This document shows, in pieces, positions 1 to 60,936 of a stretch of 60,936 nucleotides of DNA (within the stretch, counting starts at the first letter, position 1; each line of letters starts with the position of its first letter). The translations under genes and the position numbers were made by a program. The notes under the pieces are model-generated. The model did not search any database. It saw nothing but the letters and a program-made list of their open reading frames with translations, and had not been told where the DNA came from. Source of the stretch: Desulfosporosinus sp. FKB. GTDB lineage: Bacteria; Bacillota; Desulfitobacteriia; Desulfitobacteriales; Desulfitobacteriaceae. The stretch spans positions 1-60,936 of the forward strand of contig NZ_NADJ01000024.1 of assembly GCF_002196705.1 (NCBI RefSeq), given 5' to 3'.

Positions 1-1
1 C

Positions 2-109
2 AATTTTGGTAGATTTGTACGCAATCAAATTATACCAAAACCCTGTGTTCATGCGGAATTTTTATATCTGTTTGACCCAATTAAGCCGGAATTAGAGCTG
101 ATTTATTAG
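2..109 (+). CDS. C-terminal end of an unrecognised protein (5' end outside window)
   Basis: An open frame enters from the window edge and runs 35 codons to a TAG at 107-109. The residues (ending LFDPIKPELELIY) have an ordinary globular composition, and the other two plus-strand frames are broken here. It converges on the Z1 gene with about 65 bp between stops. I do not recognise the family; it could be a further gene of the defence island or a host gene flanking it. It is too short for any functional claim. Confidence 0.4.
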   Translation, partial: NFGRFVRNQIIPKPCVHAEFLYLFDPIKPELELIY

Positions 110-175
110 GTGCGAAACTTCAGTTATAACTGCGCTCTTCAGGAGAATGATTATCTGCCAAGAACACCCCTCCTG

Positions 176-2056
176 TCAGATACAGTAATATACTTCTTTT
201 CCGGGCAGTTTGATGTTCGGAATCCAAATCTGCCTGCTATTCCATCCCTTATCTTTGTTTCCGGTGATTTTATACATTGTAAGTACAGCCTCATCTTTAA
301 TAGAATCACCCAAAGCACGATCGGTCGGCGAAAGCAATGTTCCTGTACCTTTACCTATATCCCTGTTGCGCCGCACAATTAGTCTGCCTTGAGCGGAGGG
401 ATTTTCAGTCCTGATAGTTTGTATAAATCCCTTGAAGTCCTCTGGCTCCCAGTCATCAGACTCTGAGATAATGTTTTCAAGAATTTCCTCAAACAGCCGG
501 AGGTTAACGGAATAGGTATCTTCTCCGAATCGTTCAAGAATCCCATCCAATGTACCGATATCCTTGTTTTCAGGGTAAAACGGGAAGTAGTTAACTCCGC
601 CTGTAAATGTTTTAACAACCCCCTCATCAAGTACATTTTTTCTAGTTGGGCGGAGTTTTTCGGGATAGTGAATATTCACTTCTTCCGGGCATCCTTTTTC
701 AATTTGAGAAATTATACTGTTGTTTGCAGCATTAATTTCCGCAAACAGCTTATAAAGCACCGGCGGAATGAAAACCCTCATTAATCCTAAGTCACGGTCA
801 TATCCGAACATACGAGAATGCTGCCACATTGTGTCAGCTTGCGGGCTTTTAGCAACACGGCAATAATATGTGGTTTGAAGTTTCGGAATTGTAACACCGC
901 GTCCGAGGCTGTTACCTCCGACAATGATGTTCACCCCTGACTCATATTTTACATTATCTTCGAAAGAATTTCGTGAGTTTATGACAAGTATATTTACTCC
1001 GTCAGTTTCAAGCATCAGAGTTATATTTTCCATTATCACATCAAATGGGCTGATACTCGGCTTTGTTACTGCAAGGTCATTGTAGACCGCTGTAAACGCA
1101 TCATAAACAAATGGTTCATCAATTGACTGATAAATTTCATTCAAATAATCTCCAACTTTTTCGGCAAACTTTTGATGCTGGTCGGTTTTGACACTCGGAT
1201 GTATTAAAATGTTTGAAACCGTTCCACCGTTCAAAAAAATCTCAGCAGATGAAACAAGATGGTATAGGACAGCCTTTTTAAGACCATTCTCCGCAAATTC
1301 GTCATCCTTGAGCAATTCTGTTGCTTCCTCATTATCGGTGAGAATAACATAAGGCGGACGATCATAAGGGAATAATTCATTTCCTCCAATATAGCCTTTA
1401 CCGGGCGAAAAATAGTGAGTAAAATACGGACGCCACCCGCTTTGATGTGACTGCAGGAGCAAAGCTTGAGGGGTTCCTGTAACCTGTATATAAATACTGC
1501 TCGAAGCAGTTTTTTTAATTTCCTCTAAATTTTTATTGACTGAGCTTTGTTTGTTTCTATTAATCAGCGTATTCAAACTTGCGGCATCTGCCTCATCATC
1601 CACGATAAACAATGGGTTGCCTTCGCAGAAGTGAGAAGAAGAAAAGTTATTCTTCCAGCGCTTCAAAACTTGGCTGTTTTTCTTAAGCACAATTATAGCA
1701 GGACGCTTCATATTGTTTGTAAAGAAAGAGTATTCATCAGATTCGCCGCAAACACAGAAATCAGGCAAATCCTTTCTCACACGATAAAGAGTCTGCTGTT
1801 GCAAAAGATTATTATCCGTAGTTAGAAGGACAAATAGTTTGAAGCCCTCGTCGGCGGCAGAGCAAATGAGTCCGAAGAGATGGCTGGTCTTTCCGCTTTG
1901 AACATTCCCTTCGAGTAAACTCACAACGTGATCTTTGTATGAAAATGTCGCAATGTAAGCCGGAGTAATCTTGTCAACAGTATCCCTTACTGCTTCAGCA
2001 AGCGCAGGATTCCCGCTCTCCGACAAATGGTTGAGATAATTATCTACGTAACTCAT
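176..2056 (-). CDS. Z1-domain ATPase/helicase-like protein of a restriction-type operon
   Basis: The 626-residue protein has a P-loop near residues 50-57 (GNVQSGKT), a DEAD-like acidic motif FIVDDEAD near residue 150, and the segment GGNSLGRGVTIPK that typifies Z1-domain proteins, a superfamily-2-like ATPase group seen beside DNA methyltransferases and nucleases. Its ATG overlaps the stop of the upstream PLD nuclease by one base, so the two are translationally coupled. It is the last gene of the four-gene operon 4520-176. By analogy it probably supplies ATP-dependent translocation or remodelling for the nuclease, but its biochemistry is not shown by sequence. Z1 assignment is strong; the operon's anti-phage role is inferred. 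Confidence 0.8.
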   Translation of the reverse strand: MSYVDNYLNHLSESGNPALAEAVRDTVDKITPAYIATFSYKDHVVSLLEGNVQSGKTSHLFGLICSAADEGFKLFVLLTTDNNLLQQQTLYRVRKDLPDFCVCGESDEYSFFTNNMKRPAIIVLKKNSQVLKRWKNNFSSSHFCEGNPLFIVDDEADAASLNTLINRNKQSSVNKNLEEIKKTASSSIYIQVTGTPQALLLQSHQSGWRPYFTHYFSPGKGYIGGNELFPYDRPPYVILTDNEEATELLKDDEFAENGLKKAVLYHLVSSAEIFLNGGTVSNILIHPSVKTDQHQKFAEKVGDYLNEIYQSIDEPFVYDAFTAVYNDLAVTKPSISPFDVIMENITLMLETDGVNILVINSRNSFEDNVKYESGVNIIVGGNSLGRGVTIPKLQTTYYCRVAKSPQADTMWQHSRMFGYDRDLGLMRVFIPPVLYKLFAEINAANNSIISQIEKGCPEEVNIHYPEKLRPTRKNVLDEGVVKTFTGGVNYFPFYPENKDIGTLDGILERFGEDTYSVNLRLFEEILENIISESDDWEPEDFKGFIQTIRTENPSAQGRLIVRRNRDIGKGTGTLLSPTDRALGDSIKDEAVLTMYKITGNKDKGWNSRQIWIPNIKLPGKEVYYCI

Positions 2057-3141
2057 TAATGATTCACCCCAAAATCAAGATACCATGAATTTCCCGAACC
2101 CATTTTTGTGAGAGAAAAGTTATCCCTTCCATATTGCTGAAATGTTTCGGGGGTAACGGGTTGTCCAACTTCAAGCACTCCTGCATTTTCTAAACGGCCT
2201 TTTATCCATTTGCCGAGTATTTTCAAATCATCTTCCGAACGGAAATTTTTGCTGTAATCCCCACTGACTTTACAGGAGAATTTCCATCCGTCGTCTGTTA
2301 TAACGTCAAATACTGCTCCCGGTGTTTCTTTCTGCGGATATCCTGCCAAGGATGTTACGATGCTCGGAACAATTAATTCCACTTCGTACCAATGCCGAGG
2401 CTGAATCACTCCGGTCCGTGTCACCAATCTTCCTTTGCCAAAAAAGACATTAAGATTGCTTTTTTCAGGAACTCTTCCGTCTTTAACAAGCGGGATTACG
2501 AAGCGAGTATCCGTTAACGAACTGACACAGTCGGCTAATCGATCATGAGGAATCTTCTCAACATGCTCATGATTTTCTAATAGAAGATTATTTTGTCTGA
2601 AATCGCTTATTTCGCAATCTGCAAGGTTGTCTGTAGCTTTCACGGAGAGTTCTTCAATGAAGCCGCGCATTTTTTTTGCATACTCCGGCTCGCGAAAGAG
2701 CGAAGAAGCTTCGTAAGTCCGGCTCCCGCTCTCAACAATACTGCTCAGGTTATTAGAGCCTATTATTCCTGCAAATGCACCGCTTGAGTCTGAGTAACAA
2801 TACAGTTTTCCGTGAAATTTAAATGGCGTAACTAAGCGTACTTCCCCTCGTCCTTCTCCCCGCAAATAATCATTCAAATCACTAGCCGCGTTGTATTCAA
2901 GCTTAGTAAATTTGTCCCAACGGTGCATTCCAATAAGCAAATTAAGCGTTTCAATGTTTGAGTTATAAGCTACAGTCTGTTTAAGTTCAGCCAATGAATC
3001 TGCAGTTATGTAACCGACAGCAATATCCATCCGTGTTGCTTCGGGAATAAGCGAATAAAATGTGTCGGCAAATGTATGATATGCTGTATTAAGAGGCTTG
3101 TAATTGGAAAAAAGAAATTCCATAGAGGTATCCTCCGTCAA
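2056..3141 (-). CDS. NgoFVII-type restriction endonuclease, phospholipase-D fold
   Basis: This 361-residue protein carries one PLD/HKD-type active site: FHGKLYCY (His and Lys near residues 109-111) followed by the GIIGSNNLSS strand with the conserved Gly-Ser-Asn. PLD nucleases with a single motif normally dimerise to complete the site, as in the BfiI/NgoFVII restriction enzymes. The C-terminal half has no motif I recognise and may be the DNA-reading domain. It overlaps the methyltransferase upstream (ATGA) and the Z1 gene downstream, so nuclease, methylase and ATPase are made together. Recognition sequence cannot be deduced. Confidence 0.8.
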   Translation of the reverse strand: MTEDTSMEFLFSNYKPLNTAYHTFADTFYSLIPEATRMDIAVGYITADSLAELKQTVAYNSNIETLNLLIGMHRWDKFTKLEYNAASDLNDYLRGEGRGEVRLVTPFKFHGKLYCYSDSSGAFAGIIGSNNLSSIVESGSRTYEASSLFREPEYAKKMRGFIEELSVKATDNLADCEISDFRQNNLLLENHEHVEKIPHDRLADCVSSLTDTRFVIPLVKDGRVPEKSNLNVFFGKGRLVTRTGVIQPRHWYEVELIVPSIVTSLAGYPQKETPGAVFDVITDDGWKFSCKVSGDYSKNFRSEDDLKILGKWIKGRLENAGVLEVGQPVTPETFQQYGRDNFSLTKMGSGNSWYLDFGVNH

Positions 3142-4247
3142 TTCATCTCTGAGGTTACATAATCCAAACGCTCTTTCACTGTCATTTTTGACAGCTTATC
3201 AAAAATATCATTTAAATCAATATGTTGATACTCGCCAGTAAACAATGGCAATAATCTGCGTGCCGCGGCACGTACTCCTTCCGGCGGTACGGCATTACCG
3301 ATTTGTCTCCGGACTTCAGTGATATTTCCGATGAATTCGAAATCATCCGGGAAGGATTGGAGCCTAGCGCGTTCTCGATTGGTCAGTGCCCGTGGTTCGG
3401 GATAATGATATCCCCATGTACCTCCGCCTCCAGCAGCAATAATTGTTTTAGCAGGTTCGCTCCGATTGATTCTTCTGTATACATGGCTTATCATGCCTTT
3501 AACATATAGTGGATCATCTTTAGGGATATCTGTAAAATTACCTCCTTCAGGTATACGTTCAAGCATTTTCCTTGTTTTCGGAAGAGAATTGATAGGCTCA
3601 TTATTAAATTGAACTTTTTCAACTCCTTCAAGAGCCTTGCCTGCCGTAACATACGGATGTGCCCGCCCTTCTCCATGAGAAGGAAGCGGATGGATGAAAT
3701 CAAATCCCGTGTCTTTGCGCACACCGACGATTAACAGTCTCTCACGGAACTGCGGTACGCCGTAATCAGCAAAATTGTAGAGATGAGGCTTTACAACATA
3801 GCCTGGTTCTATGGATTCAAAATCCTTTATAATTGTCTCAATTGCCTTTCTCTTGTTAGCGGTCAGCAGACCTTTAACATTCTCCGCGACAAAGGCTTTA
3901 GGCTTTTTAGCATCAACAAATTCAAGGAAATGCCTGTATAGTCCTCCGCGCTTGCCATTCAGCCCCGGCTGTTTCCATATTACTGAGAAGTCCTGGCACG
4001 GGAAACCGCCGAGCACGATGTCACACTCAGGGATAGATTTATCCTTATATGGATTGATTTTTGTAATATCTTCAAGTCTTATTACATCCCCGAAGTATTT
4101 TTTGAATGATGCTACAGCCCATTCGGAGAAATCGTTCGCCCAAATAGTCGTGTATCCTTCAAGATGGAAGCCTAAGTCAAGACCACCACAGCCCGAGAAT
4201 ACCGATAGGATTTTCGGGGAAACGGGTTTCTTCTCATTGTCATTCAT
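3138..4247 (-). CDS. DNA (cytosine-5-)-methyltransferase
   Basis: C5-methyltransferase motifs appear in order: I (FSGCGGLDLGF), IV (GGFPCQDFS with the catalytic Cys), VI (ENVKGL), VIII (QFRERLLIVG) and X (RQIGNAVPP). At about 369 residues it is the usual size for a type II modification enzyme. I chose ATG 4247 because AGGGAG sits 9 nt upstream; an in-frame TTG at 4253 is closer to that site. It presumably protects host DNA from the PLD nuclease whose start codon overlaps its stop. The target-recognition region lies between motifs VIII and IX, and its specificity is not readable from sequence. Confidence 0.9.
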   Translation of the reverse strand: MNDNEKKPVSPKILSVFSGCGGLDLGFHLEGYTTIWANDFSEWAVASFKKYFGDVIRLEDITKINPYKDKSIPECDIVLGGFPCQDFSVIWKQPGLNGKRGGLYRHFLEFVDAKKPKAFVAENVKGLLTANKRKAIETIIKDFESIEPGYVVKPHLYNFADYGVPQFRERLLIVGVRKDTGFDFIHPLPSHGEGRAHPYVTAGKALEGVEKVQFNNEPINSLPKTRKMLERIPEGGNFTDIPKDDPLYVKGMISHVYRRINRSEPAKTIIAAGGGGTWGYHYPEPRALTNRERARLQSFPDDFEFIGNITEVRRQIGNAVPPEGVRAAARRLLPLFTGEYQHIDLNDIFDKLSKMTVKERLDYVTSEMN

Positions 4248-4286
4248 TGCCAAAACTCCCTAACTAAATAAATTTTATTCTGCTTC

Positions 4287-4520
4287 TTATTCTGCTTCAC
4301 ATTTGCTAAGTATTAAGAGTTCATTGACATCGCATTTGAACAGACAACATAATCTCAGCATGGTCTCGTAATCAATACGGGTAGCCTTATCATTATAAAG
4401 GCTTGAAATAGTATTCCTTGATAATCCAGTTTTTTCATGAACGTCCTTGATTGAATATCTATACTTTCCCATTAAAGTTGAAAGATTGCTTTTAAGACGC
4501 AAAGATTCGTTCGCGCTCAT
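4287..4520 (-). CDS. Cro/CI-type helix-turn-helix regulator of the restriction operon
   Basis: A 77-residue single-domain HTH protein (YSIKDVHEKTGLSRNTISSLYNDK is the helix-turn-helix region, near residues 20-43). ATG 4520 is preferred because GGAGTG lies upstream and the longer upstream reading adds 22 non-conserved residues. It sits just before the methyltransferase on the same strand, the normal position of a controller (C) protein that delays nuclease expression when a restriction system enters a new host. That role is inferred from position. Confidence 0.75.
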   Translation of the reverse strand: MSANESLRLKSNLSTLMGKYRYSIKDVHEKTGLSRNTISSLYNDKATRIDYETMLRLCCLFKCDVNELLILSKCEAE

Positions 4521-4675
4521 GTTTAGGCCACACTCCTTAATAAACCACATCCTGATTATTGTAACAAGGATATTTAGCATGGTCAATAGGATAGTTGCCG
4601 CAAATTGTTATTTTTGTTATTTAACATAAAACTTAAAGCATAAAACTTAGGCGCATCAAACACAAATAAAGCCAC

Positions 4676-4703
4676 CTGCAATTCTTAATAAGTCAAATTG
4701 CAG
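4676..4703. terminator. Hairpin in the 4.5-4.8 kb intergenic gap
   Basis: CTGCAATT and AATTGCAG form an 8-bp stem with a 12-nt loop, followed by a T-rich run on the plus strand. No plus-strand gene ends here, so it may be a relic or a terminator of antisense transcription. The rest of 4521-4770 shows no coding signal. Confidence 0.4.
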
Positions 4704-4770
4704 TCATTTTTTAAGGAGTTTTCATATATTAACCTGTCAATTCTGCAAGTGACATTGAGGATTTTATTTT

Positions 4771-4821
4771 TAATAGCTATTTATCTTCAAGCAGGAACAG
4801 CTTGTTGGCCGTTCCTGCCTT
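4771..4821. repeat. Left 51-bp direct repeat flanking the ubiquitin-like operon
   Basis: This stretch matches 8250-8300 in 47 of 51 positions, same orientation. It contains the hairpin GCAGGAAC...GTTCCTGC. It immediately precedes a decayed recombinase 3' end, and a weaker version of the same tail follows the intact recombinase near 8862-8900. The repeat pair brackets 3.4 kb holding the ubiquitin-like operon and its regulator. Confidence 0.75.
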
Positions 4822-4824
4822 GAT

Positions 4825-5040
4825 TTAATCATAGTATGAAACCCGCTGATTTACCACGATTCCGGATTTGAATTGGATCTCTATCAGATCGTCCTTGACA
4901 GCCTTGATGCTTTGCTCCTACCAGGTCATTGTCAAGCTTCCAAACCTCGTAGGTAGTTTTCCTCAGGTAGGAATCCATATCATTAATCCTTTGAGGAAAA
5001 TTGCGGCCAGTTTTACTTCTGTACCAGTTTCAGTTCTATT
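4825..5040 (-). pseudogene. Decayed C-terminal fragment of a large serine recombinase
   Basis: Read on the minus strand, this DNA encodes an out-of-frame match to the last 60 or so residues of the intact recombinase at 8905-10563. The matching pieces include DLIEIQFKSGIV and NQRVSYYD ending in TAA, and an N-terminal part resembling NFPQRINDMDSYLRKTTYEV. A short deletion after DNDLV breaks the frame. Homology fades beyond about 5040. It is a scar of an earlier copy of the element's recombinase. Confidence 0.8.
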
Positions 5041-5091
5041 GTTTTAAACACGGATCTATTCTGCTATCCTCTGATACTGCTCGTCTAAACT

Positions 5092-5475
5092 TTAGTGAGA
5101 TCTAAATATATTTTTCATCCAATCAATAAAGCCTTTCGATTTCGAACTGCCTCCGATATGTTTTTTCACTTCCTCTTTATCATTTCTTATTACTTTATTC
5201 ATTTGATTATTAGTGATCTGGCCTGCCCATACCACATTATCATTAGTAATCCAGTAATGTGACTTACACCCATGGCTCCAGTTTCCAATCGAAGGATAAA
5301 GAGATACCGTTTCGCCATCATAGGTTAACTTCCATCTTGCCGGTGATAAAGATGTTACAATATCCGCTCCGCATCCACAGGGGCATTTATGCTTCGCAAC
5401 ATCGTATTCAATGGAAATATAAAGTATATCTTCTTCAATTTGTGATGGTATATATTCAACGAATTTATGTCTCAT
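5092..5475 (-). CDS. DUF6527-like Cys/His protein of the ubiquitin-like operon
   Basis: A 127-residue protein, counted from ATG 5475, with a dense conserved patch: KCPCGCG (Cys31, 33, 35), then SLYPSIGNW, then GCKSHYW (Cys70, His73). The spacing suggests a zinc site. The pattern matches DUF6527 as I remember it, a family found beside ThiF/E1-like proteins. ATG 5475 is preferred over 5496 because GAGGAA lies 9 nt upstream and it overlaps the E1 stop by 11 nt, as in coupled operons. Possible roles are a ligase-like adaptor or a peptidase-like removing enzyme; sequence alone does not decide. Confidence 0.75.
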   Translation of the reverse strand: MRHKFVEYIPSQIEEDILYISIEYDVAKHKCPCGCGADIVTSLSPARWKLTYDGETVSLYPSIGNWSHGCKSHYWITNDNVVWAGQITNNQMNKVIRNDKEEVKKHIGGSSKSKGFIDWMKNIFRSH

Positions 5476-6631
5476 TTTTAATTTCCTCTTCATCAATTAT
5501 AAAAGTTGAATTATAAAAAATATCCTCTGTTAAGTAAAAACCGTTCAACTTCTTCCAAGCTATAACACCCATGATTGCATTCAAAGCATTTAATTCTGAA
5601 ATCTGAATATTTTGAGAATAAATATCTTCGCCTGTTGCTTTTTCAGTAGAAATCTTATTTAGGTAACCGCAATTTTCTGGTGTTATAAGCGTTTTCCTTA
5701 TAGATCCCCGTAATGAATTATTAACAACACTTATTCCAATACCCAAATCCACGAACGGAATTTTGGAGGCCATGAGATGTTCAATTATTACCCTTTTAGC
5801 CTCCGAATTATCAATAGCTACAAACACAAAATCATGCCCATCCAGAAGAGCTACATTCGAATCATCAATAAATACATCATGGTCTATAATACCGTCTCGA
5901 AACTTCTCATATTTCTCCTTGAAATAAGTGACTTTGCTTGGCTTTTTTTCTAGCTCATCCAAAGTCATAGTGCCAGGAATCCTGAAAGCGTTATGATTAA
6001 GCATGTGGTCTCCATCAAATAATGATATTTGCTTAACCGGGGTTTTGCTGACAAAATCCAATACAAAAGAACCTGTCCCTCCCAAGCCTACTATAGCTAG
6101 CTTTTGATCTTTTAATCTCTCTGATATATTAGACAACCCTGCTCTGGCTGTAAAAGTATCAGGATATTTAAAAACACTGGAATCATTATAGGATTCATAT
6201 TCAAAATTTTGTGCAGAAACACTTTGGTCAATAGATCTTGCAGGTGCAGATAATAATTCAATATACCTTGTCATCTTTGTATAGAAGTCAGGATAGCTTC
6301 CATTCTGCGGTTTTGAAGAGAAGTAATATGATCCAATAATATCTGCAGTCAAGGTATGCTGTTGAGCACTATTCACGAAAGAATTAATTTCCGTGCCAAA
6401 TTGATTACTGGGATGCTCTCCCATAAATCTTACGGTATGATCCTGAGGAGGTACAGTTTTTTCCCCCGATAAAGTCAACGGGCAGTAAATGGCGCCAAAT
6501 AGAATCTTTTTATCTTTATTTACATAAGGTATCCCTTTAATCACTAAATTCCCGCTAACTATGGAAATATTGTACCCTTCATCCTTAAGCCTTCTCAAGT
6601 CGTCATTAAGATCTATTAGTTGAGTCGACAT
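5465..6631 (-). CDS. E1-like activating enzyme: DUF6791-type N-terminus fused to ThiF domain
   Basis: The C-terminal half (about 170-388) is a ThiF/E1 adenylation domain: AIVGLGGTGSFV is the nucleotide-binding loop, followed by LFDGDHML and FVFVAIDNSEAKR. The N-terminal 150 residues contain IKGIPYVN, PPQDHTVRFMGEHPSN and a YxKxTRY segment typical of DUF6791, which may be an E2-like or substrate-binding fold. The protein has only two cysteines, Cys50 in the N-terminal part and Cys321 (ENCG) in the E1 part, so any thioester chemistry must use these. It overlaps the UBL gene by 26 nt and the DUF6527 gene by 11 nt. Confidence 0.85.
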   Translation of the reverse strand: MSTQLIDLNDDLRRLKDEGYNISIVSGNLVIKGIPYVNKDKKILFGAIYCPLTLSGEKTVPPQDHTVRFMGEHPSNQFGTEINSFVNSAQQHTLTADIIGSYYFSSKPQNGSYPDFYTKMTRYIELLSAPARSIDQSVSAQNFEYESYNDSSVFKYPDTFTARAGLSNISERLKDQKLAIVGLGGTGSFVLDFVSKTPVKQISLFDGDHMLNHNAFRIPGTMTLDELEKKPSKVTYFKEKYEKFRDGIIDHDVFIDDSNVALLDGHDFVFVAIDNSEAKRVIIEHLMASKIPFVDLGIGISVVNNSLRGSIRKTLITPENCGYLNKISTEKATGEDIYSQNIQISELNALNAIMGVIAWKKLNGFYLTEDIFYNSTFIIDEEEIKNET

Positions 6632-6851
6632 TTATTCTCATCCCATCTTTCATTTTAATTTGGTCACCTAAAGAATATGATATTTTATGTTTATCCCCAT
6701 CATCATTTTTCCTGGTTGATACCATAGTATAAGATTTCTGTGAATCATCATAACTTCCAAAGGCAAGCGTAATTACCTCCTGGAATGAATAGCTTCGCTT
6801 TTCAACTTCTACCGGCTGACCATTAATTATTACCGTTATTACATTGCTCAT
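6606..6851 (-). CDS. Single-domain ubiquitin-like protein (multiubiquitin family)
   Basis: An 81-residue protein with beta-grasp character: VTVIINGQPVEVEKRSYSFQ, a YTMVSTRK strand, then MKDGMRINVDSTNRS. It resembles one repeat of the multiubiquitin family (PF14452), in which several copies often occur in tandem; here there is one. The C-terminus does not end in Gly-Gly, so conjugation, if it occurs, would need trimming or another residue. It is the first gene of the operon transcribed leftward from the operator region at 6.9 kb. Confidence 0.75.
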   Translation of the reverse strand: MSNVITVIINGQPVEVEKRSYSFQEVITLAFGSYDDSQKSYTMVSTRKNDDGDKHKISYSLGDQIKMKDGMRINVDSTNRS

Positions 6852-6899
6852 TATCGCTAACCTCCTTAAAATTGTTTATATCATATTGGCAATTTTTAT

Positions 6900-6963
6900 T
6901 ATAACAATTGTTATAGTAAGCCGTCAATAACATTAGATAATTATTTTTATAACATTTGTTAAA
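6900..6963. promoter_or_regulatory. Paired palindromic operators between UBL operon and XRE regulator
   Basis: Site 1 (6900-6915) is a perfect 16-bp palindrome TATAACAATTGTTATA. Site 2 (6948-6963), TATAACATTTGTTAAA, matches it at 14 of 16 positions. Their centres are 48 bp apart in the divergent promoter region, which suits a dimeric XRE repressor controlling both directions. Confidence 0.7.
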
Positions 6964-7032
6964 AATAATTGTAAAAGATGTTTTCCTCATGTTATTATAA
7001 ATTTGAAAAACATATTGTAAGGAGGCATTGTT

Positions 7033-8109
7033 GTGTCCGTATCTGAACGAATTCTAAAAAAACGCGAACAGTTGGGGTTAAGCCAAACTGAACTTGCGAA
7101 AAGGGCTGGATTGCAACCACCCGCAATAAGTCAATACGAATCAGGATTAAGAAGTCCTTCATATGAAGCGCTACTTAAACTTTCCAACGCATTAAATGTT
7201 ACTACTGATTATTTGATTTCAGGGAAAGAAGTAAGCGAGAATGTTATAAACGATCAAACTATAAGCTTATTATTAAAGATTGCTCAAGGCTTATCGGTGC
7301 AAGACAAAGATAAGCTTCTTGAGTACGCAGTTTTTCTTTCTGCTGATTATCCTAGGAATATTCCAATGCCTATTGAATCGGACTTTGCCGAATGGGTTCT
7401 GAGGAATCACTCGAATGGCACTCTTCCAATTGACGTACACCAAATCGCAGATAAATTAAATATTTTAATCTACGAAGACGAACTGGATGAAGAAGGGGAA
7501 GGAATACTTTTTAACGGATCTCAAAAAATTATTGTGTTGAACTCAAGAATAAAAAACAGTCAAAGAAAAAAATTTACTACAGCTATATTGATAGGGCATG
7601 CGGTGATTCCTTGGCATCTAAAACAAAAATATTATGTAAGGAAAAGTGGTTCATCTACTTTACTTACAGAAGATATTCAGGAAATGGAAGCTCAAGATTT
7701 CGCTGCTAAACTAATTATGCCTCAAGTTCATCTAAATAAAGACTTCATCAAAACAAGAGCAAGCATAGAAAGTTTAAAGCAGCTTGCTCTAGAAAAATAC
7801 GATGTTTCACTCTTTGCATTGGTAAATAGGTTGGTAGAATATGCTAAAGACAAATACGCCGTTATTCAATCTGAAAACGGGGGGATCATTAAGACGTATC
7901 CTGGCAATAGGCCATTGAATCCAACGATAGATCTATTAAGCATAACAGCCACGTTTTTCGATAATCCGAGCAGCACAGAGGAGATACGTCAAGGAGATGT
8001 CCCAGCAAAATACTGGTTTGCAGATGCACAAGCTGATGAAGTGGTACATGAAGAATGCATATATAATCCCGAATATGGGAAAGTATTAACACTTATAATC
8101 AGAAACTAA
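7033..8109 (+). CDS. XRE regulator fused to an ImmA/IrrE-like domain with lost HExxH motif
   Basis: Residues 5-62 form an XRE helix-turn-helix (LSQTELAKRAGLQPPAISQY). Residues 110-235 match the ImmA/IrrE metalloprotease fold, including EAQDFAAKLIMP. The zinc-protease signature normally reads AHELGH; here it is AILIGH (184-189), so the first metal-binding His and the catalytic Glu are gone while GHxxIPWH remains. It may act as a ligand-sensing repressor rather than a protease. GTG 7033 follows AAGGAGG at good spacing. It is divergent from the UBL operon and shares its operator region. Confidence 0.85.
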   Translation: MSVSERILKKREQLGLSQTELAKRAGLQPPAISQYESGLRSPSYEALLKLSNALNVTTDYLISGKEVSENVINDQTISLLLKIAQGLSVQDKDKLLEYAVFLSADYPRNIPMPIESDFAEWVLRNHSNGTLPIDVHQIADKLNILIYEDELDEEGEGILFNGSQKIIVLNSRIKNSQRKKFTTAILIGHAVIPWHLKQKYYVRKSGSSTLLTEDIQEMEAQDFAAKLIMPQVHLNKDFIKTRASIESLKQLALEKYDVSLFALVNRLVEYAKDKYAVIQSENGGIIKTYPGNRPLNPTIDLLSITATFFDNPSSTEEIRQGDVPAKYWFADAQADEVVHEECIYNPEYGKVLTLIIRN

Positions 8110-8200
8110 GCCGTTTTATTTTTATCAACTAAATCGTAAGAATCTATTGCTAATATTTTTAAAGACATCAAATTACCACCGTAGTGAAAATGCTGCAAAT

Positions 8201-8253
8201 ATTAAGAATAAAGCTCTCAGTTTTTTGTGAAATCTGAGAGCTTTATTCTTAAT
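8201..8253. terminator. Perfect 20-bp-stem terminator after the XRE/ImmA-like gene
   Basis: Positions 8201-8220 are the exact reverse complement of 8234-8253, with a 13-nt loop starting with six T. It can end transcription of the regulator on the plus strand and shield it from leftward transcription from the recombinase operon. Confidence 0.8.
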
Positions 8254-8300
8254 AGCTATTTATCTTCAGGCAGGAACATCTTATTGGCTGTTCCTGCCTT
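8250..8300. repeat. Right 51-bp direct repeat flanking the ubiquitin-like operon
   Basis: Partner of 4771-4821 (47 of 51 identical). It contains the same hairpin arms, and a few bases resembling the recombinase stop region (AATCAAAGTATGA) follow it, after which homology stops at the DUF4314 gene. Confidence 0.75.
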
Positions 8301-8347
8301 GTGTTAATCAAAGTATGAGAACCGCCAACTCATCACCTATTCTCCCC

Positions 8348-8836
8348 TCATTCCATTCTCATTCCGAATTGCTCGTCCACGTCATTTGATTGCTCCGACT
8401 GATCCGCCTCAGTGAAATTGACGTACTCACCGATGATATTCAGCGCTTCCCCGTAACTGTCGGAAGCAGTGATCCTCTGATACATTTGGTTAGCCTGCTC
8501 CCGCATGCCTGCCACTTTTAATGTGCGTGAAGCAATCCCCATCAAATTGAAGATGTTTCCGTTGGAGCCGATGAGCGGAGCATCCGGCTTCTCAGTCCGT
8601 GTCTGCACTGGCTTTGGTTGTGAAATAGCGGAAAAGCTGTCCTCACCGGGAACAAGAGCAAGGGTTCTGCCATTGTCCCAGGTCATTTGAAGCTGACCAA
8701 TGTCATCTACAAAATCCACTGTCCCTGTCAATCCTGAAGGCATATCCAGTTCTCCGGACATTGCAGTTAATCGAATGTGGGTTCCTTTAGGATACATTTC
8801 TTTAAGCCGTTCAACCTTATTTCGTTCATTTAGCAT
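8348..8836 (-). CDS. DUF4314 protein of the integrative element
   Basis: A 162-residue protein whose first 65 residues (IRLTAMSGELDMPSGLTGTV, MTWDNGRTLALVPGED) fit DUF4314, a small SH3-like domain found in conjugative and integrative elements of Firmicutes. The remainder is hydrophilic with no motif I recognise. It lies downstream of the recombinase trio, at the end of that transcription unit. Its function is unknown. Confidence 0.75.
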   Translation of the reverse strand: MLNERNKVERLKEMYPKGTHIRLTAMSGELDMPSGLTGTVDFVDDIGQLQMTWDNGRTLALVPGEDSFSAISQPKPVQTRTEKPDAPLIGSNGNIFNLMGIASRTLKVAGMREQANQMYQRITASDSYGEALNIIGEYVNFTEADQSEQSNDVDEQFGMRME

Positions 8837-8904
8837 GTTCTATTCCCTCCTGTGTTTTTTAATAAAAGAACAGGGATGACCTTTTAGCCGTTCCTGCCTT
8901 GTGT

Positions 8905-10563
8905 TCAATCAAAGTATGAAACCCGCTGATTCATCACGATTCCGGATTTGAATTGGATTTCTATTAGATCGTCCTTGACGGCCTTGATGCTTTGCAGCAG
9001 CCTCCTTACCAGGTCGTTGTCAAACTCCCTGACCTCGCAGGTGGTTTTCTTCAGGCATGCATCCATATCGCCAAGCCTCTGCTGAAAATTCTCCGCCATT
9101 TTCTGCTCCCGCACAAGTTCCAGCTTTTTCTGCTTAAGGTCGTTGATCTGCTCCGCGATTCTCTTATATCTCTCGTCAAAATCCTCTTTGATAGAGCCTT
9201 GCTTGGCGTTTTCCTCTATCAGGGCCAGCATCTCGCCCTGCAGCTTTTCGATCTGCCCGTCTAACTCGGTGGTCACATTTTTAGTGGAGTAGCTGCCGAT
9301 AACTCGTATTACGTTCTCGCGGAAGGCACCGACAAACTCGCCGCGGTTTTCTACGACGCTGTTAATGGCAGTCATTATCGCTTCATGCAGGATATCCTCT
9401 TTAAACGTAGGGGAGTGCTTGCAGTTCTTGGTTCCGTTCTTCAGACGGTTCTCACACCGCCACACAGCGCTTTTCTGACCGTATTTAGACCATACCTGCC
9501 TGCGGTATGGCTGACCGCATTCCTTGCATACCATGATGTCAGTCAGTGCAAATTTGGAGCTGTATTTGCTTTTCTCCTTCTCTTGCTTTGCCCTTCGGGC
9601 TGCCGCAGTTTTACTAAGGCTTGCCCGCCTCGCTTTTTCCTCCTGCACCTGATAATAAAGCTCCTTGGGGATAATGGCTTCATGGTCATCCTCTATGTAA
9701 TACTGGGGGACGATGCCTTTGTTCTTCACCCGCTTTTTGGTGAGAAAATCTATGGTATAGGTTTTCTGCTGGAGGACGTCACCCATGTATTTTTCATTGC
9801 TCAGCATCTTATCGATGACGCCGGGACACCACTTTGTCAGACCTGTGACGGTGGTGATCCCTTCTGATTCTAAAATCTTAGTGATCTGTATGATACTGCT
9901 CCCTTCAAGGTAAAGGCGGAAAATGCGTCTGACCAGCTCCGCTTCCTCCGGTACGATGACCAACTCACCGTTTTTATCCTTGGTGTAGCCTAAAAACTTA
10001 TTGTGGTTGACCGAGACGATGCCGTTCTCAAACCGTCTGACCAATCCCCACCGGGTGTTCTCACTTAAGTTCCGGCTTTCCTCCTGCGCCTGGCTGCTCA
10101 GGATGGTTATTAAAAGCTCGCCGGTTCCCTCCAGCGTATTCACGCCTTCTTTTTCGAAGAACACAGCGACGTTCTTTTCCTTGAGCTTACGGATGTTCTG
10201 CAGGCTGTCCACCGTATTTCTGGCGAACCGGCTGACCGACTTGGTGATGACCATGTCGATTTTTCCTGCCATGCAGTCCTCAATCATGGCGTTGAAGTCA
10301 TCGCGCTTTTTGGTGTTTGTGGCGCTTTTACCGTCATCTGCGTAGATACCAGCGAGTTTCCAGTTGGGATTGCTCTTTATTTTTTCGGTATAATAGGAAA
10401 CCTGGGCTTCGTAGCTGGTTTCCTGCTGTTCCAGCGTGGTGCTGACGCGGCAGTATGCCGCAACCCGCAGGGCTTTAAACTGAGGCTTTATACTCCTGTC
10501 ATACTCCGGCTTGGAGGGTATAAGAGATATGCTTTTCTTTTTTGCTGTCGCTGTCTGCATCAT
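8905..10563 (-). CDS. Large serine recombinase
   Basis: A 552-residue large serine integrase. The catalytic resolvase domain spans about 30-180, with AAYCRVS placing the nucleophile at Ser41 and the helper-Arg segment SRFARNT. A Recombinase domain follows, then a zinc ribbon (CKECGQPYRRQ...CENR) and a C-terminal coiled coil rich in Glu/Lys. It is 19 bp downstream of a catalytic-domain-less paralogue and shares an operon with a second full recombinase. Such trios are typical of clostridial integrative elements and would integrate and excise the element. A decayed copy of its 3' end lies at 4825-5040. Confidence 0.95.
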   Translation of the reverse strand: MMQTATAKKKSISLIPSKPEYDRSIKPQFKALRVAAYCRVSTTLEQQETSYEAQVSYYTEKIKSNPNWKLAGIYADDGKSATNTKKRDDFNAMIEDCMAGKIDMVITKSVSRFARNTVDSLQNIRKLKEKNVAVFFEKEGVNTLEGTGELLITILSSQAQEESRNLSENTRWGLVRRFENGIVSVNHNKFLGYTKDKNGELVIVPEEAELVRRIFRLYLEGSSIIQITKILESEGITTVTGLTKWCPGVIDKMLSNEKYMGDVLQQKTYTIDFLTKKRVKNKGIVPQYYIEDDHEAIIPKELYYQVQEEKARRASLSKTAAARRAKQEKEKSKYSSKFALTDIMVCKECGQPYRRQVWSKYGQKSAVWRCENRLKNGTKNCKHSPTFKEDILHEAIMTAINSVVENRGEFVGAFRENVIRVIGSYSTKNVTTELDGQIEKLQGEMLALIEENAKQGSIKEDFDERYKRIAEQINDLKQKKLELVREQKMAENFQQRLGDMDACLKKTTCEVREFDNDLVRRLLQSIKAVKDDLIEIQFKSGIVMNQRVSYFD

Positions 10564-10581
10564 GATTTCTCCTTCCTTGGT

Positions 10582-11481
10582 TTAGTATCCGGCTTCCATG
10601 GTTAATCCGTTTATAAATTCAAACACCAGCCGATGGTCAGCGTATACAGTGATTTGCTTTATCACTGCCAGAAACAGTTCCTCATCGAATTCTGTGAGAA
10701 GCTGTCTGCCTGAAAACGCCTGCTTCATCTTTTCGGTGTTATATTCGGCGTCATCTATTTTTGCCGTTTTGTAAAGGGCTTGTGCCCGCTTAAAAATAAG
10801 AGCCGGAAGTTCATTGGACGAATACCGCCCTTCTGCTTCCAGCTCCTTAATGCGCTGATCCAACATATTAAATTCAGGGTTATTGGGAATTGGCTCTTTC
10901 TTAGACTTCCGGTCGAGAATTTCTATCCGTGCCAGAATCCTATTGACTGCCTCGAGGAAGGCTTTTTCAATCTGTTCATCCGTGAGGAAACCGCATCGGC
11001 AGTACACTCGGTTCTTGTAAATATACCTCTTGCACTTCCAGAAGGATTTCTCAGACGTTCTGCCGCAGTGCTCGATGTATTTTCGGTAAACCTCGCCGCA
11101 TTCTCCGCATCGGAGCTTTCCGGTGAATAGATACTGGCTGCTTGCACTGTTTGGCTGGATGCTTCGCCCCAGATGATCACAGCGTTCTTTGCGGCGTTTC
11201 TGCACCTGCTCAAACATCTCGGCGTCAATCATCGGCGGATAGAATTCATCCCCAAGGTATTTGACATTCTCCAGTATCTTGCCGATTGAGCCGTGATTCC
11301 AGGAGACTTTATTGTTGGCATTCGGAAATCCCATTTCGGTCAGCCGCTTGGCAAGAGCAGAGGTGGAGGTACCGGATAGATAATCTGCAAATATCTTTTT
11401 CACAACAGCGGTTTTGGGTTCATCAAGCTGTATTTTTCCTTCTGCCAGCTTATATCCGATGGGCATGTGCCTTTGCATCAT
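10582..11481 (-). CDS. Serine-recombinase paralogue lacking the catalytic domain
   Basis: The 299-residue protein starts directly in the Recombinase DNA-binding domain (GYKLAEGKIQLDEPKT), then has a zinc ribbon (CGECGEVYRKY...CRCG) and a C-terminal helical region. The resolvase-fold catalytic domain with its Ser is absent. It overlaps the upstream recombinase gene by 32 nt and has its own start, so it looks like a maintained accessory subunit rather than debris. It may pair with the full-length recombinases in a hetero-complex or act as a directionality factor. Confidence 0.85.
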   Translation of the reverse strand: MMQRHMPIGYKLAEGKIQLDEPKTAVVKKIFADYLSGTSTSALAKRLTEMGFPNANNKVSWNHGSIGKILENVKYLGDEFYPPMIDAEMFEQVQKRRKERCDHLGRSIQPNSASSQYLFTGKLRCGECGEVYRKYIEHCGRTSEKSFWKCKRYIYKNRVYCRCGFLTDEQIEKAFLEAVNRILARIEILDRKSKKEPIPNNPEFNMLDQRIKELEAEGRYSSNELPALIFKRAQALYKTAKIDDAEYNTEKMKQAFSGRQLLTEFDEELFLAVIKQITVYADHRLVFEFINGLTMEAGY

Positions 11482-13081
11482 CCTCTATCGCCTCCTTCCT
11501 GCAGGGTTCGGACAGCTCCAGCCTGTTGATGAGTCGGAAGGTAATTTGTCCGTTTTCCTGTACGATTACCTTGTCTATAGACTGTAAAAATAAATCCTCA
11601 CGGTATTCTTCAATAACGTGAGGATTGTTTCTGATAAGCTCCAGCATTTGTTCTGTTCCCGCAATCTCTATATCGAAGCCGTTATTGTCCAGAAGCTGGC
11701 TCCTTTTCTTTTTCACAGCGGCAAGCTCTATAGTCAGGGCATTTTGCCGCTCTATAAATACCGCAGGGTCGATATACCCTTTCGATACAACTCTGCTGAG
11801 TATATGACCCTGCTCTGTCAGCTCCATGATTCTATTGCTGCATTCCCCGATTTCCTGCTCCTGATGTTCATCCATTCGGAGCTTTTTAAGCGTATCCAGC
11901 AGGGGAGTGAGGATTTCGTCATAATTGCTTACGAGCTTATTCCACATCACGGTGAAAGCCCATTGAACGTCATCCTCCCGGATTGCCTTCTGGCTGCATT
12001 TGCTGTTGTCCAAAATATGCTGGCGACAGCACCATTGGACCTTCTCATAGGGCTTGCCGATGTAGATTTTCTGCCTCCGCAGAATACCCCTGCATTCGCC
12101 GCAGAGGATTCTGCTGCTGAAGGCATATCGGCTTTGGTATTTCTGCAAATCGTCCATCCCCATCTGCATTCTACGGTATACAAAGATTTCCTTTACTGCC
12201 TCCGCCTGTTCATGTGAGATAATGGGTTCATGGTTGTCCTCAACCAGATACTGAGGAAGCTGACCTTTGTTCCTCTTTTTCTTAAAGGGCAGCACCTCTG
12301 TGGTCATGGTTTTCTGATATAGTAGATTTCCTATGTATATGGGGTTTAAAAGCATTTCCTTTATCACGCCATCGTTCCACTTTTCAGCCGAGCGTATTGT
12401 GGGGATTCCTTCCTCGGACAAATCCTTGGCGATTGCATAAGTGCCCTTTCCATTTAAGTACTCACGGAAAATGCGTCGGACTATAGCAGCTTCTTCCTCC
12501 TGAATTATCAGCTCGCCCTTATCATCCTTGGTATAGCCGTAGGCTGGAGTGCCGAGGATGAATGTGCCGTCTTGAAAACGTTTAACTGCTGCCCATTTAT
12601 TGTTGGTGGAAATGCTTTCGGATTCGCCCTGCGCCAAAGAGCTTAAAATGGTCAGCATCAGCTCGCTTTTCTCTGACAGACTGTTGATATGCTCCTTTTC
12701 AAAATAGACGGCGACGCCAAGTCCCTTCAAACGGCGAATCGCCTCAATGCTGTCCACCGTGTTTCTGGCAAAGCGAGTTAAGGATTTCGTGATGATCATA
12801 TCAATTTTGCCGTCCTCGCAGTCCTTCAGCATCCTCAAGAAGTCATCTCTTTTTGCAAGCTTTGTTCCGCTTCTTGCTTCATCAGCGTAAATTCCGGCAA
12901 ACTGCCAGTTCTCTTGATTTTCAATCAAGGCGGTGTAGTATTCAAGCTGTGCGGTAAAGGAATTCTGCTGCTCACGGGAGTCAGTGCTTACCCGGCAATA
13001 GGCGCAAACCCGCTTTTTCGGCTGTAATTGCCGGGCGACCTGCTGCTTGACAGGGTCAATTTTTGTTATCTTTTTTGCCAT
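11450..13081 (-). CDS. Large serine recombinase (second full-length)
   Basis: Starting at ATG 13081 (AAAGGAG 8 nt upstream), the protein has 543 residues. CAYCRVS places the nucleophile at Ser32, and SLTRFARNT carries the conserved arginines. The Recombinase domain (PAYGYTKDDKGELIIQEEEA) and zinc ribbon (CGECRGILRRQ...CCRQH) follow, then a coiled coil. It is the first of three consecutive recombinase genes. It is similar in plan to the recombinase at 8905-10563 but clearly diverged, implying an old duplication. Confidence 0.95.
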   Translation of the reverse strand: MAKKITKIDPVKQQVARQLQPKKRVCAYCRVSTDSREQQNSFTAQLEYYTALIENQENWQFAGIYADEARSGTKLAKRDDFLRMLKDCEDGKIDMIITKSLTRFARNTVDSIEAIRRLKGLGVAVYFEKEHINSLSEKSELMLTILSSLAQGESESISTNNKWAAVKRFQDGTFILGTPAYGYTKDDKGELIIQEEEAAIVRRIFREYLNGKGTYAIAKDLSEEGIPTIRSAEKWNDGVIKEMLLNPIYIGNLLYQKTMTTEVLPFKKKRNKGQLPQYLVEDNHEPIISHEQAEAVKEIFVYRRMQMGMDDLQKYQSRYAFSSRILCGECRGILRRQKIYIGKPYEKVQWCCRQHILDNSKCSQKAIREDDVQWAFTVMWNKLVSNYDEILTPLLDTLKKLRMDEHQEQEIGECSNRIMELTEQGHILSRVVSKGYIDPAVFIERQNALTIELAAVKKKRSQLLDNNGFDIEIAGTEQMLELIRNNPHVIEEYREDLFLQSIDKVIVQENGQITFRLINRLELSEPCRKEAIEDDAKAHAHRI

Positions 13082-13162
13082 GGCTTTCTCTCCTTTCTCT
13101 CGTTTTTGGCCTCCTGTCAGCAACACACAATACCACACAAGCTTTGAGATATCCAGGTGTTT

Positions 13163-13324
13163 TTACGCATATACCTTGGAAAGCTCCGGCGTGAAGGTTT
13201 GACGGTTCAATTCATCGATTTTTTTGTACTCGGCAGGGGAGATAAGGCCATTTCGGAGCATGATATCCAACAGCTTTATCGCTACCTTATACTTCACTTC
13301 GTTGGCTGCCTGATTTTTTGACAT
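13163..13324 (-). CDS. Small SHOCT-like helical protein
   Basis: From ATG 13324 (AGGAGG upstream) it encodes 53 residues. The pattern LLDIMLRNGLISPAEYKKIDELNRQ is a short helix-turn-helix hairpin like SHOCT-type domains. It sits between the resolvase-like gene and the recombinase trio on the same strand. Comparable small proteins occur at this spot in Firmicute integrative elements; function unknown. Confidence 0.7.
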   Translation of the reverse strand: MSKNQAANEVKYKVAIKLLDIMLRNGLISPAEYKKIDELNRQTFTPELSKVYA

Positions 13325-13340
13325 ATTGCTCGCCCTCCTT

Positions 13341-14048
13341 TCACTGCAGAGAAAGGAAAGGGCTTTGACAATCCAACTGGATTTGACCCTCCAACGGCGA
13401 ATAAAGCTCCACGCCCAGCTGTTCCAGCCCTCGTAAAAACTCCAGCAATTTTGCCGTATCCCGCCCCAGGCGGTCAACCTTCTTTACCAGCAATACATCC
13501 ATTCTGCCATCACCGGCAGCCTTCATGATCTCTGCAAGGCCGTGGCGGTCAGAATCCAGACCGCTTCCTATATCCTCAGATTCGCCAACGATCACAAATC
13601 CTATCTGCTCGGCGTAATCCATGAGCTCCCTTTTCTGCCCTTTCAATACACCGTGGGTATCCTCCGGTGCATCGATTCTGCAGTAAATCCATGCTCTTTT
13701 CTGGCTTTCCCGGCTCAAAAAATCAAGAGCTTCATCAATACTCACAATCGGAATACTGAGAGGTTCCTTTTCGCCCAGCTGCATGGGTACCAGCTCTTTC
13801 GTGATCTCCTGCAGAAGCTTCTGATCCGGGCAGCGGTTAATGAATTCGCCGAAGGTATCCAGAACTAGCCTATCCATCGTATCTGTTAAAACCATCTTGT
13901 CAGCATGCTCTTTTTTCAGCATGATAAAGCTTGCAATGCTGGACGGGGATTTCTCAAAATAGAATTCCTGATATTCTCCGTCAAGCCCATACACATATCC
14001 GATAATTAGATCCTTCTTCAGTAATTGAGACAATGCTTCCTTTTCCAT
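13341..14048 (-). CDS. Resolvase-like protein with N-terminal extra domain and no catalytic Ser
   Basis: The 235-residue protein has an unrecognised N-terminal domain (1-110) and a resolvase-type C-terminal domain (117-225; GLAEIMKAAGDGRMDVLLVKK, VDRLGRD). At the nucleophile position, where recombinases read YCRVS, it reads YCRID (Asp126). Cleavage by the normal mechanism should therefore be impossible. It may be a regulator or structural partner of the element's recombinases. It starts the downstream block of the element's leftward genes. Confidence 0.75.
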   Translation of the reverse strand: MEKEALSQLLKKDLIIGYVYGLDGEYQEFYFEKSPSSIASFIMLKKEHADKMVLTDTMDRLVLDTFGEFINRCPDQKLLQEITKELVPMQLGEKEPLSIPIVSIDEALDFLSRESQKRAWIYCRIDAPEDTHGVLKGQKRELMDYAEQIGFVIVGESEDIGSGLDSDRHGLAEIMKAAGDGRMDVLLVKKVDRLGRDTAKLLEFLRGLEQLGVELYSPLEGQIQLDCQSPFLSLQ

Positions 14049-14560
14049 TTCGTTTTCCTCCCTGATATTTTGAATTTAATCTCAGAAGGATACGGCAGGA
14101 CGAAAAAAAGACCGCCCTGCCGCATAGTTTCCGAGATCAAAAATGATCTGCTTGTTCTTCATTACGAATTGCCGCTTCTATTCGACACTACTTCCCGAAG
14201 CGAAAAAGCCTTACGGCTTTTAGGGCGACAGCATAGACGGTTTGCCGGTTGAGCAAACACCATAGGATTCTCACCTCTCCCAGGATCTCTGGAAGCCGCC
14301 CCCATTGCTTTAGTCTGTGGCTGGACGGAAGTAGCATTATCACTGTCCATTTCATTGCGAAACAGTCCACCACGGACTGTTTTATGACCGGGCGTTCCCG
14401 CTCGTCACCTTCGATGCCATCGGTTCGACGGATAAAATTCATCCGCAGGCAGTCTTGGCGCGCCCGTCAACGTCGCTGCCGCTTTTCACACGGCTGGACA
14501 GCTCATGTATTTATGCTGCCGGATATGATATTCTCAAAGAGCAACAAGGGAATAAAAAAA
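14049..14560 (-). other. Intergenic stretch with possible structured RNA
   Basis: About 510 bp between the sigma-like gene and the resolvase-like gene. No frame on either strand looks convincingly coding. On the minus strand it contains a tight hairpin (AAACAGTCC-GTGGT-GGACTGTTT, 14363-14385) and other short GC-rich inverted repeats. It is more GC-rich than its surroundings. It could be a 3' UTR or noncoding RNA of the element. Confidence 0.35.
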
Positions 14561-14561
14561 T

Positions 14562-14593
14562 CCCCTCACTTCTTTAGGGAAAAAAGTGAGGGG
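14562..14593 (-). terminator. Terminator of the sigma-like gene
   Basis: CCCCTCACTT and AAGTGAGGGG form a 10-bp stem; on the minus strand a T-rich run follows. It lies 18 bp past the sigma-like gene's stop. Confidence 0.8.
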
Positions 14594-14610
14594 TTGCACG
14601 GAAAAACTTT

Positions 14611-15027
14611 TTACTTTTCCATCATTTTTTTTAACTTTTTAAGTATCTTGGTTTTGCGGTCGTGTATTGTCATCGATGGAATACCGGTTTCCTTGGACAG
14701 CTGACGCTCGCTTTTACCCTGAAGATAAAGCTCTGCAATGACCATTCTTTCAGACTCATCTAGCATTTTGATGCATTGGCGCAGTTTTACGATCAACATC
14801 TCGGTTATGATCCTCTCCTCCATAGAATCCGTTGCGGCAAAGATTATGTATTCTACAGAGATGCCTTTCTCGTTGCATCCTTCAAGCGAGATATTGTTTT
14901 CCTCCGCAAGCTTGTCCAGGTACTTTTCCCTATCCCGGCATTGGTAATAGGCTTTATAGACCTCTTTGGTTACTGGGATGTGCTTGCCCCTAACGAGCAA
15001 GCAATAATTTTCAACATGGTTTTCCAT
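14611..15027 (-). CDS. Sigma-70-like (region 4) factor of the integrative element
   Basis: From ATG 15027 (GGAGG 9 nt upstream) it encodes 138 residues. The C-terminal half looks like sigma region 4: MLDESERMVIAELYLQGKSE, then RQLSKETGIPSMTIHDRKTK as the helix-turn-helix. The N-terminal half lacks a recognisable region 2. Proteins of this kind are common in Tn1549-like and related elements and probably steer transcription of element genes. A strong terminator follows. Confidence 0.75.
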   Translation of the reverse strand: MENHVENYCLLVRGKHIPVTKEVYKAYYQCRDREKYLDKLAEENNISLEGCNEKGISVEYIIFAATDSMEERIITEMLIVKLRQCIKMLDESERMVIAELYLQGKSERQLSKETGIPSMTIHDRKTKILKKLKKMMEK

Positions 15028-15330
15028 ATAGCTTGTCCTCCATTTCGTGAATTTGAAAATCCGGAAATGAAGAACAAGCGGAGGAGATCGGCAGCAAGCT
15101 GCTGTTTTGTTATTGCATAAAATAAAAGCCACTGGTTTTGCTCCTTTCTGGGGAGCCAAACGAGCAGCTTCTTCTGAATGCAGAACCGGCCGGGCCTGAC
15201 GCATAGCAATAAAGCTACTCGTCAGGCTCGGCCGGCAGATTTATAATCACTCCGCTTTTATAAGGGGAGGATAGCGTCAAGCGCTGGAATCGAATATCGA
15301 ATGTTCATCTATTTGGTTGTGGAGTTTAGC

Positions 15331-15546
15331 CTATATCAAAGAGTCGGAGATCTGCTTGCTCATATAAACTTCGCTATTGTCCAACATAATTGAAACCTGA
15401 GACTTGCACAGGTGACATTTTACTTTTACAACATCACTTTCAGCCTCACTCGTTTCAGCTAACATCGCCAGCGCTTCAGAATTTCCGCTGTAATCAGCAA
15501 TTCGACGACCGCAATTCGGACATTTCAGTTTTATCTTTTTCACCAT
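15331..15546 (-). CDS. Zinc-ribbon protein under a c-di-GMP-I riboswitch
   Basis: A 71-residue protein with CPNCGRR near residues 9-15 and CHLCKSQ near 44-50, a two-pair Cys zinc ribbon. The start ATG 15544-15546 follows GGAGGG. The gene is preceded by a 29-bp duplication of its own ribosome site and start, a terminator-like hairpin and a GEMM/c-di-GMP-I aptamer. It is a small element-encoded protein of unknown target, possibly a transcription or conjugation regulator. Confidence 0.7.
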   Translation of the reverse strand: MVKKIKLKCPNCGRRIADYSGNSEALAMLAETSEAESDVVKVKCHLCKSQVSIMLDNSEVYMSKQISDSLI

Positions 15547-15598
15547 CTCGTACCCTCCTGCATCTTTTTCACCATCTCGTACCCTCCTGCATCTTTTT
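15541..15598. repeat. 29-bp tandem duplication of ribosome site and start codon
   Basis: CACCATCTCGTACCCTCCTG and the following nine bases repeat once with period 29. Each unit holds, on the minus strand, a GGAGGG site and ATGGTGAAAAAG. Because 29 is not a multiple of three, the upstream copy opens an 11-codon reading frame that stops across the true start (TGGTGA), giving a possible leader peptide. Confidence 0.8.
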
Positions 15599-15610
15599 CT
15601 CTATCAACAC

Positions 15611-15641
15611 GAACGCCTGCTCTTGAAAAGGGCAGGCGTTC
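15611..15641 (-). terminator. Expression-platform hairpin of the riboswitch
   Basis: GAACGCCTGC and GCAGGCGTTC form a 10-bp stem directly downstream (minus strand) of the GEMM aptamer. It is a candidate terminator whose formation would be switched by ligand; the T-run after it is weak. Confidence 0.65.
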
Positions 15642-15644
15642 GCA

Positions 15645-15735
15645 ATGATCGGCAACCAGGCTGTCATAGCGTGACATACGCCTTAGACCCTCGGCTTTGC
15701 GTCCCTGCCTTTTGGCAGGTTTGCCCTGAACTTCG
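15645..15735 (-). ncRNA. c-di-GMP-I (GEMM-I) riboswitch aptamer
   Basis: On the minus strand the sequence reads CAGGGCAAACC (ending near 15716), a stem TGCC-AAAA-GGCA, GGGACGCAAAGCC (15693-15705), then GGTCTAAG and later GGTTGCCGA. These are the invariant blocks of the GEMM-I aptamer in the right order and spacing, including the tetraloop and the A-rich joining region. It would sense cyclic di-GMP or, in GEMM-Ib variants, cGAMP. It leads into the zinc-ribbon gene at 15331-15546. Confidence 0.85.
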
Positions 15736-15845
15736 TTATATTTAGACGTCATAGTAAGTAAAGCCGTCTTACTTCTTTGCAGACGGTCGTTTTAGGCAAT
15801 TCTGTTGATTTCAAGTCAGGCTTAACGTTAGTAAAAAAATACCTC

Positions 15846-15874
15846 TTGACACTATGTGCAACATGGATTATTAT
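15846..15874 (+). promoter_or_regulatory. SigA-type promoter for the XRE/ImmA pair
   Basis: TTGACA (15846-15851), 17 bp, then TATTAT (15869-15874), about 100 bp before the XRE gene. Confidence 0.7.
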
Positions 15875-15880
15875 GAATGT

Positions 15881-15953
15881 GCAAGTTATCTGCATATTTG
15901 AATTATAGGAAATTAACTTGCACTTGTCAATAGGTAATATGCAAATTATCTGC
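15881..15953. promoter_or_regulatory. Direct-repeat operators before the XRE gene
   Basis: GCAAGTTATCTGC (15881-15893) and GCAAATTATCTGC (15941-15953) differ at one base and are exactly 60 bp apart; an inverted half-site TAACTTGCA lies between them. They are likely binding sites for the XRE repressor encoded next. Confidence 0.65.
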
Positions 15954-15976
15954 TTAAACATAGGAGGGCGGTCTGC

Positions 15977-16393
15977 ATGAAATTCGGAGAAAAAATAAAA
16001 AATGCCCGCGTCGCTAAGGACATGACGCAGGCGGAACTGGCACAGGCGGTTGGAGTATCCCTCCGCACGATGGTCAGCTATGAAAACGGAGATTGCTATC
16101 CTAAGAAACGCGGGGTTTACGGGGAGCTGGCGACGGCCTTAAGCCTGGATGTGAATTATCTGCTGACCGAAAACGAGGAGTTTATTAGCGAGGCCGGTGA
16201 AAAATACGGCAGCAGAGGTAAGAAATACGCCCAACAGCTCGTTACGGAGGTCAGTGGCTTATTTGCCGGTGGTGATATGGACGACGAGGATTTGGACGCC
16301 GTTATGAGAGCAATCACCGACGCTTACTGGATAGCCAAGGAGAAAAACAAAAAGTTTACACCGAAAAAGTACCGCAAGGCAGACAAGGTATAG
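15977..16393 (+). CDS. XRE-family repressor of the integrative element
   Basis: A 138-residue protein whose residues 4-62 form an XRE helix-turn-helix (MTQAELAQAVGVSLRTMVSY). The C-terminal half is helical and may dimerise. It starts after GGAGGG and is followed 51 bp later by an intact ImmA-type protease gene. By analogy with ImmR/ImmA of ICEBs1, it probably keeps the element silent until the protease cleaves it. Confidence 0.85.
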   Translation: MKFGEKIKNARVAKDMTQAELAQAVGVSLRTMVSYENGDCYPKKRGVYGELATALSLDVNYLLTENEEFISEAGEKYGSRGKKYAQQLVTEVSGLFAGGDMDDEDLDAVMRAITDAYWIAKEKNKKFTPKKYRKADKV

Positions 16394-16444
16394 TCCGTTA
16401 TTTTAGACTGCTGCTGTGATAGAATTAGCATGGGGGTGAATTCA

Positions 16445-16957
16445 TTGAACAAGGCGCATATTTATGAATCAGCTGAAAAATATGTCCGGCGCTTCGGAAC
16501 GCGTGATCCTTTTGCCATAGCAGACGGGCTGGGCATCGAGGTTCTGTTCCGCAATGACTTCGCCAAGCTGAAAGGGCTTTACCGCGTGATTCAGCGCAAC
16601 CGCTTCATTTTTTTGAATAATAATCTGCCGGAGCAGGTGCAGACCCTGGTTTGCGCCCATGAGCTCGGACATGACGCTCATCATCGGGATCTTGCCGATG
16701 ATAGTCCGTTCCGTGAATATGTTCTTTATTCCATGAATACACGTCCTGAGTATGAAGCCAATCTGTTTGCGGCTTCACTGCTTCTTCCCGATAATGAGGT
16801 TCATGAATATGCCCGTGAGGGCTATGATGTTGTCCAGATCTCAGCCATGATGAACACGGATATTAATCTCATGCTGATAAAGATGGGAGATATGAACTCC
16901 AGAGGCTATTCGTTCAATACAGCTTATACCCCACTGTCAGATTTCTTAGGCCGATAA
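16445..16957 (+). CDS. ImmA/IrrE-type metalloprotease
   Basis: The protein has CAHELGHDAHH (an intact HExxH zinc-protease site) and RPEYEANLFAASLLLPD, the ImmA/IrrE hallmark. I prefer TTG 16445 because GGGGGTGA lies just before it; the in-frame ATG 16430 precedes that ribosome site. It is paired with the XRE repressor upstream and is the likely anti-repressor that triggers excision. Unlike the fused regulator at 7033-8109, its active site is complete. Confidence 0.85.
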   Translation: MNKAHIYESAEKYVRRFGTRDPFAIADGLGIEVLFRNDFAKLKGLYRVIQRNRFIFLNNNLPEQVQTLVCAHELGHDAHHRDLADDSPFREYVLYSMNTRPEYEANLFAASLLLPDNEVHEYAREGYDVVQISAMMNTDINLMLIKMGDMNSRGYSFNTAYTPLSDFLGR

Positions 16958-16984
16958 CCGTTCTTTTTGAGGAGGATTACAAAC

Positions 16985-17194
16985 ATGGCTGATACCAAGG
17001 TTTATGTGCCTGTCATAGCCGCCTTTGGCAAGGACGGTTTATTATTACCGCTCGAACTGACCTGGGAGGACGGCTGTACATATATCATTGACCGGATTTT
17101 TGACATCCGGCCTGCGTCGGCAATGAAAGCCGGAGGACAGGGTGATCGGTATACAATCAGCGTCAATGGACAACAAAGCTTTCTGTTTTTTTGA
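16985..17194 (+). CDS. Small protein of the element's regulatory operon
   Basis: From ATG 16985 (GAGGAGG upstream) it encodes 69 residues. VYVPVIAAFGKDGLLLPLEL and a Tyr/Ile-rich middle suggest a small beta-barrel. Proteins of this size often follow ImmA in Firmicute elements, but I recognise no named domain. It is the last gene of the rightward XRE-ImmA operon before a terminator at 17267-17300. Confidence 0.6.
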   Translation: MADTKVYVPVIAAFGKDGLLLPLELTWEDGCTYIIDRIFDIRPASAMKAGGQGDRYTISVNGQQSFLFF

Positions 17195-17266
17195 GAGAAA
17201 CGCCTCGATTACCGGAAATAATATCGGACGCTGGTTAGTTGAACGGCGATAAAGATAATATTTACG

Positions 17267-17300
17267 AAAGCCCTTCTTACACTATGTGAGAGGGGCTTTT
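17267..17300 (+). terminator. Terminator at the end of the element's regulatory operon
   Basis: AAAGCCCTTCT and AGAGGGGCTTT pair imperfectly, followed by TATTTG. It marks the border between the element's regulatory genes and the cargo. The rest of 17195-17473 shows no gene. Confidence 0.6.
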
Positions 17301-17473
17301 ATTTGAACGGTATTGTTATGTGCTTTCATTCGGATATCTCAACGATAGTATATCTGAACGCACATGCATTTAGATTTATTCATTTAATGAAATAATCTTT
17401 TTTTGTGTATATTTCCCCTTATTTTGGCTTAAAGTACTAGCAATATCTTAGCCTATAAGGGGGATGGATTCTA

Positions 17474-19828
17474 TTGTCTAACGCGCGTGATCAACTTACT
17501 TTAGACGGTCTGAACTGTGCTAGCTGTGCCATCAAAATAGAAGATAGCATTAAAAGCATTACAGGAGTACGCGAAGCATCCCTAAACTTCGTGACCAAAA
17601 CTCTCAAAATTGAAGCCGCGGATTCAGACCAGTTAGATCATGTTTTAACTGAAGCCCAAAAAGTGATTCGAAAACTCGAACCCAAAGTCATCATTAAAAA
17701 CAAGGAAATCGAAAAAGCCACCCAAACCTTGATTTTGGTTGGGCTCACCTGCGCTAACTGTGTCTCCAAAATAGAAAAGGAAATTAAAAACATTGCAGGA
17801 GTCAAAAATTCAACACTGGATTTTGCTACTCAACGACTTACGATCGAAGCAGATAAACATGAACTCAACCGAATAACCGCCGAAGCAGCCCAAGTGGTTC
17901 AACGGATTGAGCCCGGGGTAAGAATTAAAGAGAGTCAAGACGCTGTAAAAGTCTCAAGTTTCAAAAATAAAGAGGATGAAGAAAAATCTGATCATCGCAA
18001 TGAGTTAATCCGGCTGACTCTCGGTGCCGCCATTTTTGCCATTGGTTTAATCTTCCGGTTTACATACTGGGTGGAATTCGCTCTTTATTTTATAAGCTAT
18101 TTACTGGTCGGATCTGAGGTCTTAACGAATGCTATCCGCAACATTCGTCGAGGTCAAGTTTTTGATGAAAACTTCTTAATGAGTCTAGCCACAGTGGGGG
18201 CCTTTGCCATCGGTGAATTCCCAGAAGGTGTAGCCGTGATGCTCTTTTATCAGGTTGGAGAATACTTTCAAGATTTGGCGGTAAACCGTTCAAGAAAATC
18301 GATCACTGCCCTCATGGATATCCGACCAGATTATGCCAACCTCAAGGTCAATGAGGAAATTACGAAAGTTTCACCAGAGCAAGTCACTAAGGGACAGACC
18401 ATCATCGTCAAACCCGGTGAACGTGTTCCCTTGGACGGTAAAGTGATTGATGGAATGTCTATGATCGATACCTCCGCACTTACCGGGGAATCCGTTCCCC
18501 GGGAGATTGAGCCCGGTATGGATGTATTAAGCGGCTTCATCAATAAAAACGGATTATTAACAATCGAGGTAACCAAAGAATTTGCAGAATCAACTGTCGC
18601 AAAAATCCTGGATTTGGTCGAAAACGCCAGTAGCCGTAAAGCCCCAACGGAAAACTTTATTACCAAATTTGCTCGGTATTATACTCCGGTTGTCGTTATC
18701 ATCGCTTTACTTATAGCAATTATTCCTCCCCTCGTCTTCCCGGGTGCGACTTTTTACCAATGGCTCTACCGGGCCTTAGTATTTCTAGTTATCTCTTGCC
18801 CATGTGCTTTAGTTATTTCGATTCCTTTAGGTTTCTTTGGTGGGATAGGCGGATCATCCAAACAAGGAGTCTTGGTTAAAGGAAGCAATTATCTAGAAGC
18901 CCTCAAAAACGCGGAAATTGTAGTTTTTGATAAGACGGGGACTTTAACTAAAGGAGTCTTCAAAGTCACTCAAATAAAACCTTCCCAAGATTTCACTGAA
19001 GAAAAGCTCTTAGAATTAGCGGCCAAAGCTGAGATTTATTCAAATCATCCGATAGCTGAGTCAATTTTAAAAGCCTATAGTAAACCAGTAAATAAAGAAG
19101 ACGTACAAAGCTATAACGAAATACCCGGTCATGGTCTAAAAATTCAGAGTAAAGGTGAAGAAATACTTGCTGGCAATGCTAAATTAATGATCAAGGAGAA
19201 TATCCCCTATGATGATCCGATCAACGTGCCAGGTACTATCGTCCATGTAGCAACAAACAAGAACTATGCCGGTTATCTAGTAATCTCAGATGAGATTAAA
19301 GAGGATTCCCCTACCGCGATCCGATCTCTTAAAGAACTCGGGATTAAAAAAACGGTTATGCTCACTGGCGATGCCCGTTCAGTAGCAGAAAATGTTGGTC
19401 AAGAGCTTAATCTTGATGAAGTTCATGCAGAGCTACTTCCTGATCAAAAGATAGAGCGGGTGGAAAGCCTAGAAAAACAAAAATCTCCTCAGGGAAAACT
19501 CGTATTTGTAGGGGATGGAGTAAATGATGCACCTGTTCTGGCCCGGGCTGATGTAGGTATTGCGATGGGTGGATTAGGATCTGATGCAGCCATCGAAGCG
19601 GCTGATGTGGTAATTATGACCGACGAACCTTCCAAAATAGCTACAGCCGTAAGAATTTCCAGAAAGACCTATAGGATTGTTTGGCAAAATATTATTTTTG
19701 CCTTTGGTGTTAAAGTTGTCGTCTTAATTTTAGGAGCGGGTGGACTTGCCACAATGTGGGAGGCCGTTTTCGCCGATGTAGGGGTCTCTCTAATCGCGGT
19801 CTTAAATGCCATGCGAGTGATGAAATAG
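17474..19828 (+). CDS. cadA: Cd2+/Zn2+/Pb2+-exporting P1B-type ATPase
   Basis: The 784-residue protein has two N-terminal metal-binding HMA domains (LNCASC near 15, LTCANC near 92), the transmembrane ion motif SCPCALVIS, phosphorylation site DKTGTLT, GDGVNDAP hinge, and the C-terminal DVGVSLIAVLNAMR helix with the Asp typical of the Zn/Cd/Pb class. It starts at TTG 17474 after GGGGGA. It faces lspA, an association known from lead/cadmium islands. It is the only one of the three ATPases here on the plus strand and lacks a neighbouring ArsR gene. Confidence 0.92.
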   Translation: MSNARDQLTLDGLNCASCAIKIEDSIKSITGVREASLNFVTKTLKIEAADSDQLDHVLTEAQKVIRKLEPKVIIKNKEIEKATQTLILVGLTCANCVSKIEKEIKNIAGVKNSTLDFATQRLTIEADKHELNRITAEAAQVVQRIEPGVRIKESQDAVKVSSFKNKEDEEKSDHRNELIRLTLGAAIFAIGLIFRFTYWVEFALYFISYLLVGSEVLTNAIRNIRRGQVFDENFLMSLATVGAFAIGEFPEGVAVMLFYQVGEYFQDLAVNRSRKSITALMDIRPDYANLKVNEEITKVSPEQVTKGQTIIVKPGERVPLDGKVIDGMSMIDTSALTGESVPREIEPGMDVLSGFINKNGLLTIEVTKEFAESTVAKILDLVENASSRKAPTENFITKFARYYTPVVVIIALLIAIIPPLVFPGATFYQWLYRALVFLVISCPCALVISIPLGFFGGIGGSSKQGVLVKGSNYLEALKNAEIVVFDKTGTLTKGVFKVTQIKPSQDFTEEKLLELAAKAEIYSNHPIAESILKAYSKPVNKEDVQSYNEIPGHGLKIQSKGEEILAGNAKLMIKENIPYDDPINVPGTIVHVATNKNYAGYLVISDEIKEDSPTAIRSLKELGIKKTVMLTGDARSVAENVGQELNLDEVHAELLPDQKIERVESLEKQKSPQGKLVFVGDGVNDAPVLARADVGIAMGGLGSDAAIEAADVVIMTDEPSKIATAVRISRKTYRIVWQNIIFAFGVKVVVLILGAGGLATMWEAVFADVGVSLIAVLNAMRVMK

Positions 19829-19941
19829 ACACTGCTTCTGCTCTACTGCTAATCCCATCAGGGTTGAAAATAGTTGACTACAAACAAACGTTAAGCCAGT
19901 CTAAGATTTAAATTGGGATAAACCTTGTGCTTTTGTCATCT

Positions 19942-20406
19942 CTAAATGTCTTTTCGTGAATTAACCGATTTAGCAAATAAGACAAAATAGGCAAGGAATA
20001 TAGAGCCTGATACGACGAAAATATCTGCCGTATTGAAAATTGGATAGTTAACCAAAGTAAAATCCAAAAAGTCAACTACATAATTTAGTCGCACCCTGTC
20101 AGTAAGGTTCCCCAAAGCCCCGGATATAAAAAGGGTGAGGGATATAAGCAATAAATGGTTTTGTGTTTTATAATTCTTAATTAAGTAAACTACTAGAGCT
20201 ATAGTAACAATAGACGTAATAATGATGAGGAATGCTTGCTTACCTTGTAAAATACTAAATGCCGCTCCAGTATTTTGCCCATAGGTTAAGTGAAATACAT
20301 TCTTAACGATTGGCAATGTACCTACGGGTTTGAGAAAAGTTTGTGCCAAGTACTTGAACACCTGGTCTACAGTTACTAGCACAGCTATAATAATAAAATA
20401 ATTCAT
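19942..20406 (-). CDS. lspA: Lipoprotein signal peptidase II
   Basis: A 154-residue four-helix membrane protease. The two catalytic aspartates are in GNLTDRVRLNYVVDFLDF and FNTADIFV. Family length is normal. It converges on cadA. LspA copies beside P-type ATPases occur in heavy-metal islands, where they are proposed to process a lipoprotein or support lead sequestration. GGAGG precedes the ATG. Confidence 0.92.
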   Translation of the reverse strand: MNYFIIIAVLVTVDQVFKYLAQTFLKPVGTLPIVKNVFHLTYGQNTGAAFSILQGKQAFLIIITSIVTIALVVYLIKNYKTQNHLLLISLTLFISGALGNLTDRVRLNYVVDFLDFTLVNYPIFNTADIFVVSGSIFLAYFVLFAKSVNSRKDI

Positions 20407-20452
20407 TTCATACCTCCGATACTACTTGGATAATCGATATCACAAAGGCATA

Positions 20453-20483
20453 AACCACGAGTCCCAGTAAGGTATTCGTGGTT
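20453..20483. other. Inverted repeat upstream of lspA
   Basis: AACCACGA and TCGTGGTT with a 15-nt loop, 47 bp before the lspA start. The 20407-20669 gap otherwise shows no convincing gene. It may be an operator or a terminator of the FTR1 gene. Confidence 0.4.
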
Positions 20484-20669
20484 CATATTTTTATACGTTA
20501 ACTGAAATAACCGATGCAATGGACCGATCCACAGCAACTTGTGTATATCCAACTTGAAAAACGTACGATAGGAATTTTTGAATGTCCCGGTAGAATTCCC
20601 ATCGACATATGTCAAAGGAATTATTCTTTTTACAAGATCTTTGCAGTTATCATGATAAAAACTGAATTT

Positions 20670-22856
20670 TTAAGTCAGATCAATAACTTGGCCGGATAAG
20701 AATCGAATGGACCAGAACAATAGCAGCAGGAACAAGGCTACAAACACCGGGAGTAGTCCCATTATCGCTCGCTTTTTACTAGGAGCCCGATGTAACAAGA
20801 TCGATGTTCCAAGTACCAAGCTCCAGATGAAGCCAATTCCTAGAAGGATAGCTGAGGCCGGCACAACGATATTAAAGAATTCCAGAGAATCGTCTCCCAT
20901 AGTAATAATAGCCGTGGCCCATTCCATAGGTAGAAAACTATAACCAATGGTAGTGACGACTTCTCTCCAAGAGATACGTGCCAACGCTGAAACCAAATAA
21001 CTCAAACCGGCATAAACTACCGCCGATAAACCCATAAACAAGGCGAGTGTCAGGAGAAACGGGTTCTGTGGCCATACAATTCCTTGCATTGTCACTGCCA
21101 TATACATTCCTAACAACGCGGAGATATAAACCGCTTCTCCGAGATCCGGAGCGTAGGGTTTAAAGAGTTCGGCACCGGGAAAACGCAGGCCAACCCGCAT
21201 CCCGCTCCGTTCCTTAGGGCAGTTCTTTACGCAGTTCCAGCACTGGAGACAGTGTTGACTAGATTCTAAACGGTTTGGCGCTAAGAAGACAGGGCATCTC
21301 TCTGCGCGTACCACTGGTGCAAGTGGAATTCCCCCCATAGCAGTGGCCGCTACTTCTTGGCTCACATCGCTTGGGACAGTTAGCGCCCTTCCTTGTAAGC
21401 AAGTTCGTTCAACGCAAGTCTCACAAGCGGATGTACGAGGGCGAACACCGAGAACACTTAAACGGGCAATACGAGCCAACCATCCTCCAATCGGACAAAC
21501 GTATCTGCACCATGTACCCTTCCGGAAAAAGAGACCGATGATCAAAGCGGCAAATACGATTCCCAGGAAGAGATAGGCACCGTAGCGAGCTTCACTCTGA
21601 AAATCAAAAACACGCACAAGGATCGTAATCAAAACAAAGGTGCTTGGCAATATCCAGCCCGCCCGCAAATACGGAGTACTGGATGAAGGCCGCCCCCTGA
21701 GCCACTCGCCTATTTTACTTGCTCCTTCAGTGAGCAGACGGAGCGGACAAAGATTGCCACACCAGAAGCGCCCAAGAATAACGGCTGAAATCGAGATTAG
21801 AGGTAACCAAATTACCCATACTAAGAAGATAAACAGGTTGTTTTCTGCCTTAGCTCTGAACCACCCCCACTGAAGGTCCCCCTGTCCGGAAAAAGGCCCT
21901 ACCGGTATCTTCCATAGTGCGATTACGAGCAGCGCTACAAAAACAAATGTTAAAAGGAGCATTGGCAGCTTAGGTATCCACCGGCTGCGTAAGAGACGGT
22001 ACACCGGGTGATTGTAATCAGCGCCGATTGCCCGGAAAGGGTGGCCGTATTCCGAAATTGTGCTGGTCTCTTGTTGCCCTGATGCCCGAAAAAGATACAG
22101 GGCAGTAATTAAGTACCCCAGGTAAACGAAGACTTGTAAGAGAGTAGGACTGGAACTGTACCCTAGAACTCCGCTAAGAAGCGCCCCAATAGGTGATGAT
22201 TCACTTACAATTCGACTGGTATCCCAAGCAGAAATTGTGCCGGGCAACCATCCTGCAGCCTGTAAGTCTGCCGTTGCCTTGCCCAGTATTCCGGACCCAA
22301 ATGCAATCAACAAATAGGCTGTCCAAGTAAAGAATTTATGGAGATTCACTCTTAAAAGGCCCCGGAAAAGCAGTGCAGCTAAAAGCAAGGCCATCAAGAT
22401 ACCCAAAGCCGCGCCTGTAATGACTTGGGCCAACGGTGTTGTGTCAGCCGTTGAGACTAAGAACAAAACCGTTTCAATGCCCTCCCGTAATACGGAAAGA
22501 AAAGCCAATATGCCAAGACTCCATGACTGTCCGCTCGAAAGTGCGCTTCCAGCCTTTTCACGCAGTTGATGCTGTAAATCTTTGGCCTGTTCCCCCATCC
22601 AAAACACCATGTAAGTTAATAAGGCTACCGCCAGTAAGCCAGATATGCCTTCCACCGAAGTTCCGAAAGTTTTATACGCCTCCCCGAAAATCTGGGCGAC
22701 TGCCACACTGACTAAGACGGCAACTATTGCGCCACCATAAACCATACTTGCTCCATACTTAGGTCGCGTCTTGTTTACCAATGAGATCAAAATGCCAATA
22801 ATTAGGACGGCCTCAACTGCTTCGCGCAGTGTCAAGACTAACGCTGTAATCACCAC
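20670..22856 (-). CDS. FTR1 iron permease fused to a membrane 4Fe-4S ferredoxin (NapH/CcoG-like)
   Basis: A 728-residue fusion. Residues 1-260 are FTR1-like with the two iron-binding motifs REAVE (11-15) and REGIE (124-128). The second half is a polytopic ferredoxin of the NapH/NosR type: CGNLCP, CRYVCP and the cluster site CLQCWNCVKNCP. The fusion suggests that iron transport is coupled to redox chemistry at the membrane, with the Fe-S part reducing ferric iron or feeding electrons. A perfect Fur-type box lies just upstream, so it should be induced in low iron. Direction of transport is not provable from sequence. Confidence 0.85.
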   Translation of the reverse strand: MVITALVLTLREAVEAVLIIGILISLVNKTRPKYGASMVYGGAIVAVLVSVAVAQIFGEAYKTFGTSVEGISGLLAVALLTYMVFWMGEQAKDLQHQLREKAGSALSSGQSWSLGILAFLSVLREGIETVLFLVSTADTTPLAQVITGAALGILMALLLAALLFRGLLRVNLHKFFTWTAYLLIAFGSGILGKATADLQAAGWLPGTISAWDTSRIVSESSPIGALLSGVLGYSSSPTLLQVFVYLGYLITALYLFRASGQQETSTISEYGHPFRAIGADYNHPVYRLLRSRWIPKLPMLLLTFVFVALLVIALWKIPVGPFSGQGDLQWGWFRAKAENNLFIFLVWVIWLPLISISAVILGRFWCGNLCPLRLLTEGASKIGEWLRGRPSSSTPYLRAGWILPSTFVLITILVRVFDFQSEARYGAYLFLGIVFAALIIGLFFRKGTWCRYVCPIGGWLARIARLSVLGVRPRTSACETCVERTCLQGRALTVPSDVSQEVAATAMGGIPLAPVVRAERCPVFLAPNRLESSQHCLQCWNCVKNCPKERSGMRVGLRFPGAELFKPYAPDLGEAVYISALLGMYMAVTMQGIVWPQNPFLLTLALFMGLSAVVYAGLSYLVSALARISWREVVTTIGYSFLPMEWATAIITMGDDSLEFFNIVVPASAILLGIGFIWSLVLGTSILLHRAPSKKRAIMGLLPVFVALFLLLLFWSIRFLSGQVIDLT

Positions 22857-22880
22857 TATTCTCCTCTCTTACTTTGATAT

Positions 22881-22895
22881 TGATAATCATTATCA
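22881..22895. promoter_or_regulatory. Fur box before the FTR1-ferredoxin gene
   Basis: TGATAATCATTATCA is the exact 7-1-7 Fur-family consensus, 25 bp upstream of the start at 22856. Confidence 0.85.
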
Positions 22896-22994
22896 TCATT
22901 CTACAATAAAAATACTTCCGTTGCCATCGATTGTCAAGGAAGGATTTATTTTTTTGTCTTGAATTAGCTAGCTACCCCATAACACACAAAAAAA

Positions 22995-23034
22995 AGTAGG
23001 ACAGGCACCCACATTGTAAGCTGCCGGTCCTACT
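22995..23034 (-). terminator. Terminator of the Gln/Pro-rich secreted protein gene
   Basis: AGTAGGAC pairs with GTCCTACT, with extra GGCA/TGCC pairing inside; on the minus strand eight T follow. Confidence 0.8.
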
Positions 23035-23048
23035 TCAGGCTCATTTTA

Positions 23049-23702
23049 TTACCAGCCCATGTTACTAGACCAGTTACCGGACATCCGGTTCCCACCCCAG
23101 CTATTTCCATTATATCCACTGTTGTTGACACTTCCAGATTTTTGTACATTTTGGCGTTGTTGCATGGCGTTTTGCCATTGTTGCTGCATTGCCGCTTGAT
23201 TCTGTGGATTCACTCCATATTGCTGCATCATTTGTTGATCCCACTGGATACAGTTGTTGACCATTTGGTTATAAAGAGCGTTTTGGTTTGGAGCAGGGGT
23301 TTGGGGAACGGGTTGCTGACTAGCGGGTTGTTGAGGTAGCGGCTGTTGGGGAGCGGGTTGACTTGGTGCTGGTTGCTGAGGAGCAGTTTGTTGTGTACTG
23401 CTCTGCGGCGTTTGATTTTGGTTGCCGCTATTTTGGGCCGCGTTTGTGTCAGCAGCCGTTGCAACTGGTGTACTGACTGTCGATGCAGAAGTGGCAGTTG
23501 CAGTAGTGTTCGTACTGGTGGTAGCTCCCGTATTAGATCCGGTATTCATGTTCATGACCATCGGATTAGGGTCATTTGTGACCCAGTTAGCGATTTTTTG
23601 CTGATAGTCCGTGGAAGTGGCAGCACTGACAACCCCCACTGCCCCGACCACTAAACCAAGTGATAAGGCACTTACCAAGAGCGTGTTTTTAATGTTTTTC
23701 AA
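23049..23702 (-). CDS. Secreted Gln/Pro/Met/Asn-rich low-complexity protein
   Basis: A 217-residue protein with a clear signal peptide (1-28, cut near VSAA-TS), a Thr/Ala stretch, a long QQP repeat region (about 90-145), and a C-terminal part rich in Gln, Met, Asn and Trp ending SNMGW. Met- and His/Asn-rich exported proteins often bind copper or silver, but no defined motif proves it here. It is monocistronic with its own terminator. I do not recognise the family; the aromatic C-terminus resembles the other secreted proteins of this island. Confidence 0.65.
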   Translation of the reverse strand: MKNIKNTLLVSALSLGLVVGAVGVVSAATSTDYQQKIANWVTNDPNPMVMNMNTGSNTGATTSTNTTATATSASTVSTPVATAADTNAAQNSGNQNQTPQSSTQQTAPQQPAPSQPAPQQPLPQQPASQQPVPQTPAPNQNALYNQMVNNCIQWDQQMMQQYGVNPQNQAAMQQQWQNAMQQRQNVQKSGSVNNSGYNGNSWGGNRMSGNWSSNMGW

Positions 23703-23876
23703 TGTAAAATCATCCTTCCCTTTTTAAACCTGTGATTACGACAATGTTTTAGATCAGTACCATCGCTTAACTTGCAAGCTTGTGTTAACCACTCTCTTCT
23801 TTCTTTTGACCACCCCCCGTTTTCATCCAGTTATTCGTTAAGGGTGAATCTTTTTTGAGGGGTAGGTGATATTTTT

Positions 23877-24254
23877 TTACATTTCCGGCTTTACAAGCAT
23901 ACCGTTATTAAAATGATTCATGGCACCAACAAAATCAACGACCGCCAAGATTTCAATCATCTGTTGTTCCGTAAATCCTGCATCGCGAAGTTGTTTAGCA
24001 TACATACTGATGCAAAAGGCACAGTTATTAAGTGTTGAAACCGTAAAAGCAATGGCTAACTTTGTTCTCAAATCCAGAACATCGGAGCCCATCACAGCTT
24101 CCATCTTACTCAAAACAAGCTTCAGGTACTTAGGATGGTGAGCCATTGCTCGATATGGTGCAGGTATTTCACCAAACTTTTCCCTCAACTGGCGGAAAAT
24201 TTCCTGAACTTCCGGGTTAACATTTTCTTCCGATAACAATTCTACATTTGGCAT
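23877..24254 (-). CDS. Carboxymuconolactone decarboxylase / AhpD-like protein
   Basis: A 125-residue all-helical protein of the CMD/AhpD family. LNNCAFCISMYAKQL provides the CxxC redox pair, with a downstream MIEILAVVDFVGAMNHFNN helix. AhpD-like members act as thiol peroxidase partners; the usual His after the CxxC is replaced here, so activity is uncertain. A candidate response-regulator box (24349-24364) lies upstream. Confidence 0.85.
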   Translation of the reverse strand: MPNVELLSEENVNPEVQEIFRQLREKFGEIPAPYRAMAHHPKYLKLVLSKMEAVMGSDVLDLRTKLAIAFTVSTLNNCAFCISMYAKQLRDAGFTEQQMIEILAVVDFVGAMNHFNNGMLVKPEM

Positions 24255-24348
24255 TTAAATATTCCCTCCTTAACCTATTTGAATTAAAATCATCTAAGCC
24301 TATGAAGCCTATTTTAACCTGAAATAATCACAAGAAGATTACGGGTTT

Positions 24349-24364
24349 TTAACAATTTTGTTAA
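24349..24364. promoter_or_regulatory. TTAACA-type box upstream of the AhpD-like gene
   Basis: TTAACAATTTTGTTAA, preceded by ACGGGTTT. One of five close matches (plus one weaker) in this island, about 95 bp before the start. Confidence 0.6.
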
Positions 24365-24410
24365 ATAGTAAAAAACAATCCCCCTGTGCTTAACCTTTAA
24401 TTAATAAAAA

Positions 24411-24434
24411 CGGCTATCCATTATCGGACAGCCG
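24411..24434 (-). terminator. Terminator of the SHOCT membrane protein gene
   Basis: CGGCTATCC and GGACAGCCG form a nearly perfect stem; on the minus strand TTTTTATT follows. Confidence 0.75.
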
Positions 24435-24455
24435 CCCTATTTGAATAAAATATAG

Positions 24456-24716
24456 TTACCGTAGCAATTCTTTCTTACGCTTTTGATATTCTTCCAAATC
24501 AATCTCACCACGGGCATAACGTTCATGTAAAATATCCAAGGCCTCATCTTGTCCGATGAACCCACGTATCGGAATCCGAGAACCTATCCGCCGAAATAAA
24601 TATACCAAAAATCCAATTAATACTATCCAAAAAAGCAATTGGATTCCCATCCCAAGTATCCCCATCCCCCAAAATCCGCTGCCAAAAAATGGGCCACAGC
24701 CCCAACCGCCAAACAT
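24456..24716 (-). CDS. Small membrane protein with SHOCT domain
   Basis: An 86-residue protein: a Gly/Trp/Phe-rich start with one Cys (MFGGWGCGPFFGSGFWG), one membrane helix (about 20-42), then a SHOCT hairpin (EALDILHERYARGEIDLEEY). Such proteins are frequent near metal-resistance genes in Firmicutes. The SHOCT part faces the cytoplasm if the N-terminus is outside. Function unknown. Confidence 0.75.
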   Translation of the reverse strand: MFGGWGCGPFFGSGFWGMGILGMGIQLLFWIVLIGFLVYLFRRIGSRIPIRGFIGQDEALDILHERYARGEIDLEEYQKRKKELLR

Positions 24717-24832
24717 AAATCACTCCTCCTTTCCGTGAACTTTCCATTAAAAAACAATAATAAAGCAAGCTGGAGACATCGACATTCTGCACAAAAGTCT
24801 AGCGAACAGGTGTTGAAAAGGATTACGATGAA

Positions 24833-24861
24833 AATAAGACTCCATTTTAGGGAGTCTTATT
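24833..24861 (-). terminator. Terminator of the aromatic secreted protein gene
   Basis: AATAAGACTCC and GGAGTCTTATT form an 11-bp stem with a 7-nt loop; TTTTC follows on the minus strand. Confidence 0.75.
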
Positions 24862-24875
24862 GAGGCAAGTAAGTT

Positions 24876-25211
24876 TTACCAGCACCCCCAGCCGGACTGC
24901 CACATGTTCCCACCGTTCCAGCGGTTATTTCCCGGATAGTTGTACCAATCGTAATCCCGCCAATAATTGGGGTTCGTCGGTCCATACCAGTATCCATAAC
25001 CGGGGGCATAAGAAGGACCTTGCTGCCCAGGTTGCTGTGTGTTCGGCCCAGGCTGCTGTGTATTCGGCACAGGTTGATTTGGGTCTGCTTGTTGTGTCGT
25101 CCAGTATATTTGCGGAGAAACTGGCGATGCCAAGACTTTGGCAATAGGTACCCCTACGGTAAGTAATGCAACAACTCCCAGAAGTACTAGGACTATTTTG
25201 GATAACTTCAC
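24876..25211 (-). CDS. Small secreted aromatic protein, founding member of a W-motif family
   Basis: From GTG 25211 (AGGAGGG upstream) it encodes 111 residues: signal peptide or anchor (1-29), a Pro/Gln linker, then an aromatic tail. Residues 73-90 fit the pattern G-[YM]-W-[YC]-x-P-x2-P-[ND]-[YF]-x3-[YF]-[DS]-W-Y shared with the proteins at 31027 and 37749. It ends GWGCW. The region before the linker also has the shared IxKxxA...P...W arrangement. Function unknown; an exported metal- or envelope-related role is inferred from the neighbours. A TTAACA-type box lies 70 bp upstream. Confidence 0.75.
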   Translation of the reverse strand: MKLSKIVLVLLGVVALLTVGVPIAKVLASPVSPQIYWTTQQADPNQPVPNTQQPGPNTQQPGQQGPSYAPGYGYWYGPTNPNYWRDYDWYNYPGNNRWNGGNMWQSGWGCW

Positions 25212-25280
25212 TCTGTTCCCTCCTTTCAACATTGTTAAGCAAAGAATAAACTTGTCATTTTACGCCCACGTCACAGATTC

Positions 25281-25296
25281 TTAACATTTTTGTTAA
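25281..25296. promoter_or_regulatory. TTAACA-type box upstream of the aromatic secreted protein
   Basis: TTAACATTTTTGTTAA, 70 bp before GTG 25211, preceded by CAGATTC. Confidence 0.65.
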
Positions 25297-25336
25297 AGTA
25301 GGCTGCAGGGCCGTACGTCTGGGAGAAAATCCTACT

Positions 25337-25525
25337 TTAAGTTGATAATTGCTGGTTATTGACTAGCCCCAATGACCATGATTTGAGTTCACTAGCTAGA
25401 ATTTCCTCTATCTCGTCATCAACATCCATGAGCATGGTCAACAATTTTACTCGATTCTTGTTCTCTTTCCCTAATGTCTTAATGATTCTTTCTCTTTCCA
25501 CACGTAAAATCTCTAACCTGTTCAT
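25337..25525 (-). CDS. Small charged helical protein
   Basis: A 62-residue protein, mostly helix (RVERERIIKTLGKENKNRVK, MDVDDEIEEILASELKSW). AAGGAGG sits 8 nt before the ATG, which supports translation. I recognise no domain. It lies in a run of small genes next to the CsoR-like regulator. Confidence 0.55.
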   Translation of the reverse strand: MNRLEILRVERERIIKTLGKENKNRVKLLTMLMDVDDEIEEILASELKSWSLGLVNNQQLST

Positions 25526-25569
25526 GGTTAGATACCTCCTTGACTGTAACGAATGTTTGATTCATCCTT

Positions 25570-25656
25570 TTATTTTCTTTGTAACTGGTCGCAAAGAGAG
25601 CGTGCGCGGCAAAATCGACCCACACCATGATTACCACATAATGGACACTGCTTCAT
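25570..25656 (-). CDS. 28-residue Cys-rich mini-protein
   Basis: A short frame encoding MKQCPLCGNHGVGRFCRARS and eight more residues, with four cysteines in a CxxC...C...C layout that could bind one zinc. It begins 19 bp after the stop of the 57-residue gene and has the start motif of the larger zinc ribbon at 31323 (MRSCVLCKG). The ribosome site is weak. It is plausible but unproven. Confidence 0.4.
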   Translation of the reverse strand: MKQCPLCGNHGVGRFCRARSLCDQLQRK

Positions 25657-25675
25657 GAGAATCGTACCTCAGCGT

Positions 25676-25849
25676 TTATCGAATCTTTTGTGAGGCTTCT
25701 TTTCCAACGGTTAAAAATCTTCTGTCAAGTTGCTTAAGCCCGCTCAAAAAAGAGTGGGCATAAGAATAGTAAAATCCTTTGCTCAAGTCGACTGAACGAA
25801 CTTTTCCATCCTCACGTTTACGAAATAGGACTACTCCACCTGCACACAT
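25676..25849 (-). CDS. 57-residue unrecognised protein
   Basis: ATG 25849 follows AGGAGG at 8-nt spacing, and the frame runs 57 codons (MCAGGVVLFRKREDGKVRSV, then a Tyr/Phe-rich middle and a basic end). The composition is that of a small folded protein. I do not recognise it. The good ribosome site and position before the Cys-rich mini-protein suggest an operon of small proteins. Confidence 0.55.
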   Translation of the reverse strand: MCAGGVVLFRKREDGKVRSVDLSKGFYYSYAHSFLSGLKQLDRRFLTVGKEASQKIR

Positions 25850-25997
25850 TTTTACAACCTCCTATTATCAGAAAATAAAAACTGAAGCGTCTGAATCCGA
25901 GACCACAGAACAACAGTTATTCCTGACTCATTGAATAGATTCTATTCACTAAGCCATTCGTTTAAGTTTGATTATTTTTAGGGGTATGCCACCTTGC

Positions 25998-26351
25998 TCA
26001 AGCTAAAACTTTTTTCTTCCGTAAGGAAATAGTTCTTAAAATTACTTTGTCGTCCAATAGCGTCGTGTCCCTGCGCGGCAGCGGCACACACACCAACGAT
26101 TGATTTAAATCCATCAGCATCTTAATTGCTTCATTGACCTCTTGCCCATTATCCATACTTGTTTGCGCATAGCGCTGGGCTTCCAAAACTATAACTTGAT
26201 GGATTGCCGAGCGCACTGCCGTCAGTTGCAATAAAATCTCTTTAAAGGGTTGTTCTTCCTCAATCATTCTTTCTACTGCAGCAAAGTGCCCGCGTATGAT
26301 CTTTACCCGTTTTAGAATTTGTTCTTGGTCTGTTGATTTAACTTTTTCCAT
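25998..26351 (-). CDS. CsoR/FrmR-family regulator lacking the usual metal ligands
   Basis: The 117-residue protein has the DUF156 helical fold (RVKIIRGHFAAVERMIEEEQ, LLQLTAVRSAIHQVIV). At the positions where CsoR has Cys, His and Cys, it has Phe36 (QPFKE) and Gln/Tyr residues in EAQRYAQTS. Its only cysteine is in the C-terminal SLVCVPL segment. It therefore probably does not sense copper in the standard way and may respond to another metal or a reactive species. It is divergent from sigI, whose promoter region holds palindromes that could be its operator. Confidence 0.75.
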   Translation of the reverse strand: MEKVKSTDQEQILKRVKIIRGHFAAVERMIEEEQPFKEILLQLTAVRSAIHQVIVLEAQRYAQTSMDNGQEVNEAIKMLMDLNQSLVCVPLPRRDTTLLDDKVILRTISLRKKKVLA

Positions 26352-26490
26352 AGGCTCTATCCTCCCATCTTATAATTAAAAACTCAAGGTACTGTTCAAA
26401 ACCTACACCGCGATCGGCGGTTGAGTTATGCCTTATGCTTATACTATTTGCTATTTTAAAGAAAGAGTTTCACGGCAAAGTTACAGGTTT

Positions 26491-26506
26491 TTAAATTATT
26501 TGTTAT
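26491..26506. promoter_or_regulatory. Weaker TTAACA-type box upstream of the CsoR-like gene
   Basis: TTAAATTATTTGTTAT, preceded by ACAGGTTT as at the better copies; 140 bp before the start at 26351. Confidence 0.4.
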
Positions 26507-26620
26507 AAATCTCTTAGTTTAAAGTTATTGTGATCATTCTAATCATTAATAGAAACCTGCGTAACTTCTGTACTTGCTGATCTTTTTGCTTATGTAACAC
26601 AAAAGAAACAATAATGTGAC

Positions 26621-26697
26621 AATGTTGTAACATTCTATACCTATAATGGGTATCGAATGTTTTTTTCTACCCCTCAAATATGCTTCAGTGTTACGAA
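26621..26697 (+). promoter_or_regulatory. sigI promoter region with palindromes and SigI-like promoter
   Basis: AATGTTGTAACATT (26621-26634) is a 6-2-6 inverted repeat. ATACC-TATAATG-GGTAT (26637-26653) is an inverted repeat around a TATAAT -10-like hexamer, as expected for a repressor site over a promoter. Further down, ACCCC (26669-26673) and CGAA (26694-26697) resemble the -35 and -10 of SigI-dependent promoters, suggesting autoregulation. Confidence 0.5.
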
Positions 26698-26721
26698 TGA
26701 CTATTAAGCGGAGTGATTAAG

Positions 26722-27444
26722 GTGCAGGAACAGGTTTTGAGAGATACCTTAATATCAGCCAAGAGCGGGGATGCTCTCGCACGAGAGGAACTTATAAAAT
26801 CTCATAAAATATTTATAATTAGGGTAAGCTCCAAGGTCTGCAACCGCTATTTAACCTGGAATAACGATGATGAGCTAAGTATTGCCCTTATAGCCTTTAA
26901 TGAAGCGATCGACAACTTCGACCTGCATGGAGGAGCTTCTTTTTACAGTTTTGTTCAAATGGTGATCCGAAGAAGATTAGTGGATTACTTCCGCAAAGAA
27001 GGCAAACATCAGCATCTTGCCCTCTCGCCCATGAATCCCGAGGATGAAGAATTGAGTCGCTATGATATGAATATCTCCCAAGAGCAATATCAAGAGGAAC
27101 AAAATAATACTCAATTTGCTGAAGTTATCGAGAATTATGTCCGGGTTCTCAGTGAATATGGGGTAAACTTAGATGACTTGGTTAAGGTTTCTCCCAAGCA
27201 TCGGGACAGTAAACAAACTCTCATTCGTGTGTCTCTGACTCTGGTTCACTACCCTCACTTACTGTCCCATCTAAAAAAACAAAAGCTCCTCCCGATTAAG
27301 GAGCTTGAACTCTTGACAGGGATCAAACGCAAGGTCTTAGAAAAGGGAAGAAAATATATCATCGCTCTCGTTTTAATCCTTTCGGAACCTGAATTTTATG
27401 CCCTCAAAACCTTCTTACAAATCAGTTCAGAACTTACGGAATAA
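26722..27444 (+). CDS. sigI: RNA polymerase sigma factor SigI
   Basis: About 240 residues with region 2 (DNFDLHGGASFYSFVQMVIRR) and the SigI-type C-terminal domain (LPIKELELLTGIKRKVLEKG). GTG 26722 has GGAG 8 nt upstream; the in-frame GTG at 26713 is too close. It is followed 12 bp later by an RsgI-like anti-sigma gene, the usual SigI-RsgI pair used for heat, envelope or extracellular-substrate responses. In this island it probably reports envelope or metal stress. Confidence 0.88.
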   Translation: MQEQVLRDTLISAKSGDALAREELIKSHKIFIIRVSSKVCNRYLTWNNDDELSIALIAFNEAIDNFDLHGGASFYSFVQMVIRRRLVDYFRKEGKHQHLALSPMNPEDEELSRYDMNISQEQYQEEQNNTQFAEVIENYVRVLSEYGVNLDDLVKVSPKHRDSKQTLIRVSLTLVHYPHLLSHLKKQKLLPIKELELLTGIKRKVLEKGRKYIIALVLILSEPEFYALKTFLQISSELTE

Positions 27445-27456
27445 GGTGGTCGCGAG

Positions 27457-28653
27457 ATGAAAAAGAGTCAAGGAATCGTTATGAGGACATCCAAAAAAAC
27501 GACGGTTATCTTAACGGAAAAAGGAGACTTTCTGGAAGTTCCTACACCCAAAGCTCTCCCGAAGGTAGGGGATACGATTCAAGTCGATCTCAAACCTAAA
27601 CAAACCCCGCTTCACTATCGATCTTGGTCCAAGTACACTGCATCAGCAGCCGCCTTGTTGCTTGTCATCAGTCTCACGGCGTTCTATGTTTTTGCCCTTC
27701 CCAACATGGCCGTCGCATCGGTTGCACTTGATATGGATCAAAGTAATGTGGATAAGAGCATAGAACTTCTTGTGAATAAAGACGGAAAAGTCATCGAAGT
27801 ACGCGATATGAACGGTAGGACTTACACGCTTGATAAACGAACTCTCACAGGTCAAGATGCTTACCAAGCTATCGATCTCATCATTGAAAGTGCTGCAAAA
27901 GAGGGCAACTTAAAGGAATCTGACAACCTTGTTTTCGCTCGAATTATTCCATTGTCTAAATGGATGGATAGTAATCTCGATCGCGAAACCTTAAAGAATT
28001 CGATCCAAAATGAAATGTCGCGACTCAATCTCCACGGGAACTTGGTTGTTGGGGAATCTGATGAAAAAGTTCGTCAAGAAGCCCTCAATCATGGTATGTC
28101 TGTGAATAACCATTTGATTTATGAGCGTTGCCAAGAAAAAGGTATTGATCTTCCTCCTGAAGCGATCCAGGGCGGTAACCTTCAAAAAGCGCTCTCTAAT
28201 GCCCAAACCAATGTAATGAGTCTTTTTCCAGAAGAGAGTATTGAAATCAAGTCACCTCAAAAACCGGGAGGAAATGAAACCCATGATCAAGAACACTCCG
28301 AACCTTGGAAGCCGGATTCGAATTCACCTGAGGAGAATCATATAAATCCATCGATGATGGGGCCAAGCAAACAAAACACTTCACCCATGAATGTGAACGG
28401 ACAATCGAGTAATACAAACAATTCAGTAAATCCTCCCTCTATGAACATGAACGCACCCCCATCCATGCCTGAAAATCCCTCTCAACAAGAGAACCCAATG
28501 ACTAATTCGCATTCTACAGACGATAACCAAAGCAGAGACTGGAATTCCGAGACAGGACATGATCGTGAGTATCAATCTTCCAAGCCTATGAACTCCTGGC
28601 AAGATTCTCCCTCCACTCAGGAATCGAATCAGGGCAGCTATCGTTCCTGGTAA
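27457..28653 (+). CDS. rsgI: RsgI-family membrane anti-sigma factor with Met/Asn/Pro-rich ectodomain
   Basis: The 398-residue protein has an RsgI_N domain (1-50; KKTTVILTEKGDFLEVPTPK), one membrane helix (about 61-81), a juxtamembrane domain (88-190) and a long disordered tail rich in Met, Asn, Ser and Pro (about 270-398). In typical RsgI proteins the ectodomain begins with an Asn-Pro autocleavage site in a DINPS context; here the matching place reads DMDQSNVDKS and lacks it. The tail resembles metal-binding Met-rich segments, hinting at a sensor role. Confidence 0.85.
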   Translation: MKKSQGIVMRTSKKTTVILTEKGDFLEVPTPKALPKVGDTIQVDLKPKQTPLHYRSWSKYTASAAALLLVISLTAFYVFALPNMAVASVALDMDQSNVDKSIELLVNKDGKVIEVRDMNGRTYTLDKRTLTGQDAYQAIDLIIESAAKEGNLKESDNLVFARIIPLSKWMDSNLDRETLKNSIQNEMSRLNLHGNLVVGESDEKVRQEALNHGMSVNNHLIYERCQEKGIDLPPEAIQGGNLQKALSNAQTNVMSLFPEESIEIKSPQKPGGNETHDQEHSEPWKPDSNSPEENHINPSMMGPSKQNTSPMNVNGQSSNTNNSVNPPSMNMNAPPSMPENPSQQENPMTNSHSTDDNQSRDWNSETGHDREYQSSKPMNSWQDSPSTQESNQGSYRSW

Positions 28654-28657
28654 ACAC

Positions 28658-28698
28658 GTAAAGGAGAAGGCGAGCATCATCTCGACCTTCTCCTTTAC
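28658..28698. terminator. Bidirectional terminator between rsgI and the first histidine kinase
   Basis: GTAAAGGAGAAGG pairs with CCTTCTCCTTTAC, and CGAG/CTCG extends the stem inside. It serves convergent genes. Confidence 0.8.
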
Positions 28699-28727
28699 TT
28701 TGAATTAGCTATTTCCACCTAAACCAG

Positions 28728-30170
28728 CTATTCCGCTAACGGTAAATAGACGCTAAACATTGCCCCCTTTCCTAATTCACTTTCTGCTACAACCTTCCCA
28801 TGATGCATTTCAATTATCTTCTTCACAATCGAAAGTCCTAAGCCGGTCCCGGTTCCTCGCCTAGATCTGGACTTGTCGACTTTGTAAAATCTTTCCCAGA
28901 TATTTTCGAGCTCTTCGTGAGGGATCCCCGGACCCGAGTCCTTTACCGCGATGAAGGCCCCGTCTTTTTCTAGCCCAAGTTGAATTCTCACCTTCCCGCC
29001 GGATTCAGAGTGCTTTATCGCATTATCCACTAAATTCGTAAGAACTTGTTTCAGTCGATCACTATTGCCCCAAATCGTAACCTGTTGCTCCGGTATAATA
29101 ACCTCTAATTGAATCTCTCTCGATTCAGCCAATTGCTTTAATCGCTCGATTGAAATCTGAACGAGCTTATTCAAAACAACATAATCCATCTCATCAAAGG
29201 TTTCGACAGCTTCTAATCCTTTGAGATCGAGCAAATCATCAACGAGGCGTCTAAGCCTTTCCGTTTCATCGATGATCAGTTTTAAGTAGTGCTGCTCTTG
29301 TTCTTTAGACTTCACTAATCCGTCTAAAACTGCCTCTGAAAACCCTTGGATCACGGTTAATGGAGTACGCAATTCATGAGAAACATCCGATAGGAGTTCC
29401 TGACGCAAGCGGTCATAACGCTCAATCTCTTCAATTTTTTCCTTAAGTTCGGCGGACATGACGTTAAAGGAATGTGCTAGACGTCCGACCTCATCTTCCG
29501 AGGTGACTTCAATTTGTCGGCCAAAATCCCCTTCCGCGATATGTTTCGCTGTATCCTCCATTTTAATGAGAGGCCGAATGAGCTTTCTGGAAATGAACAT
29601 ACTGAGTATGGTTGCTAATATAATTCCAATCAGTGCTCCAATGAATGCAATCCATAATAAGCTTTGAACATGTTGCCTAATCGATGATAACGGGCTACTG
29701 ATAATTACTGTTCCTATAACTTGGTTTTGGCCTTTTAATGGAACGCCAACGAGAAAGGTTTCATCCGTTACTCCCGGAAGCTTTCCGGAGTAAACCACAT
29801 TATTTCCGCTTAGGATTTTTCCTTTAAAAGCTGGCTCCAGAAGAATCCGTTTTAGGGGTACGCTTATTGGCTGACCCAATAACTGCCCTCCGTCAAGATT
29901 CACTATGGCGATATCCGCATTTAAGAATTTTCCAAGAATCTGAAACCTTTCATTGATAAGCGTACTCTCATCCGCTTTATAAGTATTGTATATTGTAACA
30001 ACTTCTTCAGCCTCATAGATATAAAACTTGGCCTGCTGATTATAAATTAAGGTCCTAATCTGTTGAGCTTGAATTAGAATTGAAAATAAAAAGACACCCA
30101 AAACTAAACCAACAATCGTCAGCCAAAGTTTAAGGATAAGGCTTTTTTTTAATGACCATTGAATTCGAAT
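28728..30170 (-). CDS. Sensor histidine kinase, first copy
   Basis: It has a membrane helix, an extracytoplasmic domain of about 115 residues, a second helix (IAFIGALIGIILATILSMFI), HAMP, HisKA (SHELRTPLTV with the phospho-accepting His) and HATPase_c (GTGTGLGLSIV). The first ATG/GTG/TTG (TTG 30101) would cut the first helix. The conserved reading RIQWSLKKSLILKLWLTIVG extends upstream to an ATT at 30170 after GAGGAG, overlapping the regulator's stop; I annotate that start (480 residues). The second kinase copy shows the same arrangement. Confidence 0.85.
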   Translation of the reverse strand: MRIQWSLKKSLILKLWLTIVGLVLGVFLFSILIQAQQIRTLIYNQQAKFYIYEAEEVVTIYNTYKADESTLINERFQILGKFLNADIAIVNLDGGQLLGQPISVPLKRILLEPAFKGKILSGNNVVYSGKLPGVTDETFLVGVPLKGQNQVIGTVIISSPLSSIRQHVQSLLWIAFIGALIGIILATILSMFISRKLIRPLIKMEDTAKHIAEGDFGRQIEVTSEDEVGRLAHSFNVMSAELKEKIEEIERYDRLRQELLSDVSHELRTPLTVIQGFSEAVLDGLVKSKEQEQHYLKLIIDETERLRRLVDDLLDLKGLEAVETFDEMDYVVLNKLVQISIERLKQLAESREIQLEVIIPEQQVTIWGNSDRLKQVLTNLVDNAIKHSESGGKVRIQLGLEKDGAFIAVKDSGPGIPHEELENIWERFYKVDKSRSRRGTGTGLGLSIVKKIIEMHHGKVVAESELGKGAMFSVYLPLAE

Positions 30171-30832
30171 CTGTACCCCACTCCTCTAACGGTTTGAATA
30201 AAATCACTGAAACCCACTTGACTTTCAAATTTCGAGCGTAAACGGTTGATATGTGTATCGACTGTCCTCGAATCTCCGCAATAGTCGTACTCCCAGACCG
30301 TGTTAAGTAACTGGTCCCGGGTAAATATCCGATTTGGATTCTTGGCTAAAACTAAGAGTAAATCAAACTCTTTCGTTGTCAGTTTCGCCTCTGTTCCCTC
30401 CACGATCACCTCGCGGGTGATCTGATTGATCGTAAAACCAGGGTATGTAATAAGATGTTCTTTCGTCTGTTCTCCTTCTAGTCTTCGTAGAACTGCTTTT
30501 ACTCGTGCACTGAGTTCCCTTGGACTGAACGGTTTTACTACATAGTCATCGGCTCCTAAATCAAACCCGAGTACCCGATCATTTTCTTCTCCTTTAGCAG
30601 TTAACATGATAATTGGAATTTGAGTCTCTTTCCTCAAGATTTTGCATACGGTCCACCCATCTAAACCCGGCATCATCAAATCTAAGATAACAAGGTCGAA
30701 TGCGCCATTGCGAACCTTCTCTAAAGCACGATTTCCATTTTCAGACTCTTCAATTTCATAACCCTCGGCTTCAAGGTATAGGCGAACAATCTCTCGTATC
30801 CGTTCATCATCATCTGCCACCAAAATTCTCAT
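30149..30832 (-). CDS. OmpR-type response regulator, first copy
   Basis: A receiver domain with DDDE acidic pocket, phosphorylated Asp in LVILDLMMPGLDG, and switch Lys in YVVKPFS; a winged-helix DNA-binding domain (TREVIVEGTEAKLTTKEFDL, SRTVDTHINRLRSK). ATG 30832 aligns with the second copy; TTG 30838 is possible. Its 3' end overlaps the kinase start. Likely acts on the TTAACA-type boxes found upstream of local secreted-protein genes. Confidence 0.9.
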   Translation of the reverse strand: MRILVADDDERIREIVRLYLEAEGYEIEESENGNRALEKVRNGAFDLVILDLMMPGLDGWTVCKILRKETQIPIIMLTAKGEENDRVLGFDLGADDYVVKPFSPRELSARVKAVLRRLEGEQTKEHLITYPGFTINQITREVIVEGTEAKLTTKEFDLLLVLAKNPNRIFTRDQLLNTVWEYDYCGDSRTVDTHINRLRSKFESQVGFSDFIQTVRGVGYRFEFNGH

Positions 30833-31026
30833 ATCCAACCACTTCCTCCTCAGAAAAATAATCGAGTGTTAACTAAATATTGGGTTCAAACCTCTTCAAT
30901 CTTCTGCTTCAAGTTGCAACGTCACGTGGTTAATTACGAAACGTTCCTGAAGGTTAATGCATTAAAAAAGCGGCTTTAGGCACAGTATTTATCATCAAAT
31001 CCGAGATTATACCATTTAACTAGCTT

Positions 31027-31326
31027 CTACCAACACCAATCATCGTTTCTGTCATTCTCACATTGATCCTTAGGGAGAGTATACCAATCAAATTGAGGAT
31101 TGTAATTCGGTTTCATTGGACTATACCACATCCCCCCTCCCCCAGCTCCATTTTCCACATTGGAGGATGGTTGAGAATTATTTTTAGTGACGGGTTCACT
31201 GGGCTGGGCAGCGGGTAGACTTTGAGTCCAAACCGAGGGGCGTAGCATCGCTATGGCCTTAGGGATGAACATCCCACTCAAAAAGGCCATGACTACGACT
31301 AAGATGACAATGATTTTACTTTTCAT
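31027..31326 (-). CDS. Small secreted aromatic protein, second W-motif member
   Basis: A 99-residue protein with signal/anchor (1-27), the IPKAIA...W.Q stretch shared with the other members, a short linker, and residues 65-82 matching the W-motif pattern (GMWYSPMKPNYNPQF then DWY). It ends NDDWCW. Its start overlaps the stop of the zinc-ribbon gene at 31323. It precedes the first two-component system on the same strand. Confidence 0.75.
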   Translation of the reverse strand: MKSKIIVILVVVMAFLSGMFIPKAIAMLRPSVWTQSLPAAQPSEPVTKNNSQPSSNVENGAGGGGMWYSPMKPNYNPQFDWYTLPKDQCENDRNDDWCW

Positions 31327-31526
31327 CCGGCTCCCCTCCGACTAACCCAGTTCTCTTTTCCTATACATTTTCCCATAACTCTCTTTACTGCTCCATCTGG
31401 GAAAATCGTGAATATTTGTACTCCCCTTTCTCCATCTGTCCACTCATGGTAGCACTCTGAGCAGTAATATCGATCACGCCCAATCTTTCCGATTTGACGC
31501 CCCTTGCATAATACACAACTTCTCAT
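31323..31526 (-). CDS. Zinc-ribbon protein upstream of the secreted W-motif protein
   Basis: A 67-residue cytoplasmic protein with CVLCKG and CSECYHEW, a four-Cys zinc ribbon, then a beta-rich tail. It overlaps the secreted gene by four bases, so both are made together. The start of the sequence resembles the 28-residue mini-protein at 25570. A perfect TTAACA-type palindrome lies 135 bp upstream. Confidence 0.7.
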   Translation of the reverse strand: MRSCVLCKGRQIGKIGRDRYYCSECYHEWTDGERGVQIFTIFPDGAVKRVMGKCIGKENWVSRRGAG

Positions 31527-31660
31527 AAAACTTCGACCCCTCGTCTATTGGACATTACTTATGCCATCTTATCAAAAACATATTTCCCTCTCTTTGTATA
31601 GTCCCTCTAATGGAATATGTTAATTATAGGTTTTTTTTATTACAATAATCTAACATGAAT

Positions 31661-31676
31661 TTAACAAATTTGTTAA
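31661..31676. promoter_or_regulatory. TTAACA-type box, perfect palindrome, upstream of the zinc-ribbon gene
   Basis: TTAACAAATTTGTTAA is a perfect 16-bp palindrome. Confidence 0.65.
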
Positions 31677-31678
31677 AA

Positions 31679-31708
31679 ACCCCGTACCACTCAATCGTGA
31701 TACGGGGT
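31679..31708 (-). terminator. Terminator of the first ArsR gene
   Basis: ACCCCGTA and TACGGGGT form an 8-bp stem; GTTTTTAAC follows on the minus strand. It abuts the TTAACA-type box. Confidence 0.75.
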
Positions 31709-31731
31709 GACTATTTTAGAGTTATTGATAC

Positions 31732-32121
31732 TCATTCGTCGATATGCTCTAGCCCCTGGCGGTAAAGCTCTTGCACGTGATTATCCTGGAGGGAATAATA
31801 CACCATTTTCCCATCCCGCCGGTATTTCACAAGATTACTATTACGAAGAACTCTCAGTTGATGAGAGGTAGCAGACTGACTTAAGTCTAGAAGCTCAGCT
31901 AAATCACAAACACAGAATTCCGACTTAGCGAGTGCGTCCATTATTCGTATACGTGTAGGATCTCCAAGCGTCTTAAATAAATCGGCAAGTTCAGTTGCTC
32001 GATCTAGACTTAAGATTTGATCAGAATACGTGCGAACCACATCCGGATGAACACAGACAATATCACAGATTAGGTTTTCACTATCATTATTATGCTTATT
32101 AGGCATCATAGTACGATTCAC
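31732..32121 (-). CDS. ArsR/CadC-family metal-sensing repressor, first copy
   Basis: 129 residues. The N-terminal CDIVCVH pair and FCVCDLAELL in the recognition-helix region give the four-Cys CadC-type Cd/Pb/Zn site; LSQSATSHQLRVLRNSNLVK is the DNA-reading helix. It lies downstream of the P-type ATPase it probably controls, while the second copy lies upstream of its ATPase. Confidence 0.9.
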   Translation of the reverse strand: MNRTMMPNKHNNDSENLICDIVCVHPDVVRTYSDQILSLDRATELADLFKTLGDPTRIRIMDALAKSEFCVCDLAELLDLSQSATSHQLRVLRNSNLVKYRRDGKMVYYSLQDNHVQELYRQGLEHIDE

Positions 32122-32231
32122 CTCATAATGCTAATACCTGCTGATTAGTAATATAACAGTAAATCTCTATTCTTACAAGCGGATTACAGACCAAGAAAAA
32201 ATCCGACACAAACATGGCCTAAAATTAGTTT

Positions 32232-34658
32232 TTAACGTGCTGTTATTTCTTTCATCTGAGTGTTAGTATGAGCTTCTCCCTTTTCCGGGTTAGAATAGCG
32301 CCTTACGCGTGTTGCGTTTAATATAGCGAGCAAGGCTACTCCAACATCTGCAAACACAGCTTCCCACATATTGGCTACACCAAACATCCCTAACACGATG
32401 AATCCCAGTTTAATCACTAATGCAAAACCGATATTCTGCCAAATAATTTTCTTCGTGAAACGGGCAATATCGATTGCACTAACCAGTTTACTCGGTTGAT
32501 CTTCCATGAGAACAACGTCTGCTGCTTCAATCGCCGCATCTGATCCTAAGCCTCCCATAGCGACTCCAATATCGGCTCGGGTTAATACCGGTGCATCGTT
32601 AATTCCATCTCCAACAAAGACAACCTTACCTTTTCCATTTTCTTTCTGCAAATATTTTTCAAGCCAAGTGACCTTATCTTCCGGAAGTAAATCGGCATGA
32701 TACTCTTTAATTCCTAACTGCTCAGATACAGCCTTCGCAACGGTACTATGGTCACCTGTCAGCATCACTGTGGTAATTCCTACTTGATTTAAGTTGGCAA
32801 CTGCTTCTTTGGCTCCCTCTTTTGCCCGATCCGAAATAAGGAGATTACCTGTATATTTGCCATCGACCGCGATATAAACTTGAGTACCCACTTCATTCAT
32901 TTTCAATTCCGGAACCGAAATTGAATTCTGAAGCAAGAGGTCTTTCTTCCCTGCGAAAACTGCTTTTCCATTCAATACGGCACGGATTCCTTTTCCACTG
33001 ATTTCTTCATAACTTGCGATAGAAGCCGTGTCAATCTCTTTACCCCATCGATCCCGAATCGATTTTGCAATGGGATGACTGGAGTGGGCTTCAACGGTGG
33101 CAGCTATTTCGAGAAGTTGCTCTTCTGTGTATTCATTCATCGCTTCAATCTTATTGACTTCAAACACCCCTTGAGTGAGTGTACCTGTCTTATCAAATAT
33201 CACAGTACGAACATCAGTTAAAGCTTCTAAATAATTAGCTCCCTTCACTAAAATCCCGTGACGCGATGCGCCACCGATTCCCCCAAAATAACCGAGAGGT
33301 ACAGATATCACCAGTGCACAAGGACAAGAGATAACCAGGATCGTCATGGCACGATAGAGCCACTCCCTAAAATCGCCTCCCATAAAGAACGGCGGAATCA
33401 GTGCAATCCCTAAGGCAACAACAACAATGGCCGGCGTGTAGTACCGAGCAAACGTCGTAATGAACTTCTCCGTCTTTGCCTTACGTGTACTAGCGTTCTC
33501 CACAAGGTCAAGGATTTTCTGAACCGAGGAGTCTGCGAACTCCCGGGTGACTCTAACAGTAAGAACACCCGAATTGTTTATCATACCCGCGAGAACTGTA
33601 TCTCCAACTTCGACTTTTCGAGGTACGGATTCACCCGTTAAAGCCGAAGTATCTACGAATGAGGTTCCATGAACAATTTCACCATCCAACGGAACCTTTT
33701 CTCCAGGTCGAATTAAAATCTGTTGCCCGATATGAACCTCTTCAGGGTCAACTTTTTTTACATCTAATTGATTCACTAGGTTAGCGTAGTCTGGACGAAT
33801 ATTCAGCACCGCTTGAATCGAACGGCGTGAACGATTCACGGCACGATCTTCGAAATACTCTCCTACGGAATAGAAGAGCATGACACCTACAGCTTCAGGA
33901 AGCTCGTGAATGGCAATGGCTCCAATCGTAGCTAGGGCCATTAAGAAGTTTTCATCGAAAATTGATCCACGAATAATATTTCGGAATGCTTTCTCTAAAA
34001 CTTCACGTCCGACCAATAAATAGGCCGCTAAATATACAAGATACTCAAGAATTTCGAACGAAGTATTGTGCCATTTTGATCCGAATATCAATCCTATAGC
34101 AAAGAGAATACCTGCAATCAAAATTGTTGTTAATTTTTGACGCGTTTCTTTTGCTTCCTTTTCTTCGTTCTCAACAGGACTCTTCGATTTACTTCTTTCA
34201 ATCGGAACGAGTTTAACCCCTGGCTCAATCCTCTCCATGATCTCTTGCGCCTGACTCATCATCGAAGGAGGCAAGTAAACGGTTTTCGTCGCATAGTTAA
34301 TCGCTGTTTCTCCGATTCCTTCCGTAGCACTGAGCGCCCGCTCCATTTTCGCAGAGCAGTTTGCGCAAAACTCCCCTTCAATACGGTATTGAAGTTTGTC
34401 TGAGGAACTAGCAGACTTTTTCTCATTCGCTTCGACAAGTTTAACTCCCGGTTCGATTTTCTCAATGATAGTTTGGGCCTGGTTAACCATTGAAGGAGGT
34501 AAGAAAACCGTTTTCATCGCATAATTGATGCTCGTCTCCCCAATTCCTTCGGTTGAACTCAATGCTCTTTCCATCTTTGCCGAACAATTCGCACAGAATT
34601 CGCCTTCGATTCTGAATTTCACACGTTCCTCAGATCGATTAAAATTTTTATCTACCAT
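32232..34658 (-). CDS. Zn/Cd/Pb-type P1B ATPase, first minus-strand copy
   Basis: 808 residues from ATG 34658 (GGAGGG upstream). Two tandem HMA domains, each with FCANCSAKMERALS, arose by internal duplication. SCPCALVIS, DKTGTLTQG, GDGINDAP and the terminal DVGVALLAILNATR define the Zn/Cd/Pb class. A CadC-like operator lies 58 bp upstream, and the ArsR gene follows. It is very similar to the copy at 39066-41498 and less so to cadA at 17474. Confidence 0.9.
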   Translation of the reverse strand: MVDKNFNRSEERVKFRIEGEFCANCSAKMERALSSTEGIGETSINYAMKTVFLPPSMVNQAQTIIEKIEPGVKLVEANEKKSASSSDKLQYRIEGEFCANCSAKMERALSATEGIGETAINYATKTVYLPPSMMSQAQEIMERIEPGVKLVPIERSKSKSPVENEEKEAKETRQKLTTILIAGILFAIGLIFGSKWHNTSFEILEYLVYLAAYLLVGREVLEKAFRNIIRGSIFDENFLMALATIGAIAIHELPEAVGVMLFYSVGEYFEDRAVNRSRRSIQAVLNIRPDYANLVNQLDVKKVDPEEVHIGQQILIRPGEKVPLDGEIVHGTSFVDTSALTGESVPRKVEVGDTVLAGMINNSGVLTVRVTREFADSSVQKILDLVENASTRKAKTEKFITTFARYYTPAIVVVALGIALIPPFFMGGDFREWLYRAMTILVISCPCALVISVPLGYFGGIGGASRHGILVKGANYLEALTDVRTVIFDKTGTLTQGVFEVNKIEAMNEYTEEQLLEIAATVEAHSSHPIAKSIRDRWGKEIDTASIASYEEISGKGIRAVLNGKAVFAGKKDLLLQNSISVPELKMNEVGTQVYIAVDGKYTGNLLISDRAKEGAKEAVANLNQVGITTVMLTGDHSTVAKAVSEQLGIKEYHADLLPEDKVTWLEKYLQKENGKGKVVFVGDGINDAPVLTRADIGVAMGGLGSDAAIEAADVVLMEDQPSKLVSAIDIARFTKKIIWQNIGFALVIKLGFIVLGMFGVANMWEAVFADVGVALLAILNATRVRRYSNPEKGEAHTNTQMKEITAR

Positions 34659-34715
34659 TTCTTTCCCTCCAAACATCTTTTGTATTTCTCTTATCTATTG
34701 CGGCCTCAATTCGAT

Positions 34716-34735
34716 ATATGAATATCTGTTCATAT
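34716..34735. promoter_or_regulatory. CadC-type operator before the first minus-strand ATPase
   Basis: ATATGAATATCTGTTCATAT, a 7-6-7 inverted repeat nearly identical to the one at 41959-41978. The remaining 34736-35060 shows no gene. Confidence 0.7.
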
Positions 34736-35062
34736 GTAGTATATCAAAAGAATTCAGTTTCTACAAGATTGTTTTTAGTATCACTCGCAGCTTATCCTGT
34801 AAATTTATCACCGTCTATCAATCAGTAGTTTAACCAATCATTCGCTAATGCTTAATTCAGTAAACTGTTATCATGAGAAGCTTAATTGCTTCATTTAAGT
34901 TTGCTGACATATCTACTTTTTATAGCCTATTCTCTTTGTTTTTTCTTCCTTCAAACCCCTCAGAAACCCTCCTCACGAATAAGCCTTGTCTCCTTGGCTA
35001 ATGCTTCCGTGTTGTTACGGCACGAGGACATTAACCTTTGCAGATAAAACTGCCTGACACAC

Positions 35063-35088
35063 AAAAACGGCTCTAATGAGCCGTTTTT
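35063..35088. terminator. Bidirectional terminator after the DUF2680 gene
   Basis: AAAAACGGCTC and GAGCCGTTTTT with a TAAT loop. Confidence 0.85.
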
Positions 35089-35108
35089 TCCAACGAGATA
35101 TATATTCT

Positions 35109-35471
35109 TTACCAGCAACCACCGTAATAACCACCAGCATTTGCTCCCCAGCCTCCGTAGTAGCCCGGTCCATATCCTAAACCTGGGCCATAACCTTGAG
35201 CAGGCGCTGCAGAACCAAACTGCTGGGCATATTGTTGCCTATACTGCTCTGAGAGGTCGATGTTAGCCTTAGTTGAATCCGCTTGAGCCTTAGTAATTTC
35301 TCCAGCCTCAGCGTATTTATCAACGATCTGTTTCTGCAACTCTGCGATCTGCTTGTTCAAAGCATCAATTTCTGTTTTCTGCTGATCTGTTACTGCAGCA
35401 TATGTAGGAACTGCAACCATAGCTAGGATAAAGACAGACGCAAGAATTAGAATGAATTTTTTCCTTTTCAT
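35109..35471 (-). CDS. DUF2680-like secreted protein with Gly/Tyr tail ending in Cys-Trp
   Basis: A 120-residue protein with signal peptide (1-25), a coiled-coil DUF2680 (YckD-like) segment (LNKQIAELQKQIVDKYAEAG near 38-58), and a Gly/Tyr/Pro-rich tail ending GGYYGGCW. The tail resembles the ends of the W-motif proteins although the 18-residue motif itself is missing. It carries its own TTAACA-type box, so it is probably co-regulated. Confidence 0.75.
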   Translation of the reverse strand: MKRKKFILILASVFILAMVAVPTYAAVTDQQKTEIDALNKQIAELQKQIVDKYAEAGEITKAQADSTKANIDLSEQYRQQYAQQFGSAAPAQGYGPGLGYGPGYYGGWGANAGGYYGGCW

Positions 35472-35540
35472 AAGAAGTGCCCCCTTTATATTTGTTAGCT
35501 ACAGTTTACATGAAGAATTTTACAGATTGGTGACGGGATT

Positions 35541-35556
35541 TTAACATTTTTGTAAC
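35541..35556. promoter_or_regulatory. TTAACA-type box upstream of the DUF2680 gene
   Basis: TTAACATTTTTGTAAC, preceded by ACGGGATT, about 70 bp before the start. Confidence 0.6.
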
Positions 35557-35594
35557 ATTGAGAGCACCGATAATAGCACTTTTATATATGGCAC

Positions 35595-37031
35595 TCATTC
35601 AGCCAGCGGTAGGTAAACTGTAAAAATTGACCCCAACCCCAATCGGCTGTCAGCCGAAACCTTCCCGCCATGCTTCTCCACAATCTGCTTGACAATTGAC
35701 AGCCCCAACCCAGTTCCGGTCCCACGCCGGGATCTGGACTTGTCCACTTTATAAAAACGCTCCCAGATATTATCCAACTCTTCCGGAGGAATTCCGGGTC
35801 CATCATCTTTAATGGCTATATAGGCTTGAGCATCCTTGACCCCCAATTCAACAATAACCTTACCACCGGAATGATTTAAGGCATTATCGAGCAGGTTTGT
35901 GAGGACTTGTTTCAAGCGGTCGATATGCCCCCACACCGTAATTGTATTTTCGGGTACAAGAATATCGATATTTATTCCTTTGTCAGCAGCGAGTGGTTTA
36001 AGTCGTTCCACCGAGACACTAACTAATTTGTTCAAGACAACGTATTCCATGTTGACAAAGGCTTTGTCCGTATCCATAGTTTGCAGCTCTAGCCAATCGT
36101 CTACTAAACGCTTCAAACGGGCTGATTCATCTGATATATTTTGTAAGTATAATTTCTGTTGCTCCTCAGAGTGGACTAGCCCATCCAGAATCGCTTCGGA
36201 ATATCCCTTGATAACTGTTAGTGGAGTACGGAGTTCGTGCGAAACGTCGGACAGTAATTCCTGTCGCTGCTTGCTTAGCTGTCCGATAGCTTGGATTTTC
36301 TGGCCCAATTGTTTAGACATGCTGTTGAAACTGCTTGCTAAGCGTCCTACTTCATCCTCTGACTCAACATGTATTTCACGTCCAAATTCACCGGCAGCGA
36401 TATGCTGGACGTTTTCCTCCATTTTTACTAGTGGCCGTACTAATTTCCGCGAAATAAATACACTGATTACCGTGGCCAAGGCAATACCGAGCAATGCACC
36501 GCTGAGAGTAATTAATAGCATGCTGTTGATATGTTGACTGATTGAGGTGAGCGGACTACAAATCACCACAGCTCCCGTAGTTTTGCCATCTTTGACCATC
36601 GGGACTGCAGCCAGAAAAACATCCTGATTAAAACCGTTGACCTTTCCCGCAAAGACTACGTTGCTGCCGCCTAATACTTTTTTCTGAAAATCGGATTGAT
36701 CGAACAATGTAGATTGAATCTCACAGGTATTTCCTTCGTATAATTTGTTGCCGTTGGCATCAATAACCAAAATGTCGGCATTGAGAAAATTACTAAGAAC
36801 AGCCAATCTGTCTTTAAATGATGTATCGTCAGTTGATTGGCGACTATTAAAGATCGTTACGACCTCTTCCGCCTCATAGATAAAAAAACGGGCTTGCTGG
36901 TCATAAATATCTAAACGAATTTGGCGGGCCTGAATGGCTACGGATACCAAAAATACCCCTAAAACCAAAAAAACCATCGCCAACCACAGTTTCGTGATTA
37001 GACTTTTACGGAGCGACCATTTAACTCGAAT
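35595..37031 (-). CDS. Sensor histidine kinase, second copy
   Basis: Same plan as the first copy: two membrane helices around a ~115-residue sensor domain, HAMP, HisKA (SHELRTPLTVIKG) and HATPase_c. The earliest standard start is TTG 36989/ATG 36983, but the reading RVKWSLRKSLITKLWL continues upstream to ATT 37031 after GAGGGGTGGGG, overlapping the regulator gene, exactly as in copy one. I annotate the ATT start (478 residues) as more likely. Confidence 0.85.
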   Translation of the reverse strand: MRVKWSLRKSLITKLWLAMVFLVLGVFLVSVAIQARQIRLDIYDQQARFFIYEAEEVVTIFNSRQSTDDTSFKDRLAVLSNFLNADILVIDANGNKLYEGNTCEIQSTLFDQSDFQKKVLGGSNVVFAGKVNGFNQDVFLAAVPMVKDGKTTGAVVICSPLTSISQHINSMLLITLSGALLGIALATVISVFISRKLVRPLVKMEENVQHIAAGEFGREIHVESEDEVGRLASSFNSMSKQLGQKIQAIGQLSKQRQELLSDVSHELRTPLTVIKGYSEAILDGLVHSEEQQKLYLQNISDESARLKRLVDDWLELQTMDTDKAFVNMEYVVLNKLVSVSVERLKPLAADKGINIDILVPENTITVWGHIDRLKQVLTNLLDNALNHSGGKVIVELGVKDAQAYIAIKDDGPGIPPEELDNIWERFYKVDKSRSRRGTGTGLGLSIVKQIVEKHGGKVSADSRLGLGSIFTVYLPLAE

Positions 37032-37699
37032 TTGTACCCCACCCCTCTAACTGTTTGAATAAAATCACTGGAACCAGCTTGTTCGTCCAGCTTAGACCGC
37101 AGCCGGTTAACATGAGTATCCACTGTACGGGAATCACCGCAGTAATCGTACTCCCATACAAGATTTAGCAGTTGATCCCTGCTGTAGATGCGACCAGGGT
37201 CTTGCACCAGACAGAGCAACAGTTCAAACTCCTTGGTTGTTAGTTGTACACTTGTACCGTTTACTTCTACTTCTCTCCTGATTCGGTCAATCCTTAGTCC
37301 CTGATAAGTAATCGTATGTTCAGAGGATTGTTCAACATCAAGCCGCCGTAGAACAGCTTTAACCCGGGCTGCCAACTCACGGGCACTAAACGGCTTCACA
37401 ACGTAATCATCCGCCCCTAAGTCAAAGCCCAATACCCGATCGTTTTCCTCACCTTTAGCAGTTAACATAATGATGGGGATCTGTGTTTCCTTCCTAATTA
37501 TCTTACAGACGGTCCACCCGTCAATTTCCGGCATCAATAAATCTAAAAGAATTAAGTCAATGGAATGGTTACGAACCAAATCGAGTACCTGTTTTCCATC
37601 AGCGGCTTCAGATACTACAAAACCGTCTGCCTCCAAATAGAGCCTCACAATTTCCCGAATTCGTTCGTCATCGTCCGCGATCAACACGTTATTCCGCAT
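36998..37699 (-). CDS. OmpR-type response regulator, second copy
   Basis: Receiver (DDDERIREIVRL; LILLDLLMPEIDG with the phospho-Asp; YVVKPFS) and winged helix (SRTVDTHVNRLRSK). ATG 37699 has GGGGGA upstream; the longer reading to 37777 overlaps the secreted-protein gene and is not favoured. The DNA-reading helix is almost identical to copy one, so both may bind the same boxes. Confidence 0.9.
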   Translation of the reverse strand: MRNNVLIADDDERIREIVRLYLEADGFVVSEAADGKQVLDLVRNHSIDLILLDLLMPEIDGWTVCKIIRKETQIPIIMLTAKGEENDRVLGFDLGADDYVVKPFSARELAARVKAVLRRLDVEQSSEHTITYQGLRIDRIRREVEVNGTSVQLTTKEFELLLCLVQDPGRIYSRDQLLNLVWEYDYCGDSRTVDTHVNRLRSKLDEQAGSSDFIQTVRGVGYKFELNGRSVKV

Positions 37700-37748
37700 A
37701 TGAGTTCCCCCACTCGTCCAGGTCTGGTTAAAAACAACTCCGCTCAGA

Positions 37749-38258
37749 TTAATCGTGCCAGTAAGTTCCAGACCCACTGTTCCCGCCGCTCATACCATTT
37801 GCAGGATACCAACTATAGGACGGGCGAAAGTCTGGACCCATCGGTCTGCACCAATAACCCGGACCGCTCGGGTTCCCTGGGGTAGCCGTACCCGGTGTTG
37901 GTGTTACCACTTTAGGAGAAACCGACTGAATAGAGGCAGCCTGATTAGTTGTAGCAGGAGGAGCAGTTGAAGAAACATCTGGCTTAACTGGAGTGATTGA
38001 CTGAGACGGAGTAGATGGAGAAACTGAAGCAGGTGAAGTCGAGGCGGGTTCAGAACCAGGAGAGTTTGATGGTGCTGGTGTCGAAGATACGAGAGCAGCC
38101 GGGGATTTTTTCGATGTCAAAGCCTGATCCTGTGCTGTGTTGGCTGGCCAAGATTGTTCCCATGGGGCCGGTGCGGCAATAGCCCTTACAATGGAAATAC
38201 CAACAACCGCAAATACGGCAAGGCCGCAGATAACAAGCACATTTTTTAGTTTTCTCAC
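37749..38258 (-). CDS. Secreted Ser/Thr/Pro-rich protein, third W-motif member
   Basis: A 169-residue protein with signal/anchor (1-28), the IVRAIAAP...W.Q segment, a long Ser/Thr/Pro linker (50-130), and residues 134-151 matching the W-motif (GYWCRPMGPDFRPSY then SWY). It ends TYWHD. It is immediately upstream of the second two-component system. The Ser/Thr/Pro linker suggests a cell-wall-spanning, possibly glycosylated stalk. Confidence 0.75.
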   Translation of the reverse strand: MRKLKNVLVICGLAVFAVVGISIVRAIAAPAPWEQSWPANTAQDQALTSKKSPAALVSSTPAPSNSPGSEPASTSPASVSPSTPSQSITPVKPDVSSTAPPATTNQAASIQSVSPKVVTPTPGTATPGNPSGPGYWCRPMGPDFRPSYSWYPANGMSGGNSGSGTYWHD

Positions 38259-38352
38259 AAATTCTCAACTCCTAGACTAAAATGCAATTATTCTTGACTG
38301 TTTTCTAACACCTATTATACCCCTAAGCTAAAGTTGTGGCTGCATGAGGATT

Positions 38353-38368
38353 CTAACATTTTTGTTAC
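38353..38368. promoter_or_regulatory. TTAACA-type box upstream of the third W-motif gene
   Basis: CTAACATTTTTGTTAC, preceded by GAGGATT, 95 bp before the start. Confidence 0.6.
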
Positions 38369-38423
38369 ATAAGAAAATCAGACAATACCGGTAAGACATG
38401 CAAGCTAGTTATTTCAGAAAAAA

Positions 38424-38457
38424 GACAAAGGTGATTTTTTCAGTAAACACCTTTGTC
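38424..38457 (-). terminator. Terminator of the His-rich zinc-ribbon gene
   Basis: GACAAAGGTG and CACCTTTGTC form a 10-bp stem; TTTTTTC follows on the minus strand. Confidence 0.8.
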
Positions 38458-38505
38458 AATTATTTTCTTTATCGACAAGTTACTTTTGTATTACTACAAA
38501 TAACT

Positions 38506-38853
38506 TTACTCTTGCTGAATACCACAATTGGAGCAAAACTTTGCTCCGACCGGTACAGCGCTTTGGCACTTGACACAGCGCCTTTCCCTTCCCATTGCCG
38601 TTCCACACTGGATACAGAAAAGCGCTTCGGGCTTGCCCGGACTACCACAGTTCGGGCAATATTTGGCTAATGTATTATAACCTTCTTCACCAACGTTCAA
38701 GCTATCATTAGAATAGTGGTTGTACCGATCCTCTCTTTTATGGTGTGAGTCGTGATGACCACCGTGATGTCCACCGTGATGTCCACCGTGATGTCCACCG
38801 TGATGTCCACCCTGACGGCGGAAAAGTCCCTCCAACAAATGATCAAAGCCCAA
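38506..38853 (-). CDS. His-rich protein with two zinc ribbons
   Basis: A 115-residue protein: residues 14-36 are Gly-Gly-His-His repeats encoded by a 12-bp DNA tandem repeat (about 38759-38815), then a DZANK-type pair of zinc ribbons (CPNCGSPGKPEALFCIQCG and CVKCQSAVPVGAKFCSNCG). No signal peptide. The His repeat is suited to bind nickel, zinc or copper, so it may be a cytoplasmic metal buffer or chaperone. It sits between the second ATPase and the secreted protein. Confidence 0.8.
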   Translation of the reverse strand: MGFDHLLEGLFRRQGGHHGGHHGGHHGGHHGGHHDSHHKREDRYNHYSNDSLNVGEEGYNTLAKYCPNCGSPGKPEALFCIQCGTAMGRERRCVKCQSAVPVGAKFCSNCGIQQE

Positions 38854-39065
38854 TTTATTTCCTCCCTCAATAAATTAAGATTTTCTCGCTAATTCTTGCA
38901 TTTTTTGACTTTCGCCTTACAAATTTCAGCTCATATATTATGGTTATCCACTGCGTCCAAAAGTACATATGAGTTGCCTAAAAATGAAGACACGTCACCG
39001 TGAAAATACCCCCCTTCCCTAGTAAAGGTTGCTGACCGCTCCTTGTTTGGTCGCCTTTGAGCCGC

Positions 39066-41498
39066 TTACTTAGCTGAACTTCCACTCAAAACATTGATTA
39101 TTTTTTTCTCACTAACATTGCCCGTTTGAGGTGCCAAATAGGTTCTGACCCTGGTTGCATTGAGGATAGCCAGTAAAGCCACACCTACATCGGCAAAAAC
39201 TGCCTCCCACATATTTGCCACACCGAAAGCCCCCAGGATTATAAATCCAAACTTAATAACCATAGCAATAACGATATTTTGCCAAATAATCGCTTTTGTG
39301 TAGCGGGCAATGCTTATAGCGCTTAACAGTTTTTCAGGTTGATCCTCCATGAGTACGACATCGGCAGCTTCAATCGCGGCATCCGAACCTAAACCTCCCA
39401 TAGCTACCCCGATATCGGCCTGTGTCAAGACCGGCGCATCGTTTATACCGTCGCCTACAAAGACTACCTTGCCTTCACCTTGTCCCTTTGATTCCTCAAT
39501 AAGTTTCTCCAACCAAGTTACTTTATCTTCTGGCAACAAGTCAGCGTGATACTCCGCAACACCTAATTCCTCAGAAACGGCTTTAGCTACGGACTGATGG
39601 TCACCAGTTAACATTACTGTTCTTACCCCGGACTTGTTTAGAGCTTGAACTGTCGCTTGGGCACCGGCTTTCGGTTTATCTGATATCAGTAAATATCCCG
39701 CGTACCTGCCGTTGACAGCGAGGTGAACCGTCGTACCAGCTCTATTATCAGCCTCGGTTAGAACATCTACCCCTGCCTGTTCGAGTAACACGGCCTTGCC
39801 AACCAGAACTTCTTGCCCACGCAGGCGCACTTGTATCCCTTTGCCGCTTATTTCTTGATAACCCTCAATTACTCCAGAATCGATGTCCTTGCCGAATTTA
39901 TCCCGAATCGACTTGGCGATAGGGTGGCTGGAGTGAATCTCTGCGGTTGCAGCAATCTCCAAAAGTTCGTTCTCAGTAAAACCATGCGCCGGATTAATTT
40001 TCACGACCTGAAATACCCCTTGTGTCAAGGTGCCTGTCTTGTCAAAAACTACGGTGCGTACTTTGGTCAACGCTTCTAGGAAGTTCGCTCCTTTAACCAA
40101 AATCCCATGCTTGGAAGCGCCGCCAATACCCCCGAAATATCCTAAAGGAATAGAAACTACCAGGGCACAAGGGCAGGATATTACCAAAATGGTTAAGGCA
40201 CGGTACAGCCATACTTTTAATGCCCCGCCAAAAAATAACGGAGGTAAGAAAGCAATCGCTAACGCCACGATTACGACCAAAGGAGTATAGTATCTGGCAA
40301 ATGTCGTAATAAATTTTTCGGTGTTCGCTTTACGGGTACCGGCGTTTTCGACCAGGTCTAATATCTTTTGTACAGAGGATTCGGCAAACTTACGGGTAAC
40401 ACGGACAGTAAGGACACCAGATTGATTGATTGTACCCGCCAAAACCGTATCTCCGGTATTAACTCGCCGGGGTACCGATTCTCCAGTCAAGGCGGAAGTA
40501 TCAAGGAATGAACTGCCGTTCAGAATTTCTCCGTCCAGCGGAACTTTTTCACCAGGGCGCACCATGATATGTTGGCCAATTTCCACATCTTCCGGATCGA
40601 CCTTGACCACATCCAACTGGTTAATCAGGTTCGCATAATCCGGCCTGATATCCATTAAATCTTGAATGGAACGGCGGGAACGGTCAATTGCCCGCGCCTG
40701 AATATATTCACCGACAGAATAAAACAACATAACGCCAACGGCTTCGGATAACTGGTGAATCGTGATAGCGCCAATTGTTGCAATAGCCATCAAGAAGTTT
40801 TCATCAAACACCGAACCTCTGAGAATATTTCTAAAAGCCGTGCTCAGCACTTCATAACCGACCAACACATAAGCCGACAGGTAAACAACGTACTCAATCG
40901 GTTCTAATGAGGTGCCATGCCACTTAGAACCGAAAAGCAAGCCAATAGCCAAAAGGATGCCGGCAATGATAATGCCCGTTAGCTTTCCGCCAAGCAGAGA
41001 CTTCTCAGGTTGCTGGTTGCTGCTCTTGTCTCTTTGGTTTTCCACGGCTACCAGTTTTACTCCGTGTTCGATGTTTTCCATAATACGCTGGGCTTCTTGG
41101 ACCATACCAGGTGGCAAAAATACGGTTTTCGCGGCGTAATTGATACTGGTGGGTCCAATCCCATCCGTTTCACTCAAAGCCCTCTCCATCTTTGCAGAAC
41201 AATTTGCACAGAACTCGCCCTCGATGCAGTATTTAACCCGCCCATCAGACCCTGCTAACTGTTTCTTTGCTTCCACCCGAACAAGCTTTACCCCAGGCTC
41301 AATCTTTTCCATGATTTCTTGGGCCTGTTCTTCAGCGGAAGGGGGAAGAAAGACTGTCTTCGCGGCATAATTAATCACGGTTTCCCCGATTCCAGCGGTT
41401 GCACTCAATGTCCTTTCCATTTTAGCCGCGCAATTAACACAGAACTCGCCTTCAATTCGATATTTTACACGTTCTTCAGCTTGGTTTATATCTGACAT
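39066..41498 (-). CDS. Zn/Cd/Pb-type P1B ATPase, second minus-strand copy
   Basis: 810 residues from ATG 41498 (GGAGGA upstream). Two HMA domains (FCVNCAAK, FCANCSAK), SCPCALVVS, DKTGTLTQG, GDGINDAP, and DVGVALLAILNATR. It follows the second ArsR gene by 59 bp, the standard CadC-CadA-like order, controlled by the operator at 41959-41978. Closely related to the copy at 32232-34658, consistent with module duplication. Confidence 0.9.
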   Translation of the reverse strand: MSDINQAEERVKYRIEGEFCVNCAAKMERTLSATAGIGETVINYAAKTVFLPPSAEEQAQEIMEKIEPGVKLVRVEAKKQLAGSDGRVKYCIEGEFCANCSAKMERALSETDGIGPTSINYAAKTVFLPPGMVQEAQRIMENIEHGVKLVAVENQRDKSSNQQPEKSLLGGKLTGIIIAGILLAIGLLFGSKWHGTSLEPIEYVVYLSAYVLVGYEVLSTAFRNILRGSVFDENFLMAIATIGAITIHQLSEAVGVMLFYSVGEYIQARAIDRSRRSIQDLMDIRPDYANLINQLDVVKVDPEDVEIGQHIMVRPGEKVPLDGEILNGSSFLDTSALTGESVPRRVNTGDTVLAGTINQSGVLTVRVTRKFAESSVQKILDLVENAGTRKANTEKFITTFARYYTPLVVIVALAIAFLPPLFFGGALKVWLYRALTILVISCPCALVVSIPLGYFGGIGGASKHGILVKGANFLEALTKVRTVVFDKTGTLTQGVFQVVKINPAHGFTENELLEIAATAEIHSSHPIAKSIRDKFGKDIDSGVIEGYQEISGKGIQVRLRGQEVLVGKAVLLEQAGVDVLTEADNRAGTTVHLAVNGRYAGYLLISDKPKAGAQATVQALNKSGVRTVMLTGDHQSVAKAVSEELGVAEYHADLLPEDKVTWLEKLIEESKGQGEGKVVFVGDGINDAPVLTQADIGVAMGGLGSDAAIEAADVVLMEDQPEKLLSAISIARYTKAIIWQNIVIAMVIKFGFIILGAFGVANMWEAVFADVGVALLAILNATRVRTYLAPQTGNVSEKKIINVLSGSSAK

Positions 41499-41557
41499 TT
41501 TCTTTTTCCTCCAAACATTTGTTGTAAACATTTCTATCTTTGACCAACTTCTAATCA

Positions 41558-41947
41558 TTACTTTTCATTGATATGCTCTAATCCTTGGCTATAAAGTCTT
41601 AACACATGGTCGTCATCTAAAGAATAATAAACCATTTTGCCTTCGCGACGGTACTTAACTAAGTTACTATTCCGCAGAACTCGAAGCTGATGAGAGATTG
41701 CCGATTGGCTCATATCTAACAGTTCCGCTAAGTCACAGACGCAGAACTCGGCTTTGGATAGGGCATCCATAATTCGGATTCTTGTCGAATCCCCCAGGGT
41801 TTTGAAGAGATCGGCGAGATGATTGGCTTGAGCAGAAGTTATAATCTGATTGACGTAAGTTCTGATTAGATCAGAGTGAACACATTGCACTTCGCAAACT
41901 GGGTTTTGCTCTATGTCTTTAGGATTTTCTACTTCCATAAGTTCCAC
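41558..41947 (-). CDS. ArsR/CadC-family metal-sensing repressor, second copy
   Basis: 129 residues with N-terminal CEVQC, FCVCDLAELL and the recognition helix MSQSAISHQLRVLRNSNLVK. First gene of the ArsR-ATPase operon. The operator lies 11 bp upstream, so it is autoregulated. Confidence 0.9.
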   Translation of the reverse strand: MELMEVENPKDIEQNPVCEVQCVHSDLIRTYVNQIITSAQANHLADLFKTLGDSTRIRIMDALSKAEFCVCDLAELLDMSQSAISHQLRVLRNSNLVKYRREGKMVYYSLDDDHVLRLYSQGLEHINEK

Positions 41948-41958
41948 CTCAATTTTAT

Positions 41959-41978
41959 ATATGAATATTTGTTCATAT
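41959..41978. promoter_or_regulatory. CadC-type operator before the second ArsR gene
   Basis: ATATGAATATTTGTTCATAT; one mismatch to the site at 34716-34735, with GTAGTATATCAAA also shared downstream. Confidence 0.75.
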
Positions 41979-42206
41979 GTAGTATATCAAATAAGATTAT
42001 TCTTGACAACATTTTTTCCTTCTCCAACTTTAAGATTTGCATAAAGGAATAAAGGTTAAATATTTCTTTTTTATGTAATGCTTGTTAATGCTTGAACTTT
42101 TTCTCCATCCAAGATACGAAAACCGTATAAAATGTCGATTCAAACTGACACTATATCTATGCATAAATAGGAAATCTTCTAAAGAAAAAACTAACAGCAA
42201 ATAAAA

Positions 42207-42254
42207 GCCCCCCGGCGCACAAACACAATCACGTTTGTGCCGCACCGGTGGGGC
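42207..42254 (+). promoter_or_regulatory. Long 5' leader hairpin before the NhaC-type antiporter
   Basis: GCCCC/GGGGC, CCGG/CCGG and GCACAAAC/GTTTGTGC stack into a long hairpin with an 8-nt loop that ends 5 nt before the ribosome site GGAGG. No T-run follows, so it is a leader structure rather than a terminator. It may control translation; resemblance to a known ion riboswitch is not established. Confidence 0.5.
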
Positions 42255-42269
42255 TAAATGGAGGTTAAA

Positions 42270-43691
42270 ATGAATGGAAATTGGTTATCAATTATTCCTG
42301 CCTTAATAACGTTAGGAACCGCTATCCTAACTAAACGGATCATCCCTTCTCTTTCACTTGGGCTCATAGCCGGAGGAATCCTGGTTACGGGCAACCTATT
42401 TTCAGGTATATTCAAAACATCCGACTACATCATAGCAGCATTTTCAAGCCCTGAAAACGCTTACATCATCTTGTTTCTCTTTTTATTAGGTGCACTTACT
42501 GAAATCTTTAAAGTTGCAGGCGGGATTAAAGGTTTTTCTTCTCTGGCAAGTCGTTGGGTGAAAAATGAGAGAGGTGCCCTCCTCTCCGTCTGGGCTGTTA
42601 CCCCTGTTACTTTTTTGGACTGTTGTTTCCACGTCATCGCAACAGGAACCGTCTCTAATCCTCTGATTGAAAAAGCTAACGGGTCCAAAGAAAAGCTTGC
42701 TTTAGTAATTAACGTGACTTCCTCTCAACTCATTGTTTTAATCCCCGTAGCAACCACCTATGTCGGTTATATTCTTGGCGTTATTGCCTCAGCCATAAAA
42801 AAGGCCGGAATATCTGGCTCACCCTATACACTCTATCTTAAAAGTATTCCATATAACTTTTTTTCCATAGGCATGATTATCATCAGTTTTTTAATAATCT
42901 TCCTTGGGCTTGGATTTGGTCGCTGGCGCTTCAAAGGAGATGGAAAATTAGCGGACGGAGTTCATAATAGTCATGAAGCCCACGAAGAATCAGAATTTGA
43001 GCAGAAGTTTCCCCCGAGAGCAAGCAATCTCTTCATCCCTTTAGTCCTTTTAATCAGCCTGATTATTTTTCTTTTTTGGTACACCGGACAAGGCAAAGGA
43101 AGAAGCTTCCTCGAAGCGCTTATAAACGCCCAAGTTGAAAAATCTATTTTTATCGCAACTTTGGTAACGCTTCTTTTGACGACTCTTTTATATGTCCTGC
43201 AAAAAGTTCCGCTGTCTGAGATCGAAAGTTTCTTTTTAGCCGGTGGAACAGAACTCCTTCCTCCAATCGTCATTCTCATTTTGAGTTGGTCTCTATCCAG
43301 TGCTACTCAAGATTTGGGATTTATTGAATTTATCTCACGTACAGTAGGAACAACAGTCCCAAAACTCTTCATCCCGGCGATTGTATTTCTTGTCGGCACT
43401 TTTACTTCTTACTTCATTGGATCCTCGTGGGCTACATGGTCTTTAATCATGCCGATTGGTCTACAACTGGCCATAAGCTCCGGGGCAAATATTCCTCTCA
43501 TTGTAGGTGCAGTGTTAGCCGGAGGTTCTGTAGGAGACAACGTCTCCCCTCTTGGCGAGACCCCGGTTTTAACAGCTTCTGTTACTGAAGTGAGCATTAT
43601 CGATCACGTTCAGACCACTTTACCTTATGCTTTAGTGGTAATCGGACTTTCGACTATACTTTTTATAGTTACTCAAGCTTTGTTAGGATAA
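42270..43691 (+). CDS. NhaC-type Na+/H+ antiporter family membrane protein
   Basis: About 473 residues with 11-12 predicted membrane helices. Typical segments include TFLDCCFHVIATGTVSNPL, SSWATWSLIMPIGLQL and GAVLAGGSVGDNVSPLGETP, the NhaC/ion-transporter signature. ATG 42270 is chosen because GGAGG lies just before it; ATG 42258 precedes that site. The cation or amino-acid/malate substrate is not determined. Confidence 0.8.
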   Translation: MNGNWLSIIPALITLGTAILTKRIIPSLSLGLIAGGILVTGNLFSGIFKTSDYIIAAFSSPENAYIILFLFLLGALTEIFKVAGGIKGFSSLASRWVKNERGALLSVWAVTPVTFLDCCFHVIATGTVSNPLIEKANGSKEKLALVINVTSSQLIVLIPVATTYVGYILGVIASAIKKAGISGSPYTLYLKSIPYNFFSIGMIIISFLIIFLGLGFGRWRFKGDGKLADGVHNSHEAHEESEFEQKFPPRASNLFIPLVLLISLIIFLFWYTGQGKGRSFLEALINAQVEKSIFIATLVTLLLTTLLYVLQKVPLSEIESFFLAGGTELLPPIVILILSWSLSSATQDLGFIEFISRTVGTTVPKLFIPAIVFLVGTFTSYFIGSSWATWSLIMPIGLQLAISSGANIPLIVGAVLAGGSVGDNVSPLGETPVLTASVTEVSIIDHVQTTLPYALVVIGLSTILFIVTQALLG

Positions 43692-43760
43692 TATAGCCAA
43701 AGTACGGATAACTCACGGTAACAAGGAATTGTTACCTATCAATGTGGATGGGGATGGTCT

Positions 43761-44087
43761 TCAATGGCGTGGTGCCCACAACATTATCGACACACCAACT
43801 AAACAAATAGCAGTTCCTATCCAATCGTATGTATCAGGTACTTTCTTATCAATTCCCCAGCCCCATAAGACTGCAAGAAAAACGAAAACTCCTCCATAGG
43901 CTGCATAAACTCTGCCAAAGTTCGGGAATTTCTGCAAGGTGGGTATGACGCCGTAAAGAATGAGGATTAGTCCTCCTAGAATCCCATACCAAAATGGCTT
44001 TGCTTCCCTCAGCCAAAGCCAGATTAAGTAACCTCCCCCTATTTCGGCTAAACCAGCGAGAATAAATAGTATAATTGCGTTAAACAC
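43761..44087 (-). CDS. YnfA/UPF0060-family small membrane protein
   Basis: A 108-residue four-helix protein with the family signatures [18 protein letters not shown] and [20 protein letters not shown]. These belong to the small multidrug-resistance-like superfamily, but transport by YnfA homologues is poorly defined. It lies 3 bp after the CopZ-N-like gene, so the two are co-transcribed. Confidence 0.9.
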
Positions 44088-44090
44088 GAA

Positions 44091-44561
44091 TTAACCCTCC
44101 TTAGTAATTGACTCTAAAAGGCGTTTTATGTTACCGATGCAACAAGAACCCTCTGGGTTATTTACCTCACAGCCACAACGACCTGCCTTTGTATGTACGA
44201 TTATCTCCTCTAAGGCAGTAGTTCTGCCCGTTTCCTCAAATTCTTGTATCACTCTTTTCTTAGTCCATCCGAAACAGTAACAAACTGGGCAGTCTTCGTC
44301 ATCACTTTTTGTGTATACTTCAACTTTCATGTCTTTCGTTTCAAATACATCCTGTTTTTCGCTAAAATAAACAACGGAACATGCTTTGTTGGTACACATT
44401 TTGTAAGAAACTGAAGGTTCTAGTTTGGCTAATGCACTTGGCACTAACAGGCTTTTTAAAGTAATTATTTTCATCGGTCTGCCCTTATCGCCGCACTCCG
44501 GGCAACTATACCCAAAGTCAAATTTTATTGGTTCAATTTGAATAGCACAACAGCCCTCCAT
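44091..44561 (-). CDS. CopZ-N-like iron-sulfur/zinc protein
   Basis: A 156-residue protein with many cysteines: CCAI, CPECG, MCTNKACSVVYF, CPVCYCFGWT, then CGCEVNNPEGSCC. The second half matches the N-terminal domain of archaeal CopZ, which carries a [2Fe-2S] cluster and a zinc, without the HMA domain. A role in metal reduction or delivery is inferred. Partner of the YnfA-like gene. Confidence 0.8.
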   Translation of the reverse strand: MEGCCAIQIEPIKFDFGYSCPECGDKGRPMKIITLKSLLVPSALAKLEPSVSYKMCTNKACSVVYFSEKQDVFETKDMKVEVYTKSDDEDCPVCYCFGWTKKRVIQEFEETGRTTALEEIIVHTKAGRCGCEVNNPEGSCCIGNIKRLLESITKEG

Positions 44562-44829
44562 TTTTTCTCACCATCTTCCCAAATAATTGTATTTATTATA
44601 TCACATCTGGTAGGCGTGAGTTTTAGAGCCTCATTAGAATAATAACCTACGGCTCCACATGCCGGTTCCAGGCAAACATATTACCCAAAAAATAAATTTA
44701 CAATGAAGTAACGCCAACGTGCCCGGACCCTGCACAATGTCGTAAAGTGTCTCGACAGAAAACACAGCGAGACTGTTAAAATGTCGGTTTTGAAAACTCT
44801 TGACAAATTGACGGCTAGCCGTATAGAGC
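44562..44829. other. Intergenic region without recognised gene
   Basis: About 270 bp between the CopZ-N-like gene and the terminator of the glycosyltransferase. I see no convincing frame or RNA motif. It probably contains the promoter of the CopZ-N/YnfA operon. Confidence 0.4.
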
Positions 44830-44833
44830 GAAA

Positions 44834-44864
44834 AACCCTCGGGCTAAATGTTTACCCGAGGGTT
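44834..44864 (-). terminator. Terminator of the family-8 glycosyltransferase
   Basis: AACCCTCGGG and CCCGAGGGTT form a perfect 10-bp stem; TTTTTCGC follows on the minus strand. Confidence 0.9.
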
Positions 44865-44867
44865 AAC

Positions 44868-45677
44868 TTATAAATACTGTTGAAAACTTTGATAGAAGGC
44901 ACCCAGTTCACCCTTATAGTTATCCTTCCATGGCTTATTCTTTCCGCAATAGTGAATAATCACTGTGTTTCGACGAATCCAATCTAAATCTATTTTACAT
45001 TCCCTGTTTTTAGGGTGGAGGTTATGGATAATAAAATAACGTTCACTAAGATTGTAGACCTTAGGATCAACGATAATTGTTCGGCCACCGTACAGACCAT
45101 TAATAACATCTTGGTCTGGGAAAATCAAACGATTCTTATACTCTTGAATATAATCAAAGACCTCGTCAATATTTTGCTGCTCCCGCAGCAGGGACAAATT
45201 CAGCATCATGACACCTGAGTTCACATATGTGCTGTTCTTTGGCATTTTGAGACGAACCCTATTGAGCCTTTCGAGAGGTTCATAAACATCAGTCGCAGCG
45301 GCAAAAAGATTTTCCTGAAAATCAATGTTATAAAGTTCATTAAGAGAATTGATTGCCACTACGTCGGGATCGAGATATAGAATGCGATCCAGTTTCTTAG
45401 GTAGAAACTGGGCAGCGAAGATACGGTAGTACATTTCTTTGGGATATCGCCTGGTAATCGGCGCATCACTGAGCAAATCATTTGGTATTTTAATTTCCGC
45501 AATTGTACAGTTTAAGGTATCTACGTGTTGGTTAATAAACTCAAAATCCCGACCGGTCATTGAGGTATGGGCGATATAAACGATGAAGTGTATCCCTGGG
45601 TTCGACTGTATTAAGGATGTAAGCATAACTGCCAACTGTTTTAAGTAGTTAGAATTTAAGGTCACGAGAACATTCAT
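44868..45677 (-). CDS. Glycosyltransferase family 8 protein
   Basis: 269 residues. MNVLVTLNSNYLKQLAVML starts the GT-A fold, ILYLDPDVV holds the DxD metal site, NSGVMMLNLS and FPDQDVINGLY are typical GT8 segments, and IHYCGKNKPW ends the domain. It probably adds galactose or glucose to a surface polymer. It is next to, but not clearly in, the ECF-sigma operon. Confidence 0.9.
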   Translation of the reverse strand: MNVLVTLNSNYLKQLAVMLTSLIQSNPGIHFIVYIAHTSMTGRDFEFINQHVDTLNCTIAEIKIPNDLLSDAPITRRYPKEMYYRIFAAQFLPKKLDRILYLDPDVVAINSLNELYNIDFQENLFAAATDVYEPLERLNRVRLKMPKNSTYVNSGVMMLNLSLLREQQNIDEVFDYIQEYKNRLIFPDQDVINGLYGGRTIIVDPKVYNLSERYFIIHNLHPKNRECKIDLDWIRRNTVIIHYCGKNKPWKDNYKGELGAFYQSFQQYL

Positions 45678-45813
45678 CTGCTGCCCTCCCCGTAGTGTTA
45701 AAAAATCCCCATAACTTTTCCTCCGATAATTGTCTCCATTCTAATACAGTAATTATGCATTTTCAGATAATAGTTTGTTCCACTTAAAAGCACGTCAGTA
45801 TAAACGATTGAGA

Positions 45814-47088
45814 TTATTCATTGGAATATTGACCAAATTCGTATACAAAAAGACACATTAAAGCCAAAAGTCCACTCACTGTCAAGCTCATAACCATGGT
45901 GCTCGGGGGATGAATTCGCAGATAAACCGGGCTTAAAGCTAAGAAAAGCAAGAGGAAAAAGTCGGCAATGACAATTAGAAGTTGAGTAATCCAAGTTCTG
46001 TGTCGCCCCAAAAGATAACCAAGCACAGCGTAAAAGGCTAGAGCCGCGAGGAGAAATCCCTGGCTTGGGGCCTGAAATGGTGTGAGATTTTCAAAAATAC
46101 TTAAGCTATAGCCTTTAAAAATGAAACGAAACAGGTAATCGATGAGAGTACCACCAACCCAAGCAAGGGCCAGAGGAAGTACATGTGTCCAGTGTTTTGT
46201 CGAGAGCCGGAGTATCACCACAGCGATTACAAAAACAACCAGAATAAACAGTTGAGTCCCTATGGCATTAATCTTTTGCATTAGCAAAACAAGGAAAAGA
46301 GGTGTAGAACCTGCTAACCAATCAACCACAAGGCCGTCAAATTGGCCAACTTCCTGGGCCACAAAATCTTGGATTAAGCCCATTAAGACAATAAACAGTG
46401 TCAAAAAGAGCAACCCGGCAACAGTCACGAAAAGACGCCGCTTGCCCAGGGACATGTAGCGTTCTGGCAATCGCTGCAATTGACTATACAGCCAAGGCCC
46501 CAATCGTTCATGATTTTTATAGAATAGATAGATAGCCAGAAGCAGTACTGCTGCCGTTACTCCCAAAATCAAGGCATACCGGTGAATGATTGGGAGAATA
46601 GCTTCCCAACGGCTCCCTAATAACCGTCCTAGAATAACCCATAGAGTAACCCATATAATTGCTCCGAGATAAGCAAAGAAGGCGAAACTTCTGTACCTTA
46701 AACGGCTCATTCCGGCAATGTAACCCGATAAGTGGCGGACTCCTGGGATGAAGTATCCAATCGTTAATAATTTCCCGCCATGCCGTTGATACCAATTAAT
46801 TACTTTCCCCAGACGAGCGCTTCCCGCATGTTTTTCCAGATGGGTCAATACCTTTTGCTCGAAAAATCTTCCCAATAAATAGGCAATGGTAATCCCGCTT
46901 ATGCTTCCACTTGCTGCTGCTAAGACAGCTAAAAAAGGGTTAAGTTTTCCTTCGAAAGTCATGTAACCGATGAATACCATTAAAGTCTCATCGGGAATGG
47001 GCAGTCCTAAAATGGATATTCCCAAAATTACATATAAGCCCAAATATCCATATTGGGTGACATAGGCAATAAGATGTGCTGTGGTCAT
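45814..47088 (-). CDS. DedA-family protein fused to a degenerate PAP2-like domain
   Basis: Residues 1-200 are DedA (SNARE-associated) with GLPIPDETLMVFIGY and GYFIPGVRHLSGYIAGMSRL. Residues 220-424 are a PAP2-like membrane domain, but the phosphatase motifs are damaged: PSQG replaces PSGH, and SPVYLRIHPPST replaces SRxxxxxHxxxD. DedA proteins flip undecaprenyl phosphate and PAP2 proteins dephosphorylate its diphosphate, so the fusion would join both steps, though the PAP2 half is probably not catalytic. Last gene of the ECF operon. Confidence 0.85.
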   Translation of the reverse strand: MTTAHLIAYVTQYGYLGLYVILGISILGLPIPDETLMVFIGYMTFEGKLNPFLAVLAAASGSISGITIAYLLGRFFEQKVLTHLEKHAGSARLGKVINWYQRHGGKLLTIGYFIPGVRHLSGYIAGMSRLRYRSFAFFAYLGAIIWVTLWVILGRLLGSRWEAILPIIHRYALILGVTAAVLLLAIYLFYKNHERLGPWLYSQLQRLPERYMSLGKRRLFVTVAGLLFLTLFIVLMGLIQDFVAQEVGQFDGLVVDWLAGSTPLFLVLLMQKINAIGTQLFILVVFVIAVVILRLSTKHWTHVLPLALAWVGGTLIDYLFRFIFKGYSLSIFENLTPFQAPSQGFLLAALAFYAVLGYLLGRHRTWITQLLIVIADFFLLLFLALSPVYLRIHPPSTMVMSLTVSGLLALMCLFVYEFGQYSNE

Positions 47089-47110
47089 AGAATCTCCTTT
47101 CGGTCGGATG

Positions 47111-47965
47111 TTATTTAATGTTTGGCGTTCGACGCTTACGCTCTTTGAGATACATCCAGAAAGTGGTTAAGGCTACTCCTAAACCTGTGAAAGCTACACC
47201 AAGAAGAACAATTACGCCGATAAGAGGAAGATTAGAAACCGAAACCAAAAGTAGGGCTAAGATAAACCATTTGCTTAAGGCCGGATATTCCAGTAAACGT
47301 GGAGATAGGGTTTCTTTTCCGATGTACTCCATAACTGGTAGGATTCCTAAGAAAATGGCTGCTATTCCTACAATGAAAATCAAAATAGCCAAGGGAATAC
47401 CAACTACTGTCAAAGAAAGCAGAATCATTAAACCAGTTATCATCAACGATGCTGCTAGACCGATTGCAAACAGGCGTAAAAAAGAGGTCGATAGCAGATT
47501 TTCTCCTTGTTGCAAACGTTTACGCAGAACAAAACCTAAACCGGTAAGTAATACGATACCGAAAACACTGATAATTAATCTGGCCAGCCATAGACCTAAA
47601 ATCATAGCTAACCCAATAAATAATTGATTAACAAACTGCGGGGTCAAACTTAAGCGGAAAACGCCGGTTTTCACGGTTACATTTGCGGGGTTAAAAACCT
47701 GCCCGCCTAAATCAATCACCAGATCAGTCTGAGCCGTCGGCTCAAGATAAACATCACCATTGATCACTAAAACGACCTCTCTGACCGATCCTGCAATATG
47801 GGCATCCGTACTCAGGGCAAAGACGGATTCCACTGAATGTCCAACCGGGACCACCAAGGGGTTCCCGCCAAATTGAGCTGATAATTCATCGGCTAGCGCT
47901 TGACCGGGGGAAAGAAGAAGCAAGGCTATGACTAAAAGTATACTAAGTTTCACCTGTGGCTTCAT
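47111..47965 (-). CDS. Membrane protein of the ECF operon with exported N-terminal domain
   Basis: 284 residues: signal peptide (1-25), a short beta-rich exported segment (26-115; ALSTDAHIAGSVREVVLVIN resembles a bactofilin-like repeat), and four to five membrane helices. It overlaps the anti-sigma gene by four bases. No catalytic motif is visible. It probably takes part in the envelope-stress response controlled by the adjacent sigma factor. Confidence 0.65.
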   Translation of the reverse strand: MKPQVKLSILLVIALLLLSPGQALADELSAQFGGNPLVVPVGHSVESVFALSTDAHIAGSVREVVLVINGDVYLEPTAQTDLVIDLGGQVFNPANVTVKTGVFRLSLTPQFVNQLFIGLAMILGLWLARLIISVFGIVLLTGLGFVLRKRLQQGENLLSTSFLRLFAIGLAASLMITGLMILLSLTVVGIPLAILIFIVGIAAIFLGILPVMEYIGKETLSPRLLEYPALSKWFILALLLVSVSNLPLIGVIVLLGVAFTGLGVALTTFWMYLKERKRRTPNIK

Positions 47966-48462
47966 AGGACCACCTCGTTAACTTCAAATTTGGTCAATAG
48001 CGTTTTAATAATATAAAGGCCCATGACCATCAGAAATAAGGATATAATTCCCATTGTCACCGTAACCCAAGGAGAAAAAAGCGTAACAAGGGTCATGAGT
48101 GAGCGCCAGAAAGCAGACCCTGTGGCATAAACTAAGTGGAACACACTGGAGAAAGTGCGCGAGAAAATGAGTAAAACTGGGCTGGCGAAAACTGCCAAGA
48201 GAATGCTTGTCAGCCATATGTCTTTAGCAGTATTATGCTGCTCCTTCTCAATAGCGGAAAAAATCCGTACCGTTAAATTAGTAGGAATTGGGATGCTGGC
48301 GATACTCAGGTTAATTTCTTTGCTTAGAGCCGCTAAGTCGTCCATAACCTTACGGCAATCAGGACAACACTGTAAATGCACTTCTATATCTCGGTATTTG
48401 TTAGCATCCAGTTCCCCGTCAAGATATTCTGATAGCCGTTCCATACATTGCAGGCACTCCAT
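47962..48462 (-). CDS. Zinc-finger (zf-HC2) membrane anti-sigma factor
   Basis: 166 residues. The ZAS motif (MECLQCMERLSEYLDGELD, then HLQCCPDC) binds the sigma factor in the cytoplasm; two membrane helices follow (about 83-105 and 130-155) with only a short outside loop. Located directly downstream of the ECF sigma gene, the standard pair. Confidence 0.88.
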   Translation of the reverse strand: MECLQCMERLSEYLDGELDANKYRDIEVHLQCCPDCRKVMDDLAALSKEINLSIASIPIPTNLTVRIFSAIEKEQHNTAKDIWLTSILLAVFASPVLLIFSRTFSSVFHLVYATGSAFWRSLMTLVTLFSPWVTVTMGIISLFLMVMGLYIIKTLLTKFEVNEVVL

Positions 48463-48482
48463 AATGGTCCCTCCTCCTTGGC

Positions 48483-48998
48483 CTAATCTGAAAGTATTGT
48501 TCTTAAATGCATTCTAGCGGTATGGAGCCGTGATTTGACCGTTCCCAGCGGAATTTCTAAGAGTGTGGCAATTTCCTGGTAGCTATAACCTTGCCAATCA
48601 TAAAGAACAACTATTTCCCGTTCCTCCTGGCTAAGCTTACCGAGAGCTTCCCGGAGTTCAATCTGGCGATCCCAATGGTCAGGTGTAGTGGTCGAAACAG
48701 ATTCAATGTTACTGTCAGGAACGAGATCTAGTTGTTTACCTTTCATCCGGTCCAAGCAGACCGTAGTAATGACTTTTTTCAACCAAGCCGGAAACGCATG
48801 GATATCATTAAGTCGATGGATTGATCGATAAACTTTTAAGAAGATTTCCTGAGAAGCGTCTTCTGCCTCTGACTCATTGTGAAGAAAGGCAAATGCCGTA
48901 CGGTAAACGTAACCACTATAATTCAAGACGAGTTGTGTAAAAGCCTTTTGGTCCCCCGCCTGAGCTTGCTCAATAAGTCTAAGATCTATCTCCATCAC
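48483..48998 (-). CDS. ECF-type RNA polymerase sigma factor
   Basis: 171 residues with region 2 (SEAEDASQEIFLKVYRSIHR) and region 4 (SYQEIATLLEIPLGTVKSRL). GTG 48998 or ATG 48995 follows GGAGGGGGG. No ECF-type promoter is visible directly upstream, so it is most likely transcribed from the promoter at 50.4 kb that it would itself recognise. Confidence 0.92.
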   Translation of the reverse strand: MMEIDLRLIEQAQAGDQKAFTQLVLNYSGYVYRTAFAFLHNESEAEDASQEIFLKVYRSIHRLNDIHAFPAWLKKVITTVCLDRMKGKQLDLVPDSNIESVSTTTPDHWDRQIELREALGKLSQEEREIVVLYDWQGYSYQEIATLLEIPLGTVKSRLHTARMHLRTILSD

Positions 48999-49060
48999 AG
49001 CATTTGCCCCCCTCCTTTCCTTAAAAATCTTGTAATGCTTTTCCAGGTATCAACTTGTAA

Positions 49061-49672
49061 TTATTTTTTCAAGGAAGATCGGTTTTTCACGTTATGAATA
49101 TAAACAAGAATGAGAACTGCACCCAAAAATATGCCCCCAGGAATAAGCAGATGCCTGATCTTCGTTACGGTACTCTCCCAGTATATACCCAAAAACATTC
49201 CCATCGTAATAAAGGTAGCGGTCCAGAGGATGGCACCCACTCCGGAGAATGTTGCATACCGCATGTAGTTTATCTTACTTATTCCCCCAAAGTAAGCTAT
49301 TAAATGGCGCAAACCCGGAAAAAAGTATCCTACGACAACCATTTTACTGCCAAACCGCCTGAACCAAGCCTCTACCCCGGATAGTTTGTTTTCTGTAAGG
49401 TGCAGATATGGGGCAATGCGGTCTAATAAAGGCTTTCCTACCCGTCTACCGATCCAATAGCTTAGATTCGTACCAATAAAACTGCCGAGAGCTGCTATAA
49501 GTAGTGTTTTGCTGAAACCCATGCGCCCAAGGCTAACTTGGAAACCGCTAAATGCCATCACAAATTCATCCGGCACAGGTAGCCCAATCATTCCCAAAGA
49601 AAGCAGCAGAAGAAGCGCAAAATACCGGTATTCAAAAACAACACGAAGCAACAGACCTTGTATATCGTCCAT
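49061..49672 (-). CDS. DedA-family membrane protein
   Basis: 203 residues. GLPVPDEFVMAFSGF and GYFFPGLRHLIAYFGGISKI are the DedA signatures with the conserved acidic and arginine residues. Family members such as UptA translocate undecaprenyl phosphate across the membrane. Second gene of the leftward ECF operon. Confidence 0.92.
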   Translation of the reverse strand: MDDIQGLLLRVVFEYRYFALLLLLSLGMIGLPVPDEFVMAFSGFQVSLGRMGFSKTLLIAALGSFIGTNLSYWIGRRVGKPLLDRIAPYLHLTENKLSGVEAWFRRFGSKMVVVGYFFPGLRHLIAYFGGISKINYMRYATFSGVGAILWTATFITMGMFLGIYWESTVTKIRHLLIPGGIFLGAVLILVYIHNVKNRSSLKK

Positions 49673-49691
49673 CTTCTATACCTTTACCATA

Positions 49692-50348
49692 TTAATAACG
49701 CTTTAATATCAAATGTTGTTTTGCTTTTAGGAAATTAAGAATTCCAGGTAAAATCGAGATGAAAATTATAGCCAGGATTACTGTGGTGAAATTGTTTCTG
49801 ACTATCGGCAGGTTACCAAACAGATAACCACCAAAGAGCAAGATCGTCACCCAAGCGATTCCTCCAATGAGGTTATACGACAGGAAGCGCAGGTAAGTCA
49901 TCTCCCCTATTCCGGCTACAAAAGGAGCAAACGTACGGATTACCGGAATAAACCTCGCGATAATTATCGTTTTGCCCCCATGTTTTTCATAAAACAGTTG
50001 AGTTCGCTCTAAATGTTCCTTTTTAAAAAGGCGAGTATTACTTTTGGTAAATACTTTGGGACCGACAAAATGACCAATTTGATAGTTGGCTGTATCTCCT
50101 AGGATAGCAGCGATGCCAAGCGTAATAAAGAGCAAGACTACATTTAACGAACCGCTGGCGGAGAATGCACCGGCAACAAAAAGGAGTGAGTCCCCCGGTA
50201 GAAATGGAGTAACGACCAATCCTGTTTCGAGAAAAACAAGGATAAAGAGAATTAGATATGTCCACATGCCATAACCTTGAATTACCAATTCTAAATTCTT
50301 ATCTAGGTGAAGAAAAAGATCAACTAGCGTTTTAATGAAATCCATCAA
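49692..50348 (-). CDS. DedA-family membrane protein
   Basis: 218 residues. VVTPFLPGDSLLFVAGAFSA and ARFIPVIRTFAPFVAGIGEM are the DedA signatures, closer to the YqjA/YghB type than the neighbour at 49061. First gene of the leftward operon, just downstream of an ECF-type promoter. Confidence 0.92.
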   Translation of the reverse strand: MMDFIKTLVDLFLHLDKNLELVIQGYGMWTYLILFILVFLETGLVVTPFLPGDSLLFVAGAFSASGSLNVVLLFITLGIAAILGDTANYQIGHFVGPKVFTKSNTRLFKKEHLERTQLFYEKHGGKTIIIARFIPVIRTFAPFVAGIGEMTYLRFLSYNLIGGIAWVTILLFGGYLFGNLPIVRNNFTTVILAIIFISILPGILNFLKAKQHLILKRY

Positions 50349-50394
50349 TATTTCCTCCTTAAGGTGCTTCCATATTAAACTCTCTAAACATAAA

Positions 50395-50491
50395 GACGAC
50401 GTACTTGGAGTAAAAGTTCATGGGTTTATAAAATATTTCCCGTTTGTTAATATTTTTTAAACGGTCGAACTTTTACCAACATTCTCTCGTC
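50395..50491. promoter_or_regulatory. Divergent ECF-type promoters
   Basis: Rightward: GAACTTTTAC starts at 50467, CGTC at 50488-50491, spacer 17. Leftward (minus strand): the same GAACTTTTAC starts at 50419, CGTC at 50395-50398, spacer 17. The two -35 blocks form a long inverted repeat (50410-50419 with 50467-50476), and CCGTTT/AAACGG pair inside. These fit GAAC/CGTC-type ECF promoters and serve both operons. Confidence 0.7.
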
Positions 50492-50565
50492 CTAATAATT
50501 GAGTATTGTTTTTGGGAGAAACAGTTTTTGTTACTTTTTGAAAAAGGACAGGAGGAAAGGACAGA

Positions 50566-51186
50566 ATGAATTCATTTGATCTTTTTGGGTACCATTTCAT
50601 CAATCAATGGGCTGGGCATCATCCCGTGCTCGACAAACTAATGGCATTCTTTGCCCAATATGCTCTAGAGTTATATGCGGTGTTGTTTTTATTGGCTTGG
50701 TTTACCTTACCCAAATCCGATTCCGATAAGCGTCATGCAATGGTTGTGGCCGGATTTTCGGGTGTACTGGCATTAGTCTTTAACGCTATTATCGGGCAGT
50801 TCTTCTTCCGTCCACGACCCTTTGTGACTCTTCCGAAAGGGACATTTACCCAGCTCATTCCCCATTCGTTTGATACGTCATTTCCCAGTGACCACACCTC
50901 AGGAAGCTTTGGTTTTGCTGCAGGGTCCTGGAAGAAAGCTTCATTTTGGGTCAGATGGAGCTTTACAATTTTAGCTGTTCTCGTAGCATTTGCCCGTGTT
51001 TATACAGGAGTGCATTGGCCAACTGATGTACTTGCAAGTGTTATCATAGGTTTCGTCAGTGCTAAAATTGTATGGCTGATTAACCCCTTATTTAAGCCTT
51101 TGACAAACCTAGGGCTGCGGCTATTCCATTATGGGAAATACTCAAAGGAGACTTCAAAGTTAGTCATCAAAAAATACGCAAAGTAA
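50566..51186 (+). CDS. PAP2-family phosphatase, likely undecaprenyl-diphosphatase (BcrC-like)
   Basis: 206 residues with all three PAP2 motifs: KSDSDKRHAM...FFRPRP, FPSDHTSGSF and ARVYTGVHWPTDV. Five to six membrane helices. BcrC-like enzymes convert undecaprenyl diphosphate to the monophosphate on the outer face. Start codon follows AGGAGG. First gene of the rightward ECF-driven operon. Confidence 0.88.
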   Translation: MNSFDLFGYHFINQWAGHHPVLDKLMAFFAQYALELYAVLFLLAWFTLPKSDSDKRHAMVVAGFSGVLALVFNAIIGQFFFRPRPFVTLPKGTFTQLIPHSFDTSFPSDHTSGSFGFAAGSWKKASFWVRWSFTILAVLVAFARVYTGVHWPTDVLASVIIGFVSAKIVWLINPLFKPLTNLGLRLFHYGKYSKETSKLVIKKYAK

Positions 51187-51237
51187 TAAACAGGTGTTGA
51201 GTACTCAGTCGGTTGGATATTGAGGAGTGTGCGTTTT

Positions 51238-52392
51238 ATGTTTAACGTAATGCTTTTTGGCATTGTCAGCTTGTTAACAGACATAAGCAGTGAAATGGTT
51301 TATCCCTTACTCCCAATATTCCTCTCTACTGCGTTAGGAGCAAGTCCGGCTATTATTGGCATCATTGAAGGGATAGCTGAAAGTTTAGCCAGCTTACTTA
51401 AAGTTTTTTCCGGATACTTAGCCGATAAAACGCAAAAGAAAAAGGAACTCACAATCACAGGTTATAGTGGTTCCTTGTTAGGTAAGTTAATCCTCGTTTT
51501 GGCCGGGTCTTGGGGAGGGGTATTGTTTTCCCGGATTATCGACCGTTTCGGCAAAGGAATACGCACCGCCCCTCGTGATGCTCTTATTGCCGACTCAACG
51601 CAAAAAAGCACCCGTGGTCATGCTTTTGGTCTGCACCGGGCCATGGATACTATGGGAGCGGTTATCGGGGTAATTATAGCTTATATACTAATTAGAGGAA
51701 ACATTACCGATTTTAAGCGTATTTTCTGGTTTTCGACGATACCGGCCCTATTGGGAATAATAGCCCTTCTCTTTGTTAAAAGGCCAAGTAGGGATAAATC
51801 TGTAAAGAAAGAATTTTCTTTTGCCTGGTCAAAACTGGACACAAAGTTAAAGCAGTTTTTAGTATTGGCTTTTATTTTTGCACTTGGTAATTCGTCTAAC
51901 CAATTCCTGCTCTTAAGAGCAAGCAAATTGGGCCTTTCAACTCCTAATGTTTTACTCCTTTATTTGGCCTTCAATATTAGCTATGCTTTGGTATCTTTAC
52001 CTGCCGGAAAATTATCGGATTTGATTGGTAGGAAACGTGTTTTGGTGACGGGTTATTTTATTTACGCTGCCGTCTATTTCGGATTCGCTCGGGTTACACA
52101 CACTTCAAGCTTATGGCTGTTATTTATTGTTTACGGTCTATATTCCGCCTTCACAGATGGCGTGGAAAAAGCCCTCCTGTCCGATATTGCACCCTCGGCC
52201 TTAAGAGGTACGGTAATCGGTATGCATGCAGCTTTAGTTGGAGTTGCTCTCCTTCCAGCTTCCTTTATTGCCGGAATCCTTTGGGACAAATTTGGTGCCC
52301 AAGCCCCGTTTTATTTTGGAGCCGGGATGGGGTTATTAGCTGTTATAGGTCTATTGTTTATATTTAAAGATAAAAAGACAGGTTCTAAATAA
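51238..52392 (+). CDS. MFS transporter
   Basis: About 384 residues and 12 helices. DISSEMVYPLLPIFL near the start and the loop DRFGKGIRTAPRDALI are typical of one MFS subfamily. ATG 51238 is used, with GAGGAG 10 nt upstream. Substrate unknown; the operon suggests a lipid-carrier, drug or phosphate-ester role. Confidence 0.85.
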   Translation: MFNVMLFGIVSLLTDISSEMVYPLLPIFLSTALGASPAIIGIIEGIAESLASLLKVFSGYLADKTQKKKELTITGYSGSLLGKLILVLAGSWGGVLFSRIIDRFGKGIRTAPRDALIADSTQKSTRGHAFGLHRAMDTMGAVIGVIIAYILIRGNITDFKRIFWFSTIPALLGIIALLFVKRPSRDKSVKKEFSFAWSKLDTKLKQFLVLAFIFALGNSSNQFLLLRASKLGLSTPNVLLLYLAFNISYALVSLPAGKLSDLIGRKRVLVTGYFIYAAVYFGFARVTHTSSLWLLFIVYGLYSAFTDGVEKALLSDIAPSALRGTVIGMHAALVGVALLPASFIAGILWDKFGAQAPFYFGAGMGLLAVIGLLFIFKDKKTGSK

Positions 52393-52417
52393 AGAATACC
52401 TAATCGCAGGAGGTAAT

Positions 52418-52870
52418 TTGTGCTTGCATAACCCACTTCTATTATCAGCTTTGCTTTCTACAATAGCCGCTCAAATCCTGAAAATCCCGGTATACTACTG
52501 GGTTCATCGTTCGTGGAATTGGCGGGCTGCCTTAAAACCGGGAGGAATGCCTAGCTCCCATACAGCCCTTATGATTGGCTTAACCACAGCAACGCTGCTT
52601 AAATACGGTTGGAATAATCCCTATTTTGCTATTACAACATCGGTTAGTATGATTGTGATTTATGATGCGGCAGGTGTACGTAGGCAAGCAGGGCAACATG
52701 CGATAGTCCTTAATGAATTAACGGCAACTATTGAGACTCTAAATAGAAAATTAAGCACGGAAATTTTTATTAAGCCGACACGCCTCAAAGAGGTCATTGG
52801 GCATTCTCCGATTGAAGTTCTGGGTGGAATAGTTGTCGGAATTGTCGTCGGATTATTCATTGTTCGCTGA
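52418..52870 (+). CDS. DUF212 / divergent PAP2-family membrane protein
   Basis: 150 residues with GGMPSSHTALMIGL and DAAGVRRQAGQHA, the DUF212 signatures that retain part of the PAP2 active site. TTG 52418 or TTG 52424 are possible starts after AGGAGG. Third gene of the rightward operon. Confidence 0.88.
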   Translation: MCLHNPLLLSALLSTIAAQILKIPVYYWVHRSWNWRAALKPGGMPSSHTALMIGLTTATLLKYGWNNPYFAITTSVSMIVIYDAAGVRRQAGQHAIVLNELTATIETLNRKLSTEIFIKPTRLKEVIGHSPIEVLGGIVVGIVVGLFIVR

Positions 52871-52894
52871 GTATAATAGGTAATTTTTCCTACA

Positions 52895-52923
52895 TTGGTT
52901 ATACTAGGTAAATGAGGTATAAT
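52895..52923 (+). promoter_or_regulatory. SigA-type promoter for the metallophosphatase
   Basis: TTGGTT, 17 bp, TATAAT, 60 bp before the start; it can drive the gene apart from the ECF operon. Confidence 0.6.
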
Positions 52924-52982
52924 ATTTTAGGTATCCATTTAAGAAACAGCCAGTTCAACGATGGATCGAAAGGTTGAGGTAG

Positions 52983-54443
52983 ATGCGGAAAAAAGGGTTG
53001 GTTCTAATTTTGCTTGTTGTAGGATTGCTGGTTACAAGCGCCTTTATCTTACATAGCTACAAGAATTTCAAGATCCAACAAGGTTTTGTGCCCCTGCCGT
53101 TATCTTTTGACCCTTACACTTCGATTTCCTCCTATGACTTGAACGGAAATACTGTAAGCATTCAAGGCGGATTTGCAAAAGGAAAAATAGCAGAAAACAG
53201 TAATCAAGAGAGTTTACTGCTTCATTCTCTTTCTCCAACGCCGGTAATAACCCTCAAAAGCACGACTGAGAAATCATATAGGCTAAGGTTGGAAAACATA
53301 AGTCCATCCAAAATCACTACCAGTGACGGAATCGCTAATCTTAAGGTTATTGACCCGCACACGATTTCATTTACGGTTGACTTAAAGGCAAACCAAATTA
53401 AGGCTATTCAATTCACTTTAAAACCCAGCGAGAATCCGGAAGTCGTGATGTTGGGAGATAATAGAAACGGTTATGGCACGTTTGCTCAAATCATTAGCCA
53501 AGTTAACGGAATTAACCCTGCCTTTGTCGTTGACAACGGTGATCTCGTGTACGGAGGAGAACCGAACAGATATAGGCTTTTTTATGAGACCGTTTCCAAG
53601 CTTCAAGTTCCGCTTTACACCACTTTGGGAAATCATGACATCCGGGAAAATGGCCGTAAGATATATACGGAGCTTTTCGGGCCTCCCTACTATTCTTTCG
53701 ACTATTTAAACAATCATTTTATCTTCCTGGACAGTTCAAGAGGTTGGACAGAGAAGACAGCTATTCCTGAAGAAGAGTATAAGTGGCTGGAAGCTGACCT
53801 ACAAAAAGCTCAAGGGAAACGCATCTTTGTTGTTTCCCATATTCCTCCTACTGACCCCAGAGCTAATCTGACCCCCAATACATATCCTGAATTAGCTCAA
53901 TCACAAAAGAACAGCTTATTGCAAAATGAAATGAATAAGCTTAGTGGTACCAGCAATATCGACCATGCCTTCCATGATAAACAAGAAGCTGCGAGATTTG
54001 AAAATCTTATGACTAAATATAAGGTAGATACTGTTTTCTTATCTCACATCCACAGCTTTTTCAGTTTTGTTAAAAATAACGTAAGATATATCATTACTGG
54101 AGGAGCAGGTGCCGAACTTCTTACGGAGGGAAGCTATTATCATTACATTCGTGTTCATATTACTAATTGGGAAAATTACCTTGAGATTGTACAATTACCA
54201 TCCCCACCGAATCAGATCGTCGATAGATATTTAGCCGCAGGGCAGATGTTTGCTAGCTCTATTTATAAGGAATATACAACTTTAGTTTTAGCCATCGCTG
54301 TTTTTCTAGCTTTAATTATTGGCTGGATACTCTGGATATTCCGCCAAGGATGGTGGTCATATCTCAAACGGTTAGGGCTTTGGTTTTATGAGGTTGCCAA
54401 ACTTTCCATCCTCAAATATAAAGAAATCGTTCGAAAAAGTTAG
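52983..54443 (+). CDS. Membrane-anchored calcineurin-like metallophosphatase
   Basis: 486 residues: N-terminal membrane helix (4-25), a beta-sandwich-like segment (60-145), then the phosphoesterase with GDNRNGYG, DNGDLVYG, LGNHDIRE, VVSHIPPTD and LSHIHSFF metal-ligand motifs, and a C-terminal membrane helix (about 435-457). It is exported and tethered. Substrate unknown. Confidence 0.88.
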   Translation: MRKKGLVLILLVVGLLVTSAFILHSYKNFKIQQGFVPLPLSFDPYTSISSYDLNGNTVSIQGGFAKGKIAENSNQESLLLHSLSPTPVITLKSTTEKSYRLRLENISPSKITTSDGIANLKVIDPHTISFTVDLKANQIKAIQFTLKPSENPEVVMLGDNRNGYGTFAQIISQVNGINPAFVVDNGDLVYGGEPNRYRLFYETVSKLQVPLYTTLGNHDIRENGRKIYTELFGPPYYSFDYLNNHFIFLDSSRGWTEKTAIPEEEYKWLEADLQKAQGKRIFVVSHIPPTDPRANLTPNTYPELAQSQKNSLLQNEMNKLSGTSNIDHAFHDKQEAARFENLMTKYKVDTVFLSHIHSFFSFVKNNVRYIITGGAGAELLTEGSYYHYIRVHITNWENYLEIVQLPSPPNQIVDRYLAAGQMFASSIYKEYTTLVLAIAVFLALIIGWILWIFRQGWWSYLKRLGLWFYEVAKLSILKYKEIVRKS

Positions 54444-54979
54444 TGTCCTTAAAAAATTGAACTCTCGGAAAAATGAGTTCGACCAAAGCTTTAAACTTGT
54501 ACGCTTTAATAAAGCCAGTTAAAGTCATCTTAACCTCGACCGGCATTTTACTGATGATACTTATAAACCCAAAAAACTATTTCTCATAGCCATACCTTTG
54601 GCAATCACCGATTGCACTACGGATGAACATCAGCCACCGGCAGGGTTTTTCGTGAGGCATTCACATCCAGTATTGGCCCCTGTATGTCTCTTTATATCGT
54701 CTAAGGTAGAGCAACATTGTGCTACTGCTACATGCTGTAAAGCCTGTATAGAAAGCGGTTATAATGACATGCCTCTGGAAAGCCGTATTTATACATCAAA
54801 TCATCTCGTGCCTAGCAATATCCTGCGTGGTCATAACATACTCCTGTTTTACATATATAAAATTCACTGGTGTGTATATGATATTGTTCATGTTCTTTTT
54901 CTGGCGTTATATATTCTTAGAGTGATAGGTTCGCCTTCTCAGTTCATCATGAACCCTTCCATAGTCCATTGATAGGGCT
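54444..54979. other. Intergenic border between cargo and the DNA-processing module
   Basis: About 535 bp without a convincing gene. A 124-codon plus-strand frame (54598-54972) lacks a ribosome site and has a non-protein-like composition, so I leave it out. This is the likely junction where the cargo was inserted. Confidence 0.4.
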
Positions 54980-55012
54980 GACCTTCCCCTTGGCGGGGAA
55001 GGTCATTTTTTT
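54980..55012 (+). terminator. Strong terminator at the cargo border
   Basis: GACCTTCCCC and GGGGAAGGTC form a 10-bp stem with a 5-nt loop, then ATTTTTTT on the plus strand. Confidence 0.85.
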
Positions 55013-55018
55013 AACCAA

Positions 55019-55288
55019 TTAGCTGGAATTAGGTTGCGCTAAATAATACAGATTGCTGCTCTTGCCGCCGTTCTCGCGCCACCTTTGCTCCTTACGCAGA
55101 CGGCCGCTTTTTTCAAGGTCAGCTATGGCGCGTTTCACGGTGCTTCGGGACAGCTTCAGTTCCTTGGCGATGGTACCAATCGCTGGGTAGCATTTGCCTT
55201 CCTTATCTGCGCGGTCATGTAAGTACATAAATACAGCCCTCGCGCGATGCGGAAGCTCCGAGGAATAAAGAGAAGAAAAGTAACCCAC
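55019..55288 (-). CDS. Winged helix-turn-helix protein of the conjugative module
   Basis: 89 residues. CYPAIGTIAKELKLSRSTVK is the helix-turn-helix, of the HTH_36 type seen in replication initiator-like proteins. GTG 55288 follows GGAGGTG. Located 11 bp after the coupling-protein gene on the same strand. Confidence 0.8.
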   Translation of the reverse strand: MGYFSSLYSSELPHRARAVFMYLHDRADKEGKCYPAIGTIAKELKLSRSTVKRAIADLEKSGRLRKEQRWRENGGKSSNLYYLAQPNSS

Positions 55289-55299
55289 AGCTTCACCTC

Positions 55300-57117
55300 C
55301 TATTCAATCCGAACAGGTGCTTTTGTCCTGGTCGGCGCTTCCGGCTCCTGATTCGGCGTATGGAGTAATCCTCTTGATGCGGCAGCTTCAGCTTCATCTT
55401 CCTCCGGCACATCCACACAGGCAGAGTGACGGCGGATGATTTCTTCCTCCACTCTGCGCCTGTCGGCATACTCCACTTCTCTGGCTGATTGTTCGGCAAT
55501 CTCATAAGGCTTGCCGAAGGTAATGCCCCATTCCGTGAATAGCTTCAGCCAGGTGCGCATTGGGTATTCTCCGGTCTTGGTAACGATAAAATGGCCCTTT
55601 GGCATGGACTTTAACTCGTCGGGAGTCATCAATGGCCGCTCGATCATCTGCAGACTCTGCGACGGGTCGTTTTTACCCCGGCTGATCGAACCGCTCATGA
55701 CGGTCTTGCTGCCCATGGCTTTTGACAAAATCTGTGCCGATTCACTGTTGGGAGCAAAACCGCCGAACACAGTATCCTGACAGTTGTCTATAATGATGGC
55801 CGAACCCTCTCGGCCATAGTTTTTCTCCAGCTGTGCAAAGCTCTGTATGATGGCAACGATAGACACGCGTCGGGAGCGGGAAGCGGAAAACATCATCTCT
55901 GCCGACTCAATTTTAGGGATGGTACCGATCTCGTCGAGGAACATCATTACACGATTGGGGAGCTTGCCGCCATGCTCGTCGGCCACCGACAGGATCTCGC
56001 GATAGAGCTGCTGTACGATCAGGCTGATGATGAAATACTTTGTGTTATCTTCTTCCGGCATCACCAGGAAGATTGCGCTTTTTTTGGTGCAGAACCTTTC
56101 CGCATCGATTGCCGTGTCAAAGCATAGAATTTGCTCCAGCTCGGAATCCAGGAAAGCGTTCAATCTGGATAGGGCAGTTGAGAGGACACTCTGCATGGCC
56201 TGCTCCGCCGAATTGAGTGCCGCCCCGGCGAACCACTTGGTCTTGTGCTCATCCGGCAGATGAGCAAGAAGCAGCTGAAACAAAGTCCTACCCTTGACGC
56301 CGCTGGGCGCCAGCAGATCCTGTATGAGCTTGAATACCGACACGATGTGCCTCTGCCTCGGCTCACAGTATTCCGCAATAAGCAGAATCACGGAAGTCAG
56401 CAGCCCTTCCGCCGCGTCATAGAAGAAGGCGTTTTGTCCAGCCATCGCTGTATCGAAGCCACCGGAGGAGATGATGGTCTTGGCGGTGATCTTGGCATAT
56501 TTCTCCGCTCTGGCTTTAAACGCAAGGTTCTGAGGATTATTAAGATATGCGTCCATATACCGGTTGACCAGATGGAGCAGATTGTTTCCGTCCGAGCGGG
56601 TGGGGTTTCTCAGGTCAATGACAGCAACATCGTATCCGTATTTGTCTTTTGCGATCCCGGCATAATTGCGGTAGAGGTCGCCCTTGGTGTCGGTGGTCAC
56701 AAAGCTCATGCCGCAGGCACAGGCGTATTCCAGATTCGGATAAAGAAAGTTAGCGGTCTTGCCAACACCTGCGGCTCCGATCATCAAGCAGTGGATATCG
56801 TCATCGTCCACCAGCGCATATCCGTTCGGAGCGGTATTGTCAAACAGCGATGCCTTCCTCCAACCGACTATCAGTCCCTGCGCTTTCGGAAGGCTTTCGC
56901 CCTTTCGCCACTTCTCCGGCTCGTAGGGAACCTCGGTATATGTCTTTTTTATCTCCCGTTTTGTTGCCCAGCGAGCTGTACCGTGCTGACCGTCGCCGAC
57001 TGTTTTGGACTTGATGCCGTTTAAAGTGTAGTAATGCGCTATGAGAGATAACAAACCGATAACGCCAAACATGGTCAGGCCGGCAGCAGTTAAGATTATG
57101 ATTTGGGATGTCTTCAA
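55300..57117 (-). CDS. VirD4/TraG-type coupling ATPase
   Basis: 605 residues: one N-terminal membrane helix, Walker A in MIGAAGVGKTANFLYPNLEY, Walker B in VMMFLDEIGTIPKI, and the TraG signature SGSISRGKNDPS region. It links the relaxase-DNA complex to the transfer channel. TTG 57117 follows AAAGGAGGG. No channel genes (VirB4/VirB6-like) follow in this window. Confidence 0.93.
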   Translation of the reverse strand: MKTSQIIILTAAGLTMFGVIGLLSLIAHYYTLNGIKSKTVGDGQHGTARWATKREIKKTYTEVPYEPEKWRKGESLPKAQGLIVGWRKASLFDNTAPNGYALVDDDDIHCLMIGAAGVGKTANFLYPNLEYACACGMSFVTTDTKGDLYRNYAGIAKDKYGYDVAVIDLRNPTRSDGNNLLHLVNRYMDAYLNNPQNLAFKARAEKYAKITAKTIISSGGFDTAMAGQNAFFYDAAEGLLTSVILLIAEYCEPRQRHIVSVFKLIQDLLAPSGVKGRTLFQLLLAHLPDEHKTKWFAGAALNSAEQAMQSVLSTALSRLNAFLDSELEQILCFDTAIDAERFCTKKSAIFLVMPEEDNTKYFIISLIVQQLYREILSVADEHGGKLPNRVMMFLDEIGTIPKIESAEMMFSASRSRRVSIVAIIQSFAQLEKNYGREGSAIIIDNCQDTVFGGFAPNSESAQILSKAMGSKTVMSGSISRGKNDPSQSLQMIERPLMTPDELKSMPKGHFIVTKTGEYPMRTWLKLFTEWGITFGKPYEIAEQSAREVEYADRRRVEEEIIRRHSACVDVPEEDEAEAAASRGLLHTPNQEPEAPTRTKAPVRIE

Positions 57118-57130
57118 TTCGATCCCTCCT

Positions 57131-58564
57131 TTACATGGTCATAGAAAAATTTACTGCTTGCTCCTGCACCGGAAGCATCGACGGCAGCTCCTGCTCAACA
57201 AACATCATGATTTTGACGCAGTCCAGCGCAAGGCGTTGATAGGAGGTCAGGAGCTTATTCATATCCTCCAGTGTGCGGATACCCGATGCCTGAAGCTGAC
57301 GGCTGATATCCGAAACATCCTGGCGCAGCTGTTCAGCTTTGGTACGCAGCCAGCCCCTATCCCCATGGGGACGGTAGCTGTCCTGCAGCTTTTGAATAAG
57401 CTGCTCTATTGTCACAGGCTGTTCTATCTGGCGGAGCTGCCTTTGCATGGCAGCAAGCGAGCCAGCCGCCATGCACTGCAGGCATTCACGAACAGCTTCC
57501 GTATTCAGTGCTGCTGTTTTGCCGGAGGCAAGAAGCGGCTCTACCACCTCGGCGCACTCCACGAGGAAGGCGTCAATATCTTTATGTGTTGCAAGGGCTT
57601 TGCACAAATCGTGCAGCTCACCAACAACCTTCGGCAGAAGCTCCAGCTTCGGATGTTCCCGCGCCGGGATGGGACTGACGCCGTTTCTGGCTTTAAGATC
57701 CTCATTCCAGTCCTTGTACTGCGGCTGCATTACGGAAAAATCCGCATAGCACTTTCCCGACAGGATATCCTTCAGGCGACCGACAGCTTCAATGCCTGCC
57801 TCGTCATGATCCAAGCACAGCACGATGCTTTTCAGATGAGGATTCAGCTCCAGCTGACGAAGCAAGGCGTGTTCCGATACTCCGTCCAATGTGACATAGC
57901 TGTGCCGTTTCCATCCATCCTGATGCAGTGTGGTGAAGGACAGCATATCCACCGGCGCCTCGAACACATAAAGAGTGTCGCTCTCTCCAATCCAGTGAAA
58001 GCTGTATTTCGGATCGCTGCCCTCCGCGTTTCCTTTGTAGGGTTCGCCCTGGGTGTATGTTCCGCGCTTATGAGCATGGCGGGGGACGCCTTTTTCATCC
58101 AGCCCAACAAATACCGCATTGTGATATTCCTTGTCTTCGTATATCAGCTTTTCATGAGCGAAGTGAGACAGCACCTCACGGTCTATGAACCTTTGCTTTA
58201 TCAGATATGCGAATACCCGGCGCATGTCAGGATTAGCCTCCGGAAGAGCGAACTCCTTGCGTGGAGCAGGGGCACTCTTGACCGTCTGATTCCACTCCAC
58301 GCCGGAGTCCTCTCCGAGCAGATAGCTCACAGCTTCAGGAAAGCTCATGTCATAAAACTGCTGAACAAAATCAATAGCGTGACCGCCTTCCTTCCGGCTG
58401 TGGCGAAACCACTGATTGCCGCGCACAGTAACGCTGTCATGACGCTTCCAGCGCCACTCTCGGCCTGAGCGCACAAGCTGCTCTCCTTGACGATGAAGGA
58501 AATCAACCAGGTCGACAGAGTTTGCCTGCCGCTTTTGCTCGTCTGTAAAATGAATATATGCCAT
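57131..58564 (-). CDS. DUF3991/TOPRIM protein of the conjugative element
   Basis: 477 residues. A DnaG-like zinc-binding start (FLHRQGEQLVRSGREW), DUF3991, then TOPRIM (VFEAPVDMLSF, IVLCLDHDEAGIEA with DxD). Resembles primase-like proteins of Tn1549-family elements and may prime or process DNA during transfer. ATG 58564 has AAGGAGG upstream. Confidence 0.88.
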   Translation of the reverse strand: MAYIHFTDEQKRQANSVDLVDFLHRQGEQLVRSGREWRWKRHDSVTVRGNQWFRHSRKEGGHAIDFVQQFYDMSFPEAVSYLLGEDSGVEWNQTVKSAPAPRKEFALPEANPDMRRVFAYLIKQRFIDREVLSHFAHEKLIYEDKEYHNAVFVGLDEKGVPRHAHKRGTYTQGEPYKGNAEGSDPKYSFHWIGESDTLYVFEAPVDMLSFTTLHQDGWKRHSYVTLDGVSEHALLRQLELNPHLKSIVLCLDHDEAGIEAVGRLKDILSGKCYADFSVMQPQYKDWNEDLKARNGVSPIPAREHPKLELLPKVVGELHDLCKALATHKDIDAFLVECAEVVEPLLASGKTAALNTEAVRECLQCMAAGSLAAMQRQLRQIEQPVTIEQLIQKLQDSYRPHGDRGWLRTKAEQLRQDVSDISRQLQASGIRTLEDMNKLLTSYQRLALDCVKIMMFVEQELPSMLPVQEQAVNFSMTM

Positions 58565-58582
58565 ACCATAGAACCTCCTTAG

Positions 58583-58714
58583 TCAGTGTTTACGCTTACC
58601 GCACCGGCGAAAAAAAGCCACCCGCCGATGAGCGGATGGTTTGAGAGACGCCGTATTGAGTTTGCTGGGAAGCGGTTCTTTTTTCTGTTGATATTTTGGT
58701 TGAGGCTTTTGCAT
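58583..58714 (-). CDS. 43-residue basic protein
   Basis: ATG 58714 follows GGGAGGG; the frame encodes MQKPQPKYQQKKEPLPSKLN and 23 more mostly basic residues ending GKRKH. It lies between the relaxase and the TOPRIM gene and could be a small DNA-binding accessory. The overlapping 68-codon frame in another phase is less likely. Confidence 0.5.
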   Translation of the reverse strand: MQKPQPKYQQKKEPLPSKLNTASLKPSAHRRVAFFRRCGKRKH

Positions 58715-58732
58715 GGAAACCCTCCCTTTGCA

Positions 58733-60936
58733 TTAATAGGTTGTATGCCTGAGCTCATGATCGTCCGGAGCATGACCTTGGGCAATTTTCTTTTCGCGTA
58801 TCTTACGTCGGAGCTTGCTGTCTGTCTGCATGCCTGGAGCGCCGGAAAGCCTTTTCTGCTCGTCCCGAAAAATCCGGCTCAAGTGGTGCAGGAGCCTTGT
58901 AACTGCAAGAGTCAGAAAGGGTTTGCTTAAAAAGTTCATATGGTCGAGGAAATACCGCGCATAGACATTACCCTGTTCAGCAGACAAGGTGAACCAGCGC
59001 ACTGCGGCTTCCCGGTCACTGGGGACTTCTTCTCCAATAAGAAACAGCTTGCCGAGAGCATATTGCGCATATTGATTGCCTTGCTCAGCAGATGCAGTCA
59101 GCCATTCGACAGCTGTTTTCACATCCTTTTGAATACCCTCTCCTATCAGATAGAGCTTACCGAGCTGATACTGAGCGAATGAATTGTTCTGCTCTGCTGC
59201 TTTCGTGAACAGCTCTACCGCTTTCACCGAATCCTTCTCCACATGACTTCCGTCACGGTAGAGCTTGCCCAAGGTATACTGTGCCATGCTGTTACCGCTA
59301 TCCGAAGCCTTAGTCAGCCACAGGACAGCCTCCTCCGAATTTTTGTGACCACTGTCCGAATCGAGGTAAATCTTACCCAGCATGTACTGTGCATGGACGT
59401 TACCGAGCCGGGCAGCCTTTTCAAAATATCCGATGGCCGCTTCCACATCCTTTTCTGTTCCGGTTCCGGTGTAGATCATCTGCCCGAGGCGGTATTGGAG
59501 CTTATCGTCATGGCTTTTTTCTTCCAGTCGCTTAAAGCCGTAAAAGGCTTCTTCAAAATTCAGCTCCGCTTCTTCGGCACCCTTCTCCGTACCGATACCG
59601 TCCCGATACATCTTCGCCAGCTCGTAACAGGCATACGGAACACGCTTTGCTGCAGATTTACTGTAGAGCCGGAATGCCATTTCGTAGTCCTGCTCTACGC
59701 CCTGCCCCCGGTAGTACAAACCGGCAAGAGAATATTGGGCATACTTGTAATTTCGTGAAGCCGCCATTTCAAACCATCCGGCCGCTTCCTCATAGACCTG
59801 ATCTGTGCCAAGCCCCGCCGTATGCATTTTACCGATGCGGTATTCCACATACTGGCTTTTCTTGTTTGCCTCAATGTCCATGAATGCGGTGAAGGCTTTA
59901 TCGTACCAAGTAAATGCGATATCTGCGTCCATACTGACGCCAAGCCCGTCAGCGTACATCCTGCCGAGGTCATGCATGGCGAGAGCGTTGCCGCATTCGG
60001 CTTCCTCCAAAAACAAACGGAGGGCCTGCTCAAAGTCAGGCTCCATTTCATCGCTGCCGTAAAGGAAGGCACGAGCCCTCCAGTAGCGATCACTCCATTC
60101 GATATGCGGATTGATGTTATCAGCCTCATCGTTATCCGGCGCTTCATCCATGACCGGCAGATATTCATCCTCCAACAACAGGGGTTCGTATTCTACTACT
60201 TCTTGTAAATCCTCTGCTAACTCATCGCCCTCGAAGGTGAAATGATGACCGCCGATATTCACGGTTTCCGCGATCACCATATTTCTAATGTGCTTAAACT
60301 CTTTTTGCTGAGAGAGAGGAAGGGGATCAGGGAGCTTATCCTTATATGTGCGCAGCACTTCGTTGCGAAGCTCCTGCCATTTTGCATAGGCTTCCGCTAC
60401 CCGCACATCCTTCGCCAGTTCATCCACAATCTGATCCACGACTGCTTTCAAGGGCGACTTGAGATAGCCGTATTGCTTTTTCCCGGATGTGTGCCTGAGA
60501 CGCTCTGCCAGATGTGAGAGCAGACTTTCAATGATACCGCTTTCACACACACCGCTCATTCTGCCGATGATTTCTTTCAGGGCTTCACGGCTCTGTTCGG
60601 CAAGCGTATTTCTCTGTGCGGTCTGCTCGGAATATATCTGAATGAGATCCTGCTGAAAGATTTCCTTTGCCAGACTACTCCGCATCTTTTCTAAGGCTGG
60701 CTTGGTGACATACCCCTCACGTGGATTCACCGAGTAAACCAGCATATGACAGTGAGGATGATGCCCTTCGTTATGAAAGGCTGCATACCAGCGCAGGTTT
60801 TCCGGAGCGATCTTCATCTGCTCGGCAAAGATATTCCGCTGTTTGCGGATGAGTGCCATCCACGCAGCGGCATTGTCATATCCCAATCGGGCGGCGTCCT
60901 CCCGCCGCAGAGAAATGATGGGCGTCCACACATTAC
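58733..60936 (-). CDS. MOBP-type relaxase with a long Sel1-like repeat tail (5' end outside window)
   Basis: At least 732 residues. The visible N-terminal part has the metal-binding histidine motif EGHHPHCHMLVY of MOBP relaxases, followed by a helical region. From about residue 280 to 690 runs a long series of Sel1-like repeats (A-x2-G-x-x-x-A-x-[YF]-x-L-G-x-[ML]-[YF]). The protein nicks the transfer origin; the repeat tail may bind partner proteins. The start codon and the catalytic Tyr region lie beyond the window edge. Confidence 0.85.
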   Translation of the reverse strand, partial: NVWTPIISLRREDAARLGYDNAAAWMALIRKQRNIFAEQMKIAPENLRWYAAFHNEGHHPHCHMLVYSVNPREGYVTKPALEKMRSSLAKEIFQQDLIQIYSEQTAQRNTLAEQSREALKEIIGRMSGVCESGIIESLLSHLAERLRHTSGKKQYGYLKSPLKAVVDQIVDELAKDVRVAEAYAKWQELRNEVLRTYKDKLPDPLPLSQQKEFKHIRNMVIAETVNIGGHHFTFEGDELAEDLQEVVEYEPLLLEDEYLPVMDEAPDNDEADNINPHIEWSDRYWRARAFLYGSDEMEPDFEQALRLFLEEAECGNALAMHDLGRMYADGLGVSMDADIAFTWYDKAFTAFMDIEANKKSQYVEYRIGKMHTAGLGTDQVYEEAAGWFEMAASRNYKYAQYSLAGLYYRGQGVEQDYEMAFRLYSKSAAKRVPYACYELAKMYRDGIGTEKGAEEAELNFEEAFYGFKRLEEKSHDDKLQYRLGQMIYTGTGTEKDVEAAIGYFEKAARLGNVHAQYMLGKIYLDSDSGHKNSEEAVLWLTKASDSGNSMAQYTLGKLYRDGSHVEKDSVKAVELFTKAAEQNNSFAQYQLGKLYLIGEGIQKDVKTAVEWLTASAEQGNQYAQYALGKLFLIGEEVPSDREAAVRWFTLSAEQGNVYARYFLDHMNFLSKPFLTLAVTRLLHHLSRIFRDEQKRLSGAPGMQTDSKLRRKIREKKIAQGHAPDDHELRHTTY

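Follow-up and report, generated by a model that had tools for sequence, protein, structure and literature searches.

A compact ubiquitin-like activating operon with a DUF6791-ThiF enzyme and a serine-terminated modifier in Desulfosporosinus sp. FKB

Organisation, distribution and surroundings of the operon

The window, the whole 60,936-nucleotide stretch of Desulfosporosinus sp. FKB DNA analysed here, carries on its minus strand three overlapping open reading frames that form a compact UBL-activating operon. The ubiquitin-like protein (UBL) is encoded at 6606–6851 and has 81 residues, a single Multi_ubiq domain (Pfam PF14452, 27.1 bits; cut-off 24.5) and a C terminus reading ...INVDSTNRS. The E1-like gene (5465–6631; 388 residues) combines DUF6791 (1.7e-50) with ThiF (3.3e-11) in Pfam and matches NCBIfam PRK06153.1-4 with 451.8 bits (cut-off 352), and the model of its product matches BubCD. 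The third gene (5092–5475) encodes a putative metal-binding DUF6527 protein of 127 residues (PF20137, 2.7e-25) with a C-x3-C ... C-x2-H signature, whose start we place at ATG 5475 rather than TTG 5496, judging from homologues. These positions and the Pfam assignments agree with the initial annotation, which had described a three-gene overlapping operon with the same domains. The 3' end of the UBL gene and the 5' end of the E1 gene share 26 nt (6606–6631, minus strand), the E1 start codon ATG lying within the UBL codons for [ND]-V; the overlap is exactly 26 nt in 25 of 28 loci, 23 nt in two and 41 nt in one.

A search for conserved UBL-E1-DUF6527 triplets, which the initial annotation had set as a test, found synteny and overlap kept in homologous loci. 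Because the triplet and the identical overlap recur across five phyla (Bacillota, Bacteroidota, Cyanobacteriota, Actinomycetota and Pseudomonadota), the triplet is real and more than a chance arrangement. It is not unique: it is widespread, RefSeq labels it already, and a 2006 paper lists this gene content as row 6e with domain X. The loci compared include 22 DUF6791-type plasmid loci picked for diversity from among the 115 plasmid records in which an E1 was matched; L001, L004 and L030–L032 are duplicates, and the near-identical pairs window/L003 and L022/L024 were kept in the counts. The JAB-type loci L016 and L037–L042 and the partial L035 were excluded from the E1 and UBL counts, as was L034, whose contig begins at the E1, from the UBL count. 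A phage-borne origin was considered and rejected, with 0 matches among 50,697 phage records; single-sequence viral scans and a viral scan with E2 found no relative. In IMG/VR a complete DUF6791-type E1 is present in three loci (L033, L034 and L044), L035, truncated where its contig stops, holds just the ThiF part, and L036 has an E1 of another type, alignable over part of ThiF only.

An extended −10 promoter-like site (TTGACG-18-TATAAT; 6898–6927, minus strand) lies 5' of the operon; it is a consensus match, with 11 of 12 positions plus TG, and 17 sites of that kind were found versus 10.5 in shuffles. It is overlapped by a perfect palindrome, TATAACAATTGTTATA (6900–6915), a second copy of which, with one mismatch, lies at 6948–6963; both sites are also present, slightly changed, in L003. 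Divergently oriented on the plus strand (7033–8109) is a gene for an HTH plus ImmA/CapP-like regulator (Pfam HTH_3 and Peptidase_M78; PADLOC capP 1.8e-36 and capH 1.3e-10), in which the HExxH motif is lost and reads ILIGH. Triplet and regulator are flanked by a repeat stretch (4763–4981) that recurs at 8242–8323 (89%) and at 8881–9069 (84%), the latter copy extending to the 3' end of a recombinase gene. Outside the system, a minus-strand restriction-modification operon (176–4586) encodes a Z1 helicase, an NgoFVII-type nuclease, a C5 methyltransferase and an HTH protein. The adjoining restriction operon first noted is present, as are several genes for recombinases, and this genomic context alone hints at a role in defence.

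Conserved residues of the modifier and its E1

The UBL tail in the window, ...VDSTNRS, has no terminal Gly-Gly, as the initial annotation had pointed out, and the C-terminal residue is serine in all 28 UBLs read, none of which has a Gly-Gly of the sulfur-carrier type. With threonine at −4 in 26 of the 28, the conserved tail is T-x-[RKQE]-Ser. To our knowledge, every ubiquitin-like modifier for which conjugation has been shown experimentally ends in glycine when conjugated. The codon of the invariant residue (Ser81; 6609–6611, minus strand) falls within the overlap, and among the 25 loci with a 26-nt overlap it is TCA, TCT, TCG or TCC in 11, 6, 6 and 2 cases, respectively, and never AGY. Since the wobble base varies freely, altering E1 residue 8 to His, Leu, Arg or Pro, codon usage indicates that the terminal serine is under selection in the UBL frame; as the serine codons are TCN only, the overlapping E1 frame may account for some of the conservation. 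A phmmer search of the PDB with the UBL gave no meaningful match.

In the E1, the ThiF adenylation domain (residues 170–297; 5741–6124, minus strand), defined by Pfam and alignment, contains GLGGTG, D206, D208 and R217. For the ThiF part as modelled by AlphaFold, the top structural match is Citrobacter BubCD (Z 21.4, rmsd 3.1 over 205 residues), which is also first by sequence profile (2e-11), closely followed by ThiF (Z 21.0), a SUMO E1 (20.7) and MccB (19.7); the PDB matches are taken up by the ThiF domain, which makes the absence of E2 chains among them uninformative. The mean pLDDT of the model is 71.6, with residues 331–342, including Tyr338, below 50.

Canonical ubiquitin-like pathways run via cysteine thioesters. 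The window E1 does have just the two cysteines first reported, Cys50 and Cys321, but their proposed candidacy as catalytic residues fails, because they are conserved in 8 and 2 of 29 DUF6791-type E1 proteins, respectively, and the Rhodococcus homologue L027 has no cysteine at all. No column of the alignment is a conserved cysteine, the highest count being 17 of 29 at position 75, where the window E1 has serine. The related idea of an E1 chemistry that does not rely on a conserved cysteine is borne out by these 29 homologues. Invariant in all of them are Ser105, His65, Lys119, Tyr123, Gln343 and Asn348. Ser105, in an FSxKP motif (codon at 6317–6319, minus strand), is a proposed hydroxyl nucleophile, and Tyr338 in the ThiF part (codon at 5618–5620, minus strand), present in 28 of 29 with a tyrosine adjoining that column in the exception, L014, is a candidate counterpart of BubCD Tyr370. 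We take Tyr370 to be catalytic from the Y370F mutant named in a PDB title, and we assume that the numbering of the JAB-type E. coli plasmid locus L016 equals that of the title; MAFFT aligns Tyr338 with Tyr362 of L016, not with Tyr370. Ye et al. 2026 reportedly describe oxyester chemistry in the Bub pathway.

The DUF6527 proteins have C-x2-H and PS in 37 of 37 aligned loci and C-x3-C in 36, the remaining one being L026, where the gene is cut and an IS256 transposase is annotated at the interruption. The DUF6527 model has a pLDDT of 74.5 and a best PDB match of Z 3.2, and Foldseek returned no match at E 0.001.

The missing JAB and E2 and the relation to known systems

Profile searches bear out the initial report of no separate E2 or JAB gene: neither turned up within the first 20 kb of the window, and Prok-E2_E had no match across the whole genome; of the five records searched as a control, the two in which it was expected gave a match and the three whole DUF6791-type plasmids gave none. 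The single Prok-JAB match in the genome (22.2 bits, under the curated cut-off of 25) lies on a different contig. In 30 DUF6791-type loci, whose choice took no account of E2 or JAB, neither the Prok-E2_E nor the JAB profile gave a match. Both profiles derive from the same JAB-type loci in which they do give matches; by Pfam alone, Prok-JAB exceeds its cut-off in 6 of 7 JAB-type E1 proteins and falls below it in L038 (17.2 bits). The JAB-type loci L037–L042 were chosen by an E2 match, and their having an E2 reflects that selection.

DUF6791 (residues 10–159; 6155–6604, minus strand) could plausibly supply the missing E2 role, as had been proposed. In the model its elements run alpha-alpha-four strands-loop-strand ending at Ser105-alpha, an order compatible with the UBC fold. 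An hhalign comparison with Prok-E2_E, using an alignment of 27 sequences without L024 and L029, scored 22.2, above the maximum of 16.9 in 100 column shuffles and the 10.7–17.5 of seven control pairs, at a probability of 7.5% and with confident alignment limited to residues 8–36; of two low-confidence full alignments, one pairs Ser105 with the serine of WSRH and the other does not. The DUF6791 profile had no meaningful match in the PDB, the three obtained being weak and irrelevant (E 0.13–0.47). An E2-type active-site cysteine is absent, no cysteine of the domain being conserved, whereas Ser105 occurs in 29 of 29. From these comparisons, DUF6791 as an E2 is weakly supported.

Within the classification of Iyer et al. 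2006, the triplet is a member of the polyUbl family, in the row 6e form with domain X replacing JAB. Row 6e as given there comprises a UBL with one to three repeats, an E1 whose N-terminal domain is of unknown type and stands where JAB would be, and a metal-binding protein (PMC1779556). The window UBL has one domain, not two or more repeats, which is not disqualifying because the same paper allows one to three and notes a solo-UBL member in Amac (PMC1779556). Iyer and colleagues tentatively took domain X for a hydrolase replacing JAB and suggested an E3-like role for the metal-binding partner (PMC1779556). Their metal signature, C-x3-C-x(35-38)-H-x2-C, differs from the C-x3-C-x34-C-x2-H of the window protein, and the terminal serine, the 26-nt overlap, the lack of a conserved cysteine and Ser105/Tyr338 do not figure in their row 6e description. 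A literature search on DUF6527, DUF6791, PRK06153 and PF20590, with Ye 2026 and Gong 2025 outside its reach, found no mention of these terms.

The sister that carries JAB and has been characterised is the Bub pathway of Citrobacter, consisting of the UBL BubA, the E2 BubB and the JAB-E1 BubCD (PDB 9ea4, 9ea5, 9ea8, 9eae and 9eav), with which the window shares a Multi_ubiq UBL and a ThiF-fold E1. The sister locus L016, whose proteins match the solved BubA, BubB and BubCD, has a DUF6527 partner gene and the gene order of the window, and CapH/CapP-kind regulators are reported for Bub operons, in line with the CapP-like regulator here. In contrast to Bub, the window operon has neither JAB nor a BubB-type E2, with DUF6791 on the E1 in their place, and its UBL has one domain instead of several and ends in a serine that would make processing unneeded. 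Type II CBASS, with the E1-E2 fusion Cap2, and Bil likewise place an E1-type enzyme in a mobile, defence-like context. Both rely on catalytic cysteines and have a JAB partner; the window E1 does not have their conserved E1 and E2 cysteines, and PADLOC E1-E2 matches to it are weak (best 1.3e-8). MccB, ThiF, MoeB and UBA5 have the ThiF fold and nucleotide-binding residues in common with the window E1, whereas the window operon contains no sulfur-transfer gene, its E1 has another N-terminal domain and its UBL ends in serine.

Proposed mechanism and alternative readings

We know of no conjugation, target or phage phenotype for a DUF6791-type system. We see an even chance that the triplet is a compact, JAB-less variant of Bub and Iyer row 6e that works independently of cysteine, with a mature UBL adenylated at its serine and moved via hydroxyl oxyesters and with an E2-like module, DUF6791, fused to the E1; as the initial annotation had argued, the tag is probably attached by chemistry other than that of ubiquitin. 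In such a system the HTH repressor, bound to the palindrome over the promoter, would hold the operon low. The stop codon exposes the T-x-[RKQE]-Ser tail, and the UBL would therefore be born mature and require no maturation protease. The ThiF domain, judging from its fold and invariant motif residues, would use ATP to adenylate the carboxylate of the C-terminal serine, and the UBL would then move to hydroxyls rather than thiols, forming oxyester intermediates on Tyr338, taken to stand where BubCD has Tyr370, and on Ser105 of DUF6791. The DUF6527 metal-binding protein might pick or position targets in an E3-like manner and, the operon being without JAB, the tag would be permanent or taken off by other enzymes. 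The role would then probably be stress-induced or anti-phage protein tagging. The fullest version, a cysteine-free ligase in which one E1+E2 protein acts through Tyr and Ser hydroxyls on a modifier that is Ser-activated, born mature and attached without built-in removal, is a tentative one, more apt to fail than to stand.

The invariance of Ser105, His65 and Lys119 also fits a DUF6791 that is a hydrolase replacing JAB, with these residues cleaving or recycling the UBL while the E1 passes it straight to targets. This role was speculated for domain X by Iyer et al. 2006 (PMC1779556), and DUF6791 occupies the place of JAB in the sister proteins; we nevertheless consider it unlikely, since the UBL already ends at the conserved serine, making maturation cleavage needless, the operon would be left without an E2, Prok-E2_E being absent too, and hhalign scores DUF6791 at 12.2 against the JAB region versus the 22.2 against Prok-E2_E. 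Activation of the UBL C terminus could instead serve a purpose other than conjugation, yielding a stable nucleotide adduct as with MccB or a sulfur carrier as with ThiF. Both enzymes are among the best structural matches, and MccB modifies a peptide ending in a non-Gly residue; yet such a purpose looks rather improbable for an operon without a sulfur-transfer gene and a UBL without C-terminal Gly-Gly, and the top match is BubCD, of a pathway described as protein-conjugating in a title cited in PMC13373217.

That the UBL genes and their HTH/ImmA neighbour mainly stabilise mobile DNA, as a maintenance or toxin-antitoxin unit, seems very unlikely to us: 70% of PF14452 genes are reported to adjoin COG2856 toxin-antitoxin-like loci (PMC4963859) and the context is one of plasmids and recombinases, but HExxH is no longer intact in the window regulator, and regulation of immune operons is reported for CapH+CapP pairs (PMC13373217). 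Ordinary thioester chemistry on the poorly conserved cysteines at position 75, 50 or 321 is hardly credible; the cysteine in 17 of 29 proteins at position 75 speaks for it, whereas the window E1 has serine there and the cysteine-free L027 nearly refutes it.

Returning to the cysteine-independent Bub-like variant, a widespread set of UBL, adenylating E1 and partner with an invariant terminal serine and no conserved E1 cysteine would reveal what ubiquitin chemistry cannot do without. The whole system is small, with three genes encoding 81, 388 and 127 residues, and could be used for testing how a Bub-like pathway works without JAB or a separate E2. Because the cysteines are not conserved, the Cys50 and Cys321 mutants are the wrong ones to test, and the residues we name for mutation are Ser81 of the UBL and Ser105 and Tyr338 of the E1.

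The triplet and its relation to the Bub pathway

Three overlapping minus-strand genes (6851 to 5092) make up the operon, and ORFs and Pfam domains confirm the composition given in the initial annotation: an 81-residue UBL with a single Multi_ubiq domain, a 388-residue DUF6791-ThiF E1-like protein, and a 127-residue DUF6527 protein. RefSeq already labels neighbors of this kind "multiubiquitin," "ThiF," and "DUF6527," and the suggested search for conserved UBL-E1-DUF6527 triplets recovered them across many genera. The UBL is of single-domain length (78–96 residues) in triplets from Cytobacillus, Micrococcus, Arthrobacter, Tritonibacter, Sagittula, Sulfitobacter, Rhodococcus, Cupriavidus, and Novosphingobium, with one Multi_ubiq stretch per UBL in the five of these nine genera scanned with Pfam; other members have two or three.

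The absence of a separate E2 or JAB, also remarked on from the sequence, holds across 30 DUF6791-type loci, which were picked regardless of either domain and none of which gave an E2 or JAB profile match. The JAB-type loci (L016, from an E. coli plasmid, and L037-L042) encode a UBL, a separate or fused Prok-E2_E, a JAB-E1, and DUF6527, where the E2 is present in all seven partly by selection, L037-L042 having been found through an E2 match, and where Prok-JAB exceeds the Pfam cut-off in six of the seven E1 proteins. L016 encodes matches to the solved Citrobacter BubA, BubB, and BubCD, so that the solved Bub pathway represents the JAB-type of the operon family, whereas the window operon is DUF6791-type. 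In their account of operon type 6e, Iyer et al. 2006 (PMC1779556) describe a protein in which the UBL occurs one to three times, a metal-binding protein whose Cys/His residues are paired, an E2/RWD domain that looks inactive, and an E1 joined to JAB or, in some members, to an N-terminal domain of unknown kind. The operon type is real and conserved, but because its gene content was predicted in 2006 it is not categorically new. No description of the common Ser terminus, the constant overlap, or the absence of a conserved Cys came up in our literature search, which did not include two key papers.

In the DUF6527 proteins of 37 loci of both types, PS and C-x2-H are kept throughout and C-x3-C in 36, the exception (L026) being cut. 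The DUF6527 model consists of eight strands plus a helix at the C-terminus, and no PDB structure matches it above Z 3.2; an adaptor role for the metal-binding protein is what Iyer et al. (PMC1779556) suggest for this family and not a result of this analysis. A 143-kb viral contig (L036) encodes a Prok-E2_E-like domain (3775-4413, 2.9e-5) in which FSWSH replaces WSRH, with a ThiF-type E1 nearby.

UBL tail and E1 chemistry

Consistent with the reported lack of a terminal Gly-Gly, all 28 readable UBLs end in Ser, with Thr at −4 in 26 and the tail motif [FI]-[NDR]-[VA]-x-x-T-x-[RKQE]-S. In L037 and L042, the two JAB-type loci whose E2 gene is separate and follows that of the UBL, the UBL ends in TTTEG; the T-x-x-end spacing is alike, but Gly stands where the DUF6791-type has Ser. 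At 25 of 28 loci the UBL gene, stop codon included, overlaps the start of the E1 gene by exactly 26 nt, and the remaining three overlap by 41 nt or by 23 nt (L023 and L028, a value that reflects a script-chosen TTG start, the RefSeq start giving 41). Across the 25 loci with the 26-nt overlap, the Ser codon is TCA, TCT, TCG, or TCC (11, 6, 6, and 2 loci), and depending on its wobble base E1 residue 8 is His, Leu, Arg, or Pro. Since Ser is kept while residue 8 shifts, the constraint lies on the UBL frame, although no AGY Ser codons occur in these 25 loci and the E1 frame may therefore still have some influence on the codon. We infer from the tail sequences that maturation would be unnecessary for the DUF6791-type UBL; this would account for the lack of a JAB.

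Among 29 DUF6791-type E1 proteins (25 plus L029, L033, L034, and L044) there is no conserved Cys; the best Cys column reaches 17/29, and the E1 of L027 has no Cys at all. This fits the proposal of a chemistry unlike that of ubiquitin, but Cys50 and Cys321, for which mutants had been proposed, are poorly conserved (8/29 and 2/29). The adenylation residues Gly-182, Gly-184, Gly-185, Gly-187, Asp-206, Asp-208, and Arg-217 are invariant (29/29), as are His-65, Ser-105, Lys-119, Tyr-123, Gln-343, and Asn-348, among others. Tyr-338 is present in 28 of 29, the exception (L014) having a Tyr beside the column. One deposited BubCD complex carries Y370F (PDB titles), and the Tyr-370 motif of L016, with numbering assumed as in the PDB title, was read in all seven JAB-type proteins. 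Tyr-338 precedes a conserved Asn that aligns in both E1 types, and MAFFT pairs it with L016 Tyr-362, not Tyr-370; that Tyr-338 may be the counterpart of BubCD Tyr-370 is our reading of the sequences rather than a result.

The DUF6791 domain

In the AlphaFold model, the ThiF part is most similar to BubCD, then ThiF, SUMO E1, and MccB, with close scores. An E2 fold for DUF6791 is weakly backed, with an hhalign probability of 7.5% against Prok-E2_E and confident alignment limited to residues 8-36. The model of DUF6791 runs through a pair of short helices, four strands, a long loop that includes short strands, a further strand whose end is Ser-105, and a long helix, and the E2 fold has this same order of elements up to its crossover helix. 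The hhalign score of 27 DUF6791 against 9 Prok-E2_E sequences (22.2) exceeds that of every one of 100 column shuffles (maximum 16.9) and those of the controls (reversed E2, 10.7; JAB, 12.2; ThiF, 16.0; DUF6527, 17.5). A forced full alignment with 7 E2 sequences places Ser-105 on the Ser of WSRH, although with 9 sequences it does not. On balance, we lean toward DUF6791 being an E2-like domain.

Regulation, mobility, and distribution

Divergent from the triplet lies a regulator gene (7033-8109, HTH plus ImmA-like, similar to CapH and CapP). In the promoter region common to both, a perfect 16-nt palindrome overlaps the extended −10 promoter-like site of the operon (6927-6898) and recurs, with one mismatch, 48 nt off; both sites are kept with small changes in L003, the near-identical locus (E1 88% identical). 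The protease motif HExxH is kept in 13 of 13 other regulators compared but reads ILIGH in those of the window and L003 (minus strand), so the window regulator is likely a pseudo-protease, and cleavage of itself or of a partner in the usual manner is improbable. ImmA-like or HTH-peptidase genes adjoin 10 of 20 annotated DUF6791-type plasmid loci, in line with the figures given in PMC4963859 (70% of multiubiquitin genes associated with COG2856 loci) and from PMC13373217 (CapW or CapH plus CapP linked to Bub operons in 219/544 cases). The DUF6791-type operon may act in defense; according to PMC13373217, phage blocking by Bub operons has yet to be demonstrated.

A restriction-modification operon flanks the triplet on the side away from the regulator; on the regulator's far side, 8348-14048 holds a DUF4314 gene together with serine recombinase genes, whole or in part. 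The recombinase genes stand in tandem (8905-14048), and two look like partial copies, lacking Pfam resolvase (10582-11481) or recombinase (13341-14048) domains. Triplet and regulator are bracketed by repeats, 4763-4981 matching 8242-8323 (89% over 82 nt) and 8881-9069 (84% over 190 nt), with one copy extending to the 3′ end of a serine recombinase gene; the left copy lacks the DUF4314 gene that separates the two right-hand pieces. Triplet and regulator form one 3-kb aligned block with L003 (5096-8122 versus 4510-7536, 89%), close beside which the recombinase stretch (8907-9801) aligns, L003 lacking most of the intervening 784 bp, DUF4314 gene included. The repeats may be a trace of how this module moved.

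Among 398 genomes sampled from the phylum and 45 from the family, DUF6791 was found in 3 and 1, respectively, the window's own being counted in both. Of 72,556 plasmid records, 115 have a match to the E1, which in 109 cases spans 80% or more of the protein. This distribution is patchy and mobile. Both types can occur on one replicon, as in the Acinetobacter johnsonii plasmid NZ_CP010358.1, where a DUF6791-type E1 match lies at 92918-94084 and a JAB/E2-type operon at about 63.6-66.3 kb. Multi-UBL operons in Leptolyngbya, Acinetobacter, Klebsiella, and Agrobacterium (L010, L012, L013, and L041) have a UvrD-helicase gene (about 1,130 residues) immediately upstream of the UBL gene; this helicase gene, which in the first three comes after a small hypothetical gene, may be part of the operon. 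Tn7-like transposition genes adjoin UBL operons in Klebsiella (L013, TnsD family) and Acinetobacter (L038, TnsE), and the Cytobacillus triplet (L007) is followed, about 2 kb downstream, by DarT and macro-domain genes (8482-10148). Elsewhere in the window, away from the operon, 17474-41558 encodes three heavy-metal P-type ATPases and an FTR1-type iron permease.
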